DNA of 64,000 nucleotides from Flavobacterium gelidicaeli (GTDB lineage Bacteria; Bacteroidota; Bacteroidia; Flavobacteriales; Flavobacteriaceae): positions 62,001-126,000 of the forward strand of contig NZ_JABSNK010000003.1 of the NCBI RefSeq assembly GCF_013294005.1, read 5' to 3'. This document shows positions 1 to 64,000 of the stretch, in pieces. Each line of letters opens with the position of its first letter. Within the stretch, counting starts at the first letter, position 1. Under the pieces are notes generated by a model. It saw only the letters and a program-made list of their open reading frames with translations, did not search any database and was not told where the DNA came from. The translations under genes were made by a program, and so were the position numbers.

Positions 1-589
1 CTGAGATGCTTACATCTACTAATAAAAATTCTATGGCAAAAAGTACTCCCGCTATAGGAGCATTAAAGGCAGCTGCAATACCTGCAGCTACTCCGCAGCC
101 TATTAATAAGGTTCTGTCCTTGTAACTTAATTTATATTTTTGAGCATAATTAGAACCAAAAGCAGCTCCTGTAACCACAATAGGACTCTCTAAACCCGCT
201 GATCCTCCTAAACCTACTGTTAAGGAACTAGTAAAGATTTGGGCATACATTTGTTTTTTCTGAATAATACTGGCCTTTTTTGCTACAGCATATAAAATTT
301 GTGAGGTTCCTTTTTCAATAGATCCACCTAAAAAACGTTTGACAACAAATACTGTCAAAACTAAACCTGCAATAGGTAAAATACTGTTTATAAAACTTAA
401 CTTTAGCATTCCGTTGATGTACGTAGCAAATGAAAATACCCAGTGCGCAAAAGTCTTTAAAACAATTACAGCAAAGGCAGATGTGATACCAACTAAAATA
501 CTAGATAAGAAAATAAATTGTTTTTCTGTCAATATGGATTGTGACCAAGCAATGATACTTTCTAGTTTAGAAATATATTTTTTAAACAT
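1..589 (-). CDS. ClC-family chloride channel/transporter, 5' part only
   Basis: The reading frame starts at the ATG at 589 and runs off the left edge, leaving about 196 residues of the N-terminal half. Hydrophobic helices are interrupted by ClC signatures. There is a GLESP segment at the position of the classical GREGP gating motif, so the gating Glu is kept. It is followed by a GAAFGS segment and an AAFNAPIAG stretch ending in FAIE. ClC proteins move Cl- through the membrane as channels or Cl-/H+ exchangers. The usual GSGIP selectivity motif reads more like KGTSQI here, so anion selectivity could differ. The C-terminal half is outside the window. Confidence 0.85.
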   Translation of the reverse strand, partial: MFKKYISKLESIIAWSQSILTEKQFIFLSSILVGITSAFAVIVLKTFAHWVFSFATYINGMLKLSFINSILPIAGLVLTVFVVKRFLGGSIEKGTSQILYAVAKKASIIQKKQMYAQIFTSSLTVGLGGSAGLESPIVVTGAAFGSNYAQKYKLSYKDRTLLIGCGVAAGIAAAFNAPIAGVLFAIEFLLVDVSIS

Positions 590-741
590 TTATTTTTTTT
601 TGAAAGTGCTAAATTACTATTATTTTAAGCGCAAGTGAATTTTTTGAGCGCTTCTTTTTAACGAAATAATATAATATTACTAACGAAATCGTATTCTTAA
701 ATCTTTATGAGGGCAATTCTCTTGTTTCAAATACGAAATTC

Positions 742-2427
742 TTAAAAACCAACCGCTTTATCGTCTCCTCTAAAATCAGCTCCTCCTTCTAATTTTCCAT
801 TTGGTAAAACTAAAACAGCATCTACTTTTCCGATAACAGGAGTAGTTTTCTCATTGATTAAGTATCCTTTTGCTTTCAAAACATTTAGTGTATTGGTACT
901 AAAAGTATTGGGTTCAAAAGTGATTATATCAGGCAACCATTGATGGTGAAAACGAGGGGCGTTTACCGCTTTTTGCATGTTAAAATTATACTCATAAACA
1001 TTTAAAATAGTTTGTAACACTGATGTGATAATTGTAGAACCACCTGGCGAACCTACCACCATATATAATTTTCCTTTTTTCTCAACAATTGTAGGTGTCA
1101 TAGAACTCAACATCCTTTTTCCTGGAGCAATACTATTTGCTTCATTTCCTACTAAACCAAACATATTAGGCACACCCGGTTTAGCACTAAAATCATCCAT
1201 TTCGTTGTTTAGAAAAAAGCCTAATTCCTCACAATAATATTTAGAACCATAACCCGCATTTAGCGTTGTAGTAGCTGATACAGCGTTTCCAAATTGATCT
1301 ACAATTGAATAATGTGTGGTTTCCATACTTTCATTATAAGTAATATTGCCTTCTTTTATACTACTTGAAAGAGTTGCTTTATCAATATTAAAATCATCCA
1401 TTCGGCTTTTTAAATAAGCAGGATTCATAAGTCCTTTTAACGGAATCTTGACAAAATCAGGATCCCCTAAAAAGTAACTTCTATCAGCGTAGGCTCTTCG
1501 TTCTGCTTCTACAATTACCTGAATGGCTTCAGGAGAATTGTGTCCCATTTGGCTAAGATTAAAAGGTTCAATCATATTGAATATTTGTGCTAAACAAATC
1601 CCGCCACTACTAGGTGGAGCCATGGAGATGATATTTAGATCTTTGTATTTAAATGTAAGTGGCGTACGCCATTTAGCTTCGTAAGTAGCTAAATCTTCTT
1701 TTGTGATTATTGCTCCTTTACTTTGCAGGTAAGCAATTAAAATTGTAGCCGATTCTCCTTTATAGAATTCGTCACGTCCATTTTTTGCAATCCGTTTTAA
1801 AGTAGCGGCTAATGCAGGATATTTAATAGTATCTTTTTCTTTATATGTGTGAGATAAAACACTGTTATCTCCATTGATTTTGTTCAATTGATCACGGTAA
1901 CTGGTTAGGCGTTCTTCTTGTTTTTTAGTAACAATTACTCCTTTTTCTGCTAATCGAATAACGGGTTCTAAAATAGTTTCAATAGGTAAAGAACCTAATT
2001 TTTCATGGACAGCAAAAATTCCAGCAATCGTTCCAGGAATACCTATTGCCAGCGCTGATTTAGTGCTTTTTCCGGGAATAACATTTCCGTTTTCATCGAG
2101 AAACATGTCTTTTGAAGCTGCTAAAGGTGCCTTTTCTCTATAATCTAAAGTTCCTACTTCGCCATTTGATTTTCGATACACCATAAAACCACCGCCACCC
2201 AAATTTCCTGCGTAAGGATAGGCTACCGCTAGAGCCAGTTCAGTGGCTACCATAGCGTCAAAAGCATTTCCGCCTTTTTGCATGATTTCGGTTCCTATTT
2301 TAGAAGCTTCTTCTCGCGCAGAAACTACCATCGCTTTATTGGATACTAAACCCATAGGGCGTACCGTTTTTTCATTCGACTTGCAACCAATTATAGCAAT
2401 GAAGAGTAGTAGTGTTATTTTTTTCAT
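742..2427 (-). CDS. ggt: gamma-glutamyltransferase (lipoprotein)
   Basis: A 561-residue precursor of the gamma-glutamyltranspeptidase family, which cleaves and transfers the gamma-glutamyl group of glutathione in the periplasm. The N-terminus has a lipoprotein signal with its Cys near residue 15 (IIGCKS). The AREEAS block near residue 37 and a glycine-rich NLGGGGF segment are typical. The TTHYS motif near residues 370-374 holds the autoprocessing Thr (T370) that becomes the first residue of the small subunit. A PGSP-like GSPGGS motif follows late in the protein. Length is normal. The next gene, acpH, lies upstream on the same strand, 42 bases away. Confidence 0.95.
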   Translation of the reverse strand: MKKITLLLFIAIIGCKSNEKTVRPMGLVSNKAMVVSAREEASKIGTEIMQKGGNAFDAMVATELALAVAYPYAGNLGGGGFMVYRKSNGEVGTLDYREKAPLAASKDMFLDENGNVIPGKSTKSALAIGIPGTIAGIFAVHEKLGSLPIETILEPVIRLAEKGVIVTKKQEERLTSYRDQLNKINGDNSVLSHTYKEKDTIKYPALAATLKRIAKNGRDEFYKGESATILIAYLQSKGAIITKEDLATYEAKWRTPLTFKYKDLNIISMAPPSSGGICLAQIFNMIEPFNLSQMGHNSPEAIQVIVEAERRAYADRSYFLGDPDFVKIPLKGLMNPAYLKSRMDDFNIDKATLSSSIKEGNITYNESMETTHYSIVDQFGNAVSATTTLNAGYGSKYYCEELGFFLNNEMDDFSAKPGVPNMFGLVGNEANSIAPGKRMLSSMTPTIVEKKGKLYMVVGSPGGSTIITSVLQTILNVYEYNFNMQKAVNAPRFHHQWLPDIITFEPNTFSTNTLNVLKAKGYLINEKTTPVIGKVDAVLVLPNGKLEGGADFRGDDKAVGF

Positions 2428-2469
2428 GGTTTATGGTTATTGGTAGCAGTTTGTTTAAGACTGATAAGT

Positions 2470-3051
2470 TTAAGCGTTTAATTGTGCTTTGACATGCGCT
2501 CTTAAATCTTCAAAGAAAAGTGTGAATTCCTTTTCGAATTCGGTGTAAAATTCTCGAAGTTCCTCCGTAGCGAAACGCATTTTGGACTCGTTTTTTGTAC
2601 GGCGATCCATTTGAGTTAATATGTTTTTTATTCCGTCAACTGTTTGATAACTAGATAACCAGTTTTGCTTTATCATGTAAGGCATCATTCCTATTGTTCT
2701 TTCGGTCAATAAAGGTTTATTGTCTTTTAGAGATTGATAAAATTGCTGAATGTACTCTTCAAGATTTTCATTGGAGTAAACCGTCCAGTTTTTGGCTAGA
2801 AAATGGTCATAAAAAATATCTACAATCACACCCGCATAATGATGGTAACGGGAGTGTAGTTTTTTGGTACTTTCTCTAAAAATGGGATGGGCGTCAGTGT
2901 AAGTATCTATTGCGCGATGAAGGGCAATTCCTTTTTGGATATCCACAGGAAAAGTATCAAAGTTTTTCCCTCGAATTCCATCAGCCATGAAATTACCAAT
3001 TTTAATGTGATCGTTGTCGTCAGAAAGGTATATGTGTGCTAAAAAGTTCAT
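2470..3051 (-). CDS. acpH: acyl carrier protein phosphodiesterase (DUF479)
   Basis: A 193-residue protein starting MNFLAHIYLS. It has the family motifs GNFMADGIRG, then ALHRAIDTYTDAHP, then VDIFYDHFLAKNW. These His/Asp residues belong to an HD-like all-helical fold that removes 4'-phosphopantetheine from acyl carrier protein to give apo-ACP. The length matches the family (about 190). The protein has no signal peptide and is expected to be cytoplasmic. It lies upstream of ggt on the same strand and divergent from glmM. Confidence 0.85.
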   Translation of the reverse strand: MNFLAHIYLSDDNDHIKIGNFMADGIRGKNFDTFPVDIQKGIALHRAIDTYTDAHPIFRESTKKLHSRYHHYAGVIVDIFYDHFLAKNWTVYSNENLEEYIQQFYQSLKDNKPLLTERTIGMMPYMIKQNWLSSYQTVDGIKNILTQMDRRTKNESKMRFATEELREFYTEFEKEFTLFFEDLRAHVKAQLNA

Positions 3052-3098
3052 TCGCCTAAATTATGAATTCTAAATGACTTTTTTAAAGCGTCAATTAT

Positions 3099-3106
3099 TA
3101 TATTTG
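3099..3106 (+). promoter_or_regulatory. Bacteroidota-type promoter for glmM
   Basis: TATATTTG fits the -7 consensus TAnnTTTG. A T-rich -33 region (3079-3084) lies about 17 bases upstream. The glmM start is 40 bases downstream. Confidence 0.6.
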
Positions 3107-3145
3107 TGAAAAATATAACGATAATCAACATTTAAAAAAATAAGA

Positions 3146-4546
3146 ATGACTTTAATAAAATCAATATCAGGAATTCGTGGAACTATAGGAGGTAAAGTTG
3201 GAGACAACTTAACACCACTTGATGCAGTAAAATTTGCTTCGGCATATGGTACATGGTTAAAAAATAGTGTGGGAGCTACTAGTGATGGTGAAAAATTAAA
3301 AGTTGTTGTAGGTCGTGACGCACGTATATCCGGACCAATGATTCATAATTTAGTAGTAAACACATTAATAGGTTTAGGAATTGATGTAATTGATTTAGGA
3401 TTGTCTACAACACCAACAGTAGAAATTGCTGTACCGCTTGAAAAAGCAAATGGAGGAATCATCCTTACGGCTTCTCACAATCCAAAACAATGGAATGCTT
3501 TGAAGTTATTGAACGGAAAAGGAGAATTCTTGAACGGAATTGAAGGAGAGAAAATTTTAGTCATAGCAGATAATGAAGATTTTGATTTCTCAGATGTAGA
3601 TAGTTTAGGCGAAATCACAGAGAACGATGCATATATGGACATTCATATTGATGAAGTGTTGAATCTGCCACTAGTAGACGTAGATGCTGTAAAAGCGGCT
3701 AAATTTAAAGTAGTTGTAGATGGAGTAAATTCATCGGGAGGTATCATTATTCCAAAATTGCTAGAATTAATGGGGGTTGAAGTGGTCAAATTATACTGTG
3801 AACCAAACGGGCATTTTCCTCACAATCCAGAACCTCTAAAAGAGCATTTAACAGATATTTCAGAATTAGTTGTAAAAGAAAAAGCAGATCTTGGAGTAGT
3901 GGTAGATCCAGATGTAGACCGTTTGGCATTTATTTGCGAAGACGGAGAAATGTTTGGAGAAGAATATACCCTTGTAGCTTGTGCTGATTATGTTTTGAGT
4001 AAAACCCCTGGTAATACTGTATCTAACATGTCATCTTCACGTGCCTTGGCTGATGTTACCAACAGACACAACGGAACTTACGAAGCTAGTGCAGTAGGGG
4101 AAGTGAATGTGGTTGACTTAATGAAAAAAAATAATGCCATTATAGGTGGAGAAGGAAATGGTGGAATCATTTATCCAGAATCGCATTATGGTCGTGATAG
4201 TTTAGTGGGTGTGGCTTTGTTTTTAACACACTTAGCAAACAAAAAAATGACTGTTTCAGCTTTGCGTGCTTCGTATCCTGAATATTACATGAGCAAAAAC
4301 AAAATCGAGTTAACACCGCAAATTGATGTTGATGCAATTCTTGTAGCCATGACCCAAAAGTATAAAGATGAAAACATTACAACAATCGATGGTGTAAAAA
4401 TTGATTTTGCTAATGAATGGGTTCATTTGAGAAAATCGAATACGGAGCCAATTATCCGTATTTATACAGAAGCGCCTTCACAGGAAAAAGCTGACACACT
4501 TGCTTTAAGAATTATCGACGAGATAAAAGCTGTAGCAGCTATCTAA
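3146..4546 (+). CDS. glmM: phosphoglucosamine mutase
   Basis: A 466-residue alpha-D-phosphohexomutase that converts glucosamine-6-phosphate to glucosamine-1-phosphate on the route to UDP-GlcNAc for peptidoglycan and lipid A. The catalytic phosphoserine lies in TASHNP (S110). The metal loop DPDVDR is at 254-259. The sugar-binding GGEGNGG comes later, and a phosphate-binding RKSNTEP is near the C-terminus. Length and domain order are those of Bacteroidota GlmM. A phosphoglucomutase or phosphomannomutase is the alternative, since these subfamilies are close. It has its own promoter and is followed by a strong terminator. Confidence 0.9.
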   Translation: MTLIKSISGIRGTIGGKVGDNLTPLDAVKFASAYGTWLKNSVGATSDGEKLKVVVGRDARISGPMIHNLVVNTLIGLGIDVIDLGLSTTPTVEIAVPLEKANGGIILTASHNPKQWNALKLLNGKGEFLNGIEGEKILVIADNEDFDFSDVDSLGEITENDAYMDIHIDEVLNLPLVDVDAVKAAKFKVVVDGVNSSGGIIIPKLLELMGVEVVKLYCEPNGHFPHNPEPLKEHLTDISELVVKEKADLGVVVDPDVDRLAFICEDGEMFGEEYTLVACADYVLSKTPGNTVSNMSSSRALADVTNRHNGTYEASAVGEVNVVDLMKKNNAIIGGEGNGGIIYPESHYGRDSLVGVALFLTHLANKKMTVSALRASYPEYYMSKNKIELTPQIDVDAILVAMTQKYKDENITTIDGVKIDFANEWVHLRKSNTEPIIRIYTEAPSQEKADTLALRIIDEIKAVAAI

Positions 4547-4569
4547 TATTTTATTTACTATTAAAATAG

Positions 4570-4604
4570 AAAACCCTTTCAAATTAATTTTTGAAAGGGT
4601 TTTT
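4570..4604 (+). terminator. rho-independent terminator after glmM
   Basis: A long A/T-flanked hairpin: AAAACCCTTTCAAA pairs with TTTGAAAGGGTTTT around a short AT loop. The flanking A- and T-runs would let it work on both strands, although the facing gene ends close by. Confidence 0.85.
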
Positions 4605-4622
4605 ATATGGAGTTTGGTGTTC

Positions 4623-4862
4623 TTAATTTGTAGATGGACAGCATTCAAATGCTTTTCTTTTATTTTCATACCAAGCATTCATTCCTTGCGGAAAATGCAT
4701 TAGTTCTTGCATTTCTCTCATTGCCTTACTGTGTGCTTCATCTGATTTTTCAATCATTTCTAATGCGTGCTTTTTACTTAATTCTGCCATTTCCTCAAAG
4801 GTTGTTGCTTGAAACTTGGCGTCACATGCTCCTCCAAGTTCTTTACAGGTCATCGTTTTCAT
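4623..4862 (-). CDS. small DUF1059 protein
   Basis: A 79-residue protein starting MKTMTCKELGGACD, the hallmark of the DUF1059 family of small soluble proteins of unknown function. The first Cys pair (C6 and C13) is conserved in the family. The body is helical and charged, with a Cys pair near the end (ECC). There is no signal peptide. It is convergent with glmM, and their 3' ends are separated by the shared hairpin. No function is assigned. Confidence 0.8.
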   Translation of the reverse strand: MKTMTCKELGGACDAKFQATTFEEMAELSKKHALEMIEKSDEAHSKAMREMQELMHFPQGMNAWYENKRKAFECCPSTN

Positions 4863-5098
4863 AATTTTTTATTTTATAATTAGAAAGACTAAAAACTACA
4901 ATTCGTAAACAATTGTTGGTAAGATCCAAAACGTTTTTAAGCCTTTTTGAAAGGTTATTTCGTAAATATAAGTAAAAAATAACAGAATAATGGTGATTTT
5001 ATACCGTTTTAAGTAGAAATTGATAAAAAAGCAAAATTAAAATTTGTATTGCATTGGCGTTTTGATTATTCAATATCAATAAGTTTTTCTCTCTAATT
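4863..5098. other. AT-rich intergenic stretch
   Basis: Between the DUF1059 gene and the DoxX terminator. It probably holds the promoter of the minus-strand DUF1059 gene. I see no open frame, repeat or structured RNA I could defend here. Confidence 0.4.
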
Positions 5099-5139
5099 AA
5101 AAAATAACCTCACTTACAGCCTTAGCCATTGAGTGAGGT
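5099..5139 (-). terminator. terminator of the DoxX gene
   Basis: Read on the minus strand, ACCTCACT and AGTGAGGT form an 8-base perfect stem with a loop of about 17 bases, followed by TATTTTTT. It lies just behind the DoxX stop codon. Confidence 0.65.
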
Positions 5140-5173
5140 AAATTGTATATGGATAAAACTATTTGTAAAATTA

Positions 5174-5572
5174 TTAGTCCCATTTATTGTATGATGAAGC
5201 CGCTAATTTTCCACCACCTGTGAAAAATAATGCAAGCGCTCCTAACAAATATAAACCAAGTAATTCTACTTGCCAACCACCATTATTATTCAACATAAAT
5301 ATTTCATTAGCATGTACTAAAAACAGAATAAATAAAGTTCCAAAAACATAAGCTGCTGCCGCTAATCGCGTTCTAAAACCTATTAAAATTAAGAAAGGAG
5401 CAATAAGTTCTGTGATGTAAACTCCGTAGGACAAAAAAGCTGGTAGCCCTTTATCAATAAGCATTCCTTCAATGAAAGAGGTATGACCTATTTTTGCGAT
5501 TCCGTGTAATAACATCAATAAACCTACTGCAATACGTAGGATTAATAATCCTAAATCCGTGTTTTTCTTCAT
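5174..5572 (-). CDS. DoxX-family membrane protein
   Basis: A 132-residue protein with four predicted membrane helices. It matches the DoxX layout: GLLILRIAVGLLMLLHGIAK at the start, then LPAFLSYGVYITE, and a C-terminal helix ending in FFTGGGK. DoxX-like proteins sit in the inner membrane. Some work in redox or thiosulfate metabolism, but most, like this one, have no known substrate. It is a single gene with its own terminator. Confidence 0.8.
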   Translation of the reverse strand: MKKNTDLGLLILRIAVGLLMLLHGIAKIGHTSFIEGMLIDKGLPAFLSYGVYITELIAPFLILIGFRTRLAAAAYVFGTLFILFLVHANEIFMLNNNGGWQVELLGLYLLGALALFFTGGGKLAASSYNKWD

Positions 5573-5657
5573 AGTTTTTGTTTTTTATTAATAGCACTTT
5601 AGGTAATTATAAAGCGAAAATCTAAAATACTATTATTTACTTGATAAATAATCTTTA

Positions 5658-6227
5658 CTAACTTAAAAAAGCAGGTTTTATCTGGAGTTGTTCCATTTTT
5701 TTACCCACTAAGGTTTTCTTAGTAATTGGTTTAAAACCCAATTTTAAATAAAGTTTTTTAGCGGCTACATTAGCTTCTTCCACAAGTAATCCAAGCGTTT
5801 TTTTGTCGTCAACTACATATTTTTCGATTAAAAATTGTAATAATTGTGAGCCTATTCCTTTTCCTTGTTGGTCTGGTTTTACTCCAAAAGTATCAATGTA
5901 GACCTCTCCTTCCTGAGTTTCATCTTCAATAATAATTGTATTATTATAATTTGTTTTTAAATACGCTAAAATAGGTACTCTTAACGCTTCTAAATTTTTT
6001 CCATCATAGCAATTTATAGCACCTACGACTTTATTATTTTCGACAGCAACCCAACAATTTTCATAGGAATATTGATTATTCTCCTTACTTACAAAGTACA
6101 TTAAAAATGCTTTTGCAGCAGCATTATCCTTAGTGCCAATAAAGGCATGAATAATTGTGTCCATAGCGAGAAGTAAACAGCTTGCAATTTCAGGAGCGTC
6201 GGCTTTTGTAGCTTTTCTAATTTGCAT
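5658..6227 (-). CDS. GNAT-family N-acetyltransferase
   Basis: A 189-residue cytoplasmic protein with the GNAT fold. The acetyl-CoA pyrophosphate loop is visible as QQGKGIGSQLL, following a DTFGVKPD strand. A C-terminal AAKKLYLKLGF segment is typical motif B. The acceptor substrate cannot be read from the sequence. It is on the same strand as the DUF1853 gene upstream (44 bases), possibly co-transcribed. Confidence 0.85.
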   Translation of the reverse strand: MQIRKATKADAPEIASCLLLAMDTIIHAFIGTKDNAAAKAFLMYFVSKENNQYSYENCWVAVENNKVVGAINCYDGKNLEALRVPILAYLKTNYNNTIIIEDETQEGEVYIDTFGVKPDQQGKGIGSQLLQFLIEKYVVDDKKTLGLLVEEANVAAKKLYLKLGFKPITKKTLVGKKMEQLQIKPAFLS

Positions 6228-6270
6228 TTTAATACGTTTTAAAAGTAAAAATAATTAATAATAAATGGGA

Positions 6271-7068
6271 TTACCACCAAACTATAAAAAACTGAATAAA
6301 TTCAGCACCTTGTTTTTGCCAACACAAAGACGCTTGTTTTTCATGCATATTTATTTTTAAAGTTTCTACAAAATTTATGAACTCATGCCAAGTTTCATTT
6401 GTATCTGGATCCATTCCCCATTCCTTTTTAGAGGGTAAATAGTAGTTTTTTTCTATATTATGGAGGCTCACAAAAGTAGCCAAGTTTACATAATAACCCT
6501 TAACTGCTTTTTGATAGGTAGGAGCTAGGCTATCTTTAAAATTAAAAGGAATAAACAAGGAAGCGAGTAAACACAAAGCTTGAGGAATATTATTAATGTT
6601 AATAGCGTCAAAAGTTGCTGCTGTTGCTTTATGATGTAACAACGGAAATTGCTTTATTCTTAATTTTTCTAATTTCTCGCTTAAAGAATCATTTCTGTTG
6701 GGGCCAATCCAGTTTTTTAAAGGATTTGATGATATGCTAGGATCTAATAAGTAGAATTTATAGGCTAGTTCTAAGTGAATAAGTTGTTTTTCTTTTAAAT
6801 CTTCTAATATAAAATCAATTTCGCCAATGGTTTTTTGTTCCTCAATTATTTGTACATTTTCATAAACCACTTTATAATTTGTAGCGGTTTTTATCAACTC
6901 CGAAACTATTTTTTCGACTATGTGCCCTAACCTAATATTTGTAGGTAATTCTAAATCCAGCTCATTTTGAAGTTTTAATTGGGATAAATTAAACGTTGGG
7001 AAACCAGTAACTGAAGTGTCTAAACTAGTAGTTTTTAAAATAGATTTGATTCTTGATTTAGCATTCAT
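6271..7068 (-). CDS. DUF1853 family protein
   Basis: A 265-residue soluble protein. It has family landmarks in order: GEIDFIL, HLELAYKFYL, NWIGPNRNDSLSEKLEKL, then a late KEWGMDP segment. The spaced E-D and E-x-K residues (GEIDF, then HLELAYK) recall a PD-(D/E)xK nuclease core, which is an inference only. No biochemical role is established for the family. A dispersed hairpin repeat occupies the gap behind its upstream neighbour. Confidence 0.75.
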   Translation of the reverse strand: MNAKSRIKSILKTTSLDTSVTGFPTFNLSQLKLQNELDLELPTNIRLGHIVEKIVSELIKTATNYKVVYENVQIIEEQKTIGEIDFILEDLKEKQLIHLELAYKFYLLDPSISSNPLKNWIGPNRNDSLSEKLEKLRIKQFPLLHHKATAATFDAININNIPQALCLLASLFIPFNFKDSLAPTYQKAVKGYYVNLATFVSLHNIEKNYYLPSKKEWGMDPDTNETWHEFINFVETLKINMHEKQASLCWQKQGAEFIQFFIVWW

Positions 7069-7109
7069 TAGTTTTTAATTTTCAATGATATTAAAAATGG
7101 ATATCTTTA

Positions 7110-7217
7110 TTAGGAGCAGAACGTTTACAAATTCTAACACTATTTTCACCTGCTGTACGCTATATCTATTATTCTTGCTAGCGCAACAATAAGAGGATGC
7201 CACTGCCATCAGGGCTA
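7110..7217 (+). repeat. dispersed hairpin repeat, copy 1
   Basis: It starts at TAGGAGC and ends near CCATCAGGGCTA. The core (7149-7217) runs CCTGCTGTACGC, then a stem TTATTcTTGC/GCAAcAATAA, then GGATGCCACTGCCATCAGGG. It aligns with the reverse complement of 45636-45714 and, more loosely, with 16383-16540. The central stems differ in sequence but stay paired. It fills the gap between the bestrophin and DUF1853 genes. Confidence 0.75.
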
Positions 7218-7267
7218 TTTTAACACATTTCCATTTCAAAATCAGCATTTCAAAAAAAACTGTAGAT

Positions 7268-8125
7268 TTATAACAACTCTTCTACGTGACGCTTAATGTT
7301 CTCACTTATTTTCTTTGTAGGTAAATCATTGGCATCATACCCAAAAGGATCTTCTATTTCTTCGGCAATTAGTTCTAAACTTGCCAATACATAAAAAGTA
7401 AAAATTACTACGGGAATAACAAAATAGCCTAAATTAAAAACATACCCAAAAGGCAATGTCATCACATAAAAAAATATAAATTTCTTAATAAAAGCACTGT
7501 AAGAGTAGGGTATAGGCGTATTTTTTATTCGCTCACAAGCGCCACAAATATCAGTGAAGGATTGTATTTCATGATTCAAAATAATCAATTGATCTCCCGT
7601 TATTTTTTTACTAATGTACAAGTCATTAATCTTCTGAAATAATATTTTAGCAACTTGATTTGGACGGTGTTTGTGGTGTTCGATATCAACATCATCAAAG
7701 AGTTGCTTGCTGGTTTCTTCATTCTTTAAATGTTTGTTTAGAATCGAAGCGTAACTCGGAATCACTTTTCTAAAAAAAGTACGATCCGACTCTTCCTGTA
7801 AAATAACGGCTAGTTTAAGCGCTAGATTCCGACTGTTATTCACTAAACTTCCCCATATTTTTCTTCCTTCCCACCAGCGATCATAGGCAGTATTTGTTCT
7901 AAAGACAAGCAGTAACGAAATAACAAATCCTAACATTCCGTGCATGATAGAGATGTTCTTGACGTGGCTGTCCTCAGGAAGTACCCAATATTCTATTTCC
8001 AGATAGGCAATTCCGGCAGAATACAAACCAATGAAGATCATCATAGGAATTAACTTGCGAAAAGTTTCGGCTTTGTGAAAACGAAATATAAAGGTGATCC
8101 AGTCTTTTGGGTTGTATGAAATCAT
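7268..8125 (-). CDS. bestrophin-family anion channel protein
   Basis: A 285-residue membrane protein with four predicted helices. The first cytoplasmic block holds FRTNTAYDRWWEGRKIWG, the signature of bacterial bestrophin homologues (UPF0187/YneE type). A PLPFGYVF-like TLPFGYVFN helix and an EEIEDPFGYDANDLP segment follow, matching the conserved acidic region of the family. Homologues form pentameric channels in the inner membrane. The bacterial role is uncertain. The gene stands alone between the efflux operon and the repeat. Confidence 0.9.
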   Translation of the reverse strand: MISYNPKDWITFIFRFHKAETFRKLIPMMIFIGLYSAGIAYLEIEYWVLPEDSHVKNISIMHGMLGFVISLLLVFRTNTAYDRWWEGRKIWGSLVNNSRNLALKLAVILQEESDRTFFRKVIPSYASILNKHLKNEETSKQLFDDVDIEHHKHRPNQVAKILFQKINDLYISKKITGDQLIILNHEIQSFTDICGACERIKNTPIPYSYSAFIKKFIFFYVMTLPFGYVFNLGYFVIPVVIFTFYVLASLELIAEEIEDPFGYDANDLPTKKISENIKRHVEELL

Positions 8126-8192
8126 TTATTAATTATCGGAGGTTAATTGGATTTAAAAGTGTAAAAATTTTCAATAGGATTACAAATCTAAT

Positions 8193-9503
8193 CTAAAAAT
8201 TGATAATTCCAGCCAATTCTTTCAAAGCAATTTCAGATAATTTTGCTTGAAACTGTGCATCACTATAACGTACTTTTGCATTGACATAATTCAATTGTGC
8301 CGTTCTAAATTCGATTGTGGTAATGGTACCAATTCTAAATTTATCTAAAGTAATGGCTAAATTTTGTTGTGCAATTTCTTGGTTTTTTTCTTCTAAACGA
8401 ATCAACTCTAGATTAGTTAAATAAGTTTGATAAGCCGTTGCTAATTGGGTATTTAAAGCTTGATTTTGTTGTGCTATTTGGATACCTGCATTTTCAATTT
8501 GGATGCCTGCAATCTTTTCATTTCGTTTTTGAGCAAAACCATCAAACAAATTTAGTGAAGCACTAAAACCATAATTCAATCCTCTTGCTGATGATTGTGT
8601 AGTAAAACCCAAACTCGATTTATTTTCGGCAAAATTGTAGCCTGTATTTACTTTTAAAGTAGGGTAGCGAGCTGCTTTTATTTGTTTTAGCGCTAACTCA
8701 GCCACTCTTTTACTAATTAACAAAGCTTGTATTTGCGGATTTTGTTTCTCAGCTTCGGTTTTTAAAATGGCAAATTCTAGTTTTTCTGAAATTAAAAATT
8801 CATCACTAACTCTAAAATCCATTGGTGTATCACGAGCTAATATTTGATTCAATATTAGTTTAGAATTGGCATATAATTCTTGCTGTCTCAACAAAGCAAC
8901 CTGATCCGTATTAATGTCTACTTGGGCATTTAAAACTTCTAATTTTGAAGCTTTTCCAATTGTAAAACGGTTTTGTGCCAGCGTAAGCCGTTGATTAGAA
9001 ATCACAATTGTAGTATCAAGAGCGGATAATTGCTGCTGTTGTTGCACGAGATTATAATAAGCCTCTTGAACATCGCTTATTTTTGTAATAATCGTTAACC
9101 GCAACTGTGTTTCGCCTAGTTTTTGCAATTCTTTTAATTGGTTTTTTTTTGCAAACATTTTAAAACCGTCAAAAATAGTCCAGTCTAAACCCACACCATA
9201 ATTCAAACTATTGCTTTTAGCATTATCTAAGCTTGTTGTAGTGCCATCAGTTCTAGTTTGTGAAAGGTTTTGTAGGTTGTTATTTTGCACTACGGTAGCA
9301 GTGGCTTTAGGTAACATACCAGCATTTCCTGCAGCAACATTAGTTTCCTCTATTTTTAAATCGTTTTTAGCGATTTTGATTTCGTAATTATTTTCTAATG
9401 CAATTTGCATCGCTTGCTCAATGGTTAAAATCTCTTGTGCATTGGTCATGGAAACACAAAAGAAAAATAAGAGCAAAGTTTTGAATAGCGTTGTAGTTTT
9501 CAT
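8193..9503 (-). CDS. outer-membrane efflux channel, TolC family (efflux system 1)
   Basis: A 436-residue precursor. I chose the ATG at 9503, giving a clear signal peptide (MKTTTLFKTLLLFFFCVSMTNAQ). The longer upstream frame would overlap the pump gene and has no signal. Two repeated halves of long helices follow, with Gln-rich coiled-coil stretches, as in TolC. It forms the outer-membrane tunnel of a tripartite pump. It starts 4 bases after the pump gene stop, so the two are translationally linked. Confidence 0.9.
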   Translation of the reverse strand: MKTTTLFKTLLLFFFCVSMTNAQEILTIEQAMQIALENNYEIKIAKNDLKIEETNVAAGNAGMLPKATATVVQNNNLQNLSQTRTDGTTTSLDNAKSNSLNYGVGLDWTIFDGFKMFAKKNQLKELQKLGETQLRLTIITKISDVQEAYYNLVQQQQQLSALDTTIVISNQRLTLAQNRFTIGKASKLEVLNAQVDINTDQVALLRQQELYANSKLILNQILARDTPMDFRVSDEFLISEKLEFAILKTEAEKQNPQIQALLISKRVAELALKQIKAARYPTLKVNTGYNFAENKSSLGFTTQSSARGLNYGFSASLNLFDGFAQKRNEKIAGIQIENAGIQIAQQNQALNTQLATAYQTYLTNLELIRLEEKNQEIAQQNLAITLDKFRIGTITTIEFRTAQLNYVNAKVRYSDAQFQAKLSEIALKELAGIINF

Positions 9504-9507
9504 ACGT

Positions 9508-12500
9508 TTATTTACTTTCTTTTTCATATTCATCAATGTGATCAAATTCAGGATAATGTTTACGCGTTTTAGACCACATAAAATAAAGTGCTGGTATAAC
9601 AAATAAGGTTAGGACCAAAGAGAAAATAGTTCCTCCTACAATAACAACACCCATACCTATTCTACTTGTTGACGCTGCTCCTAATGACATTGCAATAGGT
9701 AATGCTCCTAATGAAATTGCTAAACTTGTCATTAATATAGGACGTAAACGTGCTTCTGAAGCTTCTAATATTGCTTCTAGTTTTGGTTTGCCTTGTTCCC
9801 GCAATTGATTCGCAAACTCAACGATTAGGATTCCGTTTTTAGTAACCAAACCAATTAACATTACGGTTCCAATCTGGCTAAAGATATTCCAAGTTTGGTC
9901 AAACAACCACAAGGAGAACAATGCTCCCGCAACTGCCATGGGTACCGTCAAAATGATAATAAACGGATCGATAAAGCTTTCAAATTGTGCTGCTAGAATC
10001 AAGAAAATCAATAATAAAGCCAGACCAAAAGCAAACGATGTATTCGAACTACTCTCAACAAAATCTCTGGATTCTCCTCCTAAATCTGTAGTGAAAGTAT
10101 CGTCAAGTACCTTGGCTCTAATTCTTTCCATTGCTTCAATTCCATCACTGATACTTTTGCCTGGAGCGAGCGCTGCTGAAACCGTTGCCGCCATAAAACG
10201 ATTATTATGATATAGCTGTGGCGGTTTACTTTGTTCCTCTGTACTTACTATATTGTCCATTTGGATTAATTCTCCTTTGTTATTTTTAACATACATCGAG
10301 GTTAAATCCAATGGTTTTGAACGGTCTTTTTGATCAAATTGACCAATTACTTCATATTGCTTTCCTTTTTTCATAAAGTAACCAAAACGCTGTCCGCTCA
10401 AGGATAACTGCAAGGTTTGTGCAATATCAATAACCGATATTCCTAAACTCTCTGCTTTTTCACGATCAATGGTTACGTTAATTTCGGGCTTATTGAATTT
10501 TAAATTCACATCAGTCATAGCAAAGGTGGGATCATTCCCTGCTTCTTCCATGAATTCCGGAATTTTTTCTTCTAGTTTAGCAAAACTCTGTGATTGTATA
10601 ATGTATTGAATTGGTAAACCGCCACGCCTACTTACGGATATGGTGGGTTGTTGTGTTACTGATGTTTTAGCATCAGGATATTGCTTAGTCCATTTAGTCA
10701 ATTTATCTGCAATTTGGTCTTGAGATAATGTTCTTTCTCCTTTATCTTTTAGAGAAAGACGCATAAAACCACTATTTACAGATGAAGATCCAAATCCGGG
10801 AGACGTAACCACTAAACTTACTTTTTTCTCTGGAATAGAATCATCAACAAGCTTGGATATTTCTTGCATGAATCGGTCAGTATATTCATAGCTTGATCCT
10901 TCAGGCGCAGTCATTCTTAGAATTAAAGAACTGCGGTCATCGTAAGGAGCCGTTTCTTTTTGGAGTAAATTATAAAAAACAAAAATCAAACCAAAACAAG
11001 CAATCAAAATAGGGAAGCTTAACCATTTTTTAGCCATAAAATGGCTTAATGATTCAGCGTAAGAACTATTTAATTTTTGGAAATAAGGTTCAGTTGCAAT
11101 GTAGAATTTAGATTTCTTTTGTTCACCACTTTTCATTAAATACGCATTCAACATTGGCGTAAGCGTTAACGATACAAAAGCCGAAATTAAAACGGCAGCA
11201 CCTATCACAACACCAAATTCCCGAAACAGTCGTCCAACAAATCCTTCTAGAAAGATTACTGGTAAGAAAACTGCGGCAAGCGTTATAGAAATAGAAATTA
11301 CTGCAAAGAAAATTTCATTAGATCCTTTAATTGCCGCTTCAATAGGCGTCATGCCTTCCTCTACTTTTTTGAAAATATTTTCGGTGACTACGATTCCGTC
11401 ATCAACAACTAATCCCGTTGCCAATACAATTGCTAATAAAGTCAATACATTGATTGAAAAACCAAACAGCCACATAATAAAGAAAGTGGCAATTAACGAC
11501 ACTGGAATATCGATTAAAGGCCTAAAAGCAATGGCCCAATCTCTAAAAAATAAATAGATAATTAATATTACTAAGAATATCGAAATCCCTAAGGTTTCGG
11601 CTACTTCTAGTACTGATTTCTTTACAAAAATGGTATTGTCAAGAGCAATGTTTAGTTTGATATCTTTAGGTAAATCTTTCTTTAAAGCTTCAAATTGCTC
11701 GTAAAAAGCTTTAGAAATATCTAAATAATTAGCACCCGGACGAGGTACAATTGCTAAACCAACTAATGGCAACCCAGATTGACTTAATTTAGTTTCTATA
11801 TTTTCAGGTCCTAATTCAGCGCGACCTACATCACTTAAACGAACAACTCTTTCGCCTTCTGAGCGAATAATGATTTTGTTAAATTCCTCCGCAGTAGCTA
11901 AGTTTCCAACCGTTTTTACCGTCAATTCTGTATTGTCTCCAGTTAATTTACCTGATGGTAATTCAACATTTTGTGCGTTCAAAGCAGCTCGCACTTCGGA
12001 TACTGTTAATCCGTATGATGCAAGTTTTATTGGATCAATCCACAAACGCATCGCGTACCTTTTTTGTCCCCAAATTTGAACCCCACTTACTCCAGGAATA
12101 GTTTCTAAACGTTGTGAGATTACATTTTCGGCATAATCACTTAATTCCAGAGGACTTCGGCTATCACTTTGTACCGTCATCGAAATAATCGCATCACTAT
12201 TGGCATCAGCCTTAGAGACTACTGGTGCGGCATCAATATCTTGTGGTAAGCTACGGATGGCTTGCGAGACCTTATCACGCACATCATTTGCAGCTTCTTC
12301 TAAATCTTTGTCTAAGTTAAACTCTACCGTAATGGAGCTACTTCCTTGTGCACTTGTTGAGCTTATATTTTTAATTCCGTCAATAGAGTTAATGGCTTTT
12401 TCAAGCGGCTCAGTAATTTGGGATTCAATAATATCACTGTTGGCACCAGTGTAATTTGTACGTATCGAAACCTGAGCGGGATCAATAGATGGAAATTCTC

Positions 12501-12603
12501 GTACGCCAAGATAGGTGTACCCAATAATTCCGAAAAGCACAATTGTTAAGTTCATAACAATAGTCATTACTGGTCTTTTTATACTTAATGTAGATAAACT
12601 CAT
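9508..12603 (-). CDS. RND multidrug efflux permease (efflux system 1)
   Basis: A 1031-residue inner-membrane pump of the HAE1/AcrB family. It has 12 helices and two large periplasmic loops. Helix 4 carries the paired acids of the proton relay (GLVVDDG, D401 and D402). The second half has the matching TSLAISLGALPIA region. It uses the proton gradient to expel hydrophobic drugs through the TolC partner. It follows the adaptor gene by 44 bases and belongs to the operon 13709 to 8193. Confidence 0.95.
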   Translation of the reverse strand: MSLSTLSIKRPVMTIVMNLTIVLFGIIGYTYLGVREFPSIDPAQVSIRTNYTGANSDIIESQITEPLEKAINSIDGIKNISSTSAQGSSSITVEFNLDKDLEEAANDVRDKVSQAIRSLPQDIDAAPVVSKADANSDAIISMTVQSDSRSPLELSDYAENVISQRLETIPGVSGVQIWGQKRYAMRLWIDPIKLASYGLTVSEVRAALNAQNVELPSGKLTGDNTELTVKTVGNLATAEEFNKIIIRSEGERVVRLSDVGRAELGPENIETKLSQSGLPLVGLAIVPRPGANYLDISKAFYEQFEALKKDLPKDIKLNIALDNTIFVKKSVLEVAETLGISIFLVILIIYLFFRDWAIAFRPLIDIPVSLIATFFIMWLFGFSINVLTLLAIVLATGLVVDDGIVVTENIFKKVEEGMTPIEAAIKGSNEIFFAVISISITLAAVFLPVIFLEGFVGRLFREFGVVIGAAVLISAFVSLTLTPMLNAYLMKSGEQKKSKFYIATEPYFQKLNSSYAESLSHFMAKKWLSFPILIACFGLIFVFYNLLQKETAPYDDRSSLILRMTAPEGSSYEYTDRFMQEISKLVDDSIPEKKVSLVVTSPGFGSSSVNSGFMRLSLKDKGERTLSQDQIADKLTKWTKQYPDAKTSVTQQPTISVSRRGGLPIQYIIQSQSFAKLEEKIPEFMEEAGNDPTFAMTDVNLKFNKPEINVTIDREKAESLGISVIDIAQTLQLSLSGQRFGYFMKKGKQYEVIGQFDQKDRSKPLDLTSMYVKNNKGELIQMDNIVSTEEQSKPPQLYHNNRFMAATVSAALAPGKSISDGIEAMERIRAKVLDDTFTTDLGGESRDFVESSSNTSFAFGLALLLIFLILAAQFESFIDPFIIILTVPMAVAGALFSLWLFDQTWNIFSQIGTVMLIGLVTKNGILIVEFANQLREQGKPKLEAILEASEARLRPILMTSLAISLGALPIAMSLGAASTSRIGMGVVIVGGTIFSLVLTLFVIPALYFMWSKTRKHYPEFDHIDEYEKESK

Positions 12604-12647
12604 TTAGTTTTTATTTATTTTTTGAAAATAAGGCTTTCGCCAAAGAG

Positions 12648-13709
12648 CTATTTTTTGACAGTGATTTTTACGGGTGCATCATTTTTTAATGTCATTACAC
12701 CAGTAGTAATTACAGTATCTCCTGCTTTTAACCCTGATAAAATAAGTAAAGAAGCATCTGTTCTTGTTGCGGTTTCTACCATAATTTCTTTGGCTTTCCC
12801 CATATTTGATATAAATACTTTTTTTCCGTTTTGTACTGGAATAACTGCTTGACTAGGTACCACAATAGCGTCTTTAATTACATCTAACGGCAATTCAACA
12901 TTTGCAAAAGTACCAGGTAATAGTTTTCCATCTTTATTATCAGTAATGGCGCGCACTTGTAGCGTTCTAGTAGTAATTTCTACAGTAGGCTCGATGGCGT
13001 ATACCTTAGCGGCGTAAGTTTTAGATGATCCAGCGACTTTAAAATTCAAAGCACTATTGTTTTTTATTTGGTTAGCATATTTTTCAGGAATCGAAAAAGT
13101 GATTTTAAGTTTACCAATGTTTACAAGATTAGCAACTAAAATACTTGGGGTAATATAGGTTCCTTTAGAAATGGAACGCAAACCAATTATTCCCGAAAAA
13201 GGAGCTCTTACCGCTGTTTTAGCAATTTGCGCTTTAATTAATTGTCCTTGCGCTTTAGTTGAAGCATATTCGGCTCTTGCTACATCATATTCTTCTTGGC
13301 TAATGGCTTCTTTTTGCAATAATAGTTTTGCTCTTCGTTCATTTTCAGCAGCTAAACTTTCTTTTGTGTTGGCTTGGCTTAATTGTGCTCTTAATTCAGT
13401 GTCATTAACCTTAAATAGCAATTGTCCTTTACTCACATTACTGCCTTCTTGAAAATTGATACTTTCAACAATACCAGAAACCTCAGAGCGAATTTCTACT
13501 TGCTCATTAGCTTCTATCGAACCTGATAAAGACAAATTGTTGTCAAAACTTTCTGGTTGAACCACAATCCCAGATAACTGCATGGCTTTAGATTTGCCTC
13601 CTTTATCTTTTGGTCCTTCGTCTTTAGCACTGTTTTCACTAATTCGGTAGGCTATAAAAGCACCAAAACCAACAATTAATAGGGTGTAAATAATGTATTT
13701 GATTTTCAT
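12648..13709 (-). CDS. periplasmic adaptor (membrane fusion protein), efflux system 1
   Basis: A 353-residue protein. The start at 13709 gives an N-terminal membrane anchor (IIYTLLIVGFGAFIAY), and the upstream in-frame extension to 13799 has no support. A biotinyl-lipoyl hairpin domain (SGIVESINFQEGSNVSKGQ), an alpha-hairpin around residues 100-140, a second lipoyl half (VRAPFSGIIG) and a C-terminal beta-barrel follow. It links the pump and the channel. It is the first gene of the three-gene operon, and no regulator gene is adjacent. Confidence 0.92.
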   Translation of the reverse strand: MKIKYIIYTLLIVGFGAFIAYRISENSAKDEGPKDKGGKSKAMQLSGIVVQPESFDNNLSLSGSIEANEQVEIRSEVSGIVESINFQEGSNVSKGQLLFKVNDTELRAQLSQANTKESLAAENERRAKLLLQKEAISQEEYDVARAEYASTKAQGQLIKAQIAKTAVRAPFSGIIGLRSISKGTYITPSILVANLVNIGKLKITFSIPEKYANQIKNNSALNFKVAGSSKTYAAKVYAIEPTVEITTRTLQVRAITDNKDGKLLPGTFANVELPLDVIKDAIVVPSQAVIPVQNGKKVFISNMGKAKEIMVETATRTDASLLILSGLKAGDTVITTGVMTLKNDAPVKITVKK

Positions 13710-13794
13710 AATGTAGATAAAAAAGGAATGTATGTGTTTTAATAAATGTTCTAATATGCGCACAAATGCCTGCAAAATGAAACGGCAGACGTGA

Positions 13795-13861
13795 TACAAT
13801 TATACCTCCAACTAAACTGTATAAATAACAATCAGTTGGTTATAAAAGAGGTGTAATTACA
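13795..13861. promoter_or_regulatory. imperfect inverted repeat upstream of efflux operon 1
   Basis: The arms TACAATTATACCTC and GAGGTGTAATTACAGTA are inverted relatives. An inner pair, CAACTAAACTG and CAGTTGG, is nested inside. No T-run follows, so it is a poor terminator. It lies 86 bases before the adaptor start and could be a regulator site. This is inference only. Confidence 0.3.
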
Positions 13862-13975
13862 GTATCAATTACGTCGTTTATGCAAAGCATTCGATAATAC
13901 TCAAAATTAGACGTTAAAAGAGGGGAATTGTTTCACTTTTAGTGAAAAAAAGTTCAAAAAAAATCAAAGTGGGCA

Positions 13976-16081
13976 TTAAGAAATGTAATTCCAGATGTTT
14001 TTCTTTTTAGTGAGTTCAATATAAACTGCTCTCAGGCTGGCGTGTTCCGGTTTTTCGAGAGGTGCATCGTCCTTTAAAATTTTCATGGCATGGTGTCTGG
14101 CGAGACCAAGAATATCTCTGTCCTTAACAATATCAGCAATTTGAAGGTTAAGTACACCACTTTGTTGCGTTCCCATCAAGTTTCCTGGACCACGAAGTTT
14201 TAAATCAACTTCGGCAATTTCAAAGCCATCGTTAGTTCCTACCATGGTTTCCATTCGCACTTTACTATCTGCGCTTAATTTGTGGCTGGTCATTAAGATG
14301 CAATAACTTTGATCAGCACCACGCCCCACACGCCCGCGCAATTGATGCAGTTGTGAGAGTCCAAAACGTTCCGCACTTTCGATAATCATCACTGATGCAT
14401 TGGGTACATTTACACCCACTTCAATCACCGTAGTGGCAACCATAATATTGGTTTTTCCGTCTGAAAAGCGCTTCATTTCGGCATCTTTATCTGCGGGTTT
14501 CATTTTTCCGTGCAAAATAGAAATGGAATATTGTGGCAACGGAAAATCACGAGAGATACTCTCATAGCCATCCATTAAATCTTTATAATCCATTTTTTCC
14601 GACTCTTGAATCAAAGGATAAACAATGTATATTTGGCGGCCTATTGCAATTTGGTCACGAATAAATTTCCACACTTTGAGGCGGTTGCTATCAAAACGAT
14701 GTACGGTTTGAATGGGTTTTCTACCCGGAGGCAACTCATCAATCACTGAAATATCCAGATCGCCGTACAAACTCATCGCTAGCGTTCTAGGAATAGGCGT
14801 TGCCGTCATTACTAAAACGTGTGGCGGAATCACATTTTTCTTCCATAATTTAGAGCGTTGTTCCACCCCAAAACGGTGTTGCTCATCAATCACTGCCAAT
14901 CCTAAATTCTTGAATTTTACTTTGTCTTCCAGCAAAGCATGCGTACCTATCAGGATTTGTAAGCTACCGTTTTCAAGTTCCTCGTGAATGATTCTACGAG
15001 CAGCAGTTTTACTCGATCCTGTGAGTATTTTTATATTTAGATGTAGCTTTTCAGCCAGTTCTGATAATCCTATAAAGTGCTGGTTGGCTAAAATCTCTGT
15101 TGGAGCCATCAAGCATGCCTGAAAACCATTGTCCAGTGCTAAAAGCATGGTCATAAAAGCAACAATCGTCTTTCCAGAACCTACATCACCTTGAAGCAAA
15201 CGGTTCATTTGGGCATTACTACCCATATCGGTACGGATTTCTTTAATCACTCTTTTTTGCGCTCCTGTGAGTTCAAAAGGCAGGTAGTTTTTAAAAAAAC
15301 AATTAAAGTTTTCTCCTACAATAGTAAAAGGATGCCCTTTTATCTTATGCTTCTGAATCAGGTTTTTAGTAATTAATTGCAATTGTATAAAGAACAATTC
15401 CTCAAATTTTAATCGGAATTGTGCTTTTGCCAAAGCCTCTGGACTTTTAGGAAAATGAATGTTGATTAAGGCGTCTTTTTTAGACATTAAAATCAACTCA
15501 GTAATCAAGTAATCAGGTAGGGTTTCTGTAAACAGCGTGTGTGTTTCTAGGAACAACTGCTGCATCATTTTATTAATTGTACGGTTTGTAACCCCACGAT
15601 TAGTCAGTGTTTCTGTAGAGGGATAAACCGGTTGCATGGCTGAACGCAGACTTGTTTCATGCTCTTTAAGCAGTTCAATCTCTGGATGCGCCATGTTATA
15701 ATTGCCATTAAAGGAAGTGCATTTTCCAAAAATCACGCAAACTTCATTAATCTTCAACGATTCACGTACCCACTTATGACCTTGAAACCAAACCAATTCC
15801 ATTTGACCAGTGTCATCGACAAAATTAGCGACCAATCTTTTTCGGCCTTTACCAAATTCAACCGTTTTTACATTGATAATTTTACCTATTATTTGTACCT
15901 CGGCAACATTATTCTGCAGTTCGTTAATCTTAAAATAACGTGTGCGATCAATGTAGCGATTGGGATAAAAATTGATCAAATCAGCATACTTATGAATCCC
16001 CAATTCTTTACGTAGCAACGCACCCCTGTTAGGGCCAACGCCTTTTAAGTATTCAATAGGAGTAAGTAGGAGGTTGTTCAT
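13976..16081 (-). CDS. recG: ATP-dependent DNA helicase RecG
   Basis: A 701-residue superfamily 2 helicase. The N-terminal wedge domain has an OB fold (about residues 60-140). It is followed by Walker A GDVGSGKT (298-305), a DEQH box, TATPIPRTLAMS, and a C-terminal RGRVGRG. The RecG-specific RGPGNLMGTQQSG lies near the end. It reverses stalled replication forks and processes Holliday junctions. Length is normal. No membrane or signal segment is present. Upstream is the repeat-rich gap shared with ohrR. Confidence 0.97.
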   Translation of the reverse strand: MNNLLLTPIEYLKGVGPNRGALLRKELGIHKYADLINFYPNRYIDRTRYFKINELQNNVAEVQIIGKIINVKTVEFGKGRKRLVANFVDDTGQMELVWFQGHKWVRESLKINEVCVIFGKCTSFNGNYNMAHPEIELLKEHETSLRSAMQPVYPSTETLTNRGVTNRTINKMMQQLFLETHTLFTETLPDYLITELILMSKKDALINIHFPKSPEALAKAQFRLKFEELFFIQLQLITKNLIQKHKIKGHPFTIVGENFNCFFKNYLPFELTGAQKRVIKEIRTDMGSNAQMNRLLQGDVGSGKTIVAFMTMLLALDNGFQACLMAPTEILANQHFIGLSELAEKLHLNIKILTGSSKTAARRIIHEELENGSLQILIGTHALLEDKVKFKNLGLAVIDEQHRFGVEQRSKLWKKNVIPPHVLVMTATPIPRTLAMSLYGDLDISVIDELPPGRKPIQTVHRFDSNRLKVWKFIRDQIAIGRQIYIVYPLIQESEKMDYKDLMDGYESISRDFPLPQYSISILHGKMKPADKDAEMKRFSDGKTNIMVATTVIEVGVNVPNASVMIIESAERFGLSQLHQLRGRVGRGADQSYCILMTSHKLSADSKVRMETMVGTNDGFEIAEVDLKLRGPGNLMGTQQSGVLNLQIADIVKDRDILGLARHHAMKILKDDAPLEKPEHASLRAVYIELTKKKNIWNYIS

Positions 16082-16229
16082 TTGGATTTTTTTGAAAACA
16101 GCATAAAGAACAGTATTTATAAACTAAAATTCTTTATTCTTTTAAAAAGACGAAGATAGTTTTTTGTTTGGAATTTAGAAAATTAGGGAAGATGAAATAA
16201 TTGTTTTTTGGAGTATTAAAAAAGGATAC

Positions 16230-16342
16230 ATAATACCAAAAACAAGTAATATAGTTCAAACTAATTTTTGTCACCTCGAGCGGAGATGCAATAGTGGTTC
16301 TCGACTCCGCTCAAACTGTTTTATAAATAGTAATGGTATAAC
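16230..16342 (+). repeat. MITE-like dispersed element, copy 1
   Basis: The ends are imperfect inverted repeats (ATAATACCA at the left, TGGTATAAC at the right). Inside, GAGCGGAG and CTCCGCTC form a perfect stem. It aligns along its length with the reverse complement of 45043-45168, sharing TGGTTCTCGACTCCGCTC exactly. No coding capacity. Confidence 0.75.
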
Positions 16343-16382
16343 TACAAGAGTTAAATTTAAAATTCTACAAAGAGTTTTTTTA

Positions 16383-16540
16383 TTAGGAGCAACTCTCGCT
16401 ATCCGTTACAAGCTTTGCAGTTTCAAACCTTTTTTCTAGATTGGGGTAGGAGCTTCCTGCGGTCGCTCTACCACAACCAGAAAAAAATGGTTTTCTCCTC
16501 GCAAAGGCTTTTCACTGCTATCAAGGCTAGCCTGTTTGGG
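16383..16540 (+). repeat. dispersed hairpin repeat, long variant
   Basis: It begins TAGGAGC and contains GCTATCCG, and it ends CACTGCTATCAAGGCTAG, so its ends match the repeats at 7.1 and 45.6 kb. The middle is a very long fold-back (about 16425-16493): AAACC plus a T-run, GTAGGAGC, a short loop, GCTCTACC, then an A-run and GGTTT. No open frame. With the element at 16230 it makes up most of the 660-base gap between recG and ohrR. Confidence 0.65.
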
Positions 16541-16682
16541 TTTCACGATTATTATTAGAATTTAATTACCAGAGTTTTTTTCAGCATGACAAATGGGGCG
16601 GATCTTTTTAAAAGAAAACTATGCTGCTCTCAACATAACATTTAGTTCCATAAAACAATAGTTAAAATAATATTAATCTTTC

Positions 16683-16722
16683 ACAATTGAATTGTGTACA
16701 ATCTAATTGTGTTTTATCTTTG
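16683..16722 (+). promoter_or_regulatory. promoter with two OhrR-type operators
   Basis: The -7 element TATCTTTG is at 16715-16722, and TTG at 16692-16694 is 20 bases upstream. Two near-palindromes, ACAATTGAATTGT (16683-16695) and ACAATCTAATTGT (16698-16710), cover the -33 box and the spacer. They resemble the published Bacillus OhrR operator (TACAATT-AATTGTA type). Repressor bound here would block RNA polymerase. Confidence 0.75.
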
Positions 16723-16740
16723 TACCATCAAACAGAAAAG

Positions 16741-17160
16741 ATGAAAGATCAATTACATATTAGCGAGCAAGTTTGTTTTCCGGTTTATGTTTTTGCAAAG
16801 GAAATTATAAATCAATACCGTCCTTTGTTAGAAGCGCTGGAACTTACTTATCCGCAGTATTTAGTGATGTTGGTTTTGTGGGAACACAAAGAGCAAACGG
16901 TTAATCAGCTGGGAGAGAAATTAAAATTAGATAGTGGAACGCTAACTCCGTTATTAAAACGAATGGAACATAAAGAGTTTGTTTCTAGAATTAGAAGTAC
17001 CGTTGATGAGCGATTAGTCAATATATCGTTGACTGAAAAAGGAAAAGCACTAAAAGAAAAAGCGGCCTTTATTCCTGGGCAATTAATGGAAGCCATGGAT
17101 GTAACCGAGGAAGATTTGTTACTATTAAAAAATATAATTACTAAAATTTCAAAAAAATAA
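16741..17160 (+). CDS. ohrR: OhrR-type MarR-family organic peroxide sensor/repressor
   Basis: A 139-residue winged-helix protein. I place the start at the ATG at 16741 because the longer frame begins inside the operators. A lone Cys near residue 11 (QVCFPVYVFAKEI) matches the redox-sensing Cys of OhrR proteins, which is oxidised by organic hydroperoxides and releases DNA. The recognition helix region is DSGTLTPLLKRM, followed by the wing DERLVNI. It is 2 bases upstream of ohr, and the operators over its promoter point to autoregulation. Confidence 0.88.
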   Translation: MKDQLHISEQVCFPVYVFAKEIINQYRPLLEALELTYPQYLVMLVLWEHKEQTVNQLGEKLKLDSGTLTPLLKRMEHKEFVSRIRSTVDERLVNISLTEKGKALKEKAAFIPGQLMEAMDVTEEDLLLLKNIITKISKK

Positions 17161-17162
17161 AG

Positions 17163-17585
17163 ATGAAAACATTGTATACCACACAAGCTACCGCAACAGG
17201 AGGTAGAAACGGACAAGTAAAAAGTGAAAACGGAGTTTTACAAGTAGAGGTTAGACACCCAAAAGCATTAGGTGGAGCTAACGAAGATTTTGCTAACCCA
17301 GAAATGCTTTTTGCAGCAGGATATTCGGCTTGTTTTGATAGCGCCTTGAACTTGGTGATCAAAAGCGAAAAAATAACTACGGGAGAAACTACAGTTACGG
17401 CAAAAGTAAGCATTGGTCAAAATGATGCTGGAGGTTTTGGACTAGAAGCAGAATTACATGCTAATATTCCAGGTGTAACCATGGAAGTAGCGCAAGATTT
17501 AATCGAAAAAGCACATAATGTTTGTCCGTATTCTAATGCGACAAGAGGAAACATGCCGGTTAAATTAACCGTATCAAACGACTAA
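17163..17585 (+). CDS. ohr: organic hydroperoxide resistance protein (Ohr/OsmC family)
   Basis: A 140-residue thiol peroxidase that reduces organic hydroperoxides. The two catalytic cysteines are C57 (SACFDSAL) and C121 (NVCPYSNATRGN). The N-terminal GRNGQV segment supplies the active-site Arg region. Length is typical for Ohr (about 140) and the CPYS-N-TRGN ending separates Ohr from OsmC. It directly follows ohrR with almost no gap, the classic sensor-enzyme pairing. Confidence 0.95.
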   Translation: MKTLYTTQATATGGRNGQVKSENGVLQVEVRHPKALGGANEDFANPEMLFAAGYSACFDSALNLVIKSEKITTGETTVTAKVSIGQNDAGGFGLEAELHANIPGVTMEVAQDLIEKAHNVCPYSNATRGNMPVKLTVSND

Positions 17586-17614
17586 GAATAATAATCAATT
17601 TTTAAAATAAAAGA

Positions 17615-18250
17615 ATGGCTTTAATAGAAGATTTAAACTGGAGACACGCGGTAAAAGCGTATGATGCTACAAAAAAAGTAAGTAAGGAAGATGTTGATAA
17701 AATTGTAGAAGCAGCTCGTTTAGCACCCACTTCGTCAGGATTGCAAGCGTTTCAAGTTCTTGTAGTTGAGAATCAAGAGTTGAAAGAAAAATTAGTAAAA
17801 GGTGCTTTGAATCCAGAGTGTATGAGAGACTGTTCACATGTAATTATTTTTGCAGGATGGGATCGTTATACTGAAGAGCGTATTGATAAAGTGTACAACC
17901 ACACTACTGATGTACGTGGTTTAGAAAGAGGACGTTTTAGCAGTTATACTGATATGTTGAAAAAAATGTACTTGGCTCAATCAGCCGAAGAAAATTTTGC
18001 TCACATTGCACGTCAAACTTATATTGCACTTGGACTTTCATTAGCACAAGCAGCGGAATTAAAAGTAGACAGCACGCCAGTGGAAGGTTTTGATAACAGC
18101 GTTGTAGACGAAATATTAGAACTTGACAAATTAGGTTTAAAAAGTGTTTCATTAATGTACGTAGGTTACGCAGATGCTCCAAACGACTGGATTGGACAAA
18201 TGAAAAAAGTGAGAACTCCAACAGAAGAATTTGTTGTTGAATTTAAATAA
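17615..18250 (+). CDS. NAD(P)H-dependent nitroreductase-family oxidoreductase
   Basis: A 211-residue FMN flavoprotein of the NfsB/nitroreductase family. The N-terminal NWRHAVKAYD and the FMN-phosphate region AARLAPTSSGLQAFQ are clear, and the ARQTYIALGLSLAQAAEL helix is typical. It likely reduces quinones, nitro compounds or other electrophiles. It follows ohr by 29 bases and precedes a terminator, so it is probably induced together with ohr during peroxide stress. Confidence 0.88.
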   Translation: MALIEDLNWRHAVKAYDATKKVSKEDVDKIVEAARLAPTSSGLQAFQVLVVENQELKEKLVKGALNPECMRDCSHVIIFAGWDRYTEERIDKVYNHTTDVRGLERGRFSSYTDMLKKMYLAQSAEENFAHIARQTYIALGLSLAQAAELKVDSTPVEGFDNSVVDEILELDKLGLKSVSLMYVGYADAPNDWIGQMKKVRTPTEEFVVEFK

Positions 18251-18303
18251 TCTTCAATAGGGATGTAGTGGTGTTCTTTTAGTTCGCCCTTATTTTACAT
18301 AGA

Positions 18304-18343
18304 AAGCCTAAATCAAAACGTAGTTTTGGTTTAGGCTTTTTTT
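18304..18343 (+). terminator. rho-independent terminator of the ohr operon
   Basis: AGCCTAAA plus CAAAAC pairs with GTTTTG plus TTTAGGCT around a GTA loop, followed by seven T. Confidence 0.9.
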
Positions 18344-18563
18344 ATGTTTATTATTTAAATCACATTACAATGGTTTGTTGGAGCAGACTCAAGAACAATG
18401 ATTGCATCACGACTTTTCTCAGTGTAAAAATTAGGTTGGGTTACTGTGTTTTATTTTTTCTTTCAATTTTTATGCTGCGATTACGGGAAACCGTAAAGAA
18501 TACCCCTTTTTTAGAAATAACTTTGAAAAATAAAACTTTAAATAAAAACAAACCAATCAATGC

Positions 18564-18650
18564 TATATTTGAACACCACGTAAAAACGAAATTAATCCAC
18601 AACAAAGAGAGAGTACACTTTCCTTTTGTTGTGGATTTTTGTTTGGTGTT
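18564..18650 (+). ncRNA. candidate small structured RNA (unassigned)
   Basis: A TATATTTG box (18564-18571) fits the -7 consensus. Directly after it, AACACCA (18572-18578) can pair with TGGTGTT (18644-18650). Inside, AATCCACAACAAA (18594-18606) pairs perfectly with TTTGTTGTGGATT (18625-18637), which runs into five T. A 111-codon frame over this region (18370-18705) does not look like a protein. The rest of the 18251-18770 gap shows only the ohr-operon terminator and the GTTAGCGG site at 18701. Function unknown. Confidence 0.35.
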
Positions 18651-18770
18651 GGGAAAAGTAAATATTAAAATAATTAATTATATGATGATATTATTATATA
18701 GTTAGCGGTAAGACTAGTATAACGAACCGGAAATTTATATAATTAATTATAAACATTTAAAACAAAAATT

Positions 18771-19328
18771 ATGAAAAAAATTATTTTGTTGGCCTTAATT
18801 TTATTTAGTACTGTATCATTAGCGCAGAAATTTAAAGTGACTCCAAATGGCTTAAAAGATTCAGAAAATCTAGAAAAATCGTTTGTAGTAATTCCTATAG
18901 ATGGAAAAACTGCAAAAGAGCTTTATGATGAATCAATAAAATTCATTAATAAAAATTACAAAAGCCCTGAAGATGTAATTAAAGGTAAAACAGAGGGAGA
19001 ATTTTTAAAATTTGAAACATATGCATCAGGCTTTATCACAATAAAAAACGGATGGACAAATGTTCCTTTTAGTGCAAAATATACTATAGAACTAACTTTC
19101 AAGGATGGTAAAGTAAAATATGAGATTATAGAACTTGATATGTACAATTCAACTGATAAGGGACTTCCACTTACTTTTACTGGAGGTACAATGTCTTGGT
19201 CTGTTTATAACAAAAAAGGAGAACTAAAAAAAGAAGGTGTTGACACTAGTATTGAAAATTATTTTAATGGTTATTTAATGTCTATAACCAATTTTATGCA
19301 AGGAAAATTAGCCGAAGACAAATGGTAA
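18771..19328 (+). CDS. secreted DUF4468-like protein
   Basis: A 185-residue protein with a signal peptide (MKKIILLALILFSTVSLAQ). The body resembles DUF4468, a TBP-like fold common in secreted Bacteroidota proteins: VIPIDGKTAKELYDESIKF, a KSPEDVIKGK strand turn, and an alternating strand region ending in YEIIELDMYN. Its function is unknown. Assignment to the domain rests on pattern recall and is moderate. It is the only gene inside the cassette-like unit. Confidence 0.75.
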   Translation: MKKIILLALILFSTVSLAQKFKVTPNGLKDSENLEKSFVVIPIDGKTAKELYDESIKFINKNYKSPEDVIKGKTEGEFLKFETYASGFITIKNGWTNVPFSAKYTIELTFKDGKVKYEIIELDMYNSTDKGLPLTFTGGTMSWSVYNKKGELKKEGVDTSIENYFNGYLMSITNFMQGKLAEDKW

Positions 19329-19334
19329 GTCATA

Positions 19335-19467
19335 CCGCTAACATCGGTTTGGCAATATGGCGGGTTTAGTGTTAAATCGAAAATTTTTGCTTCCATTGAA
19401 GTTCAATGATTATAGAAAATTTCGATTTTTTTAGTCCGCCACATCGCCAAGCCGAGAAATGTTTGCA
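19335..19467 (+). repeat. attC-like fold-back element A
   Basis: The two ends pair along their length: left CGCTAACAT and CGGTTTGGC, then ATGGCGG, against right CCGCCACATCGCCAAGCCG and ATGTTTGC. A 4-base bulge is on one side and most mismatches are G-U type. A second stem lies inside (AAATCGAAAATTT with AAATTTCGATTT) and the tip is CATTGAAgTTCAATG. The AAC (left) and GTT (right) cores sit where integron R boxes would. Related to element B at 21790. Confidence 0.55.
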
Positions 19468-19527
19468 TCAGTTTAAAACCAATACGTCGGAAAATATTAA
19501 AAATTCAATAATTTAAATTAAAAAGAC

Positions 19528-20130
19528 ATGAAAAAAACCACTTTAAAAACGTTAATCGGACTTTTTACATTGACAACTCTTGCGTTAACTTCTTGTTCAG
19601 AAAAGAAACCTAATCGAGATGAAATCGTAAGAAAAAATGCAGAAGAATATTTAAAAGAGAAAATGAATGACCCAAAAAGTTATGAATTTGTAAAGCTGGA
19701 GTTAATTGATTCAGTTTTATACTCAGACAATATAAAATACAGAAAGGAAAATTTCAATAAAAATATCGAAGATAATAAAGATGAAATCAAAAGAAAAGAA
19801 GAATATAAAATTGAAATCCCTTCAATGTATGATGAAAGAGAAATTGAAGAACTGAAAGCAGATATTGCTAAAAATGAGAAAATTATTGCCAAAATAGATT
19901 CTTTAGAAACAAAACTTGGGACTAAAAAAAATCAAGTCGCTTCATATACTTATGTTTTTAGTTTTAGAGGAAATAATGCATTGGGTGCAAAAATATTAAA
20001 TGAATATATTCTCCAAACAAATCCATCACCAGATTTTAAAATTATTAATATGACAGATGATAAAGACAAAGTTTTTTTAAATCCAAATGATTTTCCAGGA
20101 TATAGAGAAATGATAGCTAAAAATTTATAA
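19528..20130 (+). CDS. putative lipoprotein with coiled coil
   Basis: A 200-residue protein. The signal ends in a lipobox (LALTSC, Cys near residue 23), so it should be lipid-anchored in the outer or inner membrane. A charged helical stretch from about 65 to 130 is rich in Lys/Glu/Asp and looks like a coiled coil. A YTYVFSFRGNNALG strand region follows. I do not recognise a family. It lies just after the first attC-like element, in the same orientation as its neighbours. Confidence 0.75.
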   Translation: MKKTTLKTLIGLFTLTTLALTSCSEKKPNRDEIVRKNAEEYLKEKMNDPKSYEFVKLELIDSVLYSDNIKYRKENFNKNIEDNKDEIKRKEEYKIEIPSMYDEREIEELKADIAKNEKIIAKIDSLETKLGTKKNQVASYTYVFSFRGNNALGAKILNEYILQTNPSPDFKIINMTDDKDKVFLNPNDFPGYREMIAKNL

Positions 20131-20138
20131 AAGCCAGA

Positions 20139-20262
20139 CCATAACAGCAGTTACACAATACACAAGACTTTATTTGATTACTGATTTGTATTAAGTTTTA
20201 GTTAAGCTGAAAATTGACCGGTTACGAACTTCTAACCATATTAAAGCAGCAAAACGTTGTAT
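20139..20262 (+). repeat. possible degenerate attC-like element
   Basis: CCATAACAGCAGTT at the left recalls the AACATCAGTT start of element B, and GCAGCAAAACGTTGTATG at the right ends in an AACGTT core. The pairing between the ends is weak and there is no GGCGG/CCGCC stem. It is placed between two cassette-like genes. Low confidence. Confidence 0.2.
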
Positions 20263-20305
20263 GATAGCTTACTAGAACTGAAAACTAACGATACAATATT
20301 TTTCA

Positions 20306-20334
20306 TAATAATAATAATAATAATAATAATAATT
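20306..20334 (+). repeat. AAT trinucleotide microsatellite
   Basis: Nine and two-thirds uninterrupted ATA units end 7 bases before the start of the next gene, inside its 5' leader. A change in unit number would alter leader length and spacing but not the reading frame. Confidence 0.9.
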
Positions 20335-20341
20335 TAAAAAA

Positions 20342-20854
20342 ATGGTTAAAAAATCAACACTTTTATTTTCTATTATATTAATGTTTATTTATTCATGTAA
20401 GAACGCCGAACCAAGTGATTTGAATACAGAACCAACCTATGAATACGAAACAAATTCAGAACAACATCCCTATGAAAACGACGCTTTAAATCAATATCAA
20501 ACCGAGCAAACTGCAAAAGAAGAGCCGAAAATTGACGAACTATTTGAAGTATATAAATACATCTATTCAAATGGGAACGTTACAAAGGCAGAAGTTAATG
20601 TGCTCTTTGTTGACGGCAAAAAAGACGAATTACAAATAACTATTGATATGCCTAATGGACAAGGTGCTGAAATTAATCTTATTAATCCAATAAGTTTAGG
20701 TGTCATCAAAGGGATGGATAGCTATATATACACCTCTACTTCTGATAATAATAAACAAGTTAACATATTTTTTCATAATGGACGTAAAATGATGGGAATG
20801 AATTTAGATAACCAAAATGTTATTTTTATGAATTCCCCAGATTATAAAGAGTAA
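20342..20854 (+). CDS. putative lipoprotein
   Basis: A 170-residue protein with a short signal and lipobox (FIYSC, Cys near residue 19). An acidic, Tyr/Glu/Gln-rich linker (about 25-65) separates the anchor from a small globular domain with alternating strands (VLFVDGKKDELQITIDM) ending in MGMNLDNQNVIFMN. I recognise no family. The AAT microsatellite sits directly upstream. It belongs to the run of small secreted genes on this strand. Confidence 0.75.
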   Translation: MVKKSTLLFSIILMFIYSCKNAEPSDLNTEPTYEYETNSEQHPYENDALNQYQTEQTAKEEPKIDELFEVYKYIYSNGNVTKAEVNVLFVDGKKDELQITIDMPNGQGAEINLINPISLGVIKGMDSYIYTSTSDNNKQVNIFFHNGRKMMGMNLDNQNVIFMNSPDYKE

Positions 20855-20906
20855 AACTTTTACTAGAAAAATGAATTTTTAAAAACATAATAATTAAACT
20901 TTATAA

Positions 20907-20944
20907 ATATGGTTTACGGTTTCAAATTAAACAAAAAACCATAT
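20907..20944 (+). repeat. perfect 9-base inverted repeat
   Basis: ATATGGTTT and AAACCATAT with a 20-base loop. No T-run follows, so it is not a standard terminator. It lies between two accessory genes. Confidence 0.5.
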
Positions 20945-20987
20945 GAAATTACTGAACTGCTATCCTTGAACGGACAAAATGAAAAAT

Positions 20988-21006
20988 AAAACGGGGTAGC
21001 CGAAAA
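20988..21006 (+). repeat. shared leader motif, copy 1
   Basis: AAAACGGGGTAGCCGAAAA lies 42 bases before the gene at 21049. A near copy lies at 22103-22123, 33 bases before the gene at 22157, and both are followed by a GAGTA segment. Confidence 0.5.
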
Positions 21007-21048
21007 CCACAATATTGAAAGAGTAGGCAACACATAAATTTTTACAAA

Positions 21049-21477
21049 ATGAAAAAATTGATTTTATCACTAACTTTTATGTTAGTTACTGTATTAGGTT
21101 TTAGTCAAAATATAACCTACTCTAAAGACTATAATGGAAATACTGTTGCAAAAGACCAGTATGGAAATGTTATAGCAAAAGGTTCTACTGACTACTCGGG
21201 TAATTTCGTTTGGAAAGATCAATATGGAAATGTAATCAGTAAAGAATCAAAAGATTACTCTGGAAGAACTGTATCAAAAGACCAGTATGGAAATACACAA
21301 AGTACAAGGTCAACTGATTATTCTGGTAATGTAGTACAGAAAGACCAATATGGCAATACTGAGTACACTTATAAAAAAGATTATTCAGGTAATACAGCAG
21401 TTTATGATAGCAGAGGAAATAAGGTTGGGACTTACAAGAAAGATTACTCTGGTAAAACTGTCTTTATAGAGGAATAA
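21049..21477 (+). CDS. secreted tandem-repeat protein (DYSG/DQYGN repeats)
   Basis: A 142-residue protein. After a signal peptide (MKKLILSLTFMLVTVLGFSQ) the whole mature chain is a tandem array. A 21-residue unit, DYSGNxVxKDQYGNxxxK plus 3, occurs about five and a half times. Each unit is itself two similar 10-11 residue halves, each with a Gly-Asn turn. Such Tyr/Gly/Asn repeats suggest a beta-solenoid or YD/RHS-like hairpin stack outside the cell. The last units drift. No family assigned. The repeats are visible in the DNA as well. Confidence 0.8.
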   Translation: MKKLILSLTFMLVTVLGFSQNITYSKDYNGNTVAKDQYGNVIAKGSTDYSGNFVWKDQYGNVISKESKDYSGRTVSKDQYGNTQSTRSTDYSGNVVQKDQYGNTEYTYKKDYSGNTAVYDSRGNKVGTYKKDYSGKTVFIEE

Positions 21478-21542
21478 TTGTAAGAGCAAAGTTTTAGAAT
21501 AGTAAAATTCTGCTCTTTATTAAAACGCTTAAATAAAAAATA

Positions 21543-21777
21543 ATGTCTAATAAAAATCAATATGTTGTGCTACATTACAACAATTGAGCTGTAATAGGTG
21601 ATCGAAATGGGAAAGTCACTAAAACATTTGAGAAGAAAACTGACTCAATTGACTATGCGAAATAAATTGCAAATAAATCAGCAATTTGAACTTATTATTC
21701 ATAAAGGAGACGGAACAATCCAAAACAAACACAGTTATGGAAATGACCAAAATCCACCAAAAGACGTGAAACCATAA
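21543..21777 (+). pseudogene. decayed DUF2188 gene
   Basis: From the ATG at 21543 the reading starts MSNKNQYVVLHYNN, then meets TGA where the family has Trp. It resumes with GKVTKTF and SIDYAK, then meets TAA. A +1 shift is needed to continue with FELIIHKGDGTIQNKHSYG and PPKD to the TAA at 21775. This is the full order of a DUF2188 protein (about 75 residues) with two stops and one frameshift. An attC-like element follows 12 bases later. Confidence 0.85.
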
Positions 21778-21789
21778 AAAACGGCATTG

Positions 21790-21911
21790 AACATCAGTTT
21801 GGTAAAATGGCGGATTTATTACTAAAATCAACAGTTATTCTTCGATTGAACTTTAGTACAAAGTTAAAGTTTTGTGTTTCTATTTTCGCCACTTCGCCAA
21901 GCGGCAAAACC
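21790..21911 (+). repeat. attC-like fold-back element B (decayed right end)
   Basis: The left arm AACATCAGTTTGG plus ATGGCGG differs from element A at only a few positions. The right arm CGCCACTTCGCCAAGCGG pairs with it. The central TTCGATTGAACTTTAG also aligns with A. The terminal GTT of the right half-site is missing, so this copy may be inactive. It follows the DUF2188 pseudogene, as A follows its own gene. The rest of the gap to 22102 shows no gene. Confidence 0.5.
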
Positions 21912-22102
21912 TCAGGCTGCGAAAGAACCAAGTTAAAATAAGAAATTATTCGAGGAACTGTCGAATAAAATTTCATACAGACGATTCTTAGAAGTACCAT
22001 TTGAGTTTATACACTGACTGATGTTATGAGCTAGTTTAGAGTTAAAATGTCATAAGGAATTCAATTAGTAAAATTAATATGGAGTCCAGAAACCATAAAT
22101 TT

Positions 22103-22123
22103 AAAACGGGGCGTAACCGAAAA
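22103..22123 (+). repeat. shared leader motif, copy 2
   Basis: AAAACGGGG then CGTAACCGAAAA, close to the motif at 20988. It could be a regulatory site or a remnant of a shared insertion boundary. Confidence 0.45.
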
Positions 22124-22156
22124 GCCTAACGAGTAAGAAAATTAAATTAATATAAA

Positions 22157-22777
22157 ATGAATGATTTTTTTAAAATCTTAACTATTTGTTCAATTACATT
22201 GATGACAACAAAAAGTAACGCGCAAGAAAAATTTACTACTTACGACAATACATACGGAGAAAAAACTTATGAAATTCAGATTTCCTCTAAAGACAAAGAA
22301 AAATTTTCTCTATACATTGATGCTATGTCTTTAGATAGTAATCACAGCAAAGGAGGAATAACAATTGACCAAAAACAACATCAAGATTTTTTAAACGCAA
22401 TTGCAGAAGCGAAAATAAAGTATGAAGAATGGGTTAATACCGCTAAAGAAAATGATGTGAAAGAACTTGATAAAACTATGACTATTAAAAGTAAAGCCGG
22501 AGCTTATTTTTTATATGGAAATAAATGGAATTTTCAAAATTTTGTGAATTTAAAATATGACTTTAAGATTATAGAAAGTAAAGGTGAAATAAAATATTTG
22601 TTATTATTAAAAACAGGTAAATTACAATCTTCAAGTAATCAATTTATGAAAGTAGATGGATTTGTTTTCGTGTTTTCCTCGACAAAAGAAGTAGATGATT
22701 TTACTAACGCAATTTCATCAGAAAAAATTACAGAATTTATGAACAAACCAAAAAAAGAAGCACTATTTAAAGACTAA
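22157..22777 (+). CDS. secreted protein of unknown function
   Basis: A 206-residue protein with a probable signal peptide that ends near residue 22 (TTKSNAQ). The mature part opens with TTYDNTYGEKTYEI, has a mixed helix/strand body and ends in a lysine-rich tail. Sections such as KAGAYFLYGNKWNF suggest a compact beta-rich domain. I recognise no family or catalytic motif. It lies in the accessory run, on the same strand as its neighbours, behind the second copy of the leader motif. Confidence 0.7.
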   Translation: MNDFFKILTICSITLMTTKSNAQEKFTTYDNTYGEKTYEIQISSKDKEKFSLYIDAMSLDSNHSKGGITIDQKQHQDFLNAIAEAKIKYEEWVNTAKENDVKELDKTMTIKSKAGAYFLYGNKWNFQNFVNLKYDFKIIESKGEIKYLLLLKTGKLQSSSNQFMKVDGFVFVFSSTKEVDDFTNAISSEKITEFMNKPKKEALFKD

Positions 22778-22924
22778 AAACTAGACTATAATTTCCCTTT
22801 GCCAAGATTATGTTTACGCTCAACTTAAACCTTCTTTTTTAAATAATATAACGTTATTAAGCTATATAAATTTAGCTGATCATGTACTATATGAAACCTA
22901 ATAATTACCTCTAAATAATTCAAA

Positions 22925-23347
22925 ATGAAAAAAATATTACTTCTTAGTTTAACTTTAGCATTTTCCTTAATTTCTTGTTCAAGTCCTGATAGTAGCGACA
23001 ATAATAGTACTACTTCAATTAACCCTCCATCTTGGATGCAAGGTACTTGGAGTATTGATTATGGATATGATGATGAACCTGATTTAACCCCTCTATTTAA
23101 ATTTAAAAATAATGACTTTTGCGTCTTATCGGGAATAGAAATATGTTATGCAGAATATTTAAAACAAATTTCAAAAACGGGTATAAAAGCAGAAATTGAA
23201 CAAAGTGTAACCGAAAACGAATATAAATTATCAATCACAACACAATCGGTAAAAGCAACTTATAATTTCTATAGAGTTTCGAGTAATAAAATTAAATATA
23301 ATAATCCAGATGCAGGTTCAGTTTTCGTGGACTTAGTAAAATACTAA
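22925..23347 (+). CDS. small lipoprotein of unknown function
   Basis: A 140-residue protein with a clear lipobox (SLISC, Cys near residue 19) and a Ser/Asn-rich linker. The mature domain starts PSWMQGTWSIDYG, a pattern seen in many small Bacteroidota lipoproteins with a lipocalin-like beta fold, and keeps two Cys (about 63 and 70) that could form a disulfide. No function is known. It is the last gene of the accessory run. A short gap with no visible site separates it from the M48 gene. Confidence 0.75.
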   Translation: MKKILLLSLTLAFSLISCSSPDSSDNNSTTSINPPSWMQGTWSIDYGYDDEPDLTPLFKFKNNDFCVLSGIEICYAEYLKQISKTGIKAEIEQSVTENEYKLSITTQSVKATYNFYRVSSNKIKYNNPDAGSVFVDLVKY

Positions 23348-23486
23348 GTACCAGTAATGACGTAATAAGACAAAGAGAATTTTAGTGAATAATTACAAAA
23401 CGAAAGTTCTAACCAAAAAAGAGTAGTATTAAAGTCCCAAAAACATCAATTAACTCCAAAACCAACCTACTAATTATAAATACCCA

Positions 23487-25553
23487 ATGAATATAGAAGT
23501 TTCTGCTAGCTTTAAAAAAATGACCACTAGAGCCATTTTATCGATTGTTTTGTTTTTAATTGTTTACATTCTCTTATTGCTTTTATCCATTGGGATTACC
23601 GTTTTGTGCGTTATAGGTGCTTTTTATTTAATCACTATTCGGCCTTCATTTATAACTTTAGGATTGGGTGTAGGACTTGCTAGTTTGGGTTTTTTTATTC
23701 TCGCTTTTCTGTTTAAGTTCATGTTCAAACAACACAAAATAGATCGAAGCCATTTAACCGAAATTACCGCAGAAACAGAACCGAAACTTTTTCAATTTAT
23801 AGCAACAATTGTAAACGAAGTAGGAACTGATTTCCCCAAAAAAATATACCTATCAGCTGATGTTAATGCGAGTGTTTTTTATGACTCTAGTTTTTGGAGT
23901 ATGTTTTTTCCAGTGAAAAAAAACCTTCAAATTGGTTTGGGATTGGTAAACGGAATAAGCGAGCAAGAATTCAAAGCAATATTAGCACATGAATTTGGAC
24001 ATTTTTCGCAACGAAGTATGAAAGTAGGGAGTTATGTTTATTTTGTGAATCAAGTAATTTTTAATTTGCTTTATGACAACGAATCATTTGATAAAATGGT
24101 TCAAAAATGGGGTAATATTAGCAACTATTTTTCAATTTTCTTGATAATATCTTTAAAAATAATAGCAGGAATTCAATGGGTATTAAAGAAAATGTATGCC
24201 TTTATCAATGTTGCTTATTTAGCACTTTCACGAGAAATGGAATTTCACGCTGATGAGGTTGCGGCAAACGTGGCAGGTATTTCTCCTTTACAAGAATCGT
24301 TATTGCGCATGGATACTGTAGAGGCTGCTTATAATGCCGTTTTAGGATTTTATGGAGAAAAACTATCTGAGGATTTTAAAAGTAATAATATTTATGAAGA
24401 GCAGCAGTTTGTATTGGATTTTTTAGCCAAAGACAGCCAATTGCAGTTCAGGGATAATTTACCGGTGGTAACTTTATTAGACATTAGTAAATTTAATAAA
24501 TCTAAATTGGTGATCGAAAACCAGTGGGCTTCTCATCCCTCTGTGACGGATAGAAACGCAAGTCTGGCACGATTAGATATTCACAAGCAAATTTCGAACA
24601 ATCAATTAGCAAATACTGTTTTTAAGGATATTGTGAAAACCCAAGAAAAGCAAACAGCCAAATTGTTTTCTAACATTGAAAATATTGCTGCGTTTGCCGT
24701 TTTAACTTTGGAGGATTTTAAAAAGGAATACCCCGAAAAATTTAGAGAAAACTCGTTTAATCCTATTTATAATGGCTATTATGATAACAGCAATATTAAA
24801 TATTTTGATATAGATACGATAGAAAATCCAACAGTAATTCCTGTTTTTGAACCCCTTTTTGATAAAGAAAAAATAGAAATGGTTTATGATCATATTGCTT
24901 TACAAAATGATGCTTCTATAATTAAAAGCATAGCTAATAAGGAATTGAAAATTAAGTCTTTTGATTACGACGGACATAAATTTAAATCAGACGAGGCAAA
25001 GGAGTTATTTCCAAAAATAGAGAAAGAAAGCGTTGATTTGCAGCTAAGTATTGCTATAAATGATATAGCAATTTTTAATTATTTTAAGGCTGTCTCCAAA
25101 AAAAGCCATCAAGAAGACACATTAATTTTAAAGTACAAAGCTTTTTTTGATTTCGATCAAGCCTATGATAGCAATATGAAACTGTATTTAGACTTAATAG
25201 AAATGTCTCATTTCATGTCTGAAGTTACGCCTGTGCAACAAATTAAATCAAAACTAAATAGCGTATACATTAAAGAAATTGAGATCAAAAAAAAGATCAA
25301 AGAAATGCTTGAAAATGAAATGTACGTTTCGATTTTAACGCCTCAAATTATAGCAAATTTCGAAATGTATTTAAAAGAAGATTGGCTTTATTTTACAAAA
25401 GATACCTACATTAGCTCTGAATTAGAAATTTATTATAACGGCATAAATAATTATAGTTTTGTGCTTTCAAGAGGTTATTTTTTACTTAAAAAAGACTTAC
25501 TTGATTTCCAGAATCAATTGCTGGTAACGCAAAGTATAGCAGTTTTAAATTAA
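23487..25553 (+). CDS. M48-family membrane zinc metallopeptidase
   Basis: A 688-residue protein. Two N-terminal helices (about 14-45 and 50-80) anchor it in the inner membrane. The zinc site is HEFGH (168-172) with a third ligand in REMEFHADEVAAN (E252), the M48 layout of HtpX/Ste24 relatives. A further helix pair lies near 215-245. A large C-terminal cytoplasmic or periplasmic region of over 400 residues is unusual against HtpX (about 290) and may bind substrate. It is probably a membrane-protein quality-control protease. Confidence 0.85.
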   Translation: MNIEVSASFKKMTTRAILSIVLFLIVYILLLLLSIGITVLCVIGAFYLITIRPSFITLGLGVGLASLGFFILAFLFKFMFKQHKIDRSHLTEITAETEPKLFQFIATIVNEVGTDFPKKIYLSADVNASVFYDSSFWSMFFPVKKNLQIGLGLVNGISEQEFKAILAHEFGHFSQRSMKVGSYVYFVNQVIFNLLYDNESFDKMVQKWGNISNYFSIFLIISLKIIAGIQWVLKKMYAFINVAYLALSREMEFHADEVAANVAGISPLQESLLRMDTVEAAYNAVLGFYGEKLSEDFKSNNIYEEQQFVLDFLAKDSQLQFRDNLPVVTLLDISKFNKSKLVIENQWASHPSVTDRNASLARLDIHKQISNNQLANTVFKDIVKTQEKQTAKLFSNIENIAAFAVLTLEDFKKEYPEKFRENSFNPIYNGYYDNSNIKYFDIDTIENPTVIPVFEPLFDKEKIEMVYDHIALQNDASIIKSIANKELKIKSFDYDGHKFKSDEAKELFPKIEKESVDLQLSIAINDIAIFNYFKAVSKKSHQEDTLILKYKAFFDFDQAYDSNMKLYLDLIEMSHFMSEVTPVQQIKSKLNSVYIKEIEIKKKIKEMLENEMYVSILTPQIIANFEMYLKEDWLYFTKDTYISSELEIYYNGINNYSFVLSRGYFLLKKDLLDFQNQLLVTQSIAVLN

Positions 25554-25597
25554 GACAAAATAGAGAAGGTATTTACTATAAGTGTTGCGTTTTAAAC

Positions 25598-25605
25598 TAT
25601 ATTTG
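25598..25605 (+). promoter_or_regulatory. promoter -7 box for the GyrI-like gene
   Basis: TATATTTG, 31 bases before the start at 25637. A TTT upstream at about 23 bases could act as -33. Confidence 0.5.
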
Positions 25606-25636
25606 AAACCAACAAATAGTAAAAAAGCACATTATA

Positions 25637-26116
25637 ATGACTGCAACAATAACCACATTAGCCGAGAAAAAAGTGATAGGCATTCCCATGGAAATGTCTT
25701 ATGCTGATTATAAAGCACGGGAATTATGGCAACGTTTTATGCCCAAACGCAACGAAGTTCAAAATAGAGTAGGTGCTGATTATTTTTCAATAGAAGTGTT
25801 TAGTACAAGCTATTGGGATCAGTTTAACCCAACTGCAACTTTCCAGAAATGGGCTGCAGTTACAGTACCACATTTTGATACTATTCCCGCTGGAATGCAG
25901 TCATTAGTGATTCCTGCTGGCTTGTATGCGGTTTTTATTTACAAAGGTGATGAAACTGGTGCTCCAGCTTTTTTTAAAGCTATTTTCACCTCTTGGTTAC
26001 CTAGTTCTATTTACATACTGGATGATCGTCCGCACTTTGAAATCTTAGGAGACAAGTATAAAAGAGGGGACACCAACTCTGAAGAAGAAGTTTGGATTCC
26101 GATACAATTAAAATAA
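25637..26116 (+). CDS. GyrI-like / AraC effector-binding domain protein
   Basis: A 159-residue stand-alone effector-binding domain. The order of strands and the VVxxPAGxYAVF-like turn (LVIPAGLYAVFIYKGD), followed by a helix with FFKAIFTSWLP and a late DRPHFEILGDKY segment, match GyrI/Rob C-terminal domains. Members bind small hydrophobic molecules or inhibit gyrase. No DNA-binding part is attached. A likely single gene with its own promoter box. Confidence 0.75.
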   Translation: MTATITTLAEKKVIGIPMEMSYADYKARELWQRFMPKRNEVQNRVGADYFSIEVFSTSYWDQFNPTATFQKWAAVTVPHFDTIPAGMQSLVIPAGLYAVFIYKGDETGAPAFFKAIFTSWLPSSIYILDDRPHFEILGDKYKRGDTNSEEEVWIPIQLK

Positions 26117-26215
26117 TCCGGTTTATCAGTTGTTATCATTCATTACTGCATGACAATTTTCGTATGTTTTTATGATAACATTGTATATACTTTAATTTAA
26201 ATATGCGAAAAAGCC

Positions 26216-26223
26216 TATATTTG
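26216..26223 (+). promoter_or_regulatory. promoter -7 box for the rhomboid gene
   Basis: TATATTTG, 81 bases upstream of the start at 26305. A TTTAA stretch lies at about the -33 position. Confidence 0.45.
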
Positions 26224-26304
26224 ATTTTTAAATTTTTTATCGAAAGCAATACTTACGATTACTTTTCTATTCAATATTACTAAACATACCTTATAAATAA
26301 TTTT

Positions 26305-27771
26305 ATGGCTATAGGATTTTCCCCAAATCATTCACAGACTTTTGAAGTTAAAAATTTATCTCCAAAAGAGATTTTGTTACTGTTTGTAGAGATTGCTGAA
26401 AATAATAATTGGGCAGTGGCTAACTTAGCTTCAAACGGAATAATTGCCTATACTAATAAGGGAATGTTTTCTTGGAATGCTGAAATTAGAATTGTTATTC
26501 AAAATACCACAGTGGTTATTAAAAGTACTTCAACAGGAAGTGAAATTTTTGACTTAGGGAAGAATAAAAAATTGGTAAAAAAGTGCATAGAACAATTTGA
26601 AGCGTTAGATAAGGACTTGTTTAAAGAGGAAATAGCCGCTAAGCTATTACTTATTGAAGATAAAATAACCGTTGATGAAGCCCAATTAGTAACAGTTGAA
26701 GCAGCTTCCTTTACTGAAAAGATAGGTGACTTTTTCTCTTTATTTAAACCAGTAGAAGGCTATTTCATCACTCCAATACTTATAAATTTAAACATTTTCA
26801 TTTTTGCTCTAATGGTTTTTATGGGAGTCAGTTTTATGGCACCCACAACTGATAGTTTGATTCAATGGGGAGCTAACTTTAGGCCCGTTACTTTACAAGG
26901 CCAATGGTGGCGTTTACTAACTAATTGTTTTTTACACATTGGTTTTTTCCATTTATTGATGAACATGTTTGCCTTGATGTACATTGGGGCTTTGCTTGAA
27001 CCATATTTAGGTAAAATCAGGTTTCTTTCGGCTTATTTATTGACTGGTTTATTAGCAAGTGTTACAAGTTTATGGTGGCATGATTTAACCGTAAGTGCTG
27101 GCGCATCTGGAGCAATATTTGGAATGTATGGGGTATTTTTAATATTATTAACGACTGATTTAATTGAGGAAAACGCTAGAAAACAATTACTAACCAGTAT
27201 TGCTGTTTTTGTGGGGTATAATTTAATAAGCGGACTCAGTGGAGGCATAGATAATGCTGCACACATAGGAGGTTTAGTAGGAGGATTATTCATAGGTTAT
27301 GTCTATACCTACAGTTTAGATACCGAAGATACTCTAAAGCAAAAATTAAAATATGTAAGCGCTCTAACTGCTTTTTTCCTGGTGATTTCATTGATGGTTT
27401 GTAACAGCTTAAATAATGATATTGTCATTTATGAGAACAAAATGAAAGATTTTGTTGAAATGGAGAAATTAGCGATGGAGGTATATAGTAGATCAAAATA
27501 CGAAGCCAAAGAAGATTTACTATACAATATTAGAGACAGAGGAATTTACTATTGGAATGAAAATATCAATTTATTAAATGAAGCAGATAAATTGAGTTTA
27601 CCCAACGAAATTCATGTAAGAAATGAAATGATGAGAGAATATTGTGAATTGAGGATTAAAAGTTTTGACTTATTGTACAAATCAGTAAATGAAGAAACAG
27701 ACAAATACAATGTTGAGATACAAGCTTATGATCAGCAAATACTGTCTATAATGGATAAAATAAAGCAGTAA
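26305..27771 (+). CDS. rhomboid-family intramembrane serine protease with N-terminal domain
   Basis: A 488-residue protein. Residues 1-140 form a soluble domain. Residues 155-350 are the six-helix rhomboid core: HLLMN (H216, N220, oxyanion side), GASGAIFG (catalytic S268) and AAHIGGLVGG (catalytic H320). A soluble helical tail of about 130 residues with no motif follows. It cuts transmembrane substrates within the membrane. The catalytic Ser-His pair is intact. Its natural substrates are unknown. Confidence 0.9.
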   Translation: MAIGFSPNHSQTFEVKNLSPKEILLLFVEIAENNNWAVANLASNGIIAYTNKGMFSWNAEIRIVIQNTTVVIKSTSTGSEIFDLGKNKKLVKKCIEQFEALDKDLFKEEIAAKLLLIEDKITVDEAQLVTVEAASFTEKIGDFFSLFKPVEGYFITPILINLNIFIFALMVFMGVSFMAPTTDSLIQWGANFRPVTLQGQWWRLLTNCFLHIGFFHLLMNMFALMYIGALLEPYLGKIRFLSAYLLTGLLASVTSLWWHDLTVSAGASGAIFGMYGVFLILLTTDLIEENARKQLLTSIAVFVGYNLISGLSGGIDNAAHIGGLVGGLFIGYVYTYSLDTEDTLKQKLKYVSALTAFFLVISLMVCNSLNNDIVIYENKMKDFVEMEKLAMEVYSRSKYEAKEDLLYNIRDRGIYYWNENINLLNEADKLSLPNEIHVRNEMMREYCELRIKSFDLLYKSVNEETDKYNVEIQAYDQQILSIMDKIKQ

Positions 27772-27830
27772 TAATTTAAGCTGATCATTATTAACTTTAC
27801 GTTTAGTTGAAGCATTTATAAAAATAAAAC

Positions 27831-28277
27831 ATGATAATAGATAAAATAGAAAATCAAGGTCTTTATACCCACATTAGTAAGCGCTTAGCAAAAGGTTTTG
27901 AATTTATCAATAAAAGCAATCTAGAAACTATTGCACCAGGAACGTATGAAATTGACAATAAGGAAGTTTTTGCGATTGTTATGGAGTACGATACTAAAGA
28001 GGTAAAAGATTGTGTATTAGAAGGGCATGCAAAGTATATTGATATTCAATATATAATTGAAGGCATCGAATTAATGGGCGTTACAACTAAAAAACATCAA
28101 AAAATAGTGACTAGTGATGTAGTTAAAGATTATACTTTTTATGAAGGAGAAACTTCTTTAGTAAGTATAGGAGCAGGGATGTTTACGGTATTTTTTCCAG
28201 ATGATTTACACATGCCTTGCATACAAGCAGGCAAAAGTTCAAGAGTAAAAAAGATAGTGGTCAAAGTTCAGGTTTAA
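27831..28277 (+). CDS. YhcH/YjgK/YiaL (DUF386) family protein
   Basis: A 148-residue cupin-like protein. GHAKYIDIQYIIEG and FFPDDLHMPCIQAG are the family signatures, with His residues of the putative metal site. Family members, including YiaL and NanQ, work in sugar-acid or sialic-acid metabolism, possibly as anomerases. No sugar operon is near, so the substrate is open. It is transcribed towards the efflux operon 2 terminator. Confidence 0.85.
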   Translation: MIIDKIENQGLYTHISKRLAKGFEFINKSNLETIAPGTYEIDNKEVFAIVMEYDTKEVKDCVLEGHAKYIDIQYIIEGIELMGVTTKKHQKIVTSDVVKDYTFYEGETSLVSIGAGMFTVFFPDDLHMPCIQAGKSSRVKKIVVKVQV

Positions 28278-28538
28278 GTTGGCTTAAATTCAGATAGTGT
28301 TTTTCACAATCAATTTACCAGAATAATTTAAAAAAAGAGTAAATATCTCCATTAAAATTAATGCATCTTAATAGTATTCTAAGCTAAAAATATTCATTCA
28401 ATCATTACTAAGCTCACTGTTAATCGCAATTAGTAATTAAGTTTAATTTAAACGATGTTTTGCACATGGAAAATTTGCGCATAATGGTAAAACATAGCTT
28501 TTTTGTAAAAAAATCTTTAGTTTATGATGTTCTAAATA
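28278..28538. other. intergenic stretch
   Basis: Convergent gap between the YhcH-like gene and efflux operon 2. Apart from the hairpin at 28539 I see no feature. Confidence 0.4.
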
Positions 28539-28572
28539 AAAAGCCATTAAACATTACTGCTTAATGGCTTTT
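28539..28572 (-). terminator. terminator of efflux operon 2
   Basis: AAAGCCATTAA and TTAATGGCTTT form an 11-base perfect stem. T-runs on both sides would allow termination from both directions. Confidence 0.85.
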
Positions 28573-28615
28573 ATCAAATTAAAATTAACTAATTAATTCT
28601 GGGTACAAAATTAAG

Positions 28616-30016
28616 CTATTGCCATCCACCACCAAGGGCTTTGTATAATTGAATAATGGCTTTATATTGTTGAAACTTGTTGTCTACAAGACTTAATTCG
28701 GCATCTAGAGCTGCATCTTTAGCAGTTAAAACCTCTAAATAATTTGCCAAACCATAGTTTAATAACTCATCAGAGAAAGAACTTGCTTTAGTCAATGCTG
28801 CGGCTTGTTTTTCACGAACAGTAATCTTATAGGTTTCATTATTGTATTGTGCTAAAGCATTCGAAACTTCTTTTCCTGCTGTTAGCAAAGATTTTTCAAA
28901 TTGTAAATACGCTTTTTCTTGATTTGCTTGTGCTACTTCATATTTAGTTCTCACTTGTCTTTGATTTAAAAGAGGTTGTGTTAAACCTGTAATTACATTG
29001 GCGAAAAGCGAATTAGCACTAAACCATTCTTTTAAATCGATACTTTGTAAACCACCAGTAGCAGTCACTTTTAACGTTGGATAAAAACCACTTTTGGCAA
29101 CGTTAGTCATCTCAAAGTTAGTAATCAAGTTGTATTCTGCGGCAATAACATCAGGTCGGTTTCTCAATAAGTTTGCAGGAACACCTAAGGTGATTGCAGG
29201 TTGCATATTTTGCGATTCAAATGTACTGCGTTCAATTTTACCAGATGCCTCTCCTAAAAGCGCGCTCATAGTATTTTCTAGAACGATAGCGCTATTTTTT
29301 AAATCGGCAATAATAATTTCTGTTGCGTATTTTTGCGCTTCTGTTTGTTTAACACCAACTTCAGTTACATTTCCAGCTTTTTTTAGCGCGATAATAGTCT
29401 CAACACTTTGATTTCTATTAATCAAGGTTTTCTCAGCCACTTTAATTTGTGCATCTACTGATAACAATTGGTAATAGGTAGTAGCAATACCGGCAATCAA
29501 TTCAGTTTTAATTGCTTGATTAGCGGCACCAGTTTGTAAAAATGCAGCATTAGCAGCACGTTTATTGCTTCTTATTTTACCCCAAATATCAGCTTCCCAA
29601 GAAAGGCTTCCGTACAATTGGTATTGATCAGTATTCAAATCACTCAAGAAAGATCCTGATTGACTGTTTTTAGATATTTTATTGTGCGTCCAGTCTGTAC
29701 TTGCAGATAGTGTAGGTAAGTAGCCCGCTTTACCTTGCAACATAGTCGATTTTGCGGCAGCTAAATTTTGCATTGCAATACGAATATCCAAATTGTTTTT
29801 CAATCCCTTATTAATGTATTCTTGCAATAATGGATCAGTAAAAAGCTTGTCCCATGAAACATTTGCTAAAGAAGCAGTGTCAGAGGACACCACTTCATTA
29901 CGATACAAATTTTCGGTTTTAAGCTCAGGACGTTTATAGTCTTTGGCAACAAAACACGATTGCATTACGGTTGCCGTCACGACTAATAAAGTGACTTTAT
30001 ATATTTTATTTTTCAT
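28616..30016 (-). CDS. outer-membrane efflux lipoprotein, NodT/OprM family (efflux system 2)
   Basis: A 466-residue channel with a lipoprotein signal (MQSC, Cys near residue 21). The body has the two tandem halves of long helices, ending AIIQLYKALGGGW, typical of NodT/OprM channels. The start overlaps the end of the pump gene by 11 bases, so the two are translated together. It forms the outer-membrane exit of the pump. Confidence 0.92.
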   Translation of the reverse strand: MKNKIYKVTLLVVTATVMQSCFVAKDYKRPELKTENLYRNEVVSSDTASLANVSWDKLFTDPLLQEYINKGLKNNLDIRIAMQNLAAAKSTMLQGKAGYLPTLSASTDWTHNKISKNSQSGSFLSDLNTDQYQLYGSLSWEADIWGKIRSNKRAANAAFLQTGAANQAIKTELIAGIATTYYQLLSVDAQIKVAEKTLINRNQSVETIIALKKAGNVTEVGVKQTEAQKYATEIIIADLKNSAIVLENTMSALLGEASGKIERSTFESQNMQPAITLGVPANLLRNRPDVIAAEYNLITNFEMTNVAKSGFYPTLKVTATGGLQSIDLKEWFSANSLFANVITGLTQPLLNQRQVRTKYEVAQANQEKAYLQFEKSLLTAGKEVSNALAQYNNETYKITVREKQAAALTKASSFSDELLNYGLANYLEVLTAKDAALDAELSLVDNKFQQYKAIIQLYKALGGGWQ

Positions 30017-33000
30017 TTTCTTCTTCTAAAAGTGGAACATCAGCCTCCTGAGTTGTAACAGGAAGTGGTTTTGTACTAATTTTTTCTTGCAAGCTTTGGA
30101 AAACAATAAACAATACTGGAATTACAAATACTCCAAGAAGTGTTCCTATTAACATCCCTCCAATAGCACCTGTTCCAATTGCTTTATTTCCTACTGCACC
30201 AGCACCTTGAGCTAACATTAATGGCAATAACCCGAAGATGAATGCAAATGAAGTCATCAAGATAGGACGTAAACGTGCAACAGCACCTTGAACAGCAGCT
30301 TGAGCGATACTGAGTCCTTTTTTCCTTGCTTCAACTGAGAATTCTACGATCAAAATGGCATTTTTAGCCAATAATCCAATCAACATAATCAGTGTAATTT
30401 GCAGGTAAATATTATTACTCACATCAAAGATATAGGCAAAAATATACGCCCCAGCTAAACCAATTGGTAAGGAAATTAACACTGCAAAAGGAAGCATATA
30501 ACTTTCATACTGTGCTGCTAATAAAAAGTAAACAAATATTAAACACAATAAGAAAATATACAAGGTTTGTCCCCCTGCGCTAATTTCCTCACGAGTCATT
30601 CCTGAGAATTCATATCCATAACCGATAGGTAATTTTTGGCTGGCTACTTCTTCAACTGCTTTAATGGCATCACCAGAGCTAAATCCGTCATTAGGTGCAC
30701 CAGTAACTTTAACAGAAGTAAATAAGTTGAAACGGTCAATTGCTTGCGGTCCAAAAGTTTTAACTAAAGTCATGTATTGTGATATTGGTGCCATTTCTCC
30801 TTTATTATTTCTAACAAGAACTTTATTTAATGACTGAGGATCACTTCTAAACTGTGGTTCAGATTGGTAAACAACTCTAAATTGTTTTCCAAATTTATTA
30901 AAGTTGGAAGCGTAAACTCCACCATAATACCCTTGCATTGTTCCTAAAACATCAGCAACAGTTAATCCTGATTTTTTAATTGCAGGAACATTCAAATCAA
31001 TACGGTATTGAGGATAATTAGGAGAGAAGGAAGTTGCTGCATACTTGATTTCAGGACGGCTATTTAAAGCAGCCAAAAATGCAGTATTCACTTCGCTTAA
31101 TTCTTGAATAGTTCCCCCTTTTTGATCTTGTAATTGAAATTCAAAACCATTGGTAAAACCAAAACCAACAAGAGTAGGACGTGCAAAATACAATACTTTA
31201 GCATCTTTTACTGCTGCAGTACGTTTAAACAATTCTTTTACAATCATTGAGATTTCTTGGTTGGCATCTTTACGTTCAGCCCAAGTTTTCAATTTTACAA
31301 TCACCATTCCGTAGTTACTACCCGTACCACTAATTAAACTACGACCAGAGATACGTAGTACTTCCTTAATTTCAGGAATATCCTTAATTTTATTCTCGAT
31401 TTCTAATAATACTTTTTCAGTGTTTTCTAATGAAGTTCCTGGCGGAAGTGATACATCAGATAAAATAGCACCAGTGTCTTCTCCTGGTACAAAAGCCTTA
31501 GGAGTGATATTCAATAGTAAAACAAATATTCCAGCAAAAAGTGCAATTCCTAGGAAAGCCAACCATTTACGTTTAACGAAAAACTCAACGGATCTCTTGT
31601 ATTTTCTAGTTGTAGTATCAAAACCAACATTAAAAGCAGTGTAAAAACGTTTTAAAAATCCTTTTTGTTTTTCCTCTTCATTATGTGGTTTTAAGAAAAT
31701 AGCACACAAAGCAGGAGATAATGTCAAGGCATTAATTGCAGACAATACAATTGATACCGCTAATGTTAATCCAAATTGTTTGTAGAAAACCCCAGCCGAA
31801 CCACTAATAAACGAAACCGGAATAAATACCGCCGACATTACTAAGGTGATTGATATGATGGCGCTACTAATATCGCCCATTGCGCTGTGTGTTGCTTTTC
31901 TAGGATCGTGTTCTCCCGCTTCCATTTTAGCATGAACTGCCTCGACGACTACAATGGCATCATCGACCACAATTCCTACGGCAAGCACCAAGGCAAATAG
32001 CGTTAATAAGTTGATGGTGAAACCAAACATACTTAGGAAAAAAAATGTCCCTAAAATAGCTACTGGAACTGAAATTGCAGGTATTAAGGTCGATCTCCAA
32101 TCTTGTAAAAAGATAAAAACTACAATAAATACCAATATAAAAGCTTCAATAAGCGTATGAATTACCTTAGTAATCGACTCATCTAAGAAATCATTAGCAT
32201 TAATTAAGGTTGTATAATTAACACCTTTTGGGAAGTTAACTTTAGATTGATCCAAAACTTTTAAAGCACCTTCAATTACTTCTTGAGCATTAGAACCAGC
32301 TGTTTGTGCAACAGCAATTGCAACAGATTGATTTCCGTTAGTTAAAGTATTACTTGCATAATTTACCGCTCCTAACTCAATTTTAGCAACATCACCTAAT
32401 TTAAGCACTTCTCCATTAGGTGTTGAGCGAACAACGATTTCTTCAAATTCTTTAGTGTCTTGTAAACGTCCTTTATATTTTAAAGTATATTGAAAAGATT
32501 GCCCACTATTTTCTCCTAATTGTCCCGGAGCCGCTTCAATATTTTGCTCTGCCAATAAATCACTAATGTCAGATGGAACTAATCCATAAGCACCCATTAC
32601 ATCAGGCTTAAGCCAAATACGCATGGAGTAATCTTTTTGACCAAAAATCACCGCTTCACCAACACCTGGAACCCTCTTAATTTTAGGTAAGATATTAATG
32701 TTTGCATAATTTTGAAGAAAAGTCATGTCATAATCAGGGTTTTCACTATATAAAGAGAAAATCAAGATATTATCACTTTGTCTTTTTGAGGTAGTAACAC
32801 CAGCTTTAGTAACCTCTTGCGGAAGCAAAGGGGTAGCACGTGATACACGATTTTGTACATTCACGGCAGCTAAATCAGGATTTGTACCTAATTTAAAGTA
32901 AATACTTATAGAAGCTGAACCATCATTATTAGATGTAGAAGTCATGTAAGACATGTCCTCAACACCATTAATTTGTTCCTCTAACGGAATTACTACCGAG

Positions 33001-33176
33001 TTCATTACAACTTCGGCACTTGCTCCTTGATAATTTGCAGTAACGGTTACTGTAGGAGGTGCTATTTCAGGGTATTGAGATACGGGAAGGGATATTAATC
33101 CTATCAATCCCAATATAACGATGATTATAGAAACCACCGTTGACAATACCGGTCTGTCAATGAATTTTGAAAACAT
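30006..33176 (-). CDS. RND multidrug efflux permease, HAE1/AcrB family (efflux system 2)
   Basis: A 1056-residue trimeric inner-membrane pump. It starts MFSKFIDRPVLSTVVSIIIV, like AcrB. Helix 4 carries the proton-relay pair (VVDDAIVVVE), and the late periplasmic AQGAGAVGNKAIGTGAIGG segment is typical of AcrB/MexB. It takes up drugs from the membrane and periplasm. It follows the adaptor by 33 bases. It is not the same paralogue as the pump at 9508 and pairs with a different channel class. Confidence 0.95.
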   Translation of the reverse strand: MFSKFIDRPVLSTVVSIIIVILGLIGLISLPVSQYPEIAPPTVTVTANYQGASAEVVMNSVVIPLEEQINGVEDMSYMTSTSNNDGSASISIYFKLGTNPDLAAVNVQNRVSRATPLLPQEVTKAGVTTSKRQSDNILIFSLYSENPDYDMTFLQNYANINILPKIKRVPGVGEAVIFGQKDYSMRIWLKPDVMGAYGLVPSDISDLLAEQNIEAAPGQLGENSGQSFQYTLKYKGRLQDTKEFEEIVVRSTPNGEVLKLGDVAKIELGAVNYASNTLTNGNQSVAIAVAQTAGSNAQEVIEGALKVLDQSKVNFPKGVNYTTLINANDFLDESITKVIHTLIEAFILVFIVVFIFLQDWRSTLIPAISVPVAILGTFFFLSMFGFTINLLTLFALVLAVGIVVDDAIVVVEAVHAKMEAGEHDPRKATHSAMGDISSAIISITLVMSAVFIPVSFISGSAGVFYKQFGLTLAVSIVLSAINALTLSPALCAIFLKPHNEEEKQKGFLKRFYTAFNVGFDTTTRKYKRSVEFFVKRKWLAFLGIALFAGIFVLLLNITPKAFVPGEDTGAILSDVSLPPGTSLENTEKVLLEIENKIKDIPEIKEVLRISGRSLISGTGSNYGMVIVKLKTWAERKDANQEISMIVKELFKRTAAVKDAKVLYFARPTLVGFGFTNGFEFQLQDQKGGTIQELSEVNTAFLAALNSRPEIKYAATSFSPNYPQYRIDLNVPAIKKSGLTVADVLGTMQGYYGGVYASNFNKFGKQFRVVYQSEPQFRSDPQSLNKVLVRNNKGEMAPISQYMTLVKTFGPQAIDRFNLFTSVKVTGAPNDGFSSGDAIKAVEEVASQKLPIGYGYEFSGMTREEISAGGQTLYIFLLCLIFVYFLLAAQYESYMLPFAVLISLPIGLAGAYIFAYIFDVSNNIYLQITLIMLIGLLAKNAILIVEFSVEARKKGLSIAQAAVQGAVARLRPILMTSFAFIFGLLPLMLAQGAGAVGNKAIGTGAIGGMLIGTLLGVFVIPVLFIVFQSLQEKISTKPLPVTTQEADVPLLEEENEK

Positions 33177-33209
33177 ATTTTGCTATTTATTCAATTGTTA
33201 GTTTGTCAA

Positions 33210-34316
33210 TTATTTTTTTGCTGGATTGATAACAGAATTGAAATCAACCACTTCTGGCTTGATAGGAGTTCCTTCAGTGATAATACCAACTCCTTCGATA
33301 AGCATTTTATCATTAGGATTTAGTCCGCTGTCTACAACAAAAAATCTTCCTCCTGGAATAGGACGCACGGTGATAGGCACTGCTTTTACTTTATTTTCTT
33401 TATCAACAATAAGCGCAATACGCTTGTCTTGCATTTCTAAAGTTGCGTTTTGAGGAATGATGATTACATCCTGCAAATCAGTAGGGATTTGGACTACACC
33501 ACTTCCGCCAGAGCGCAATAATTTGTTGGTATTAGGGAAACTAGCTCTTACATTAAAAGATCCTGTTTGCATATTGGCTTGACCACTAAAAGTTTGAATT
33601 TTACCTTTTTGCTCATAAACTTGACCATTACTTAAAACTAAATTTACCGCAGGCATATTATTAACTTTGTCTTGAAAGCTTTTCCCAGCTGAGTTCATCA
33701 TGATATCCAGTTGTTGTTTTTCATTCACAGAAAAATAAGCATATACTGTACTCACATCAGAGATACGTGTTAATGGCTCAACCGTTTGGCTGCTTACATA
33801 ACTCCCTAATCGCAAAGGCAAATCACCTACAATTCCGTTTACTGGACTTTTAATTGTAGCATAATTAATTCTAGCAATAATACTTTGATACGTACTCTTT
33901 ACACCTGCAAGATTGGCTTTTGCAGTAGCAAGTTGTACATCACTTATAATATTTCGTTCAACAAGCGGTTTTAAACGATCAACTTCTACTTGAGCAGCAG
34001 TAATTTTAGCTTTAGCTGCTGCAGCCTCTTGTGTAGCAGTTTGTGTCTCTAATTTAAAAAGTAATTGTCCTTTTTTAACTTCTTGACCTTCTTGAACATA
34101 TATTTTTTCAATATAGCCATCAACTTTCGCACGAATATCGATGTCAGTAATACCTTCTAAACTAGCAGGATATTCAGCTAATAAAGTAGTGTTTGATTTT
34201 CCAATTTCAACTACTTTATAGGGCATAACAGGCGGAGCAGTTACGGTAGCTTCTTTTTTACAGGATAGCAAGCTCATTGATACTAAGAGCGCACTTATAA
34301 AATATTTCTTTTTCAT
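33210..34316 (-). CDS. periplasmic adaptor lipoprotein, AcrA family (efflux system 2)
   Basis: A 368-residue lipoprotein (LLSC lipobox, Cys near residue 19). Lipoyl halves (IRAKVDGYIEKIYVQEG and IKSPVNGIVGDLPLR) flank a long alpha-hairpin. Barrel and membrane-proximal domains follow, with NATLEMQDKR near the end. It connects the AcrB-like pump to the OprM-like channel. It follows the regulator gene by 23 bases, so the four genes are likely one transcript. Confidence 0.93.
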   Translation of the reverse strand: MKKKYFISALLVSMSLLSCKKEATVTAPPVMPYKVVEIGKSNTTLLAEYPASLEGITDIDIRAKVDGYIEKIYVQEGQEVKKGQLLFKLETQTATQEAAAAKAKITAAQVEVDRLKPLVERNIISDVQLATAKANLAGVKSTYQSIIARINYATIKSPVNGIVGDLPLRLGSYVSSQTVEPLTRISDVSTVYAYFSVNEKQQLDIMMNSAGKSFQDKVNNMPAVNLVLSNGQVYEQKGKIQTFSGQANMQTGSFNVRASFPNTNKLLRSGGSGVVQIPTDLQDVIIIPQNATLEMQDKRIALIVDKENKVKAVPITVRPIPGGRFFVVDSGLNPNDKMLIEGVGIITEGTPIKPEVVDFNSVINPAKK

Positions 34317-34339
34317 TTGCGAATATTTACTAAAATTGA

Positions 34340-34849
34340 TTAATTATTTATTTGTTGTTGATTCTTATTTTTAATTTCTATTTTCTTAAACTCAGCGATT
34401 GTATTTTGAAGTGATTTTTCTACTTCTAGAATATGATGTTTATAGGAAATAATATTCTCTAAATTGCATTTCTCTTCAGCACAAGAGGCTGTTTTATGAC
34501 GGTAGTCATGCATTCTATTAATGATATAACTTTCGGCTTCAATCATTTTTAAGTAATTGTTTAATCGGTCACTTAATGGTGCTGACTTAAAGTATTTCTT
34601 TCGATCACCTGATAGCGTGAAATAATGAACTTTCTCCATATTAAGGAGTAACTTTAAGTTTGTAGAGATAGAACTTTTACTGGCTCCTAATTTTTCTACT
34701 AATGCTTCAAAAGTTAATCCTGATTTGCATCCATCAACAATTAAAACTCCTATAATTCTTGCTGCTAAAGGAGGAACTTGATATAAAGACTCAAAATGAA
34801 TACCGAACATCTCAATGATCTCTTCTCTTTCTTTTTGTATATTGTCCAT
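34340..34849 (-). CDS. GbsR/MarR-type transcriptional regulator
   Basis: A 169-residue protein with an N-terminal winged helix: an LTFEALVEKLGASKSSIS recognition region and a KVHYFTLSGDRKKYF wing, as in GbsR-type regulators. The C-terminal half is a long helical dimerisation or sensing part with two Cys in a CAEEKC pair, which might sense redox or metals (inference). It is the first gene of efflux operon 2, so it probably represses that operon. Confidence 0.82.
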   Translation of the reverse strand: MDNIQKEREEIIEMFGIHFESLYQVPPLAARIIGVLIVDGCKSGLTFEALVEKLGASKSSISTNLKLLLNMEKVHYFTLSGDRKKYFKSAPLSDRLNNYLKMIEAESYIINRMHDYRHKTASCAEEKCNLENIISYKHHILEVEKSLQNTIAEFKKIEIKNKNQQQINN

Positions 34850-34862
34850 ACTAATTTTTTTG

Positions 34863-34903
34863 CAAATATATAAATGGTTCGTAAAACACCGAACTAATCG
34901 AAC
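34863..34903 (-). promoter_or_regulatory. promoter and likely operator of efflux operon 2
   Basis: On the minus strand TATATTTG (34863-34870) is the -7 box, 14 bases before the regulator start. Between it and the -33 region is GTTCG, 8 bases, CGAAC (34877-34894), with a further CGAAC at 34899-34903. Three half-sites over the promoter suit autorepression by the first gene. Confidence 0.6.
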
Positions 34904-35022
34904 TTAATATTGTGTTAAATTTTAAACGCTTGTTTAATTCTAAAAAAAAGGTAGCTAAAATGCGTTTTTTAATACTAAAAGTAGGTTTTAAAAACACTTT
35001 TATATGTAAAATGTATTTTGCT

Positions 35023-35030
35023 TATATTTG
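35023..35030 (+). promoter_or_regulatory. promoter -7 box for the HD-domain gene
   Basis: TATATTTG, 22 bases before the GTG start at 35052. A TTTTAT stretch about 20 bases upstream fits the -33 region. Confidence 0.6.
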
Positions 35031-35051
35031 TTGACCTAAAAAAAAGTTATA

Positions 35052-36281
35052 GTGAGTCAAATCAATAAACTGAAAATATTTAATGATCCTATATATGGAT
35101 TCATTAGCATACCTAATGCTTTAATTTACGATCTAATACAACATCCTTATTTTCAAAGATTAAGGCGTATCTCTCAAATGGGATTGTCTTATCTAGTCTA
35201 TCCAGGAGCAAATCATACCCGTTTTCATCATGCCTTAGGCTGTATGCATTTAATGCAAAAAGCAGTGGATGTGTTGCGTTTTAAAGGAGTTAACATCTCT
35301 GAGGAAGAAGAAAACGCCTTGTATATTGCTATATTATTACATGATATAGGTCACGGTCCTTTTTCACATGCCATGGAAAGAAGCATTGTAGAGGATGTAC
35401 ATCACGAACAAATTTCGTTGCTTTTTATGAATGAATTAAATGTTAAATTTAACAGTCAGTTAGATTTAGCTATTCAAGTATTTAAAGGAGAGTACCACCG
35501 TTTATTTATGTTACAGTTGATTTCTAGTCAGTTGGATATGGATCGAATGGATTATTTAAAAAGAGATAGTTTTTATTCTGGTGTAGCCGAAGGAAATGTG
35601 AACTCGGAACGATTGATCCAGATGATGAACGTAGAAAACGACATGCTGGTTATTGAAGAAAAAGGAATTTATTCTGTAGAGGAATTCTTAATGTCGCGAA
35701 GATTGATGTACTGGCAAGCTTATTTACATAAAACAAGTTTGGTGGCTGAATTGATTTTGACAAAAATCTTAAAAAGAGCAAAGGAGCTGACATTAAAAGG
35801 AACTCTTTTACCTTGTAGTGATGCACTTCAGTTTTTTTTACAAAACAAAATTACCCTAGACGCATTCGATACTAAAATTTTAGATTTATTCTCAAGATTG
35901 GATGATTTTGATATTATAAGTGCCCTAAAAGCATGGCAATATCATGATGATTTTATTTTGTCATCTTTGAGTAAAATGATCATTAATAGGGATTTATTAA
36001 AGATTAAAATGACTAATGACAAAGTTGATCTTCAAGATTTACAACCTCTAAAGGAACGTTTTGCATTAGAGAATAACATTAGTTTGCAAGACGCAGCTTA
36101 TTTTATTTTTAAAGGAAAAATAAAAAACCAAGCATACAGTAAGGAAGCAGAACCTATTAGAATACTGAAAAAAGACCGCACTGTAGAGGATGTAATTGAG
36201 TCCTCTGATCAGCTGAATTTAAAATCATTATCTAAAGCGGTGACTAAATATTACATCTGTTATCCAAAACAACTTGCATAA
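35052..36281 (+). CDS. HD-superfamily phosphohydrolase
   Basis: A 409-residue protein with a GTG start. The HD site is in HDIGHGPFSHAME with an upstream HHALGCMH segment, and a DMDRMDYLKRD motif follows. This is the SAMHD1/dGTPase-like arrangement that acts on nucleotides, here probably with a divalent metal. The N-terminal NDPIYGFI and RRISQMGLSYLVYPGANHTRF segments are family hallmarks. It lies divergent from efflux operon 2 and upstream of lpxD. Confidence 0.85.
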   Translation: MSQINKLKIFNDPIYGFISIPNALIYDLIQHPYFQRLRRISQMGLSYLVYPGANHTRFHHALGCMHLMQKAVDVLRFKGVNISEEEENALYIAILLHDIGHGPFSHAMERSIVEDVHHEQISLLFMNELNVKFNSQLDLAIQVFKGEYHRLFMLQLISSQLDMDRMDYLKRDSFYSGVAEGNVNSERLIQMMNVENDMLVIEEKGIYSVEEFLMSRRLMYWQAYLHKTSLVAELILTKILKRAKELTLKGTLLPCSDALQFFLQNKITLDAFDTKILDLFSRLDDFDIISALKAWQYHDDFILSSLSKMIINRDLLKIKMTNDKVDLQDLQPLKERFALENNISLQDAAYFIFKGKIKNQAYSKEAEPIRILKKDRTVEDVIESSDQLNLKSLSKAVTKYYICYPKQLA

Positions 36282-36307
36282 ATGGACATTTAAAATCTAT
36301 TTTTTTA

Positions 36308-36315
36308 TATTTTTG
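36308..36315 (+). promoter_or_regulatory. promoter -7 box for the lpx operon
   Basis: TATTTTTG fits TAnnTTTG and lies 89 bases before lpxD. Confidence 0.45.
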
Positions 36316-36404
36316 TCCAAATCAAAAGTTAATCATTTTTTTTAAATGTTTAAAGCACTGCGATTACAACGCATCTTATACAATTAAAAATACAATACAA
36401 TAAG

Positions 36405-37448
36405 ATGAAATTTACAGCAGAACAAATAGCGGGGATTTTAGAAGGTGAAATCATTGGTAATCCAAAGGCTGAAGTGCACGAATTAGCAAAAATTGAAGAA
36501 GGAAAAGACGGTTCATTGACTTTCCTATCTAACCCAAAATACAATAACTATATCTATACTACAAAGGCGTCAATAACTATTGTAAATAAGACGTTTATAG
36601 CAGAAGCAGAAGTAAGTACAACATTAATTAAAGTAGAGGATGCTTACCTGTCATTCTCTAAATTATTAGAATTTTATGACCAAGCAAAAGGAAATAAAAG
36701 CGGAATAGAACAACCATCAGTAATTGCAGAAAGTGCAAAATATGGTGATAGTTTGTACCTAGGAAGTTTTAGTTATATAGGAGATAATGTAGTAATTGGT
36801 AACAACGTAAAAATTTATCCTAATTGTTTTATAGGAGATAATGTTGCCGTTGGGGATAATGTTACTATTTTTGCTGGTGCCAAAATATATTCAGAATCTA
36901 AAATAGGAAATGGATGTACAATACATTCGGGTTCTATAATAGGTGCAGATGGTTTCGGTTTTGCACCAAATTCAGACGGGAGTTATAAAAAAATCCCACA
37001 AATTGGGAATGTAATCATAGAGGACAATGTTGATATTGGTTCGTGTACCACGATTGATAGAGCAACAATGGGATCTACTATTATTAGAAAAGGAGTGAAG
37101 CTTGATAATCAAATTCAAGTTGCTCATAATGTAGAGATAGGAGAGAATACCGTTATAGCAGCACAAACTGGAATTGCAGGTTCTACTAAAATAGGTAAAA
37201 ACTGTATGATAGGTGGGCAGGTAGGTATTGCAGGGCATTTAACAATAGGTGATAATGTGCGCATACAAGCACAAGCGGGTGTAGGAAGAAATATAAAGAG
37301 TAATGAAACATTGCAAGGTAGTCCGTCATTTGGTTACAATGATTTTAGTAAATCATACGTACACTTTAGGAATTTACCTAAATTAGTTGCTGAAATAGAA
37401 GAATTAAAAAAAGAAATATTAAATCAAAAAAATAGAAACAATGGTTAA
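36405..37448 (+). CDS. lpxD: UDP-3-O-(3-hydroxyacyl)glucosamine N-acyltransferase LpxD
   Basis: A 347-residue left-handed beta-helix acyltransferase that adds the amide-linked acyl chain in lipid A synthesis. The N-terminal uridine-binding domain is followed by many isoleucine-patch hexapeptide repeats (IGDNV, IGNN, IGENT). The NVEIGENT region supplies the catalytic His of HNVEIG. A short C-terminal helix ends the chain. It overlaps the start of lpxC-fabZ by 8 bases. Confidence 0.95.
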
Positions 37449-38826
37449 ACAGAAGACCATCAAAACAGAAATCTCACTAACTGGTGTTGGATTACATACG
37501 GGTAAAGAAGTTAAAATGACTTTTAAACCAGCTCCTATCAATAATGGGTTTACTTTTGTAAGATTAGATTTAGAAGGAAAGCCAGTTATTGAAGCAGACG
37601 CTAATTATGTAGTAAATACACAAAGAGGAACTAATTTAGAGAAATTGGGTGTTAAAATCCAAACTCCTGAACATGTTCTAGCTGCTTTAGTAGGATGTGA
37701 TCTTGATAATGTTATCATAGAATTAAATGCGTCTGAGCTTCCTATTATGGACGGTTCTTCAAAATATTTTGTTGAAGCTCTTGAAAAAGCAGGAATCGAA
37801 GAACAAAACGGAAAACGTAATGTATATGTAGTGAAAGAAGTTATTTCTTTTACAGATGAAGCTTCAGGAAGTGAAATCTTAATTATGCCTAGCGATACCT
37901 ATTCTGTTACTACAATGGTTGATTTTGGTACTAAAATTTTAGGAACTCAGAATGCCAATCTAAAAAGTATTGCTGATTTCAAAACTGAAATTTCTGAATC
38001 AAGAACTTTTAGTTTTCTACATGAATTAGAAGCATTATTAGATAATGGGTTAATTAAAGGAGGAGATTTGAATAATGCAATTGTGTATGTTGATAAAGAA
38101 ATATCAGCAACTACAATGCAAAATTTAAAAATTGCTTTTGGTAAAGACGATATTAACGTAAAACCAAACGGAATATTAGATAACTTAACATTGCACTACC
38201 CTAATGAGGCAGCAAGACATAAATTGCTTGATGTATTAGGAGATTTAGCTCTAATTGGAACTAAAATTCAAGGAAAAGTTATTGCAAATAAGCCAGGACA
38301 TTTTGTAAACACTCAGTTTGCTAAAAAAATGGCTAAAATTATTAAAATAGAGCAACGCAATTATGTTCCTGTTTACGACTTGAACTTAGAGCCTTTGATG
38401 GATATCCATAAAATCATGGCAGTATTACCTCATAGACCACCATTTTTATTGATTGATAGAATCATTGAAATGTCTGAAACTCATGTTGTAGGTATGAAAA
38501 ATGTTACGATGAATGAGAATTTCTTTGTAGGTCATTTTCCTGAAGCACCAGTAATGCCAGGAGTTTTAATTGTTGAAGCAATGGCACAGACAGGAGGAAT
38601 CTTAGTACTAAGTACCGTACCAGATCCTGAGAATTACCTAACTTATTTCATGAAAATAGATAATGTTAAATTCAAACATAAAGTATTGCCAGGAGATACG
38701 TTAATCTTTAAATGTGATTTGATTACTCCTATAAGAAGAGGAATTTGTCATATGCAAGCTAATGCTTATGCTAATGGAAAATTAGTTGCTCAAGCAGAAT
38801 TAATGGCGCAAATAGCCAAAAAATAA
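37441..38826 (+). CDS. lpxC: bifunctional LpxC deacetylase / FabZ dehydratase
   Basis: A 461-residue fusion, the normal form in Bacteroidota. Residues 1-300 are LpxC, the zinc enzyme for the committed lipid A step (TPEHVLAAL zinc His, IMDGSS, and a late [17 protein letters not shown]). Residues 310-461 are FabZ, which dehydrates 3-hydroxyacyl-ACP, with the catalytic [13 protein letters not shown] and EAMAQTGG residues. The fusion links lipid A and fatty-acid output. Overlaps lpxD and is followed by lpxA after 77 bases. Confidence 0.97.
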
Positions 38827-38903
38827 GATATATAAGATTGTATTAAAGTCTGTTGAATGTTTAATAGTCTTTTTATAATTAATACAAACATAAAAAAAAG
38901 CAG

Positions 38904-39692
38904 ATGAATCAACCATTAGCATATGTTCATCCTGGTGCCAAAATCGCCAAAAATGTAGTTATTGAGCCTTTTACAACCATTCATAATAATGTAGTTATTG
39001 GTGATGGAACTTGGATAGGTTCAAATGTTACCATCATGGAAGGTGCAAGAATAGGTAAAAATTGTAATATTTTTCCAGGTGCTGTAATTTCAGGAGTTCC
39101 ACAAGATTTAAAATTTGGTGGAGAAGAGTCTTTAGCAATAATAGGAGATAATTGTACTATTAGAGAATGTGTTACTATTAATAGAGGCACAATAGCGTCA
39201 GGACAAACAGTGATTGGTAATAATTGCTTGATTATGGCAGCAGCTCACATTGCGCACGATTGTCACGTAGGTAATAATGCAATTATTGTAAATGGTGTTC
39301 TTTTAGGAGGTCATGTCACGATAGGAAATCATGCAGTTATTGGTGGTTTAGCGGCAATTCATCAATTTATTAGTGTTGGTGATCACGCTATGGTTTCAGG
39401 TGGTTCATTAGTAAGAAAAGATGTTCCTCCGTTTACAAAAGCAGCAAAAGAGCCTTTGTCTTACGTAGGGATAAACTCAGTTGGGTTGCGTAGAAGAGGT
39501 TTTACCTCTGAAAAAATCAAAGAAATCCAAGAGATTTATAGAATTTTGTATCAAAAAAATTATAATGTTACTCAAGCTTTAGGAATTATTGAAGCAGAGA
39601 TGGAAGCAACTCCGGAAAGAGATGAAATCATTGATTTTATTAGAAATTCATCACGTGGAGTAATGAAAGGTTATACAGGGAGTACAATATAA
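38904..39692 (+). CDS. lpxA: UDP-GlcNAc O-acyltransferase LpxA
   Basis: A 262-residue beta-helix protein that catalyses the first lipid A acylation. Hexapeptide repeats fill residues 10-190 ([29 protein letters not shown] with the catalytic His). A helical C-terminal domain ending in [11 protein letters not shown] is typical of LpxA. It starts [15 protein letters not shown], as in Bacteroidota LpxA. It is the third lipid A gene of the run. Confidence 0.95.
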
Positions 39693-39886
39693 TTAAATTT
39701 TTATACGTCTAAAGTCTAAAATACTGTAGATTATAATTGTTGTTAATGTATATTGAATTTAGTAAAGTGAGACGCGGTTAGTTTGATACAGAAAAAACCA
39801 ATACAGAATTGGAATTAGCTATATATAAACAACTGTAGTATAAAGAAATAAGTAGTAAAAATAAAATTTAAATAAATAAAAATAAA

Positions 39887-40453
39887 ATGGCATCTACATC
39901 AGATATTAAAAACGGATTATGTATCAAATACAATAATGACATTTATAAAATAATCGAATTTTTACACGTAAAACCAGGTAAAGGTCCTGCTTTTGTGAGA
40001 ACAAAATTGAGAAGTTTAACAAATGGAAAAGTGTTAGATAATACATTTTCTGCCGGTCATAAAATTGAAGAAGTTCGTGTTGAAAACCATAAATTTCAAT
40101 TTTTGTATCCAGAAGGAGATGATTTTCATTTTATGAATACAGAGACTTTTGAGCAAATTTCGTTAAATAAAAATATTTTAGATTCGCCAGGTTTATTAAA
40201 AGAAGGTGAAAATGTAATGGTGAGTATCAATACGGAAACTGATTTACCTCTTTCTGTAGATATGCCAGCATCTGTAATATTAGAAGTTACTTATGCAGAA
40301 CCAGGAGTTAAAGGAAACACAGCAACTAACGCAACTAAATCAGCAACTGTTGAAACGGGAGCATCTGTAAATGTACCTTTGTTCATAAATGAAGGTGATA
40401 AAATTAAAATTGATACCACTTCAGGTAATTACATGGAGCGCGTAAAAGAGTAA
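39887..40453 (+). CDS. efp: elongation factor P
   Basis: A 188-residue EF-P, which rescues ribosomes stalled at proline-rich stretches. The KOW-like N-domain holds the conserved loop with Lys at residue 32 (KPGKGPAF), where modification occurs in other bacteria. Two OB domains follow, ending [17 protein letters not shown]. Length is normal. It is next to the second lpxD-like gene, 13 bases downstream. Confidence 0.97.
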
Positions 40454-40466
40454 TTATTGTAGTTAT

Positions 40467-41396
40467 ATGAAATTTCCAAAAGTTTATTCTTTAGAACAAA
40501 TTGCTACTATTATCAATTGCGAATATGTAGGTGATTCTCAATTTTCGGTTACAGGTATGAATGAAATACATGTAGTTGAAAGTGGCGATATTGTTTTTGT
40601 TGATCATCCTAAATATTATGATAAAGCATTAAATTCTGCAGCTACTATTATTTTGATAAATAAAAAAGTAGCCTGTCCGGAAGGAAAAGCATTGCTTATA
40701 TCTGACGATCCTTTTAGAGATTTTAATACCTTAACAAGGCATTTTAAACCTTTTCAGTTTGCAAATGTTTCCATAGCGCCAACCGCTGTAATAGGTGAGG
40801 GGACAGTTATTCAGCCCAATGTTTTTGTAGGCAATCATGTTGTAATAGGTAAAAACTGTTTGATACATGCTAATGTTGCTCTTTATGACCATACGGTTAT
40901 AGGCGATAATGTTATCATCCATTCAGGTTCTATTTTAGGAGCCGATGCTTTTTATTATAAAAAGAGAGAAGATGGTTTTGATCAATTACTTTCTGGAGGA
41001 CGTGTAGTTATAGAAAACAATGTAGGTATTGGAGCACTTTGTACTATTGATAAAGGAGTTACAGGTGATACAACTATTGGTGAAGGAACAAAACTAGATA
41101 ATCAGGTGCATGTAGGTCACGATACGGTTATTGGTAAAAAGTGTTTAATAGCCTCACAAACGGGTATTGCTGGCTGTGTTGTAATTGAAGATGAAGTGAC
41201 TATTTGGGGACAAGTAGGAACTACTAGCGGGATAACAATAGGTAGTAAAGCAGTTATCTTAGGACAAACTGGTGTTACAAAGTCAGTAGAGGGAGGAAAA
41301 AGTTATTTTGGTACTCCTATTGAAGAATCGAGAGAAAAGCTAAAACAGTTAGCTAATATTAAGAAAATACCAGAGATTTTAACCAAATTAAAATAA
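40467..41396 (+). CDS. LpxD-like N-acyltransferase paralogue
   Basis: A 309-residue beta-helix acyltransferase related to LpxD, but distinct from the copy at 36405. It keeps the N-terminal region ([15 protein letters not shown]), hexapeptide repeats, and the [11 protein letters not shown] segment containing the catalytic His. The C-terminal helix is shorter. Such second copies occur in Flavobacteriia next to efp. It may acylate a different sugar or chain length. It ends one base before the next gene start. Confidence 0.85.
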
Positions 41397-41397
41397 T

Positions 41398-41760
41398 ATG
41401 TCTGTAAAAGAATTTATTCAGAGTTTTTACAAATCTGATGCACTTATTAATAATGAAGTGATGAAAGATTTTCTACATCCTGAAATCATTTTAGACTGGA
41501 ATAGTAGTAAAGGATTCCTACAGTTAGATCATCAAGGAATATTAGATATAGCTACAGAACTTAGTAAAGCATACGTACGTTCTAAGGTTAGAATAAGTCA
41601 TATTGTTACGGAAGGTGACACGGTATCTGTTCGTTATTCTCATTTTGTAAAAACAATTGAGAACCCAAGAGAAGAGATGCTTTTAGCCAGTTTCATGGCA
41701 ATTTGGCAAGTTAAAGATGGAAAATTATACCGCGGATATCAAATGAGTCAATTAACTTAA
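41398..41760 (+). CDS. NTF2-like (SnoaL) small protein
   Basis: A 120-residue protein with the cone-shaped NTF2-like fold: an N-terminal helix (FIQSFYKSD), then strands with the SHIVTEGDTVSVRYSHFV core and an AIWQVKDGKLYRGYQMSQ end. Similar proteins are enzymes or binding domains, but no catalytic residues can be assigned here. It starts one base after the lpxD-like gene, so it is in the same operon. Confidence 0.75.
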   Translation: MSVKEFIQSFYKSDALINNEVMKDFLHPEIILDWNSSKGFLQLDHQGILDIATELSKAYVRSKVRISHIVTEGDTVSVRYSHFVKTIENPREEMLLASFMAIWQVKDGKLYRGYQMSQLT

Positions 41761-41803
41761 GATATTTTGATAATAAAAGCGCCCAAAATAATTTTCAAAA
41801 CCT

Positions 41804-41811
41804 TACTTTTG
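41804..41811 (+). promoter_or_regulatory. promoter -7 box for sucD
   Basis: TACTTTTG, 36 bases before the sucD start. I see no good -33 element. Confidence 0.45.
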
Positions 41812-41847
41812 CAACACAATTTATAAAAATCACATAAAATATATATC

Positions 41848-42720
41848 ATGAGTGTTTTAGTTAATAAAGATTCCAAAATAATTGTCCAAGGATTTACAGG
41901 AAGTGAAGGAACTTTCCATGCTTCTCAAATGATTGAGTACGGAACTAACGTTGTTGGTGGTGTAACTCCAGGAAAAGGAGGGACTACACATTTAGAACGT
42001 CCTGTTTTTAACACTGTAAAAGACGCTGTAGACCAAGTTGGTGCTGACACGACTATCATTTTTGTACCGCCAGCTTTTGCTGCTGATGCAATTATGGAAG
42101 CTGCAGATGCAGGAATAAAAGTAATTATTGCAATTACTGAAGGTATTCCAGTTGCAGACATGATCAAAGCTAATGCTTACGTAAAAGAAAGAAATGCTAG
42201 ATTAATAGGACCTAACTGTCCAGGAGTTATTACTCCAGGTGAAGCTAAAGTTGGTATTATGCCAGGTTTTGTTTTCAAAAAAGGAACTGTAGGAATTGTT
42301 TCTAAATCAGGTACATTAACTTATGAGGCTGCTGATCAAGTAGTAAAACAAGGATTAGGAATCACTACTGCAATTGGTATTGGTGGAGACCCAATCATTG
42401 GTACAACTACAAAAGAAGCTGTTGAGTTGTTAATGAATGACCCAGAAACAGAATGTATCGTTATGATAGGTGAAATTGGTGGTCAACTAGAAGCAGATGC
42501 TGCTCACTGGATCAAAGCTGATGGTAACCGTAAACCAGTAGTAGGATTTATTGCAGGAGTTACTGCTCCAGCAGGTCGTACAATGGGTCATGCAGGTGCT
42601 ATTGTAGGTGGAACTGATGATACAGCAGAAGCTAAAAAACAAATCATGAGAGAATGTGGAATACACGTAGTGGATTCTCCAGCTGAAATTGGTAAAAAAG
42701 TTAAAGAAGTTTTAGGATAG
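41848..42720 (+). CDS. sucD: succinyl-CoA synthetase alpha subunit
   Basis: A 290-residue subunit of the TCA-cycle enzyme that converts succinyl-CoA to succinate with ATP or GTP synthesis. The CoA-binding Rossmann domain opens [15 protein letters not shown], and the phospho-His sits in [13 protein letters not shown]. Length matches SucD. The beta subunit gene, sucC, is not beside it. It ends with a terminator. Confidence 0.96.
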
Positions 42721-42746
42721 TCTTACTATTTTAAATAAAAATAGAA

Positions 42747-42775
42747 TAAGCCTCACATTTGTGGGGCTTTTTTAT
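42747..42775 (+). terminator. terminator after sucD
   Basis: AAGCCTCAC and GTGGGGCTT form a stem with one G-T pair around an ATTT loop, followed by a T-run. Confidence 0.85.
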
Positions 42776-42934
42776 TATTATACAAAATTAAAGAAATACC
42801 TTTGCAGCTGATTAAAAATTAATGCTATTTAAGTTCAAAAAGAATATAGTTAAAATAGCTCTACATTTAATCTATAGTTTTTCATTTTAAAATGAAATCC
42901 CGAATTACCCAATTGAGAAATAAAATAAAAGAAT

Positions 42935-43357
42935 ATGTATAAAGAATTAGAGAAATTTAAAAGTAACGGTCAATTTTCATTTACAGCAGAAGATAGTTTA
43001 GAAGAAAAATGCAATGCTTCTCAAGGAAGTGGTGTTTTTTTAGTTTTTGCAGTAGCAGAAGAGAAAGAGTTGATTATGGTAGGTTCTACAGGAACAGTAC
43101 AAAACAACGGAACTCTAAAGATTAAGAATGGTGGTCTAAAAGAAAAAATTGTTGAAGGACACCAATTCGCAAAAACAGGAAGAAAATATTCTTGGCCAGC
43201 ACAAATGGCTAAAGAAGATATTAGTACTTTAGAAGTGGTATGGTATGAAACTTTTAATGATGATACTAAAGGAATTCCTACTGCAGTAGAAGGACAAGTT
43301 TTACAAAATTTCTTAGATGAAAACGGGAGATTACCAAGATGGAATGTAGCTTTTTAA
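42935..43357 (+). CDS. GIY-YIG-like protein of unknown function
   Basis: A 140-residue protein. GVFLVFAVAE and then LIMVGSTG sit where GIY-YIG nucleases have their GIY and YIG strands, and a Glu in AVEGQVLQNF fits the metal-binding Glu. The motif Tyr residues are replaced (Phe and Met), so catalysis is doubtful. A WPAQMAKEDI segment is unexplained. It has its own terminator. Confidence 0.6.
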   Translation: MYKELEKFKSNGQFSFTAEDSLEEKCNASQGSGVFLVFAVAEEKELIMVGSTGTVQNNGTLKIKNGGLKEKIVEGHQFAKTGRKYSWPAQMAKEDISTLEVVWYETFNDDTKGIPTAVEGQVLQNFLDENGRLPRWNVAF

Positions 43358-43387
43358 GCTTATTTCTTCAAAAATATAATATATTAT

Positions 43388-43421
43388 AAAAAAGCTTTAC
43401 TACGGTAGGGCTTTTTTTATG
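43388..43421 (+). terminator. terminator after the GIY-YIG-like gene
   Basis: AAAGC and GCTTT close a stem that continues with wobble pairs (CTTTAC to GTAGGG). A seven-T tail follows. Confidence 0.7.
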
Positions 43422-43440
43422 TAATATTTTATGCAAGTCC

Positions 43441-43472
43441 TTGTATAATTGTAGAAATTATAACTACTTTTG
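43441..43472 (+). promoter_or_regulatory. promoter of the NhaC-family gene
   Basis: TTG (43441-43443) and TACTTTTG (43465-43472) with a 21-base spacer match the Bacteroidota consensus. Transcription would start at about 43477, where the leader structure begins. Confidence 0.7.
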
Positions 43473-43476
43473 CAAC

Positions 43477-43541
43477 CGTTATCACGAATCTCTAAATGAG
43501 ATAGCAACCTGCAACAACGAGCAAGGTGCTAAAACGATAAG
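43477..43541 (+). promoter_or_regulatory. compact SAM-I-like riboswitch candidate
   Basis: TTATC (43479-43483) and GATAA (43536-43540) form a closing stem. ATCTC/GAGAT makes a short second arm. AGCAACCTGC (43503-43512) and GCAAGGTGCT (43521-43530) make an arm matching the P3 arm of SAM-I riboswitches, followed by the AA of GGTGCTAA. The long kink-turned P2 and P4 of SAM-I are missing. It sits exactly at the predicted transcript start. Confidence 0.55.
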
Positions 43542-43627
43542 CCAAATCTTTTGGAAAAAATGTTGTTTTACATTCCCATATTTTAGCTTTGTTTATCTTG
43601 ATAATTTTAATTTTTTAAAATATATCT

Positions 43628-44950
43628 ATGTCTACATTTTCAAAAAACACCGGGAACCCTTATGCTTTGATTCCGTTATTTGTTTTTATTTTTACTTTTC
43701 TAGGTGCTGGAATTATTCTTGATGATTTTTATGCCTTTCCGTCACCAGTTGCTGTCATGGTAGGTATCATTGCTGCATTCTTACTTTATAAAACAGGTAC
43801 AGATGATAAAGTGGCTACTTTAATTGCTGGCTGCGGAGAAAGTAAAATCATGACCATGTGTTTGATTTATTTGTTAGCAGGTGCATTTGCAGTTGTTAGT
43901 AAAGCGATGGGTGGTGTTGATGCCGTTGTAAATCTCGGGATCAATACAATTGATGTGGCTTATTTTCCGTTAGGGATATTCTTGATTGCAGCTTTTTTAT
44001 CTACTGCCACAGGAACCTCAGTAGGTGCAATTGTTGCTATTGGACCAATAGCTATTTCTTTAGCTGATAAAAGTGGCGCTTCATTGCCTTTAATATCAGG
44101 TGCTTTATTAGGCGGATCAATGCTAGGAGACAACCTTTCTATGATTTCTGACACTACCATTGCAGCCACACAATCATTGGGATGTGAATTGAAAGACAAA
44201 TTTAAAGTGAATTTATTTATCGCTTTTCCAGCCGCAATTATTACTGTTTTGGTTTTCTTCTACTTAGGTTTAAATTCGGAGATTGTAACTGTGGCTATTG
44301 CAAAAAATGATTTTTCATGGATTGCAATTGTACCTTATTTATTAGTAATCATCCTAGCATTAATAGGTATTAATGTTTTCTCGACTTTAGTAATTGGAAC
44401 TCTGTTAGCGGGAATTATTGGCTATGTTGGTGGTTCGTTTACTTTAATGGAATTTACTCAAAAAATTTACGAAGGCTTTACCGGAATGACTGACATTTTC
44501 TTGTTATCAATGCTTACAGGTGGCTTAGCGGCAATGGTTGATAAGGCTGGCGGAATTACATATTTATTAGTCCAAATAAAAAAACGCATCAAGAATAAAA
44601 AATCGGCACAAGCGGGAATTGGGGCTTTAGTAGGTTTTGCTAATTTGGCTATAGCCAATAATACTGTTTCAATTGTAATTACCGGTCCTATTGCAAAAGA
44701 AATCAATGATGAGTACAATTTAAGTTCTAAGAAAACGGCTGCTATTTTAGATATTTTCTCTTGTATCGTTCAAGGAATTTTACCTTATGGAGCGCAAGTT
44801 TTATTGATTTTAAGTTTTGCTAATGGTAAATTAGACTTCTTTGATTTAATAGGGAATGCTTGGTATCATTTATTTTTATTAGCTTTTACTTTAGTGGCTA
44901 TCTATAGTTCGTATTGGGATAAATTAGTAAATAAGTTCTTTAAAATATAG
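43628..44950 (+). CDS. NhaC-family transporter, possible methionine transporter
   Basis: A 440-residue inner-membrane protein with about 11 helices. STATGTSVGAIVAIGPI and GGSMLGDNLSMISDTTIAA are NhaC-superfamily (Na+/H+ antiporter-like) landmarks. Other family members controlled by S-box/SAM riboswitches have been proposed as methionine transporters (MetT). The SAM-I-like leader upstream makes the same role plausible here. Ion exchange only is the alternative. It ends before a large hairpin. Confidence 0.75.
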   Translation: MSTFSKNTGNPYALIPLFVFIFTFLGAGIILDDFYAFPSPVAVMVGIIAAFLLYKTGTDDKVATLIAGCGESKIMTMCLIYLLAGAFAVVSKAMGGVDAVVNLGINTIDVAYFPLGIFLIAAFLSTATGTSVGAIVAIGPIAISLADKSGASLPLISGALLGGSMLGDNLSMISDTTIAATQSLGCELKDKFKVNLFIAFPAAIITVLVFFYLGLNSEIVTVAIAKNDFSWIAIVPYLLVIILALIGINVFSTLVIGTLLAGIIGYVGGSFTLMEFTQKIYEGFTGMTDIFLLSMLTGGLAAMVDKAGGITYLLVQIKKRIKNKKSAQAGIGALVGFANLAIANNTVSIVITGPIAKEINDEYNLSSKKTAAILDIFSCIVQGILPYGAQVLLILSFANGKLDFFDLIGNAWYHLFLLAFTLVAIYSSYWDKLVNKFFKI

Positions 44951-44985
44951 AATATTTTTTAGAAGTCATGTAAAGAAGCGTAAAA

Positions 44986-45036
44986 CAGTAACGGCAGATT
45001 CACACTTGTAATTGGTGAATTTGCCGTTACTATTTT
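44986..45036 (+). terminator. strong hairpin after the NhaC-family gene
   Basis: AGTAACGGCA plus ATTCAC pairs with GTGAAT plus TGCCGTTACT. Only a short TATTTT follows, so the termination call is likely but not certain. Confidence 0.65.
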
Positions 45037-45042
45037 AGAACT

Positions 45043-45168
45043 GTTATACCAATACTATTTCTAAAACAGGCCAATTATTAATTCGAGCGGAGTCGAGAAC
45101 CATTATTGCTTCTCGCTCGATGTGACAAAAATCAATATCGACTAAATTGTACTCTTGAGTGGTATTAC
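45043..45168 (-). repeat. MITE-like dispersed element, copy 2
   Basis: Inverted relative of 16230-16342. The ends are GTTATACCA and TGGTATTAC. Inside, TCGAGCG and CGCTCGA plus GAGAA and TTCTC pair. It shares GAGCGGAGTCGAGAACCA with copy 1. The following stretch, 45169-45614, shows nothing I can name. Confidence 0.75.
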
Positions 45169-45614
45169 ATGGTTTTTTAATAAGCTGATTTTGTTGTTCT
45201 TAATGTACTAATGTTACTGAAGTCAAGAATATTGGTCCTACATGGTTGTGGTAAACACTTTGATACTTGTAACGCCGTAAATCTTGCTGTAAAGTACCAG
45301 AATTGTATTTGTTACTGTACTTTTGGTTTTAGATTTAGTTTCTAATGAGCAAATTAATATATTAAAGAGAGTTATTGAGGCTAAGATTATTTTTTTTCCA
45401 TAAAGAAATGGGTTTTATGTAAAGATTTTAATTTTACGATAGGGACGATTAGTTTTATTTTATAATGATAAATTTGGGCTTTAGTTCTTTATTATTAGTC
45501 TTTTAATATTATATTTAATTTTAAGAGCATATAGAATAGAGAAGGTTTAATTGTGAGTATGCTTTTTTTACAATGTTATTGAAATTGAAATTTTTTTTAA
45601 GAAAGGAAATATTA

Positions 45615-45622
45615 TATATTTG
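45615..45622 (+). promoter_or_regulatory. promoter -7 box for fabG
   Basis: TATATTTG, preceded by a T-run at about -33. Transcription from here would run through the repeat at 45636 before reaching fabG. Confidence 0.55.
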
Positions 45623-45635
45623 ACAAGTCGTTTTT

Positions 45636-45714
45636 AGCCCTGATAGAAATGGAAATCCTTTTATGACCGCTACGGCGAACATAAAAGATTGCAATGGATA
45701 GCAGGAATAGCTCT
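45636..45714 (-). repeat. dispersed hairpin repeat, inside the fabG leader
   Basis: AGCCCTGATAG at the left and GGATAGCAGGAATAGCTC at the right, with a central stem TTTTATG/CATAAAA and inner CGC/GCG. The reverse complement matches the element at 7110-7217. The arms have changed together, keeping the pairing. Confidence 0.75.
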
Positions 45715-45741
45715 AAATAAAAAATAAACTAATTTTTGAAT

Positions 45742-46488
45742 ATGAAATTACTAGAAGGAAAAGTTGCCATCATAACAGGCGCAAGTCGCGGAATAGGAAA
45801 AGGAATAGCAGAAGTTTTTGCAAAACATGGAGCAAATGTTGCTTTTACTTACAGCTCTTCTGTTGAGTCGGCTTTAGCATTAGAAAACGAATTGAATGCT
45901 TTAGGTATTAAAGCAAAAGGATACCAGTCTAACGCTGCTGATTTTAATGAAGCGCAAACGATGGTTGATGCAGTAATTGCTGAATTTGGTACGGTTGATA
46001 TCTTGATAAACAACGCTGGAATTACTAAAGACAACTTATTGATGCGCATGTCTGAGGCCGATTTTGACAAAGTAATTGAAGTCAACTTGAAGTCGGTTTT
46101 TAACATGACTAAAGCGATTCAAAAAACATTTTTGAAAAAACGCGCTGGATCAATCATTAACATGAGTAGTGTTGTGGGGGTGAAAGGAAATGCGGGACAA
46201 ACAAATTATGCCGCTTCTAAGGCTGGAGTTATTGGGTTTACTAAGTCAGTTGCTTTAGAATTAGGATCACGTAACATACGTTGTAATGCGATTGCTCCAG
46301 GGTTTATTGAAACAGAAATGACAGCAAAATTAAATGACGATGTAGTGCAAGGATGGAGAGACGGAATTCCGTTGAAACGTGGTGGAACTACTGAGGATGT
46401 TGCTAATGCTTGTTTATTTCTAGCGTCAGATATGAGTGCGTATATCACTGGTCAAGTTTTGAACGTAGATGGTGGAATGCTTACTTAA
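45742..46488 (+). CDS. fabG: 3-oxoacyl-ACP reductase FabG
   Basis: A 248-residue short-chain dehydrogenase of fatty-acid synthesis. I chose the ATG at 45742 (MKLLEGKVAIITGASRGIG) over an upstream TTG. The NADP-binding TGASRGIG, the catalytic Ser (NMSSVVG) and YAASK (Tyr, Lys), and the C-terminal GQVLNVDGGM are all present. It is a single gene with a long leader containing a repeat. Confidence 0.95.
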   Translation: MKLLEGKVAIITGASRGIGKGIAEVFAKHGANVAFTYSSSVESALALENELNALGIKAKGYQSNAADFNEAQTMVDAVIAEFGTVDILINNAGITKDNLLMRMSEADFDKVIEVNLKSVFNMTKAIQKTFLKKRAGSIINMSSVVGVKGNAGQTNYAASKAGVIGFTKSVALELGSRNIRCNAIAPGFIETEMTAKLNDDVVQGWRDGIPLKRGGTTEDVANACLFLASDMSAYITGQVLNVDGGMLT

Positions 46489-46561
46489 TATTTAAAAATT
46501 TAATGATTAAAAGATTTTAAGATTCTCTAATTTTTCTATTTTTAAATCAAATAAAAATTAT

Positions 46562-48589
46562 ATGACTTTAAACACCGTACTATTAGTTATTCTTTCATTA
46601 TTAGTTGCTGGAGGTTTGTCATTTTTTCAATATTATTACAAGGCCAAAAACAAATCAAAATTGCATTTGTTTTTGGCTTTTTTACGTTTTTTAGCCGTGT
46701 TTGGTATTTTAATACTTTTGATAAACCCTACAATAAAAACAAACACAATACAGACTATAAAACCAGTTTTACCTATTGTTGTTGATAATTCTAGTTCTAT
46801 TGTAGCGATGGAAGCTGATAAAAGAGCAACAGAAATATACCGTGAATTAGTTTCTAACAAAGATTTACAGGCTAAGTTTGATGTACAGAGTTATCAATTT
46901 GATGCTGATTTTCAAGCATCGGAAAAATTTGATTTTAAAGGCAAGCAAACAAATCTTGCTCTAGTGGCTAAAAATTTACAAAGTAGCAATAGAAACCTAG
47001 TATATCCCACCATTATTATTACGGATGGAAACCAAACTACGGGTAATGATTATGAATATAGTTTTGACGGAACAAATAAAGTATATTCAGTTATTGTAGG
47101 TGATACTACACAGGTTTTAGATCTAAAAATTAATCAATTGAATGTTAATAAATATGCTTTTTACAAGAATAAATTTCCTGTAGAAGTATTTTTAGAATAT
47201 TCAGGAATTAAAGCTATTTCTAGCACTTTTACGATTTCACAAGGAAATACTGTTTTGAATAAACAGCAAATATCGTTTTCACTAAATAAGAAAACGGCAG
47301 TGGTAAATGTACTTTTACCAGCAGATAAAATAGGAACTACGGTTTTTAAAGCAACAATAACTACGAACGAAAAAGAAAAAAACACCTATAATAATACCAA
47401 GCAATTTGCAGTAGAAGTAATTGATCAAAAAACAAACGTAGCGATAGTTACAGCAATCAACCATCCAGATATAGCTGCATTAAAACGTGCTATTGAAGCT
47501 AATGCACAACGTAAAGTAGCTATTTTTAACCCTAATAGTGATATTGATTTACAAAAATATACTGTGCTAGTTTTGTACCAACCTACAACTGCTTTTAAAA
47601 AGATTGTTGAGAGAAATAAATTAGCAGAGTTGAATGTATTTATCATCACGGGAACCCATACTGATTTTACTTTTCTAAATCAATTACAGCGCAATTTAGA
47701 GTTTAAAATGAGTGGACAAAAAGAAGATTATTCGGCTGTTTTTAACAAGCAGTTTAACTCCTTTACCACCGAGGATATTGATTTTGAAAATTTTCCACCA
47801 TTAGAAAACACCTATGGTAAGGTTACTACTTTAGGAAATGTATCGGTACTGCTTGGCGCCAAAATAAGAAATATTGAAACCAATGCACCTTTATTAGCTT
47901 TCGCTGAGAATCAAGGCAAGCGGGAAGCCTATTTATTAGGAGAAAATAGCTGGAAATGGAGAATGCAAAGCCATATTGGAACTGATTCCTATGAAAAATA
48001 TGATGTATTTATTGATAAGACTATTCAGTTCTTAGCATCAAATAGTGTCAAAAAATCATTAGTTGTTAATCACGAACGTTTTTATAATTCAGGTGATGCT
48101 ATCGAAATTTCAGCTCAATACTTTAATAAAAATTACGAGTTTGATGATAAAGCAAGATTAACGATTACCGTTACAAACACAAAGACAAAGCAAACTAAAA
48201 ATTACGATTTACTTAAAAGCACTACTGATTACAAAGTAAACTTAGATGGTTTAGCTGCTGGAAAGTATCTTTTTACGGTTAAAGAACTGAATTCTAAAAC
48301 GGTATACAGTAGTCAGTTTGAAATTTTAGATTTTGATATCGAAAAACAATTTGTAAATCCAAATGTTGAAAAACTAAAACGTCTAGCTACAGCAACAAAA
48401 GGAGCTGTTTTTTATCCAAATCAAACAGAACAATTAATTGCAAGTTTGTTAAAAGACGAGAGTTATAAAACGATTCAAAAAAGTATTACTTCCCGTTCGC
48501 CGTTAATTGATTGGTATTGGTTGTTGGTATTAATTGCATTAGTTCTGTCAATAGAATGGTTTGTTAGAAAATACAACGGACTTTTATAA
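46562..48589 (+). CDS. VWA-like membrane protein
   Basis: A 675-residue protein. Two N-terminal helices (about 6-25 and 36-54) are followed by a VWA-type region with the metal-site DxSxS as VDNSSS, then TNLALVAKNL and a TIIITDGNQTTG motif. Long beta-rich domains fill the middle, and one helix near the C-terminus (YWLLVLIALVLSI) anchors it. It may present a metal-dependent adhesion domain to the periplasm. No partner genes are nearby. The function is unknown. Confidence 0.75.
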   Translation: MTLNTVLLVILSLLVAGGLSFFQYYYKAKNKSKLHLFLAFLRFLAVFGILILLINPTIKTNTIQTIKPVLPIVVDNSSSIVAMEADKRATEIYRELVSNKDLQAKFDVQSYQFDADFQASEKFDFKGKQTNLALVAKNLQSSNRNLVYPTIIITDGNQTTGNDYEYSFDGTNKVYSVIVGDTTQVLDLKINQLNVNKYAFYKNKFPVEVFLEYSGIKAISSTFTISQGNTVLNKQQISFSLNKKTAVVNVLLPADKIGTTVFKATITTNEKEKNTYNNTKQFAVEVIDQKTNVAIVTAINHPDIAALKRAIEANAQRKVAIFNPNSDIDLQKYTVLVLYQPTTAFKKIVERNKLAELNVFIITGTHTDFTFLNQLQRNLEFKMSGQKEDYSAVFNKQFNSFTTEDIDFENFPPLENTYGKVTTLGNVSVLLGAKIRNIETNAPLLAFAENQGKREAYLLGENSWKWRMQSHIGTDSYEKYDVFIDKTIQFLASNSVKKSLVVNHERFYNSGDAIEISAQYFNKNYEFDDKARLTITVTNTKTKQTKNYDLLKSTTDYKVNLDGLAAGKYLFTVKELNSKTVYSSQFEILDFDIEKQFVNPNVEKLKRLATATKGAVFYPNQTEQLIASLLKDESYKTIQKSITSRSPLIDWYWLLVLIALVLSIEWFVRKYNGLL

Positions 48590-48601
48590 AATGATGCTGA
48601 T

Positions 48602-49498
48602 ATGGATTTTAGACTTAAAGTTTTTTTGACTGTAGCCAATAGGTTGAGTTTTACAAAAGCGGCAACGGAATTATACATTACCCAACCCGCGGTTTCTAAG
48701 CACATTCAAGAATTAGAAGAAGAATATAAAATCAAACTTTTTGATCGTAATGGTAGTAAAATATCGCTTACCCAAGCCGGATTACTATTATTGAGTCATG
48801 CTAAAAATGTATTCGAAATTTACCGTGAAATAGATTTTGATATGAGTACTTTAATTCAGGAACAACGTGGTTTGTTGAGAATAGGAGCGAGTACTACTAT
48901 TTCACAATATATAATTCCGCCAGTTTTAGCTCGTTTTCATCAAAAACTACAAGATGTAAAAGTCACTTTGCGCAACGGTAACACCGAGCAAATTGAAAAA
49001 GCATTATTAGATAAAGAAATTGAGATAGGAATTGTAGAAGGGCAATCTAAAAATCAAGCGATAAAGTATATTCCGTTTTTAAAAGATGAATTGGTTTTAG
49101 TTTGTAAACGAGATCATGTTTTAGGATTAAAGAGTCAAATCACTAAGGACGATCTTTTAGCAATGCATTTCCTAATGCGCGAGCAAGGTTCAGGAACACT
49201 AGAAGTTATTGAATATGCTTTAAAACCATTTGCTATTACCGTAGAACAATTAATTGTAGAAATGCAATTGGGTAGTACTGAGAGTATAAAATCTTATTTA
49301 ATGAATTCTAATTGTGTTGCTTTCGTCTCTATTCATGCTATCGAAAAAGAGCTTAAAAATAACGAGCTCATGATTCTAGATGTGAAAAATTTAATGATTG
49401 AGCGTAATTTTTATATTATCAACTTGCAAGGAAAACCAGCAGCGCTACCAGAATTATTTATAAAAAACATTTTAAATCACTATAACTTAAAGTTATGA
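48602..49498 (+). CDS. LysR-family transcriptional regulator
   Basis: A 298-residue protein with an N-terminal helix-turn-helix (FTKAATELYITQPAVSKHIQELEE) and a two-lobed effector domain with the RIGASTTISQYIIPPVL opening. It precedes the YeiH-like exporter on the same strand, which suggests it regulates that gene. Effector unknown, though CysB/CysL-like sulfur signals are common for this pairing. Confidence 0.9.
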   Translation: MDFRLKVFLTVANRLSFTKAATELYITQPAVSKHIQELEEEYKIKLFDRNGSKISLTQAGLLLLSHAKNVFEIYREIDFDMSTLIQEQRGLLRIGASTTISQYIIPPVLARFHQKLQDVKVTLRNGNTEQIEKALLDKEIEIGIVEGQSKNQAIKYIPFLKDELVLVCKRDHVLGLKSQITKDDLLAMHFLMREQGSGTLEVIEYALKPFAITVEQLIVEMQLGSTESIKSYLMNSNCVAFVSIHAIEKELKNNELMILDVKNLMIERNFYIINLQGKPAALPELFIKNILNHYNLKL

Positions 49499-49573
49499 TA
49501 GATTATATTTAACGATTGGTGAAATTGGTTTAATCGTTACATCTTTGTAGTATATAATTAAAACAAGATTGTT

Positions 49574-50551
49574 TTGAAAAAGGCCACTACATCTAACGCT
49601 ATATTTAGTATTTTATCTCCAAAAACAGCAAAGATATTATCAATAATTATTTTCATCGTATTACTATTAATTTGTCTCTCTGGTGCTATTAGTCCGCCAA
49701 TTGCTTTATTGTTGGGTTTGGTTGTTGCAAATATATTTGGGCATCCCTTTTTGCAATACAATCATAAAGCGACAACTATTTTGTTACAAGTAGCAGTTGT
49801 GGGTTTGGGTTTTGGAATGAATGTTACGAGTGCTCTTGCTGCAGGAAAAGAAGGTTTTCTATTTACACTTGCTTCAATTTGTAGTACTTTACTATTGGGT
49901 TTTTTTATTGGAAAATGGTTTAAAATTGATAGAAAAACAGCCCATTTAATCTCTTGTGGAACTGCAATTTGTGGTGGCAGTGCTATTGCGGCAATTGCTC
50001 CGGTTATAAAATCAGATGAAAAACAAACATCTGTAGCTTTAGGGGTTATTTTTATTCTCAATTCAGTTGCTTTATTTTTATTTCCGGTTGTTGGTCATTG
50101 GTTGCATTTGTCGCAACAAGAATTTGGTTTATGGTGTGCGATTGCTATTCATGACACCAGTTCAGTTGTTGGTGCAGCAAACAAATACGGGCCTATAGCA
50201 TTACAAATAGCTACTACAATAAAACTTGCCAGAGCATTATGGATTATCCCAATAGCACTGCTTACTGCTTCCTTATTTAAAAATAAAAACAGCAAAATAA
50301 AAATCCCCTATTTTATTGGTCTTTTTATTGTAGCGATGTTATTGAATACCTTTATTCCGCAAACAGCAATCGTTGCACCAACTATAGTTTTATTGGCAAA
50401 AATTGGACTTACCGTGACACTTTTTTTGATAGGAGCAGGCTTGAATTTTAACAGACTAAAATCGGTTGGGATTAAACCTTTTTTGCAAGGTGTTTTACTT
50501 TGGGGATTTATTGCTACTGCCGCTTTGATATCAATAATGTACTTTAATTAA
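49574..50551 (+). CDS. YeiH-family (UPF0324) putative sulfate exporter
   Basis: A 325-residue membrane protein of about ten helices. I use the TTG start at 49574, since no ATG gives the N-terminal helix. CGTAICGGSAIAAIAPV and AIHDTSSVVGAANKYG are family signatures. The role as a sulfate or sulfite exporter is putative. It sits behind the LysR gene and its end overlaps the DUF1275 gene by 8 bases, tail to tail. Confidence 0.85.
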   Translation: MKKATTSNAIFSILSPKTAKILSIIIFIVLLLICLSGAISPPIALLLGLVVANIFGHPFLQYNHKATTILLQVAVVGLGFGMNVTSALAAGKEGFLFTLASICSTLLLGFFIGKWFKIDRKTAHLISCGTAICGGSAIAAIAPVIKSDEKQTSVALGVIFILNSVALFLFPVVGHWLHLSQQEFGLWCAIAIHDTSSVVGAANKYGPIALQIATTIKLARALWIIPIALLTASLFKNKNSKIKIPYFIGLFIVAMLLNTFIPQTAIVAPTIVLLAKIGLTVTLFLIGAGLNFNRLKSVGIKPFLQGVLLWGFIATAALISIMYFN

Positions 50552-51284
50552 TAGCATGCGGAAAGATTTTCCTCTTTATAATATAATACTGCAAACGTAT
50601 GTAATCATAAAGTAGCGCGATTAAAAGAAAAAAAGCACCTACTAGTAAAGTTTTTATTTGGAGTAAACTATAAAAATAGCCACCAGATATACAACCAATA
50701 AAGAAAAAGCTTATTATTGATAGGCGCAAGTAAATACTAGCATTTAGTTTCTTTTTTTCGTTTGACTTTTTATAAAAAAACAATTGTGATAACTCAATTC
50801 CTAAATCAGTAAAAAGTCCCGTTAAATGCGTTGTTCTAACTGTTGATTGGGATATTTTTGTAACCAAAGAATTTTGTATTCCCATGGCAAATAGCAATGA
50901 AAAGGCAATGGTCTTACCTTCAAAAGACGAAAGTTCAGCTGACATCCCTAAAGTTCCAACAGCAATTAAAATTATTATTTCTAAAGTAACGGGAACGATG
51001 TGTAGCAAATTAGGTTTTTTAATTGCTACTAATTCGGCTAAGAAATTGGAAGTAAAAGCACCCATTAAAAAGAAAAGAGTAAACACAAAAAAAGTAACGG
51101 CAGCGGCATAATCATGTTTATAAACTTCTTCTGCAAAAAAAGCAAAATGACCAGTAACATTCGTAGTCAATGTTTTTACTGCTAAAACCCCAGTAATATT
51201 AACGATTCCAGCAACAAAGGAAAGTAAAGTAGCCAATCGTAAATTATGAATGAATGTTCTGTTTTTTCCCTGATGGCGAAACAT
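50544..51284 (-). CDS. DUF1275 (YoaK-like) membrane protein
   Basis: A 246-residue protein with about six helices. The order SFVAGIVNITGVL, LTTNVTGHFA and the RTTHLTGLFTDLGIELSQ helix matches the YoaK family, whose role is unknown. It is convergent and overlaps the YeiH gene by 8 bases, so transcripts from the two may be antisense to each other near their ends. Confidence 0.85.
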   Translation of the reverse strand: MFRHQGKNRTFIHNLRLATLLSFVAGIVNITGVLAVKTLTTNVTGHFAFFAEEVYKHDYAAAVTFFVFTLFFLMGAFTSNFLAELVAIKKPNLLHIVPVTLEIIILIAVGTLGMSAELSSFEGKTIAFSLLFAMGIQNSLVTKISQSTVRTTHLTGLFTDLGIELSQLFFYKKSNEKKKLNASIYLRLSIISFFFIGCISGGYFYSLLQIKTLLVGAFFLLIALLYDYIRLQYYIIKRKIFPHAIN

Positions 51285-51382
51285 AATGAGTATTTATTTT
51301 GTTAATTATTGTAATCTTAAACTGCTATTATTTTTAATTATGTAAAAATGAAATACATTTGTAATTCATATAAATAAATGTA

Positions 51383-52387
51383 ATGAAAAATATCAAATTT
51401 AAGCCTACGGTAGTCATTTTATCTGCAGTAGTTATTTGTTTCCTAACCGTATCTTGGGGAATTGTAGGACATGAGAGAATCAATAAAGCTGCAGTTATGG
51501 CTTTACCTAAACCAATGCTTGCGTTCTTTTATAACCATATCGATTTTATCACGCAAGAATCTACAGTTCCAGATTTAAGAAAATACATATTACAAGATAA
51601 AGCCGAAGGTCCTAGACATTATCTAGACATGGAAAATTTTGAAGGATCAGAAGATTATCCAAAGACTATGGCTGATGCCAAAAAGAAATACGACGATAAG
51701 TTTTTATCAAAAAGTGGGACTTTGCCTTGGCACATTCAAGACATGATGGCAAGATTGACACAAGCTTTTAAAGATAAAAGGAAGTCAGAAATCCTTTTTA
51801 TTGCAGCTGAATTAGGTCATTATATTGGGGATGCACACATGCCATTACACACTTCTGACAATCATGATGGTCAATTAACAGACCAAAAAGGAATTCACTC
51901 TTTATGGGAAAGTAGGTTACCAGAACTGTTTGTAAAAGATTATAAATTTACGGTAGCTCCAGCACAATATTATGAAGACGTAGACAAAGCAATTTGGGCA
52001 ATGATCAACGACACACACAGCTTAGTTCCAGCATTGTTAGCAGCGGATAAAGGTTTACGCACAAGTTTAGCGCCAAACCAAATATTTGTTACAGATGCTG
52101 AAGGCAACGTAGTAAAAAACAAATACAACGGAGTGCGTTACACAGATGAATATGCTGGGAAATTCCATGAAGCTTTAAACGGAATGGTAGAAAGCCAAAT
52201 GAAAAAAGCAGTTACAGCAACAGCAAGTTTTTGGTACACTGCTTGGGTAAATGCAGGAAAACCTAACTTGGATAACCTTGATGCTTCTTCATTAACAAAA
52301 CGTAATGCTAAATTTCTTAAAAAGGATAGCAAGCTTTTCAAAAAAGGAGACCTTTTTGGAATAGAAAGTGATAAAGACGCTGAATAG
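51383..52387 (+). CDS. S1/P1 nuclease / zinc-dependent phospholipase C family protein
   Basis: A 334-residue secreted protein. After the signal peptide comes W25 (WGIVGHERIN), the N-terminal Trp and His that bind zinc in this superfamily. The ELGHYIGDAHMPLHTSDNHDG segment supplies more His/Asp ligands. Members cleave single-stranded nucleic acids or phospholipids. The C-terminal tail is Lys-rich. Stand-alone gene ending at a bidirectional terminator. Confidence 0.85.
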   Translation: MKNIKFKPTVVILSAVVICFLTVSWGIVGHERINKAAVMALPKPMLAFFYNHIDFITQESTVPDLRKYILQDKAEGPRHYLDMENFEGSEDYPKTMADAKKKYDDKFLSKSGTLPWHIQDMMARLTQAFKDKRKSEILFIAAELGHYIGDAHMPLHTSDNHDGQLTDQKGIHSLWESRLPELFVKDYKFTVAPAQYYEDVDKAIWAMINDTHSLVPALLAADKGLRTSLAPNQIFVTDAEGNVVKNKYNGVRYTDEYAGKFHEALNGMVESQMKKAVTATASFWYTAWVNAGKPNLDNLDASSLTKRNAKFLKKDSKLFKKGDLFGIESDKDAE

Positions 52388-52406
52388 TTCTTTTATATCA
52401 GTATAA

Positions 52407-52445
52407 TAAAAAAGCCTGTGATTAATATTTTCACAGGCTTTTTTA
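52407..52445. terminator. bidirectional terminator
   Basis: AAAAAGCCTGTGA and TCACAGGCTTTTT form a 12-13-base stem with T-runs on both strands, between two convergent genes. Confidence 0.9.
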
Positions 52446-52448
52446 GGT

Positions 52449-54545
52449 TTATTTTTTATTGTATTTCTTTTCTTTTAATACATCAGATGCTGTTTGATAG
52501 AAAGATATTGTTTCATTGATTAAATCCTTCCTTTCTGTCTTAAGTGGCTTTTGATCGTAATACAATTGAAAATCATCTTCGATACCTTCTTTAGGAATCA
52601 ATGTTAATTGAAATTGTTTTACTTCCTGTTTTGGCGACAAGATCGTTAGTACATTATCTCGTATCATTCCTAAATCTTGATAGGTAGCAATTAACGCTCT
52701 AGGCTTATAATCTGCTTTTAAAACATCTTGACCAAAGAATTTACTTTGGTAATTAAAATTAAGTATTCCAAAAACCGTTGGCATAAGATCAATTTGTGAT
52801 ACTAGATTAGTATAATGTTGTGGCGCGATAAACCCTGGACTATAGATCATGGCAGGAATTCGGTATTTATCAACAGGTAACTCCGTTTTACCAGCGCTCG
52901 AAGCACAATGGTCAGCAACAATAACAAATACAGTGTTAGCAAACCAAGCTTGTTTTTTAGCCATAGTAAAAAACTTATTCAGCGCATAATCAGTGTATTT
53001 TACCCCACCATCTCTGGATTTAGCATCTCCAGGAATATCAATTTTATCATTAGGATAGGTGAACGGTCTGTGATTACTAACAGTCATCCAGTGATTAAAG
53101 AATGGTTTTCCTGTATTAGCTTCGGTGTTCATTACTTTTATTGCTTTGTCAGCCATATCTTCATCACAAACACCCCACACATTAGAAAATGTAATCTCTT
53201 CAGGCGTTAATGTTTTTTTATCGATAATGTCATAGCCGTTTCCTGTAAAGAAATCTTCCATATTGTCAAAGAATGCGTCACCACCATATAGGTATTTTAC
53301 TGCATATCCCTTTTCTTTAAAAACGCTTCCAGTTGAAAATTTGTCTTTATTATCTTTTCTTTTAACGACACTTTCACCAGCAGTAGGAGGTAAACATAAA
53401 GTAACTGCTTCAAGCCCTCGCACAGTCCTGTTTCCAGAAGCATAAAAATTTGTAAAAAGCAAACTTTCTGTAGCAAGTTTATCTAAAAATGGCGTAATAT
53501 TTTGATCATTACCATAGGCTTTCATAAAATCAGCACTATAACTTTCAATAGTAATTAATACAACGTTTTTATGCATTTCAGTCGCCGCACTTTTTATATC
53601 TCGTAACGTAGAAGATCCATTAATTCCAGGTATTTGCTTGTCTAAGGTAGCATATGCTTCGTTATTAGGTATGGTTTTGTAGAATTTAAAATAATCTAAC
53701 TCACTGTTTACGAAAGCCAAATAAAAGCGATAAATTCCGTTTGCCTGTAATTCATTTGTAAAAGTATTTTGAGAATTTTCTAATTGTGCTAGTTTAGGAA
53801 CTGCAAATAATGAAAATACAAAAAGGACAAAATAGATTCCTGAAATTTTAAGCTTTTCAACAAAAGAAGGGATGTTTTTTAAATACGCTTTTGATTTTTG
53901 AATAACAAAATAAGAAGCTATTCCAGCAATAAGAAATAAGCCAGAAAATAATGGAATGACAGGATAAGATTCCATAATGTTCCCTATTACCTCATTGGTG
54001 TAAACCAAATAATTTACAGCTATAAAGTTATATTTTACGCCAAATTCATTCCAAAAGAAATACTCACTAATAGCATTTTGCAAAATTAATAAGACAAATA
54101 AAAAGAGTACAAAACTGAATAACCAAAAACGAATTCTATCTCTGTATTTTGGAACAAAAAGTAGTAATCCAAATAAAAAGGTTTTGATCCCAACAAAGAT
54201 TAAACCTATTTTAGGTAATGCACCTCCATATTCATTAAGGATTGATTTTCCTGAAGCGATATAAAGGAATAAGCTTGCAAGCAGACCTAAAATAATATAT
54301 CCATAAGGTTTGTAATATTTATTATTGGATATAAAAATTAAATACAACCATAAAAAGCAACTGGCAATAATAAATACAAAGAAATCAGAAACAATTCCTA
54401 TAGTAAAAATCTTTAGCGCATCAATAGTCGAAAAACTTGCCTGCGTTATAGGATGAAATAATAACACAATTCTCAAAATAAAACTGACTACAATATAGCA
54501 TATAATTAAGTTGTAGAAAGGGGATAATTTTTTTAAAAATGACAT
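52449..54545 (-). CDS. LTA-synthase-like sulfatase-family enzyme
   Basis: A 698-residue protein with about five N-terminal helices, then a periplasmic sulfatase domain. E334 (LITIES), the catalytic Thr T374 (NRTVRG), a CDEDMADKA acid pair and IVADHCASS match the metal site of LtaS/OpgB/EptA-type enzymes that move phosphoglycerol or phosphoethanolamine. In a Gram-negative cell it probably decorates lipid or glycan. The exact donor is unknown. Confidence 0.85.
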   Translation of the reverse strand: MSFLKKLSPFYNLIICYIVVSFILRIVLLFHPITQASFSTIDALKIFTIGIVSDFFVFIIASCFLWLYLIFISNNKYYKPYGYIILGLLASLFLYIASGKSILNEYGGALPKIGLIFVGIKTFLFGLLLFVPKYRDRIRFWLFSFVLFLFVLLILQNAISEYFFWNEFGVKYNFIAVNYLVYTNEVIGNIMESYPVIPLFSGLFLIAGIASYFVIQKSKAYLKNIPSFVEKLKISGIYFVLFVFSLFAVPKLAQLENSQNTFTNELQANGIYRFYLAFVNSELDYFKFYKTIPNNEAYATLDKQIPGINGSSTLRDIKSAATEMHKNVVLITIESYSADFMKAYGNDQNITPFLDKLATESLLFTNFYASGNRTVRGLEAVTLCLPPTAGESVVKRKDNKDKFSTGSVFKEKGYAVKYLYGGDAFFDNMEDFFTGNGYDIIDKKTLTPEEITFSNVWGVCDEDMADKAIKVMNTEANTGKPFFNHWMTVSNHRPFTYPNDKIDIPGDAKSRDGGVKYTDYALNKFFTMAKKQAWFANTVFVIVADHCASSAGKTELPVDKYRIPAMIYSPGFIAPQHYTNLVSQIDLMPTVFGILNFNYQSKFFGQDVLKADYKPRALIATYQDLGMIRDNVLTILSPKQEVKQFQLTLIPKEGIEDDFQLYYDQKPLKTERKDLINETISFYQTASDVLKEKKYNKK

Positions 54546-54727
54546 ACTTATATTTTTGAGTAAAATTAATTAAACTACTGTTTTTTTGAACTTTCAATTC
54601 TTAAGTTTGCCTTAAGAAAATTAACGTTAACAATTTTAAACTCTTCTTTATGTTTAATTTTGTTGAATCTATATAAAGCGTAATTTCGCCACTTAATTAT
54701 TTTAGTTTAAATATACATAAATAACCA

Positions 54728-55162
54728 ATGAAAAAAATACTATCACTTTTATTATTATGCATAGCATCCTTAGGATATTCTCAAGATTGGAAAACAAACT
54801 TTGATGAAGCTTTAAGTGATGCTACTACTCAAAAAAAGCCTATCATTTTGGTTTTTTCAGGATCAGACTGGTGTGCACCTTGCATTAAATTAGACAAGAA
54901 TATCTGGCAATCAGAAACTTTTAAAAATTATGCTGCTAGTAATTATATTTTAGAAAGAGCTGATTTTCCAAGAAAAAAACAAAATCAATTAGCTGGAGAA
55001 GTAGAAAAACAAAATCAAGGTTTAGCTGAAAAATACAACTTAGATGGAATTTTTCCGTTAATAGTTGTTTTAGATTCAAAAGGGGCAGTTTTAGGAAAAA
55101 CAAGTTTTAAAAATATTACCCCTCAAGAGTATATAGACGAATTAAATGCTTTTATAAAATAA
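54728..55162 (+). CDS. periplasmic thioredoxin-family protein
   Basis: A 144-residue precursor with a signal peptide (MKKILSLLLLCIASLGYSQ). The redox centre is SDWCAPC (C49 and C52), and the cis-Pro lies in GIFPLIVVLD. It likely reduces disulfides in periplasmic proteins. It is the first gene of a same-strand locus, 5 bases upstream of apbE. Confidence 0.9.
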   Translation: MKKILSLLLLCIASLGYSQDWKTNFDEALSDATTQKKPIILVFSGSDWCAPCIKLDKNIWQSETFKNYAASNYILERADFPRKKQNQLAGEVEKQNQGLAEKYNLDGIFPLIVVLDSKGAVLGKTSFKNITPQEYIDELNAFIK

Positions 55163-55167
55163 AAGGA

Positions 55168-56157
55168 ATGAAACTATTTTTAGTACCTATTTTACTTCTT
55201 ACAACTACTTTAGGATTTACACAAATAACATATAAAAGAACGCTTTCTATGTTAGGAAGTCCGTTTGAGATGACTGTAGTTGCTAAGGATGTTCCAGAGG
55301 CTAATTTATATATTGATATGGCTGTTGCCGAAGTGTCCCGACTAGAAAATTTAATTTCTGATTGGATTCCTACAACTCCTATTTCTGAAGTGAATAGAAA
55401 TGCTGGATTAAAACCAGTAAAAGTACCCACAGAAGTATTTGAATTAGTGCAACGTGCCATCAATATTTCAAAACTTACATCGGGCGCTTTTGATATTAGT
55501 TACGCTTCAATGGACAAAATCTGGAAGTTTGATGGTAGCATGAAAAAAATGCCAACTGCAGAAGAAATTAAAAATTCGGTAGCCAAAGTAGGTTATCAAA
55601 ATATTATTCTAGACCCTACCAACCAAACCATTTTTCTCAAAAATGTGGGAATGAAATTAGGTTTAGGCGGAATAGGGCAAGGGTTTATCGCTGATAAAAT
55701 AAAGGCTATGTTAATTGCAAAAGGGGTAGTGTCTGGAATTGTAAATATCTCGGGTGATATCAACACTTGGGGTAAACAAATTGATGGTAAGCAATGGAAA
55801 GTAGGGATTAAAAACCCATTGAACAAAGATAAAATATTTGCTACATTTCCTTTAGAAGATAGTGCCGTAGAAACCTCTGGTAGTTATGAAAAGTATGTCG
55901 TTTTTAACGGAAAAAGATATTCTCATATTATAGATACCCGCACAGGTTATCCTGCAACAGGAGTAATAAGTGTTTCGGTATTTGCGTCATCTACAGAATT
56001 AGCTGATGCGCTAGCAACCGGAATATTTGTATTAGGAGTAGATATAGGTATCGATTTAATCAACCAGATAGCCGGTGTTGGTTGTATTTATGTAGAAGAA
56101 AATGGTAAAATTACCGCCTCAAAAAATATTGATTTAAAAAAGTACTCAAATGAATAA
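55168..56157 (+). CDS. apbE: FAD:protein FMN transferase (ApbE)
   Basis: A 329-residue periplasmic precursor with a signal peptide. It covalently attaches FMN from FAD to Ser/Thr of target proteins. RLENLISDW, SGAFDISYA, LGGIGQGFIADK, VNISGDINTWG and SHIIDTRTGYPA are the family motifs in order. It overlaps the DUF4266 gene by 8 bases. The acceptor protein is not obvious. Confidence 0.95.
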   Translation: MKLFLVPILLLTTTLGFTQITYKRTLSMLGSPFEMTVVAKDVPEANLYIDMAVAEVSRLENLISDWIPTTPISEVNRNAGLKPVKVPTEVFELVQRAINISKLTSGAFDISYASMDKIWKFDGSMKKMPTAEEIKNSVAKVGYQNIILDPTNQTIFLKNVGMKLGLGGIGQGFIADKIKAMLIAKGVVSGIVNISGDINTWGKQIDGKQWKVGIKNPLNKDKIFATFPLEDSAVETSGSYEKYVVFNGKRYSHIIDTRTGYPATGVISVSVFASSTELADALATGIFVLGVDIGIDLINQIAGVGCIYVEENGKITASKNIDLKKYSNE

Positions 56158-56359
56158 GATAATCTTTTTAGCGATTTTAGTTTTTACAATGCAGTCTTGC
56201 GTAGCTGTAAAAGAGTATGACAAACAATACATTAATGATCCCGATATGAAATTGGCAGCAAAGTCTTCGGAACGTTACGAAACTACTTTTCAGGTGTATC
56301 GTGAAGCAGCGGCTGGAGCCAATGGAGGAAAAACAGGTGGTGGTTGTGGATGTAATTAA
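56150..56359 (+). CDS. DUF4266 lipoprotein
   Basis: A 69-residue lipoprotein (MQSC lipobox, Cys near residue 17). The short helical body is followed by a Gly-rich tail ending GGGCGCN, with two Cys that could bind a metal or form a disulfide. DUF4266 genes are usually next to DUF3570, as here. Function unknown. Overlaps apbE. Confidence 0.85.
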   Translation: MNKIIFLAILVFTMQSCVAVKEYDKQYINDPDMKLAAKSSERYETTFQVYREAAAGANGGKTGGGCGCN

Positions 56360-56368
56360 TTTTTGATA

Positions 56369-57811
56369 ATGAAAAAAATACTATTTAGTGCAGTTGTACT
56401 TTTTAATCTTGCTGCGTTTGCTCAAGATAACGGTGCTTCGACAGCGTTTAAAAAAAGAGTTTTAGAAAATAAAGAGGTGGATTTCCTTTTGAGTTATTAC
56501 AAACAAGATGGGGTTCACTCAGCGGTTGCTGGAGGAACGGGTTCCGAAAAGTTAACTGATATAGCATCAAATATTATTGTAGCATTGCCACTTAATGATG
56601 ATGATGTACTTACGTTTGATGTAGGAATATCAGCTTATACATCAGCTTCTTCGAGTAATATTAACCCTTTTAATAGCAGTACTGAAGGGAATACTACCAA
56701 TTCAGGCGCTTCTGGTTCTAGTAATCCTGGAGCTACAAGCAGTCCTTATGGAACACCTTGGCAGGCTTCCTCTGGGGCTTCAGCTAGTGATCAATTGACA
56801 TCAGTTACTGCAAATTATAGTCACAGTTCTGACAACCGAAATTTTATATGGAATGCTGATGTTTCTTTTTCGAATGAATACGACTATACTTCGGTTGGTT
56901 TTGGTGGTGGAATAACCAAATTATTCAATCAAAAAAATACAGAAATAAGTATTAAAGCAAATGCCTATTTAGATCAGTGGCGCCCTATTTATCCAACAGA
57001 ATTGAGTGAGTATGGCAAATACGGAATCAATTTTCAAAACCAAGGTTATTTAAAGGGAGTAGCAATTTTAGATCAAAACGGGAATGCTACTACAGATTAT
57101 TTGCCTACTGCTTTTAAAAGTTATGATAAGACGAATCGTAATTCCTATTCTGCATCGATTTCTTTTTCTCAAATTCTGACTCGAAAAATTCAAATGTCGG
57201 TTTTTATGGATATTTTACAGCAGGAAGGTTTGTTAGGAACACCTTATCAAAGGGTTTATTTTGCTGATAAAGCGAATTACTACATCGGACAGTCACAGTA
57301 CATTCCGGTTTATAATTCTGAGCAAAATGTAGGAGTATACCAATTAGCTGATGACAATGAAAATTTACCAAGTTCGCGTTTTAAAATACCCATTGGTGCC
57401 CGCGTTAATTTTTACATTAACGAATATGTGGTTGCTAAAACCTACTACCGTTATTATCAAGACAATTGGGGAATTCAAGCGCATACAGCATCCTTAGAAG
57501 TACCAATTAAGTTGAGTGCTAAATTTACTATTTCGCCACTTTACCGCTATTACACGCAAACTGCTTCAGATTATTTTGCGCACTTTGATACCCATTTATC
57601 CACCGAAAAATATTATACATCGGATTATGATTTATCAAAATTCAATAGTCAACAATATGGATTTGGTTTAACCTACACCGATATTTTTGCTAAAGCCAAA
57701 ATTTTTATTCTAGGATTAAAAACAATTGATTTGAGATTGAACCATTATGAAAGAAATGATGGGTTATCATCTAATATTGCTACGGTAGGATTCAAGTTTG
57801 AAATTGAATAA
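56369..57811 (+). CDS. DUF3570 outer-membrane beta-barrel protein
   Basis: A 480-residue precursor. I start at the ATG at 56369, not an upstream TTG. A signal peptide is followed by repeated aromatic, alternating strands ending in GFKFEIE, consistent with a barrel. SGAS-type stretches occur at 112-115 and 135-138, and a GATS at 121-124, in a flexible loop. It co-occurs with DUF4266 and apbE. The function is unknown. Confidence 0.85.
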   Translation: MKKILFSAVVLFNLAAFAQDNGASTAFKKRVLENKEVDFLLSYYKQDGVHSAVAGGTGSEKLTDIASNIIVALPLNDDDVLTFDVGISAYTSASSSNINPFNSSTEGNTTNSGASGSSNPGATSSPYGTPWQASSGASASDQLTSVTANYSHSSDNRNFIWNADVSFSNEYDYTSVGFGGGITKLFNQKNTEISIKANAYLDQWRPIYPTELSEYGKYGINFQNQGYLKGVAILDQNGNATTDYLPTAFKSYDKTNRNSYSASISFSQILTRKIQMSVFMDILQQEGLLGTPYQRVYFADKANYYIGQSQYIPVYNSEQNVGVYQLADDNENLPSSRFKIPIGARVNFYINEYVVAKTYYRYYQDNWGIQAHTASLEVPIKLSAKFTISPLYRYYTQTASDYFAHFDTHLSTEKYYTSDYDLSKFNSQQYGFGLTYTDIFAKAKIFILGLKTIDLRLNHYERNDGLSSNIATVGFKFEIE

Positions 57812-57822
57812 ATAGATACAAG

Positions 57823-58485
57823 ATGCACATTTTAATAGTTGAAGATGAAGTAGGAATTATACAGTTTCTACAACAAGGATTAGAAGAGGAAGGATACAAC
57901 GTGAGCTGTGCTACCGATGGAGGAATGGGTTTTGAATTGATTCAAAAAAATCATTTTGATCTAATATTACTAGATTGGATGTTACCTAAAATGAGTGGTT
58001 TAGAACTTTGTATAGCTATTAGAAAGAAAGATAATACAACACCAATCATCTTTTTAACTGCAAAGGATACGGTACAAGAAACCATCGAAGGTTTAAAAGC
58101 AGGGGCAAATGATTATATTAAAAAACCTTTTAGCTTTGAAGAACTAGTGGAGCGTATCAAAATTCATTTTAGAAATCAAACAGATATTCAATTATTATCT
58201 TTGGGTAGTATTGAAATTAATTTGACAAAACACCTTGTTACCGTTAGCAATCGAGAGGTTTTCTTGACACAACGAGAATTTGAATTACTTTCCTATTTAG
58301 TACGCAACAAAGGAAAAGTGTGTACGAGAAACCAAATAATTGAGGACGTATGGGACATTCACTTTGACTATGACACCGGAGTAATTGATGTATTTATTAA
58401 CGCTATTCGCAAAAAACTTAATTTAAAAATTGAAGAAGACTACATAAAAACCATACGGGGTGTAGGCTATATCGCTAACGATTAA
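57823..58485 (+). CDS. OmpR/PhoB-family response regulator
   Basis: A 220-residue regulator. The receiver domain has the acidic pocket (VEDE), the phosphorylation Asp D51 (LLDWMLP), Thr of FLTAKD and Lys of KKPF. The C-terminal winged helix ends IRGVGYIA. It starts 11 bases after the DUF3570 gene. CusR/CopR-like regulators of metal efflux look like this. Confidence 0.92.
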   Translation: MHILIVEDEVGIIQFLQQGLEEEGYNVSCATDGGMGFELIQKNHFDLILLDWMLPKMSGLELCIAIRKKDNTTPIIFLTAKDTVQETIEGLKAGANDYIKKPFSFEELVERIKIHFRNQTDIQLLSLGSIEINLTKHLVTVSNREVFLTQREFELLSYLVRNKGKVCTRNQIIEDVWDIHFDYDTGVIDVFINAIRKKLNLKIEEDYIKTIRGVGYIAND

Positions 58486-58487
58486 AC

Positions 58488-59882
58488 ATGCAACAACTTT
58501 CATTCAAAAATAGAATTGCTTCAAACTATATTATCACAACTGCATTATTAATTTTTGTAGTTTTTTGTGTGATATATTCGGTAGTGCGATTAACTTTCTA
58601 CAACGATATTGACGGTGACATAGCGCTCGAAGTTACTACTCATTTGAACGAAATAAAGATTAATAAAAATGATTTTCACCTTGTTCATGAAGATGAATGG
58701 AAGGAAAGAGAACACAATACTGTTGATGTAAACCCTGTGTTTATAGCTTTTTTTGATAAGGAGGGTAGCGTTTTGGAAAAATCTCCTAATCTGAAAAATG
58801 AAGTTTTACATTTTGATCCCTCAGCAGCAGATAATGAATTGTATGACACTAAATTATTAAAGAATAAAATAAGACAAATTCAAGTGCCTATTTTTTCGAA
58901 TAATGTTAGCATTGGGCACATTATCATTGCAATGTCACTTGAAGGACCTACGCTAGTATTAAATCGTTTGGCACAAGTACTTATTATTACCTACCCTTTG
59001 ATTCTGGTACTGCTATTTTTTATTGCTCGTTTCATTGCAGGTCGTAGCATTAAGCCTATTAGTGCAATTATTAATACCTCAAATAATATCACTAGAGATA
59101 ATCTTACTGCTCGTATTCCTTTACCACAAAATAAGGATGAATTATACACACTTTCTAAGACGATTAATAATTTATTAGATCGAATTGAAAATGCAATCGA
59201 TAGAGAAAAACAATTCACCTCTGATGCTTCTCATGAGCTGAGAACACCACTTACGGTGTTAAAAGGGACACTAGAAGTATTGGTTAGAAAACCCAGAAAT
59301 ACAGAAGAATATCTTGATAAAATTACTTTTTGCATCACTGAAATTGACCGCCTCAACCAATTAGTAGATCAATTGCTACTCTTAGCACGGTTTGAAAACC
59401 AAAAGAAGAGTTTGTCTATCGAAAACTTGTATTTAAACGGTACTTTATTAGACGTGATTTCTAGATTTTCTAGCACTATAGAGAATAAGAACATTCAACT
59501 ACGAGCAAATTTCAATGAAGATTATTACGTACAAACGGATAATTATTTGTTTTCGATAATTATTAGCAACCTTCTTTCTAACGCTATTAAATACTCTGCA
59601 CAAGATGGTGTAATTGTAATTAATATACAGCGTAAAAATAACAAAATAGAATGTAGCATTGTGGATTCAGGAATAGGTATCGCCGCCGACGATCTGGAGA
59701 AAGTATTCAATCCTTTTTTTCGATCTGATGCTAATGAACATCCACAAATTAAAGGAACAGGTTTAGGGCTTTCTATAGTCAAGAAATTATGTTTATTGCT
59801 TGCTATTGAAATTCAGTTTACAAGTAAAGTAAATAATGGTACATCGGTAAATTTAAGCTTAGACGAAGCTAAACTTAAGTAG
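58488..59882 (+). CDS. sensor histidine kinase
   Basis: A 464-residue two-helix membrane kinase. The periplasmic sensor loop (about 38-160) is followed by HAMP, HisKA with H249 (DASHELRTPL), and an ATPase domain (SNLLSNAIKYS, DSGIGIA, GTGLGLSIVKKL). It pairs with the regulator just upstream and lies 57 bases before the czcA gene, so it may sense metals. Confidence 0.92.
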   Translation: MQQLSFKNRIASNYIITTALLIFVVFCVIYSVVRLTFYNDIDGDIALEVTTHLNEIKINKNDFHLVHEDEWKEREHNTVDVNPVFIAFFDKEGSVLEKSPNLKNEVLHFDPSAADNELYDTKLLKNKIRQIQVPIFSNNVSIGHIIIAMSLEGPTLVLNRLAQVLIITYPLILVLLFFIARFIAGRSIKPISAIINTSNNITRDNLTARIPLPQNKDELYTLSKTINNLLDRIENAIDREKQFTSDASHELRTPLTVLKGTLEVLVRKPRNTEEYLDKITFCITEIDRLNQLVDQLLLLARFENQKKSLSIENLYLNGTLLDVISRFSSTIENKNIQLRANFNEDYYVQTDNYLFSIIISNLLSNAIKYSAQDGVIVINIQRKNNKIECSIVDSGIGIAADDLEKVFNPFFRSDANEHPQIKGTGLGLSIVKKLCLLLAIEIQFTSKVNNGTSVNLSLDEAKLK

Positions 59883-59939
59883 TTCTTAAGTCTTTTCTTA
59901 AATTCTTGCTGTATTTTTGAAATATAAAAGAAAGTAAAA

Positions 59940-62900
59940 ATGCTTGAAAAAATTATATCCTTTAGTTTAAAAAATAAACTCATCGTATTACTATTTACTC
60001 TTGGAATATTCGGTTTCGGAGTTTACTCTATATTCCAAATTTCCATTGGCGCAGTACCTGATGTTACGAATAATCAAGTTCAGGTCATTACGACTTCTGG
60101 GAACCTTTCTACTCAAGATATCGAACAATATATTACCTATCCTGTCGAAATTGAAATGGCCAATTTGCCTGGTGTAGTAGAAATTCGTTCTATTTCAAAA
60201 TTTGGATTATCTGTTGTTACTATTGTTTTTGAGGATGATTTGGGAACCTATCTACCAAGACAATTAATTGCCGAAAAAATCAAATCAGCCTCTGAGAAAA
60301 TCCCAGCAGGCTTTGGAACACCTACCATGGGACCTATAACTACCGGCCTTGGAGAGATTTACCAATACACTTTAGAGGTAAAACCCGAATTTAAAAATAA
60401 TTATTCCGTTACCGATTTAAGAACCATTCAAGATTGGGTTGTAAAAAGACAATTATCAGGAATCAAAGGAGTAGTTGAGATCAATACCTGGGGAGGTTAT
60501 TTAAAGCAATACGAAATAGCCATCAATCCGTCGCAGTTAAAAGCGATGCATATTGCAACAACTGATGTGTTTACTGCCTTAGAAAAAAACAATAGTATCG
60601 CTGGAGGTGCATATATCGAAAAAGTAAATCAAAGTTATTTTATTCGTGCCGAAGGTAAAGTGAACAACTTAGAAGACATTGAGAAAATAGTCGTTTCAAG
60701 CAATAATGGTTTTCCTATTTACATAAAAGATGTTGCCCAAGTCCGTTTTGGTAGTGCTAATCGTTTTGGTGCTATCACAGGTAATGGAGAAGGCGAGAAG
60801 GTTTTAGGGCAAGTAATGATGCTGAAAGGAGCCAATTCTAAACAAGTAATTACTGATGTGAAAGCTAGAATCGCTTTAATTGAGAAATCATTGCCTGAAG
60901 GTGTTTATATAAACGGATTCTTAGAACGTAGTGAATTGGTTGGAAAAACTACTTTGACTGTTGCCGAAAATCTAATTTTAGGTTGCTTGATTGTGATTTT
61001 TGTAGTGGTTTTATTGTTAGGAAACTGGCGCTCTGGTTTGGTAGTTGCTTCTGTGATTCCTTTATGTTTATTATTTGCTATTTCGTTGATGAATATTTTC
61101 GGAATTGATGCCAATTTGATGAGTTTGGGTGCAATTGATTTCGGAATTATAATTGACGGTGCGGTAATTATAGTCGAATTTATCGCTTTCCAAATAGCTA
61201 GTAAATCGGCACAATTAGGACCACTTTCGAAAGAAGATAGGCAACTCGAAATAGACCAAATTACGTACAAGAGCGCCTCAAAAATGATGAACTCCGCTAT
61301 TTTTGGGCAGTTGATTATACTCATTGTTTTTATTCCAATCCTTTCATTGACTGGAATCGAAGGCAAAATGTTTAAACCTATGGCAATGACCTTTAGCTTT
61401 GCTTTAGTTGGAGCCATGATTTTTTGCTTTACCTATGTTCCAGTGGTTTCTTCCCTATTTTTAAAACCAACAATCGAAAATCCGAAATCTATTTCTAGCC
61501 GATTGATCCGCAAGTTAAATTCTTGGTATTTGCCAATTATTACTTGGGCGTTAATCAATACCAAAAAAGTGTTGTACGGCGCGGGTGCTTTACTTGTAGT
61601 AGCAATTACCCTATTTATTACCATGGGAGGAGAGTTTATCCCCACACTTGACGAAGGTGATTTTGTAATTCAACCCGTTCTTAAAACAGGAACAACTTTG
61701 ACAAAAACAATAGCTACGACAACAAAAATTGAGAAAATAGTACTCAAGAATTTTCCAGAAGTCGAACAAGTTGTAAGCCGTATTGGTGCTGCCGAAGTCC
61801 CTACTGATCCCATGAGTATGGAGGAAAGTGATGTCATTGTAAAACTAAAACCAAAATCAGAATGGGTTTCTGCAGCTACAAAAGATGAATTAGCCGACAA
61901 AATTAAAGCCGCGATAGAAAAACAAATTCCAAACATGGAAATTGAATTTACACAACCAATTGAGATGCGTTTTAACGAATTAATATCAGGTACGCGCTCT
62001 GATGTGGCAGTGAAGATATTTGGTGAAGATTTAAATGTTTTGGCTCGAAAAGCCAACGAAATTAAGAGAGCGATTGCAAAAGTAGAAGGAGCTTCGGATA
62101 TTATAATCGAAAAAACCGAAGGCCTACCGCAAATGACGGTGAAGTATGATCGTACTAAAATTGCGAGATATGGCTTGAACATTTCAGATCTTAATGACAT
62201 GATTGCGCTTGGCTTTGCTGGTAAAACAGTCGGAAATGTGTTTGAAGGCGAGAAACGTTTTGATATGGTGATTCGTTTAGATCAAGCAAATAGAAAAAGT
62301 ATCAATGACTTAAAAGACCTTTATATCACAGCGCCATCAGGAGAGCAAGTACCCTTGCAAGAATTAGCAAATATTGATTATACGGAGGGTCCTGCTAAAA
62401 TTTCAAGAGACAATACTAATCGCAGAATTGTGGTTGGTATCAATGTTCGAAATCGTGATTTACAAAGCGTAGTTACTGACATTCAAAAAATTGTAGCTAC
62501 TCAAGTCAAATTACCTACGGGATATTATGTGCAATACGGTGGTCAGTTTGAAAACCTACAAAGCGCAAAAGCCAGATTGATGGTTGCCGTACCTATTGCA
62601 TTATTTTTAATATTTATCCTATTGTATTTTGCGTTTGGTTCCGTAAAAGAAGCTTTAATGGTGTATTCAGCCATACCGCTGTCTGCTGTTGGGGGAGTAC
62701 TGTTTTTATGGATTAGAGGATTGCCTTTTAGTATTTCAGCAGGTGTTGGTTTTATTGCCCTTTTTGGAATCGCGGTGCTAAACGGAATTGTATTAATTGA
62801 ACATTTTAAAGAATTGAAACACCAAGGAATGAAAAATATTGACGAACTAATTTTAAAAGGAACGACTGATAGATTGCGTCCAGTATTGCTAACCGCGGCG

Positions 62901-64000
62901 GCTGCAGCATTAGGTTTTTTACCTATGGCTATTTCGTCGTCGGCAGGAGCAGAGGTGCAACGTCCGCTAGCGACAGTGGTGATTGGAGGTTTGTTTACTG
63001 CTACTATTTTAACGATGATCGTATTGCCTATTTTATTCAAGTTATTCGATCAAAAGGAATTCAAGAAACCGAAATTTAAAAAACACAGTAGCACTACTTT
63101 AATTATTTTGTTGTTTTTATCAACCTCTTTTGCTTTCGCACAAAACAATCAGTCAGCACTTGATAGTCTCATTGCAAAAGGAATTAGCAATAACAAAGGA
63201 TTAAAGGCGTATCAGTTGCAAGTGGAGAAGTACAAAGCCAATATTAACAGTGCTTTTTCTTTCGATAAAACAAATATTTATTACAATTATGATCAAAATA
63301 ATGTAGCGTACAACAACGAACCCTTAAAAGTATTTGGTGTACAACAACGCTTTGAATTCCCTACGGTTTATGGTGCTCGAAAGAAAGTAAATACAACCGA
63401 ATTCGAAAAGGAAAAAGCTAGTTTTGAGATTCAGAAAAACAAACTTTCATTAGCTATTGCAAAAGGATACCACCAAATAGTGTACCTGAAACATCAAGAG
63501 AAATTGTACATGTACTTGGATAGTTTGTACCATACTTTCTCTAAAGCAAGTGACAGACGTTTTGAATTAGGGGAGACCAATTACCTAGAAAAAATCACTG
63601 CAGAATCTAAATTCAGGCAAATAAAAACGAAGCTGTCGCAAATAGGGAATGAGAAGCAATTAGAGTACAGCGCACTGCAAAATCTAGTTCAAACGGATGG
63701 TAGAATAGTAATCAATAGTAACAAAGTTATTCCATTGCAATTTTCAAGTAATGATGTAAGTAAAAAATTTTACACCGCTTATTTAGAAACGGTTAGTAAA
63801 AATTATGAAAGCCAAATTAAATTACAAAAACAAAGTTGGTTACCTGATTTGCACTTTGATGTTTTTAGAGGTTCGAATAAAGGAATTTCACAATCTTTAA
63901 ATGGTTTTCAAGTGGGCATAGCAGTTCCTATTTTGTATACAGCTACGGTTTCTAAATCGAAAGTGGCGCAACTTGAATTGCAAAGTTGGGAACAACAGAA
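59940..64000 (+). CDS. czcA: CzcA/CusA heavy-metal RND permease fused to a TolC-like channel, 3' end cut
   Basis: The frame starts at the ATG at 59940 and stays open to the window end (at least 1353 residues). Residues 1-1040 are an HME-type RND pump with D400 and D406 of the GAIDFGIIIDGAVIIVE helix. About residues 1041-1066 are basic (KKPKFKKHSS) then hydrophobic and end in AFAQ, like a signal peptide. The rest is a TolC-like helical outer-membrane protein. It exports metal ions such as Cu, Zn, Co or Cd. Fusion confirmed by the open frame. Confidence 0.92.
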   Translation, partial: MLEKIISFSLKNKLIVLLFTLGIFGFGVYSIFQISIGAVPDVTNNQVQVITTSGNLSTQDIEQYITYPVEIEMANLPGVVEIRSISKFGLSVVTIVFEDDLGTYLPRQLIAEKIKSASEKIPAGFGTPTMGPITTGLGEIYQYTLEVKPEFKNNYSVTDLRTIQDWVVKRQLSGIKGVVEINTWGGYLKQYEIAINPSQLKAMHIATTDVFTALEKNNSIAGGAYIEKVNQSYFIRAEGKVNNLEDIEKIVVSSNNGFPIYIKDVAQVRFGSANRFGAITGNGEGEKVLGQVMMLKGANSKQVITDVKARIALIEKSLPEGVYINGFLERSELVGKTTLTVAENLILGCLIVIFVVVLLLGNWRSGLVVASVIPLCLLFAISLMNIFGIDANLMSLGAIDFGIIIDGAVIIVEFIAFQIASKSAQLGPLSKEDRQLEIDQITYKSASKMMNSAIFGQLIILIVFIPILSLTGIEGKMFKPMAMTFSFALVGAMIFCFTYVPVVSSLFLKPTIENPKSISSRLIRKLNSWYLPIITWALINTKKVLYGAGALLVVAITLFITMGGEFIPTLDEGDFVIQPVLKTGTTLTKTIATTTKIEKIVLKNFPEVEQVVSRIGAAEVPTDPMSMEESDVIVKLKPKSEWVSAATKDELADKIKAAIEKQIPNMEIEFTQPIEMRFNELISGTRSDVAVKIFGEDLNVLARKANEIKRAIAKVEGASDIIIEKTEGLPQMTVKYDRTKIARYGLNISDLNDMIALGFAGKTVGNVFEGEKRFDMVIRLDQANRKSINDLKDLYITAPSGEQVPLQELANIDYTEGPAKISRDNTNRRIVVGINVRNRDLQSVVTDIQKIVATQVKLPTGYYVQYGGQFENLQSAKARLMVAVPIALFLIFILLYFAFGSVKEALMVYSAIPLSAVGGVLFLWIRGLPFSISAGVGFIALFGIAVLNGIVLIEHFKELKHQGMKNIDELILKGTTDRLRPVLLTAAAAALGFLPMAISSSAGAEVQRPLATVVIGGLFTATILTMIVLPILFKLFDQKEFKKPKFKKHSSTTLIILLFLSTSFAFAQNNQSALDSLIAKGISNNKGLKAYQLQVEKYKANINSAFSFDKTNIYYNYDQNNVAYNNEPLKVFGVQQRFEFPTVYGARKKVNTTEFEKEKASFEIQKNKLSLAIAKGYHQIVYLKHQEKLYMYLDSLYHTFSKASDRRFELGETNYLEKITAESKFRQIKTKLSQIGNEKQLEYSALQNLVQTDGRIVINSNKVIPLQFSSNDVSKKFYTAYLETVSKNYESQIKLQKQSWLPDLHFDVFRGSNKGISQSLNGFQVGIAVPILYTATVSKSKVAQLELQSWEQQ

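Follow-up and report, generated by a model that had tools for sequence, protein, structure and literature searches.

Canonical integrons (class 1 integrons, the Vibrio superintegron and the sedentary chromosomal integrons) comprise an integrase gene, an attI site and head-to-tail cassettes that mostly contain one sense Open Reading Frame (ORF). The R''/R' boxes of a cassette site are complementary with the start of the same cassette, the core is AAC/GTT (a slash marks the junction), and the bottom strand is the better folder; the system described here shares all of these features. The additional domain (I2) of the integron integrase IntI lies between the catalytic K and H. In chromosomal integrons of Treponema, Chlorobi and Planctomycetes, the integrase is a canonical IntI and has the same orientation as the cassettes. 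In PMC7790495, single-strand recombination and the I2 domain are described as occurring only jointly and solely in integron integrases, with the gain of I2 as the innovation behind them. In PMC8138268 the insertion is not fully conserved in an integron-like subgroup, yet essential for function. The canonical attC features used for comparison are those of PMC2727003. Bacteroidota are among the phyla listed with integrons (PMC8618304); in PMC2426708 intI was found in the Bacteroidetes/Chlorobi group, and the IntegronFinder 2.0 paper reports one complete Bacteroidetes integron, in Salinibacter.

The locus analysed here lies in a stretch of 64,000 nucleotides from Flavobacterium gelidicaeli (the window). 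The original prediction, made from the sequence, was an integron cassette, possibly of a Bacteroidota variant or a related system, and this is supported by genome-wide copies of the tail, by the complementarity of cassettes with their own tails, and by a recombinase and an attI-like site adjoining arrays. The unit is very probably a solitary cassette belonging to an integron-type system with a wide distribution in Bacteroidota. Re-reading of the bases confirmed that the start GTTAGCGG (18701-18708) and the tail CCGCTAAC (19335-19342) are complementary at 8 of 8 positions, and this match had been understated, as it extends to 14 of 15 bases: the start reads GTTAGCGGTA-A-GACT and the reverse complement of the tail GTTAGCGGTA-T-GACT, with position 11 as the sole mismatch. 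If all bases are taken as equally frequent, a rough calculation for the 71 GTT sites within 3 kb upstream predicts about 0.07 chance matches of 8/8 and about 0.004 of 10/10. The end-to-end fold-back proposed for the tail also held, with z at -5.3 for the DNA fold of 19335-19467 and at -5.8 for the RNA fold of 19330-19480, and none of 200 shuffles was as good in either case. The unit had been placed at 18701-19467; its start stands, but its end does not, as 19467 already covers the beginning of the segment that follows. The best cut point precedes the GTT at 19461, which places the cassette at 18701 to about 19460 (Table 1).

Table 1. Features of the cassette region (positions in the window)
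Feature	Position	Strand	Evidence or sequence
Complete cassette: start box, one ORF, hairpin attC-like site	18701..19460	+	start-tail 14/15
Left insertion flank	18680..18700	+	sequence ...TATTATTATATA/
Cassette start box; forms R' of the cassette's site in the circle	18701..18715	+	GTTAGCGGTA-A-GACT
Cassette gene, 185 aa, DUF4468 (TBP-like fold)	18771..19328	+	PF14730
attC-like hairpin site	19330..19463	+	covariance model R1, 129.9 bits
R'' of this site	19328-19342	+	ends CCGCTAAC
L'' of this site	from 19345	+	CGGTTTGGC
Inner arms, L', then junction	GTT at 19461	+	GGCGG and CCGCC; L' GCCAAGCCG; then AAAT/GTT
Third, weak attC-like site	20133..20258	+	R1 25 bits, E 0.0015; ends AAAACGTT
Second attC-like site	21780..21913	+	R1 85.1 bits

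The cassette contains a single sense ORF (18771-19328), whose product matches DUF4468 at 28.3 bits (cut-off 22.6) and begins with a segment resembling a signal peptide by eye. The covariance model score of its site is that of a copy belonging to the model's own alignment. The left flank resembles, by eye only, the A+T-rich right end of attI (TATATACAA/GTT). Three sense attC-like sites were found in the window with R1, at 19330, 21780 and, weakly, 20133, and only for the first does a matching cassette start lie within 3 kb; those at 21780 and 20133 appear to be remnants. In the genomes G047, G124 and G129 no clean empty site of the window cassette was found. Other DNA follows the orthologue of the gene at 17615-18250 in all three, and the region is variable; in G129, for example, the orthologue is followed by a homologue of window 25667-26116. 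No confident R1 site was found there in these genomes, the two matches (E 0.015 and 0.34) both being in locus L277.

Several other elements were observed in the window. A DUF805 RNA (Rfam, above the gathering score) at 22074-22143 (+) is located within the leader of a gene close to the window cassettes, and another copy above the gathering score lies at 13892-13961 (+) of locus L116, between an array site (13665-13800) and an ORF at 13974, so some copies of this RNA may travel with cassettes. A weak DUF805b match (20990-21029, +; 23.4 bits, below the gathering score of 35.6) lies upstream of the gene at 21049, and this gene (21049-21477) contains 63-bp coding repeats at 21121-21470. An inverted pair of a 33-nt repeat (16283-16315 and 45082-45114; 91% complementary, core like TCGAGCGGAGTCGAGA) is also present, and stretches similar to this interspersed repeat were seen by eye near sites in L002 and L070.

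Using BLAST, copies of the tail were matched in 21 of 61 genomes, the window's own included. From 38 BLAST places, 22 copies were aligned (A1), leaving out 8 places without a locus, contig-edge or half matches, degenerate right halves, and the full copies L013 and L014. In these 22 copies, 13 of 18 consensus pairs have both sides changed with the pair kept in some sequences, and the L box shows covariation. For 18 of 26 copies in the BLAST set, the roughly 1.5 kb examined upstream contained a start with a match of 8-10 bases to the tail. The covariance model R1 was built from the 22 aligned copies, and the genome scan that had been suggested as a check then gave at least 74 matches up to E 10 in the window's own genome, many of them in head-to-tail arrays. 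At least 68 of the 74 have E ≤0.001, one being a reverse-strand shadow. These are lower bounds, because 150 of 4939 candidates were scored and further sites were found later. The small contigs C26, C27, C28 and C29 are filled with R1 sites, and more arrays lie on C3, C5, C6, C12 and C17. The window cluster and several other clusters of this genome have no adjacent integrase, in which they are like CALIN elements; they differ from these in that the sites are of another family and an integrase-linked array is present in the same genome. None of the sites in six array loci matched Rfam at the gathering score.

The first cassette after attI in this genome (L070 5108-5389, on C17) has no listed ORF and contains 4.1 copies of a 69-bp tandem repeat. 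Similar starts (GTTATAAT...) are also seen in L073 and L071 and among arrays on contigs C28 and C26, and these cassettes perhaps form a gene-less family. At L070 7749-8436 (C17), a ParD/ParE toxin-antitoxin pair (Pfam above the cut-off) precedes a site whose strand is opposite to that of the array next to it, and this unit looks like a solitary cassette.

Start-end complementarity, expected genome-wide from the original prediction, holds in 35 of 42 array cassettes of the own genome and in 242 of 262 in arrays of related genomes. For the own genome, 69 of the 74 matches were taken in, of which 6 were dropped for having no clear AAC, and 25 of the 42 cassettes agree perfectly with their own tail, against at most 6 in 10,000 permutations. 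The 262 cassettes exclude pairs of more than 3 kb or without a recognisable AAC or GTT; 242 agree with their own tail at no fewer than 6 of 7 variable bases (162 perfectly), and the same layout as in the window cassette (start box, ORF, attC-like hairpin) recurs in them. The physically adjacent tail, which is the pairing partner in place, matches the start in only 13 of 261, and 2000 permutations of start-tail pairs gave a mean of 12 and a maximum of 26. The permutations ignore relatedness among cassettes, while the control with neighbouring tails is independent of it. At least one of the failures in the own genome was traced to a site missed earlier, and 20 of the 262 cassettes fail the test. 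A start complementary to its own tail is as expected if start and tail were once joined in a circle.

The start boxes are conserved in a way that bears out the departure from canonical R boxes noticed in the window. Among 290 cassettes, nearly all start with GTTR (R at position 4), while positions 5-7 do not keep RRY, so that the boxes do not fit the RYYYAAC and GTTRRRY of canonical attC. Nearly all cassette ends have C before GTT. Position 11 is A in nearly all 290 starts, and a single one of the 242 passing cassettes agrees with its own tail there; in 212, a tail C stands opposite the start A, and this top-strand A.C becomes a G.T pair on the bottom strand. When the joined sites of 236 of the 242 passing cassettes were folded as DNA, the bottom strand was more stable in 226 (-31.0 vs -26.7 kcal/mol), with a mean difference of 4.4 kcal/mol compared with 0.25 in 100 shuffled sites. 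The bottom fold is stereotyped, with an outer stem of about 16 positions, a 4-base one-sided bulge, four pairs, opposed unpaired bases and a long stem. The 4-nt bulge is at the place of the spacer in 94-95% of the 236 sites, and the L box has opposed unpaired bases in 72% and 82%, with no clear single extrahelical base. Such mismatches and the one-sided bulge may be a second difference from canonical attC.

A search for a tyrosine recombinase had also been suggested as a check, and such a gene was found. Among six tyrosine recombinase genes in the own genome, two of which are Xer-like, one encodes an integrase of 585 aa and heads the C17 array; it is followed by an attI-like site, TTATATACAA/GTT, and the array on the same strand. 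Homologues of this integrase (E ≤1e-40), mostly of about 350 aa, are present in 83 of 150 genus genomes. These 150 genomes are probably Flavobacterium or close kin, because the F. aciduliphilum integrase falls inside the genus set in the tree. In 60 neighbourhoods of these homologues, after 7 opposite-strand shadows of 340 matches were dropped, 329 of 333 sites are downstream of the integrase on the same strand, and at least one downstream site exists at 47 of the 60 loci. At the other 13 no downstream site was found, which is explained by a contig end within 1.2 kb for five and not for the others. Generally, the attI-like site lies 36-209 bp after the integrase stop and is followed by head-to-tail cassettes. 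The attI position 3' of the integrase gene and the cassettes oriented with the integrase distinguish this layout from that of canonical integrons. Integrons of Treponema, Chlorobi and Planctomycetes are alike in that the integrase is transcribed towards the cassettes, but the Bacteroidota integrase belongs to another lineage.

Across 41 of the 46 loci that have a first site, the last 14 bases of the attI-like site before /GTT give the majority consensus GCGCATATATACAA; two of the 41, L172 and L147, have no attI motif. The variable 6-mer preceding this 14-mer recurs upstream at 5-6 of 6 bases, and of the 34 loci compared, 18 have an inverted copy (shuffled mean 4.3, maximum 10) and 21 a direct one (shuffled mean 5.6, maximum 11). 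In the attI regions, about 100 bp 3' of the integrase (L134, L145, L161, L167 and others), direct and inverted copies of 5-7 nt co-vary between species; these repeats may form alternative hairpins or be bound by the integrase. Four species with integrases that are the own one or 88-90% identical to it have all 30 bases left of /GTT in common, while 42 bases from position 4 on are only 0.21-0.43 identical, a pattern to be expected if different cassettes were inserted at a single point. Cassette entry would thus take place at the attI-like site.

The integrases that head the arrays differ from standard IntI. Against TIGR02249 (IntI, cut-off 265 bits), the own integrase scored 210.6 bits in two pieces and the L180 integrase 207.5 bits, and none of the 150 genus genomes has an IntI match over the cut-off. 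The spacing from the catalytic K to H is 63-69 aa in all 50 homologues measured from the genus and wide sets, compared with 106-111 aa in the 7 of 9 IntI in which it was measurable; about 42 residues of the catalytic part of IntI, at the place of I2, are missing in the array integrases. In the tree, nine IntI, all over the TIGR02249 cut-off, form one clade with a support of 100/100. The array integrases lie in a separate group (95/87; partly unresolved, midpoint root), which also contains nine Pseudomonadota recombinases and a few from other phyla. With NF040815 (XerA-type, cut-off 220 bits), which NCBI names ‘site-specific tyrosine recombinase/integron integrase’, the L180 integrase scored 226.1 bits and the own 585-aa one 191.2, and the top Foldseek matches are XerA and VchIntI4, a Vibrio integron integrase. 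The catalytic fold and the K-to-H spacing are thus like those of XerA-type recombinases and XerC/XerD, from which the array integrases differ in the attI and arrays alongside the gene, an N-terminal extension (also a difference from IntI), and an IntI-like SPLDxL/SPFDxL end.

In the AlphaFold model (pLDDT 87), this extension appears as an extra small beta-beta-alpha-beta-beta domain at the N-terminus of the recombinase; it is single in integrases of about 350 aa and, by eye, repeated in those of about 585 aa. The HARP domain of SMARCAL1 binds branched DNA. HARP (PF07443) is over the cut-off in this domain of one of 10 integrases (L204, 26.2 vs 25 bits) and gave no match at the own 585-aa integrase. 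With Foldseek, the HARP of SMARCAL1 ranks first for the N-terminal domain but at E 0.64, and HARP chains are absent among the 50 VIA matches listed, which speaks neither for nor against the resemblance. A HARP-like nature of the domain is therefore only suggested.

The sites are widespread, with R1 matches in 130 of the 150 genus genomes and in 117 of 296 Bacteroidota genomes, covering 67 of 139 sampled genera. The median number of sites, with counts of up to 22 per genome, is 13 in the 83 genus genomes that have the integrase and 2 in the 67 without, and at least 5 sites are found in 64 of 83 vs 19 of 67. In 51 of the 67 genomes without an integrase match at E 1e-40 sites are still present, and in 4 of the 83 with the integrase no site was found under strict filters. 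For named genomes, R1 was run on 80 integrase or recombinase loci in two sets of 40. Sites are present at 15 loci of the first set, with 26 of 27 non-shadow matches downstream on the integrase strand, and the same layout occurs, among others, in F. aciduliphilum, Algoriphagus, Cyclobacterium, Aquiflexum and Alkalitalea. The second set (nine IntI and 31 others) gave one R1 match, in Pontibacter (L225). On a Chryseobacterium plasmid, six sites lie downstream of an integrase that shares 67% identity with the L166 query, and a second plasmid platform of this genus has one site; both plasmids were typed as non-mobilizable. On the Chryseobacterium oryzae plasmid of locus L257, two copies of a gene pair of IS91 family transposase and tyrosine recombinase lie downstream of the integrase (17969-19911 and 27830-29772).

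In 290 cassettes from 34 genomes, the longest ORF is sense in 256 and antisense in 18, and 16 have none of 50 aa. For 120 cassette proteins chosen from the 247 with at least 80 aa, 36 Pfam families were found, and each of the 25 among the matches listed occurs in one member; PADLOC gave 26 model matches, each of the 25 among those listed likewise in one member, and most of them GajA/OLD-like. In eleven pairs, one of them between two genomes, the cassettes are near-identical over their full length but have different right neighbours (identity 0.23-0.43). The identity of their left flanks ranges from 0.35 to 0.97, and is high in 4 pairs (0.83-0.97), perhaps because the preceding sites are alike. 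Duplicated cassettes beside new right neighbours may be taken as indirect support for cassette movement. The Bacteroidetes -7 promoter motif is TAnnTTTG, and it occurs in 24 of 290 cassette leaders, a weak excess over shuffled leaders (mean 14.8, maximum 23).

Three other explanations were weighed. These could be ordinary integrons with divergent canonical attC sites, whose standard IntI is encoded elsewhere in the genome or lost; the cassette logic, the bottom-strand fold, the C before GTT in nearly all cassette ends and the sites without a detected integrase in some genomes all fit. We consider this very unlikely, since no genus genome of the 150 exceeds the IntI cut-off, the adjacent integrases have the short K-to-H spacing and lie outside the IntI clade, and R1 found no match in nine canonical IntI loci, which were defined by the IntI gene and not by attC arrays. 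Host XerC/XerD might instead move the cassettes, as they do for Xer-exploiting elements, which would fit the sites in genomes with no detected integrase (51 of 67) and the two Xer-like genes in the genome. The number of sites, however, tracks the integrase, attI lies close behind its gene and the arrays are oriented with it, so that this explanation is as improbable as the former.

Finally, the hairpins could be transcription terminators, mRNA stabilisers or interspersed repeats at gene ends, with the arrays being operons. They do fold as RNA and sit after genes on the sense strand, but this would leave unexplained why each tail is complementary, by a unit-specific sequence, to a start that lies hundreds of bases upstream of it, why four species diverge abruptly at /GTT, and why the bottom strand is favoured; the Rfam search of six array loci is also against it. 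This is the least probable explanation of all, though a transcriptional role could coexist with recombination. We thus retain the integron-type cassette system with its own integrase. Judged on sequence, it is an integron by architecture, with an integrase-adjacent array, an attI-like site and own-tail complementarity, and it lies outside the IntI definition and the canonical R boxes, as an integron lineage whose integrase lacks the additional domain.

The following process is proposed. The integrase, a tyrosine recombinase of the XerA/IntI-like branch, would cut the folded bottom strand at AAC/GTT, excise cassettes as circles and insert them at attI or another site. Occasional insertion at A+T-rich secondary sites, such as position 18700 of the window, would generate solitary cassettes. 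The choice of strand would be set by conserved asymmetries, namely the top-strand A.C mismatches that become bottom-strand G.T pairs and the 4-base one-sided bulge, and the small N-terminal domain may read the hairpin in place of the I2 domain of IntI, a suggestion based on its weak similarity.

This integron lineage appears to have been overlooked in Bacteroidota. Searches requiring the additional domain would miss it by design; for example, genes containing this domain were selected in PMC2426708. Relatives of the array integrases may have been seen without their arrays in the integron-like subgroup of PMC8138268. No description of this lineage was found among the literature matches listed (titles and abstract starts, with few subscription papers and no preprints), so a prior description is possible.

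In summary, we give about even chances to the view that Bacteroidota have a second integron lineage of separate phylogeny, whose XerA-like integrase recombines cassettes as folded single strands and, having no I2, relies instead on its N-terminal domain and the asymmetry of mismatches and bulge. With sites in 117 of the 296 genomes and in 67 of the 139 genera sampled, a major phylum may hold a large reservoir of cassettes that has escaped counting. Integrases that head cassette arrays and lack I2 make the account linking single-strand recombination to I2 directly testable. If this view is true, the capture of hairpin cassettes would have arisen twice, or I2 would be a refinement acquired later, rather than the innovation from which integrons arose.
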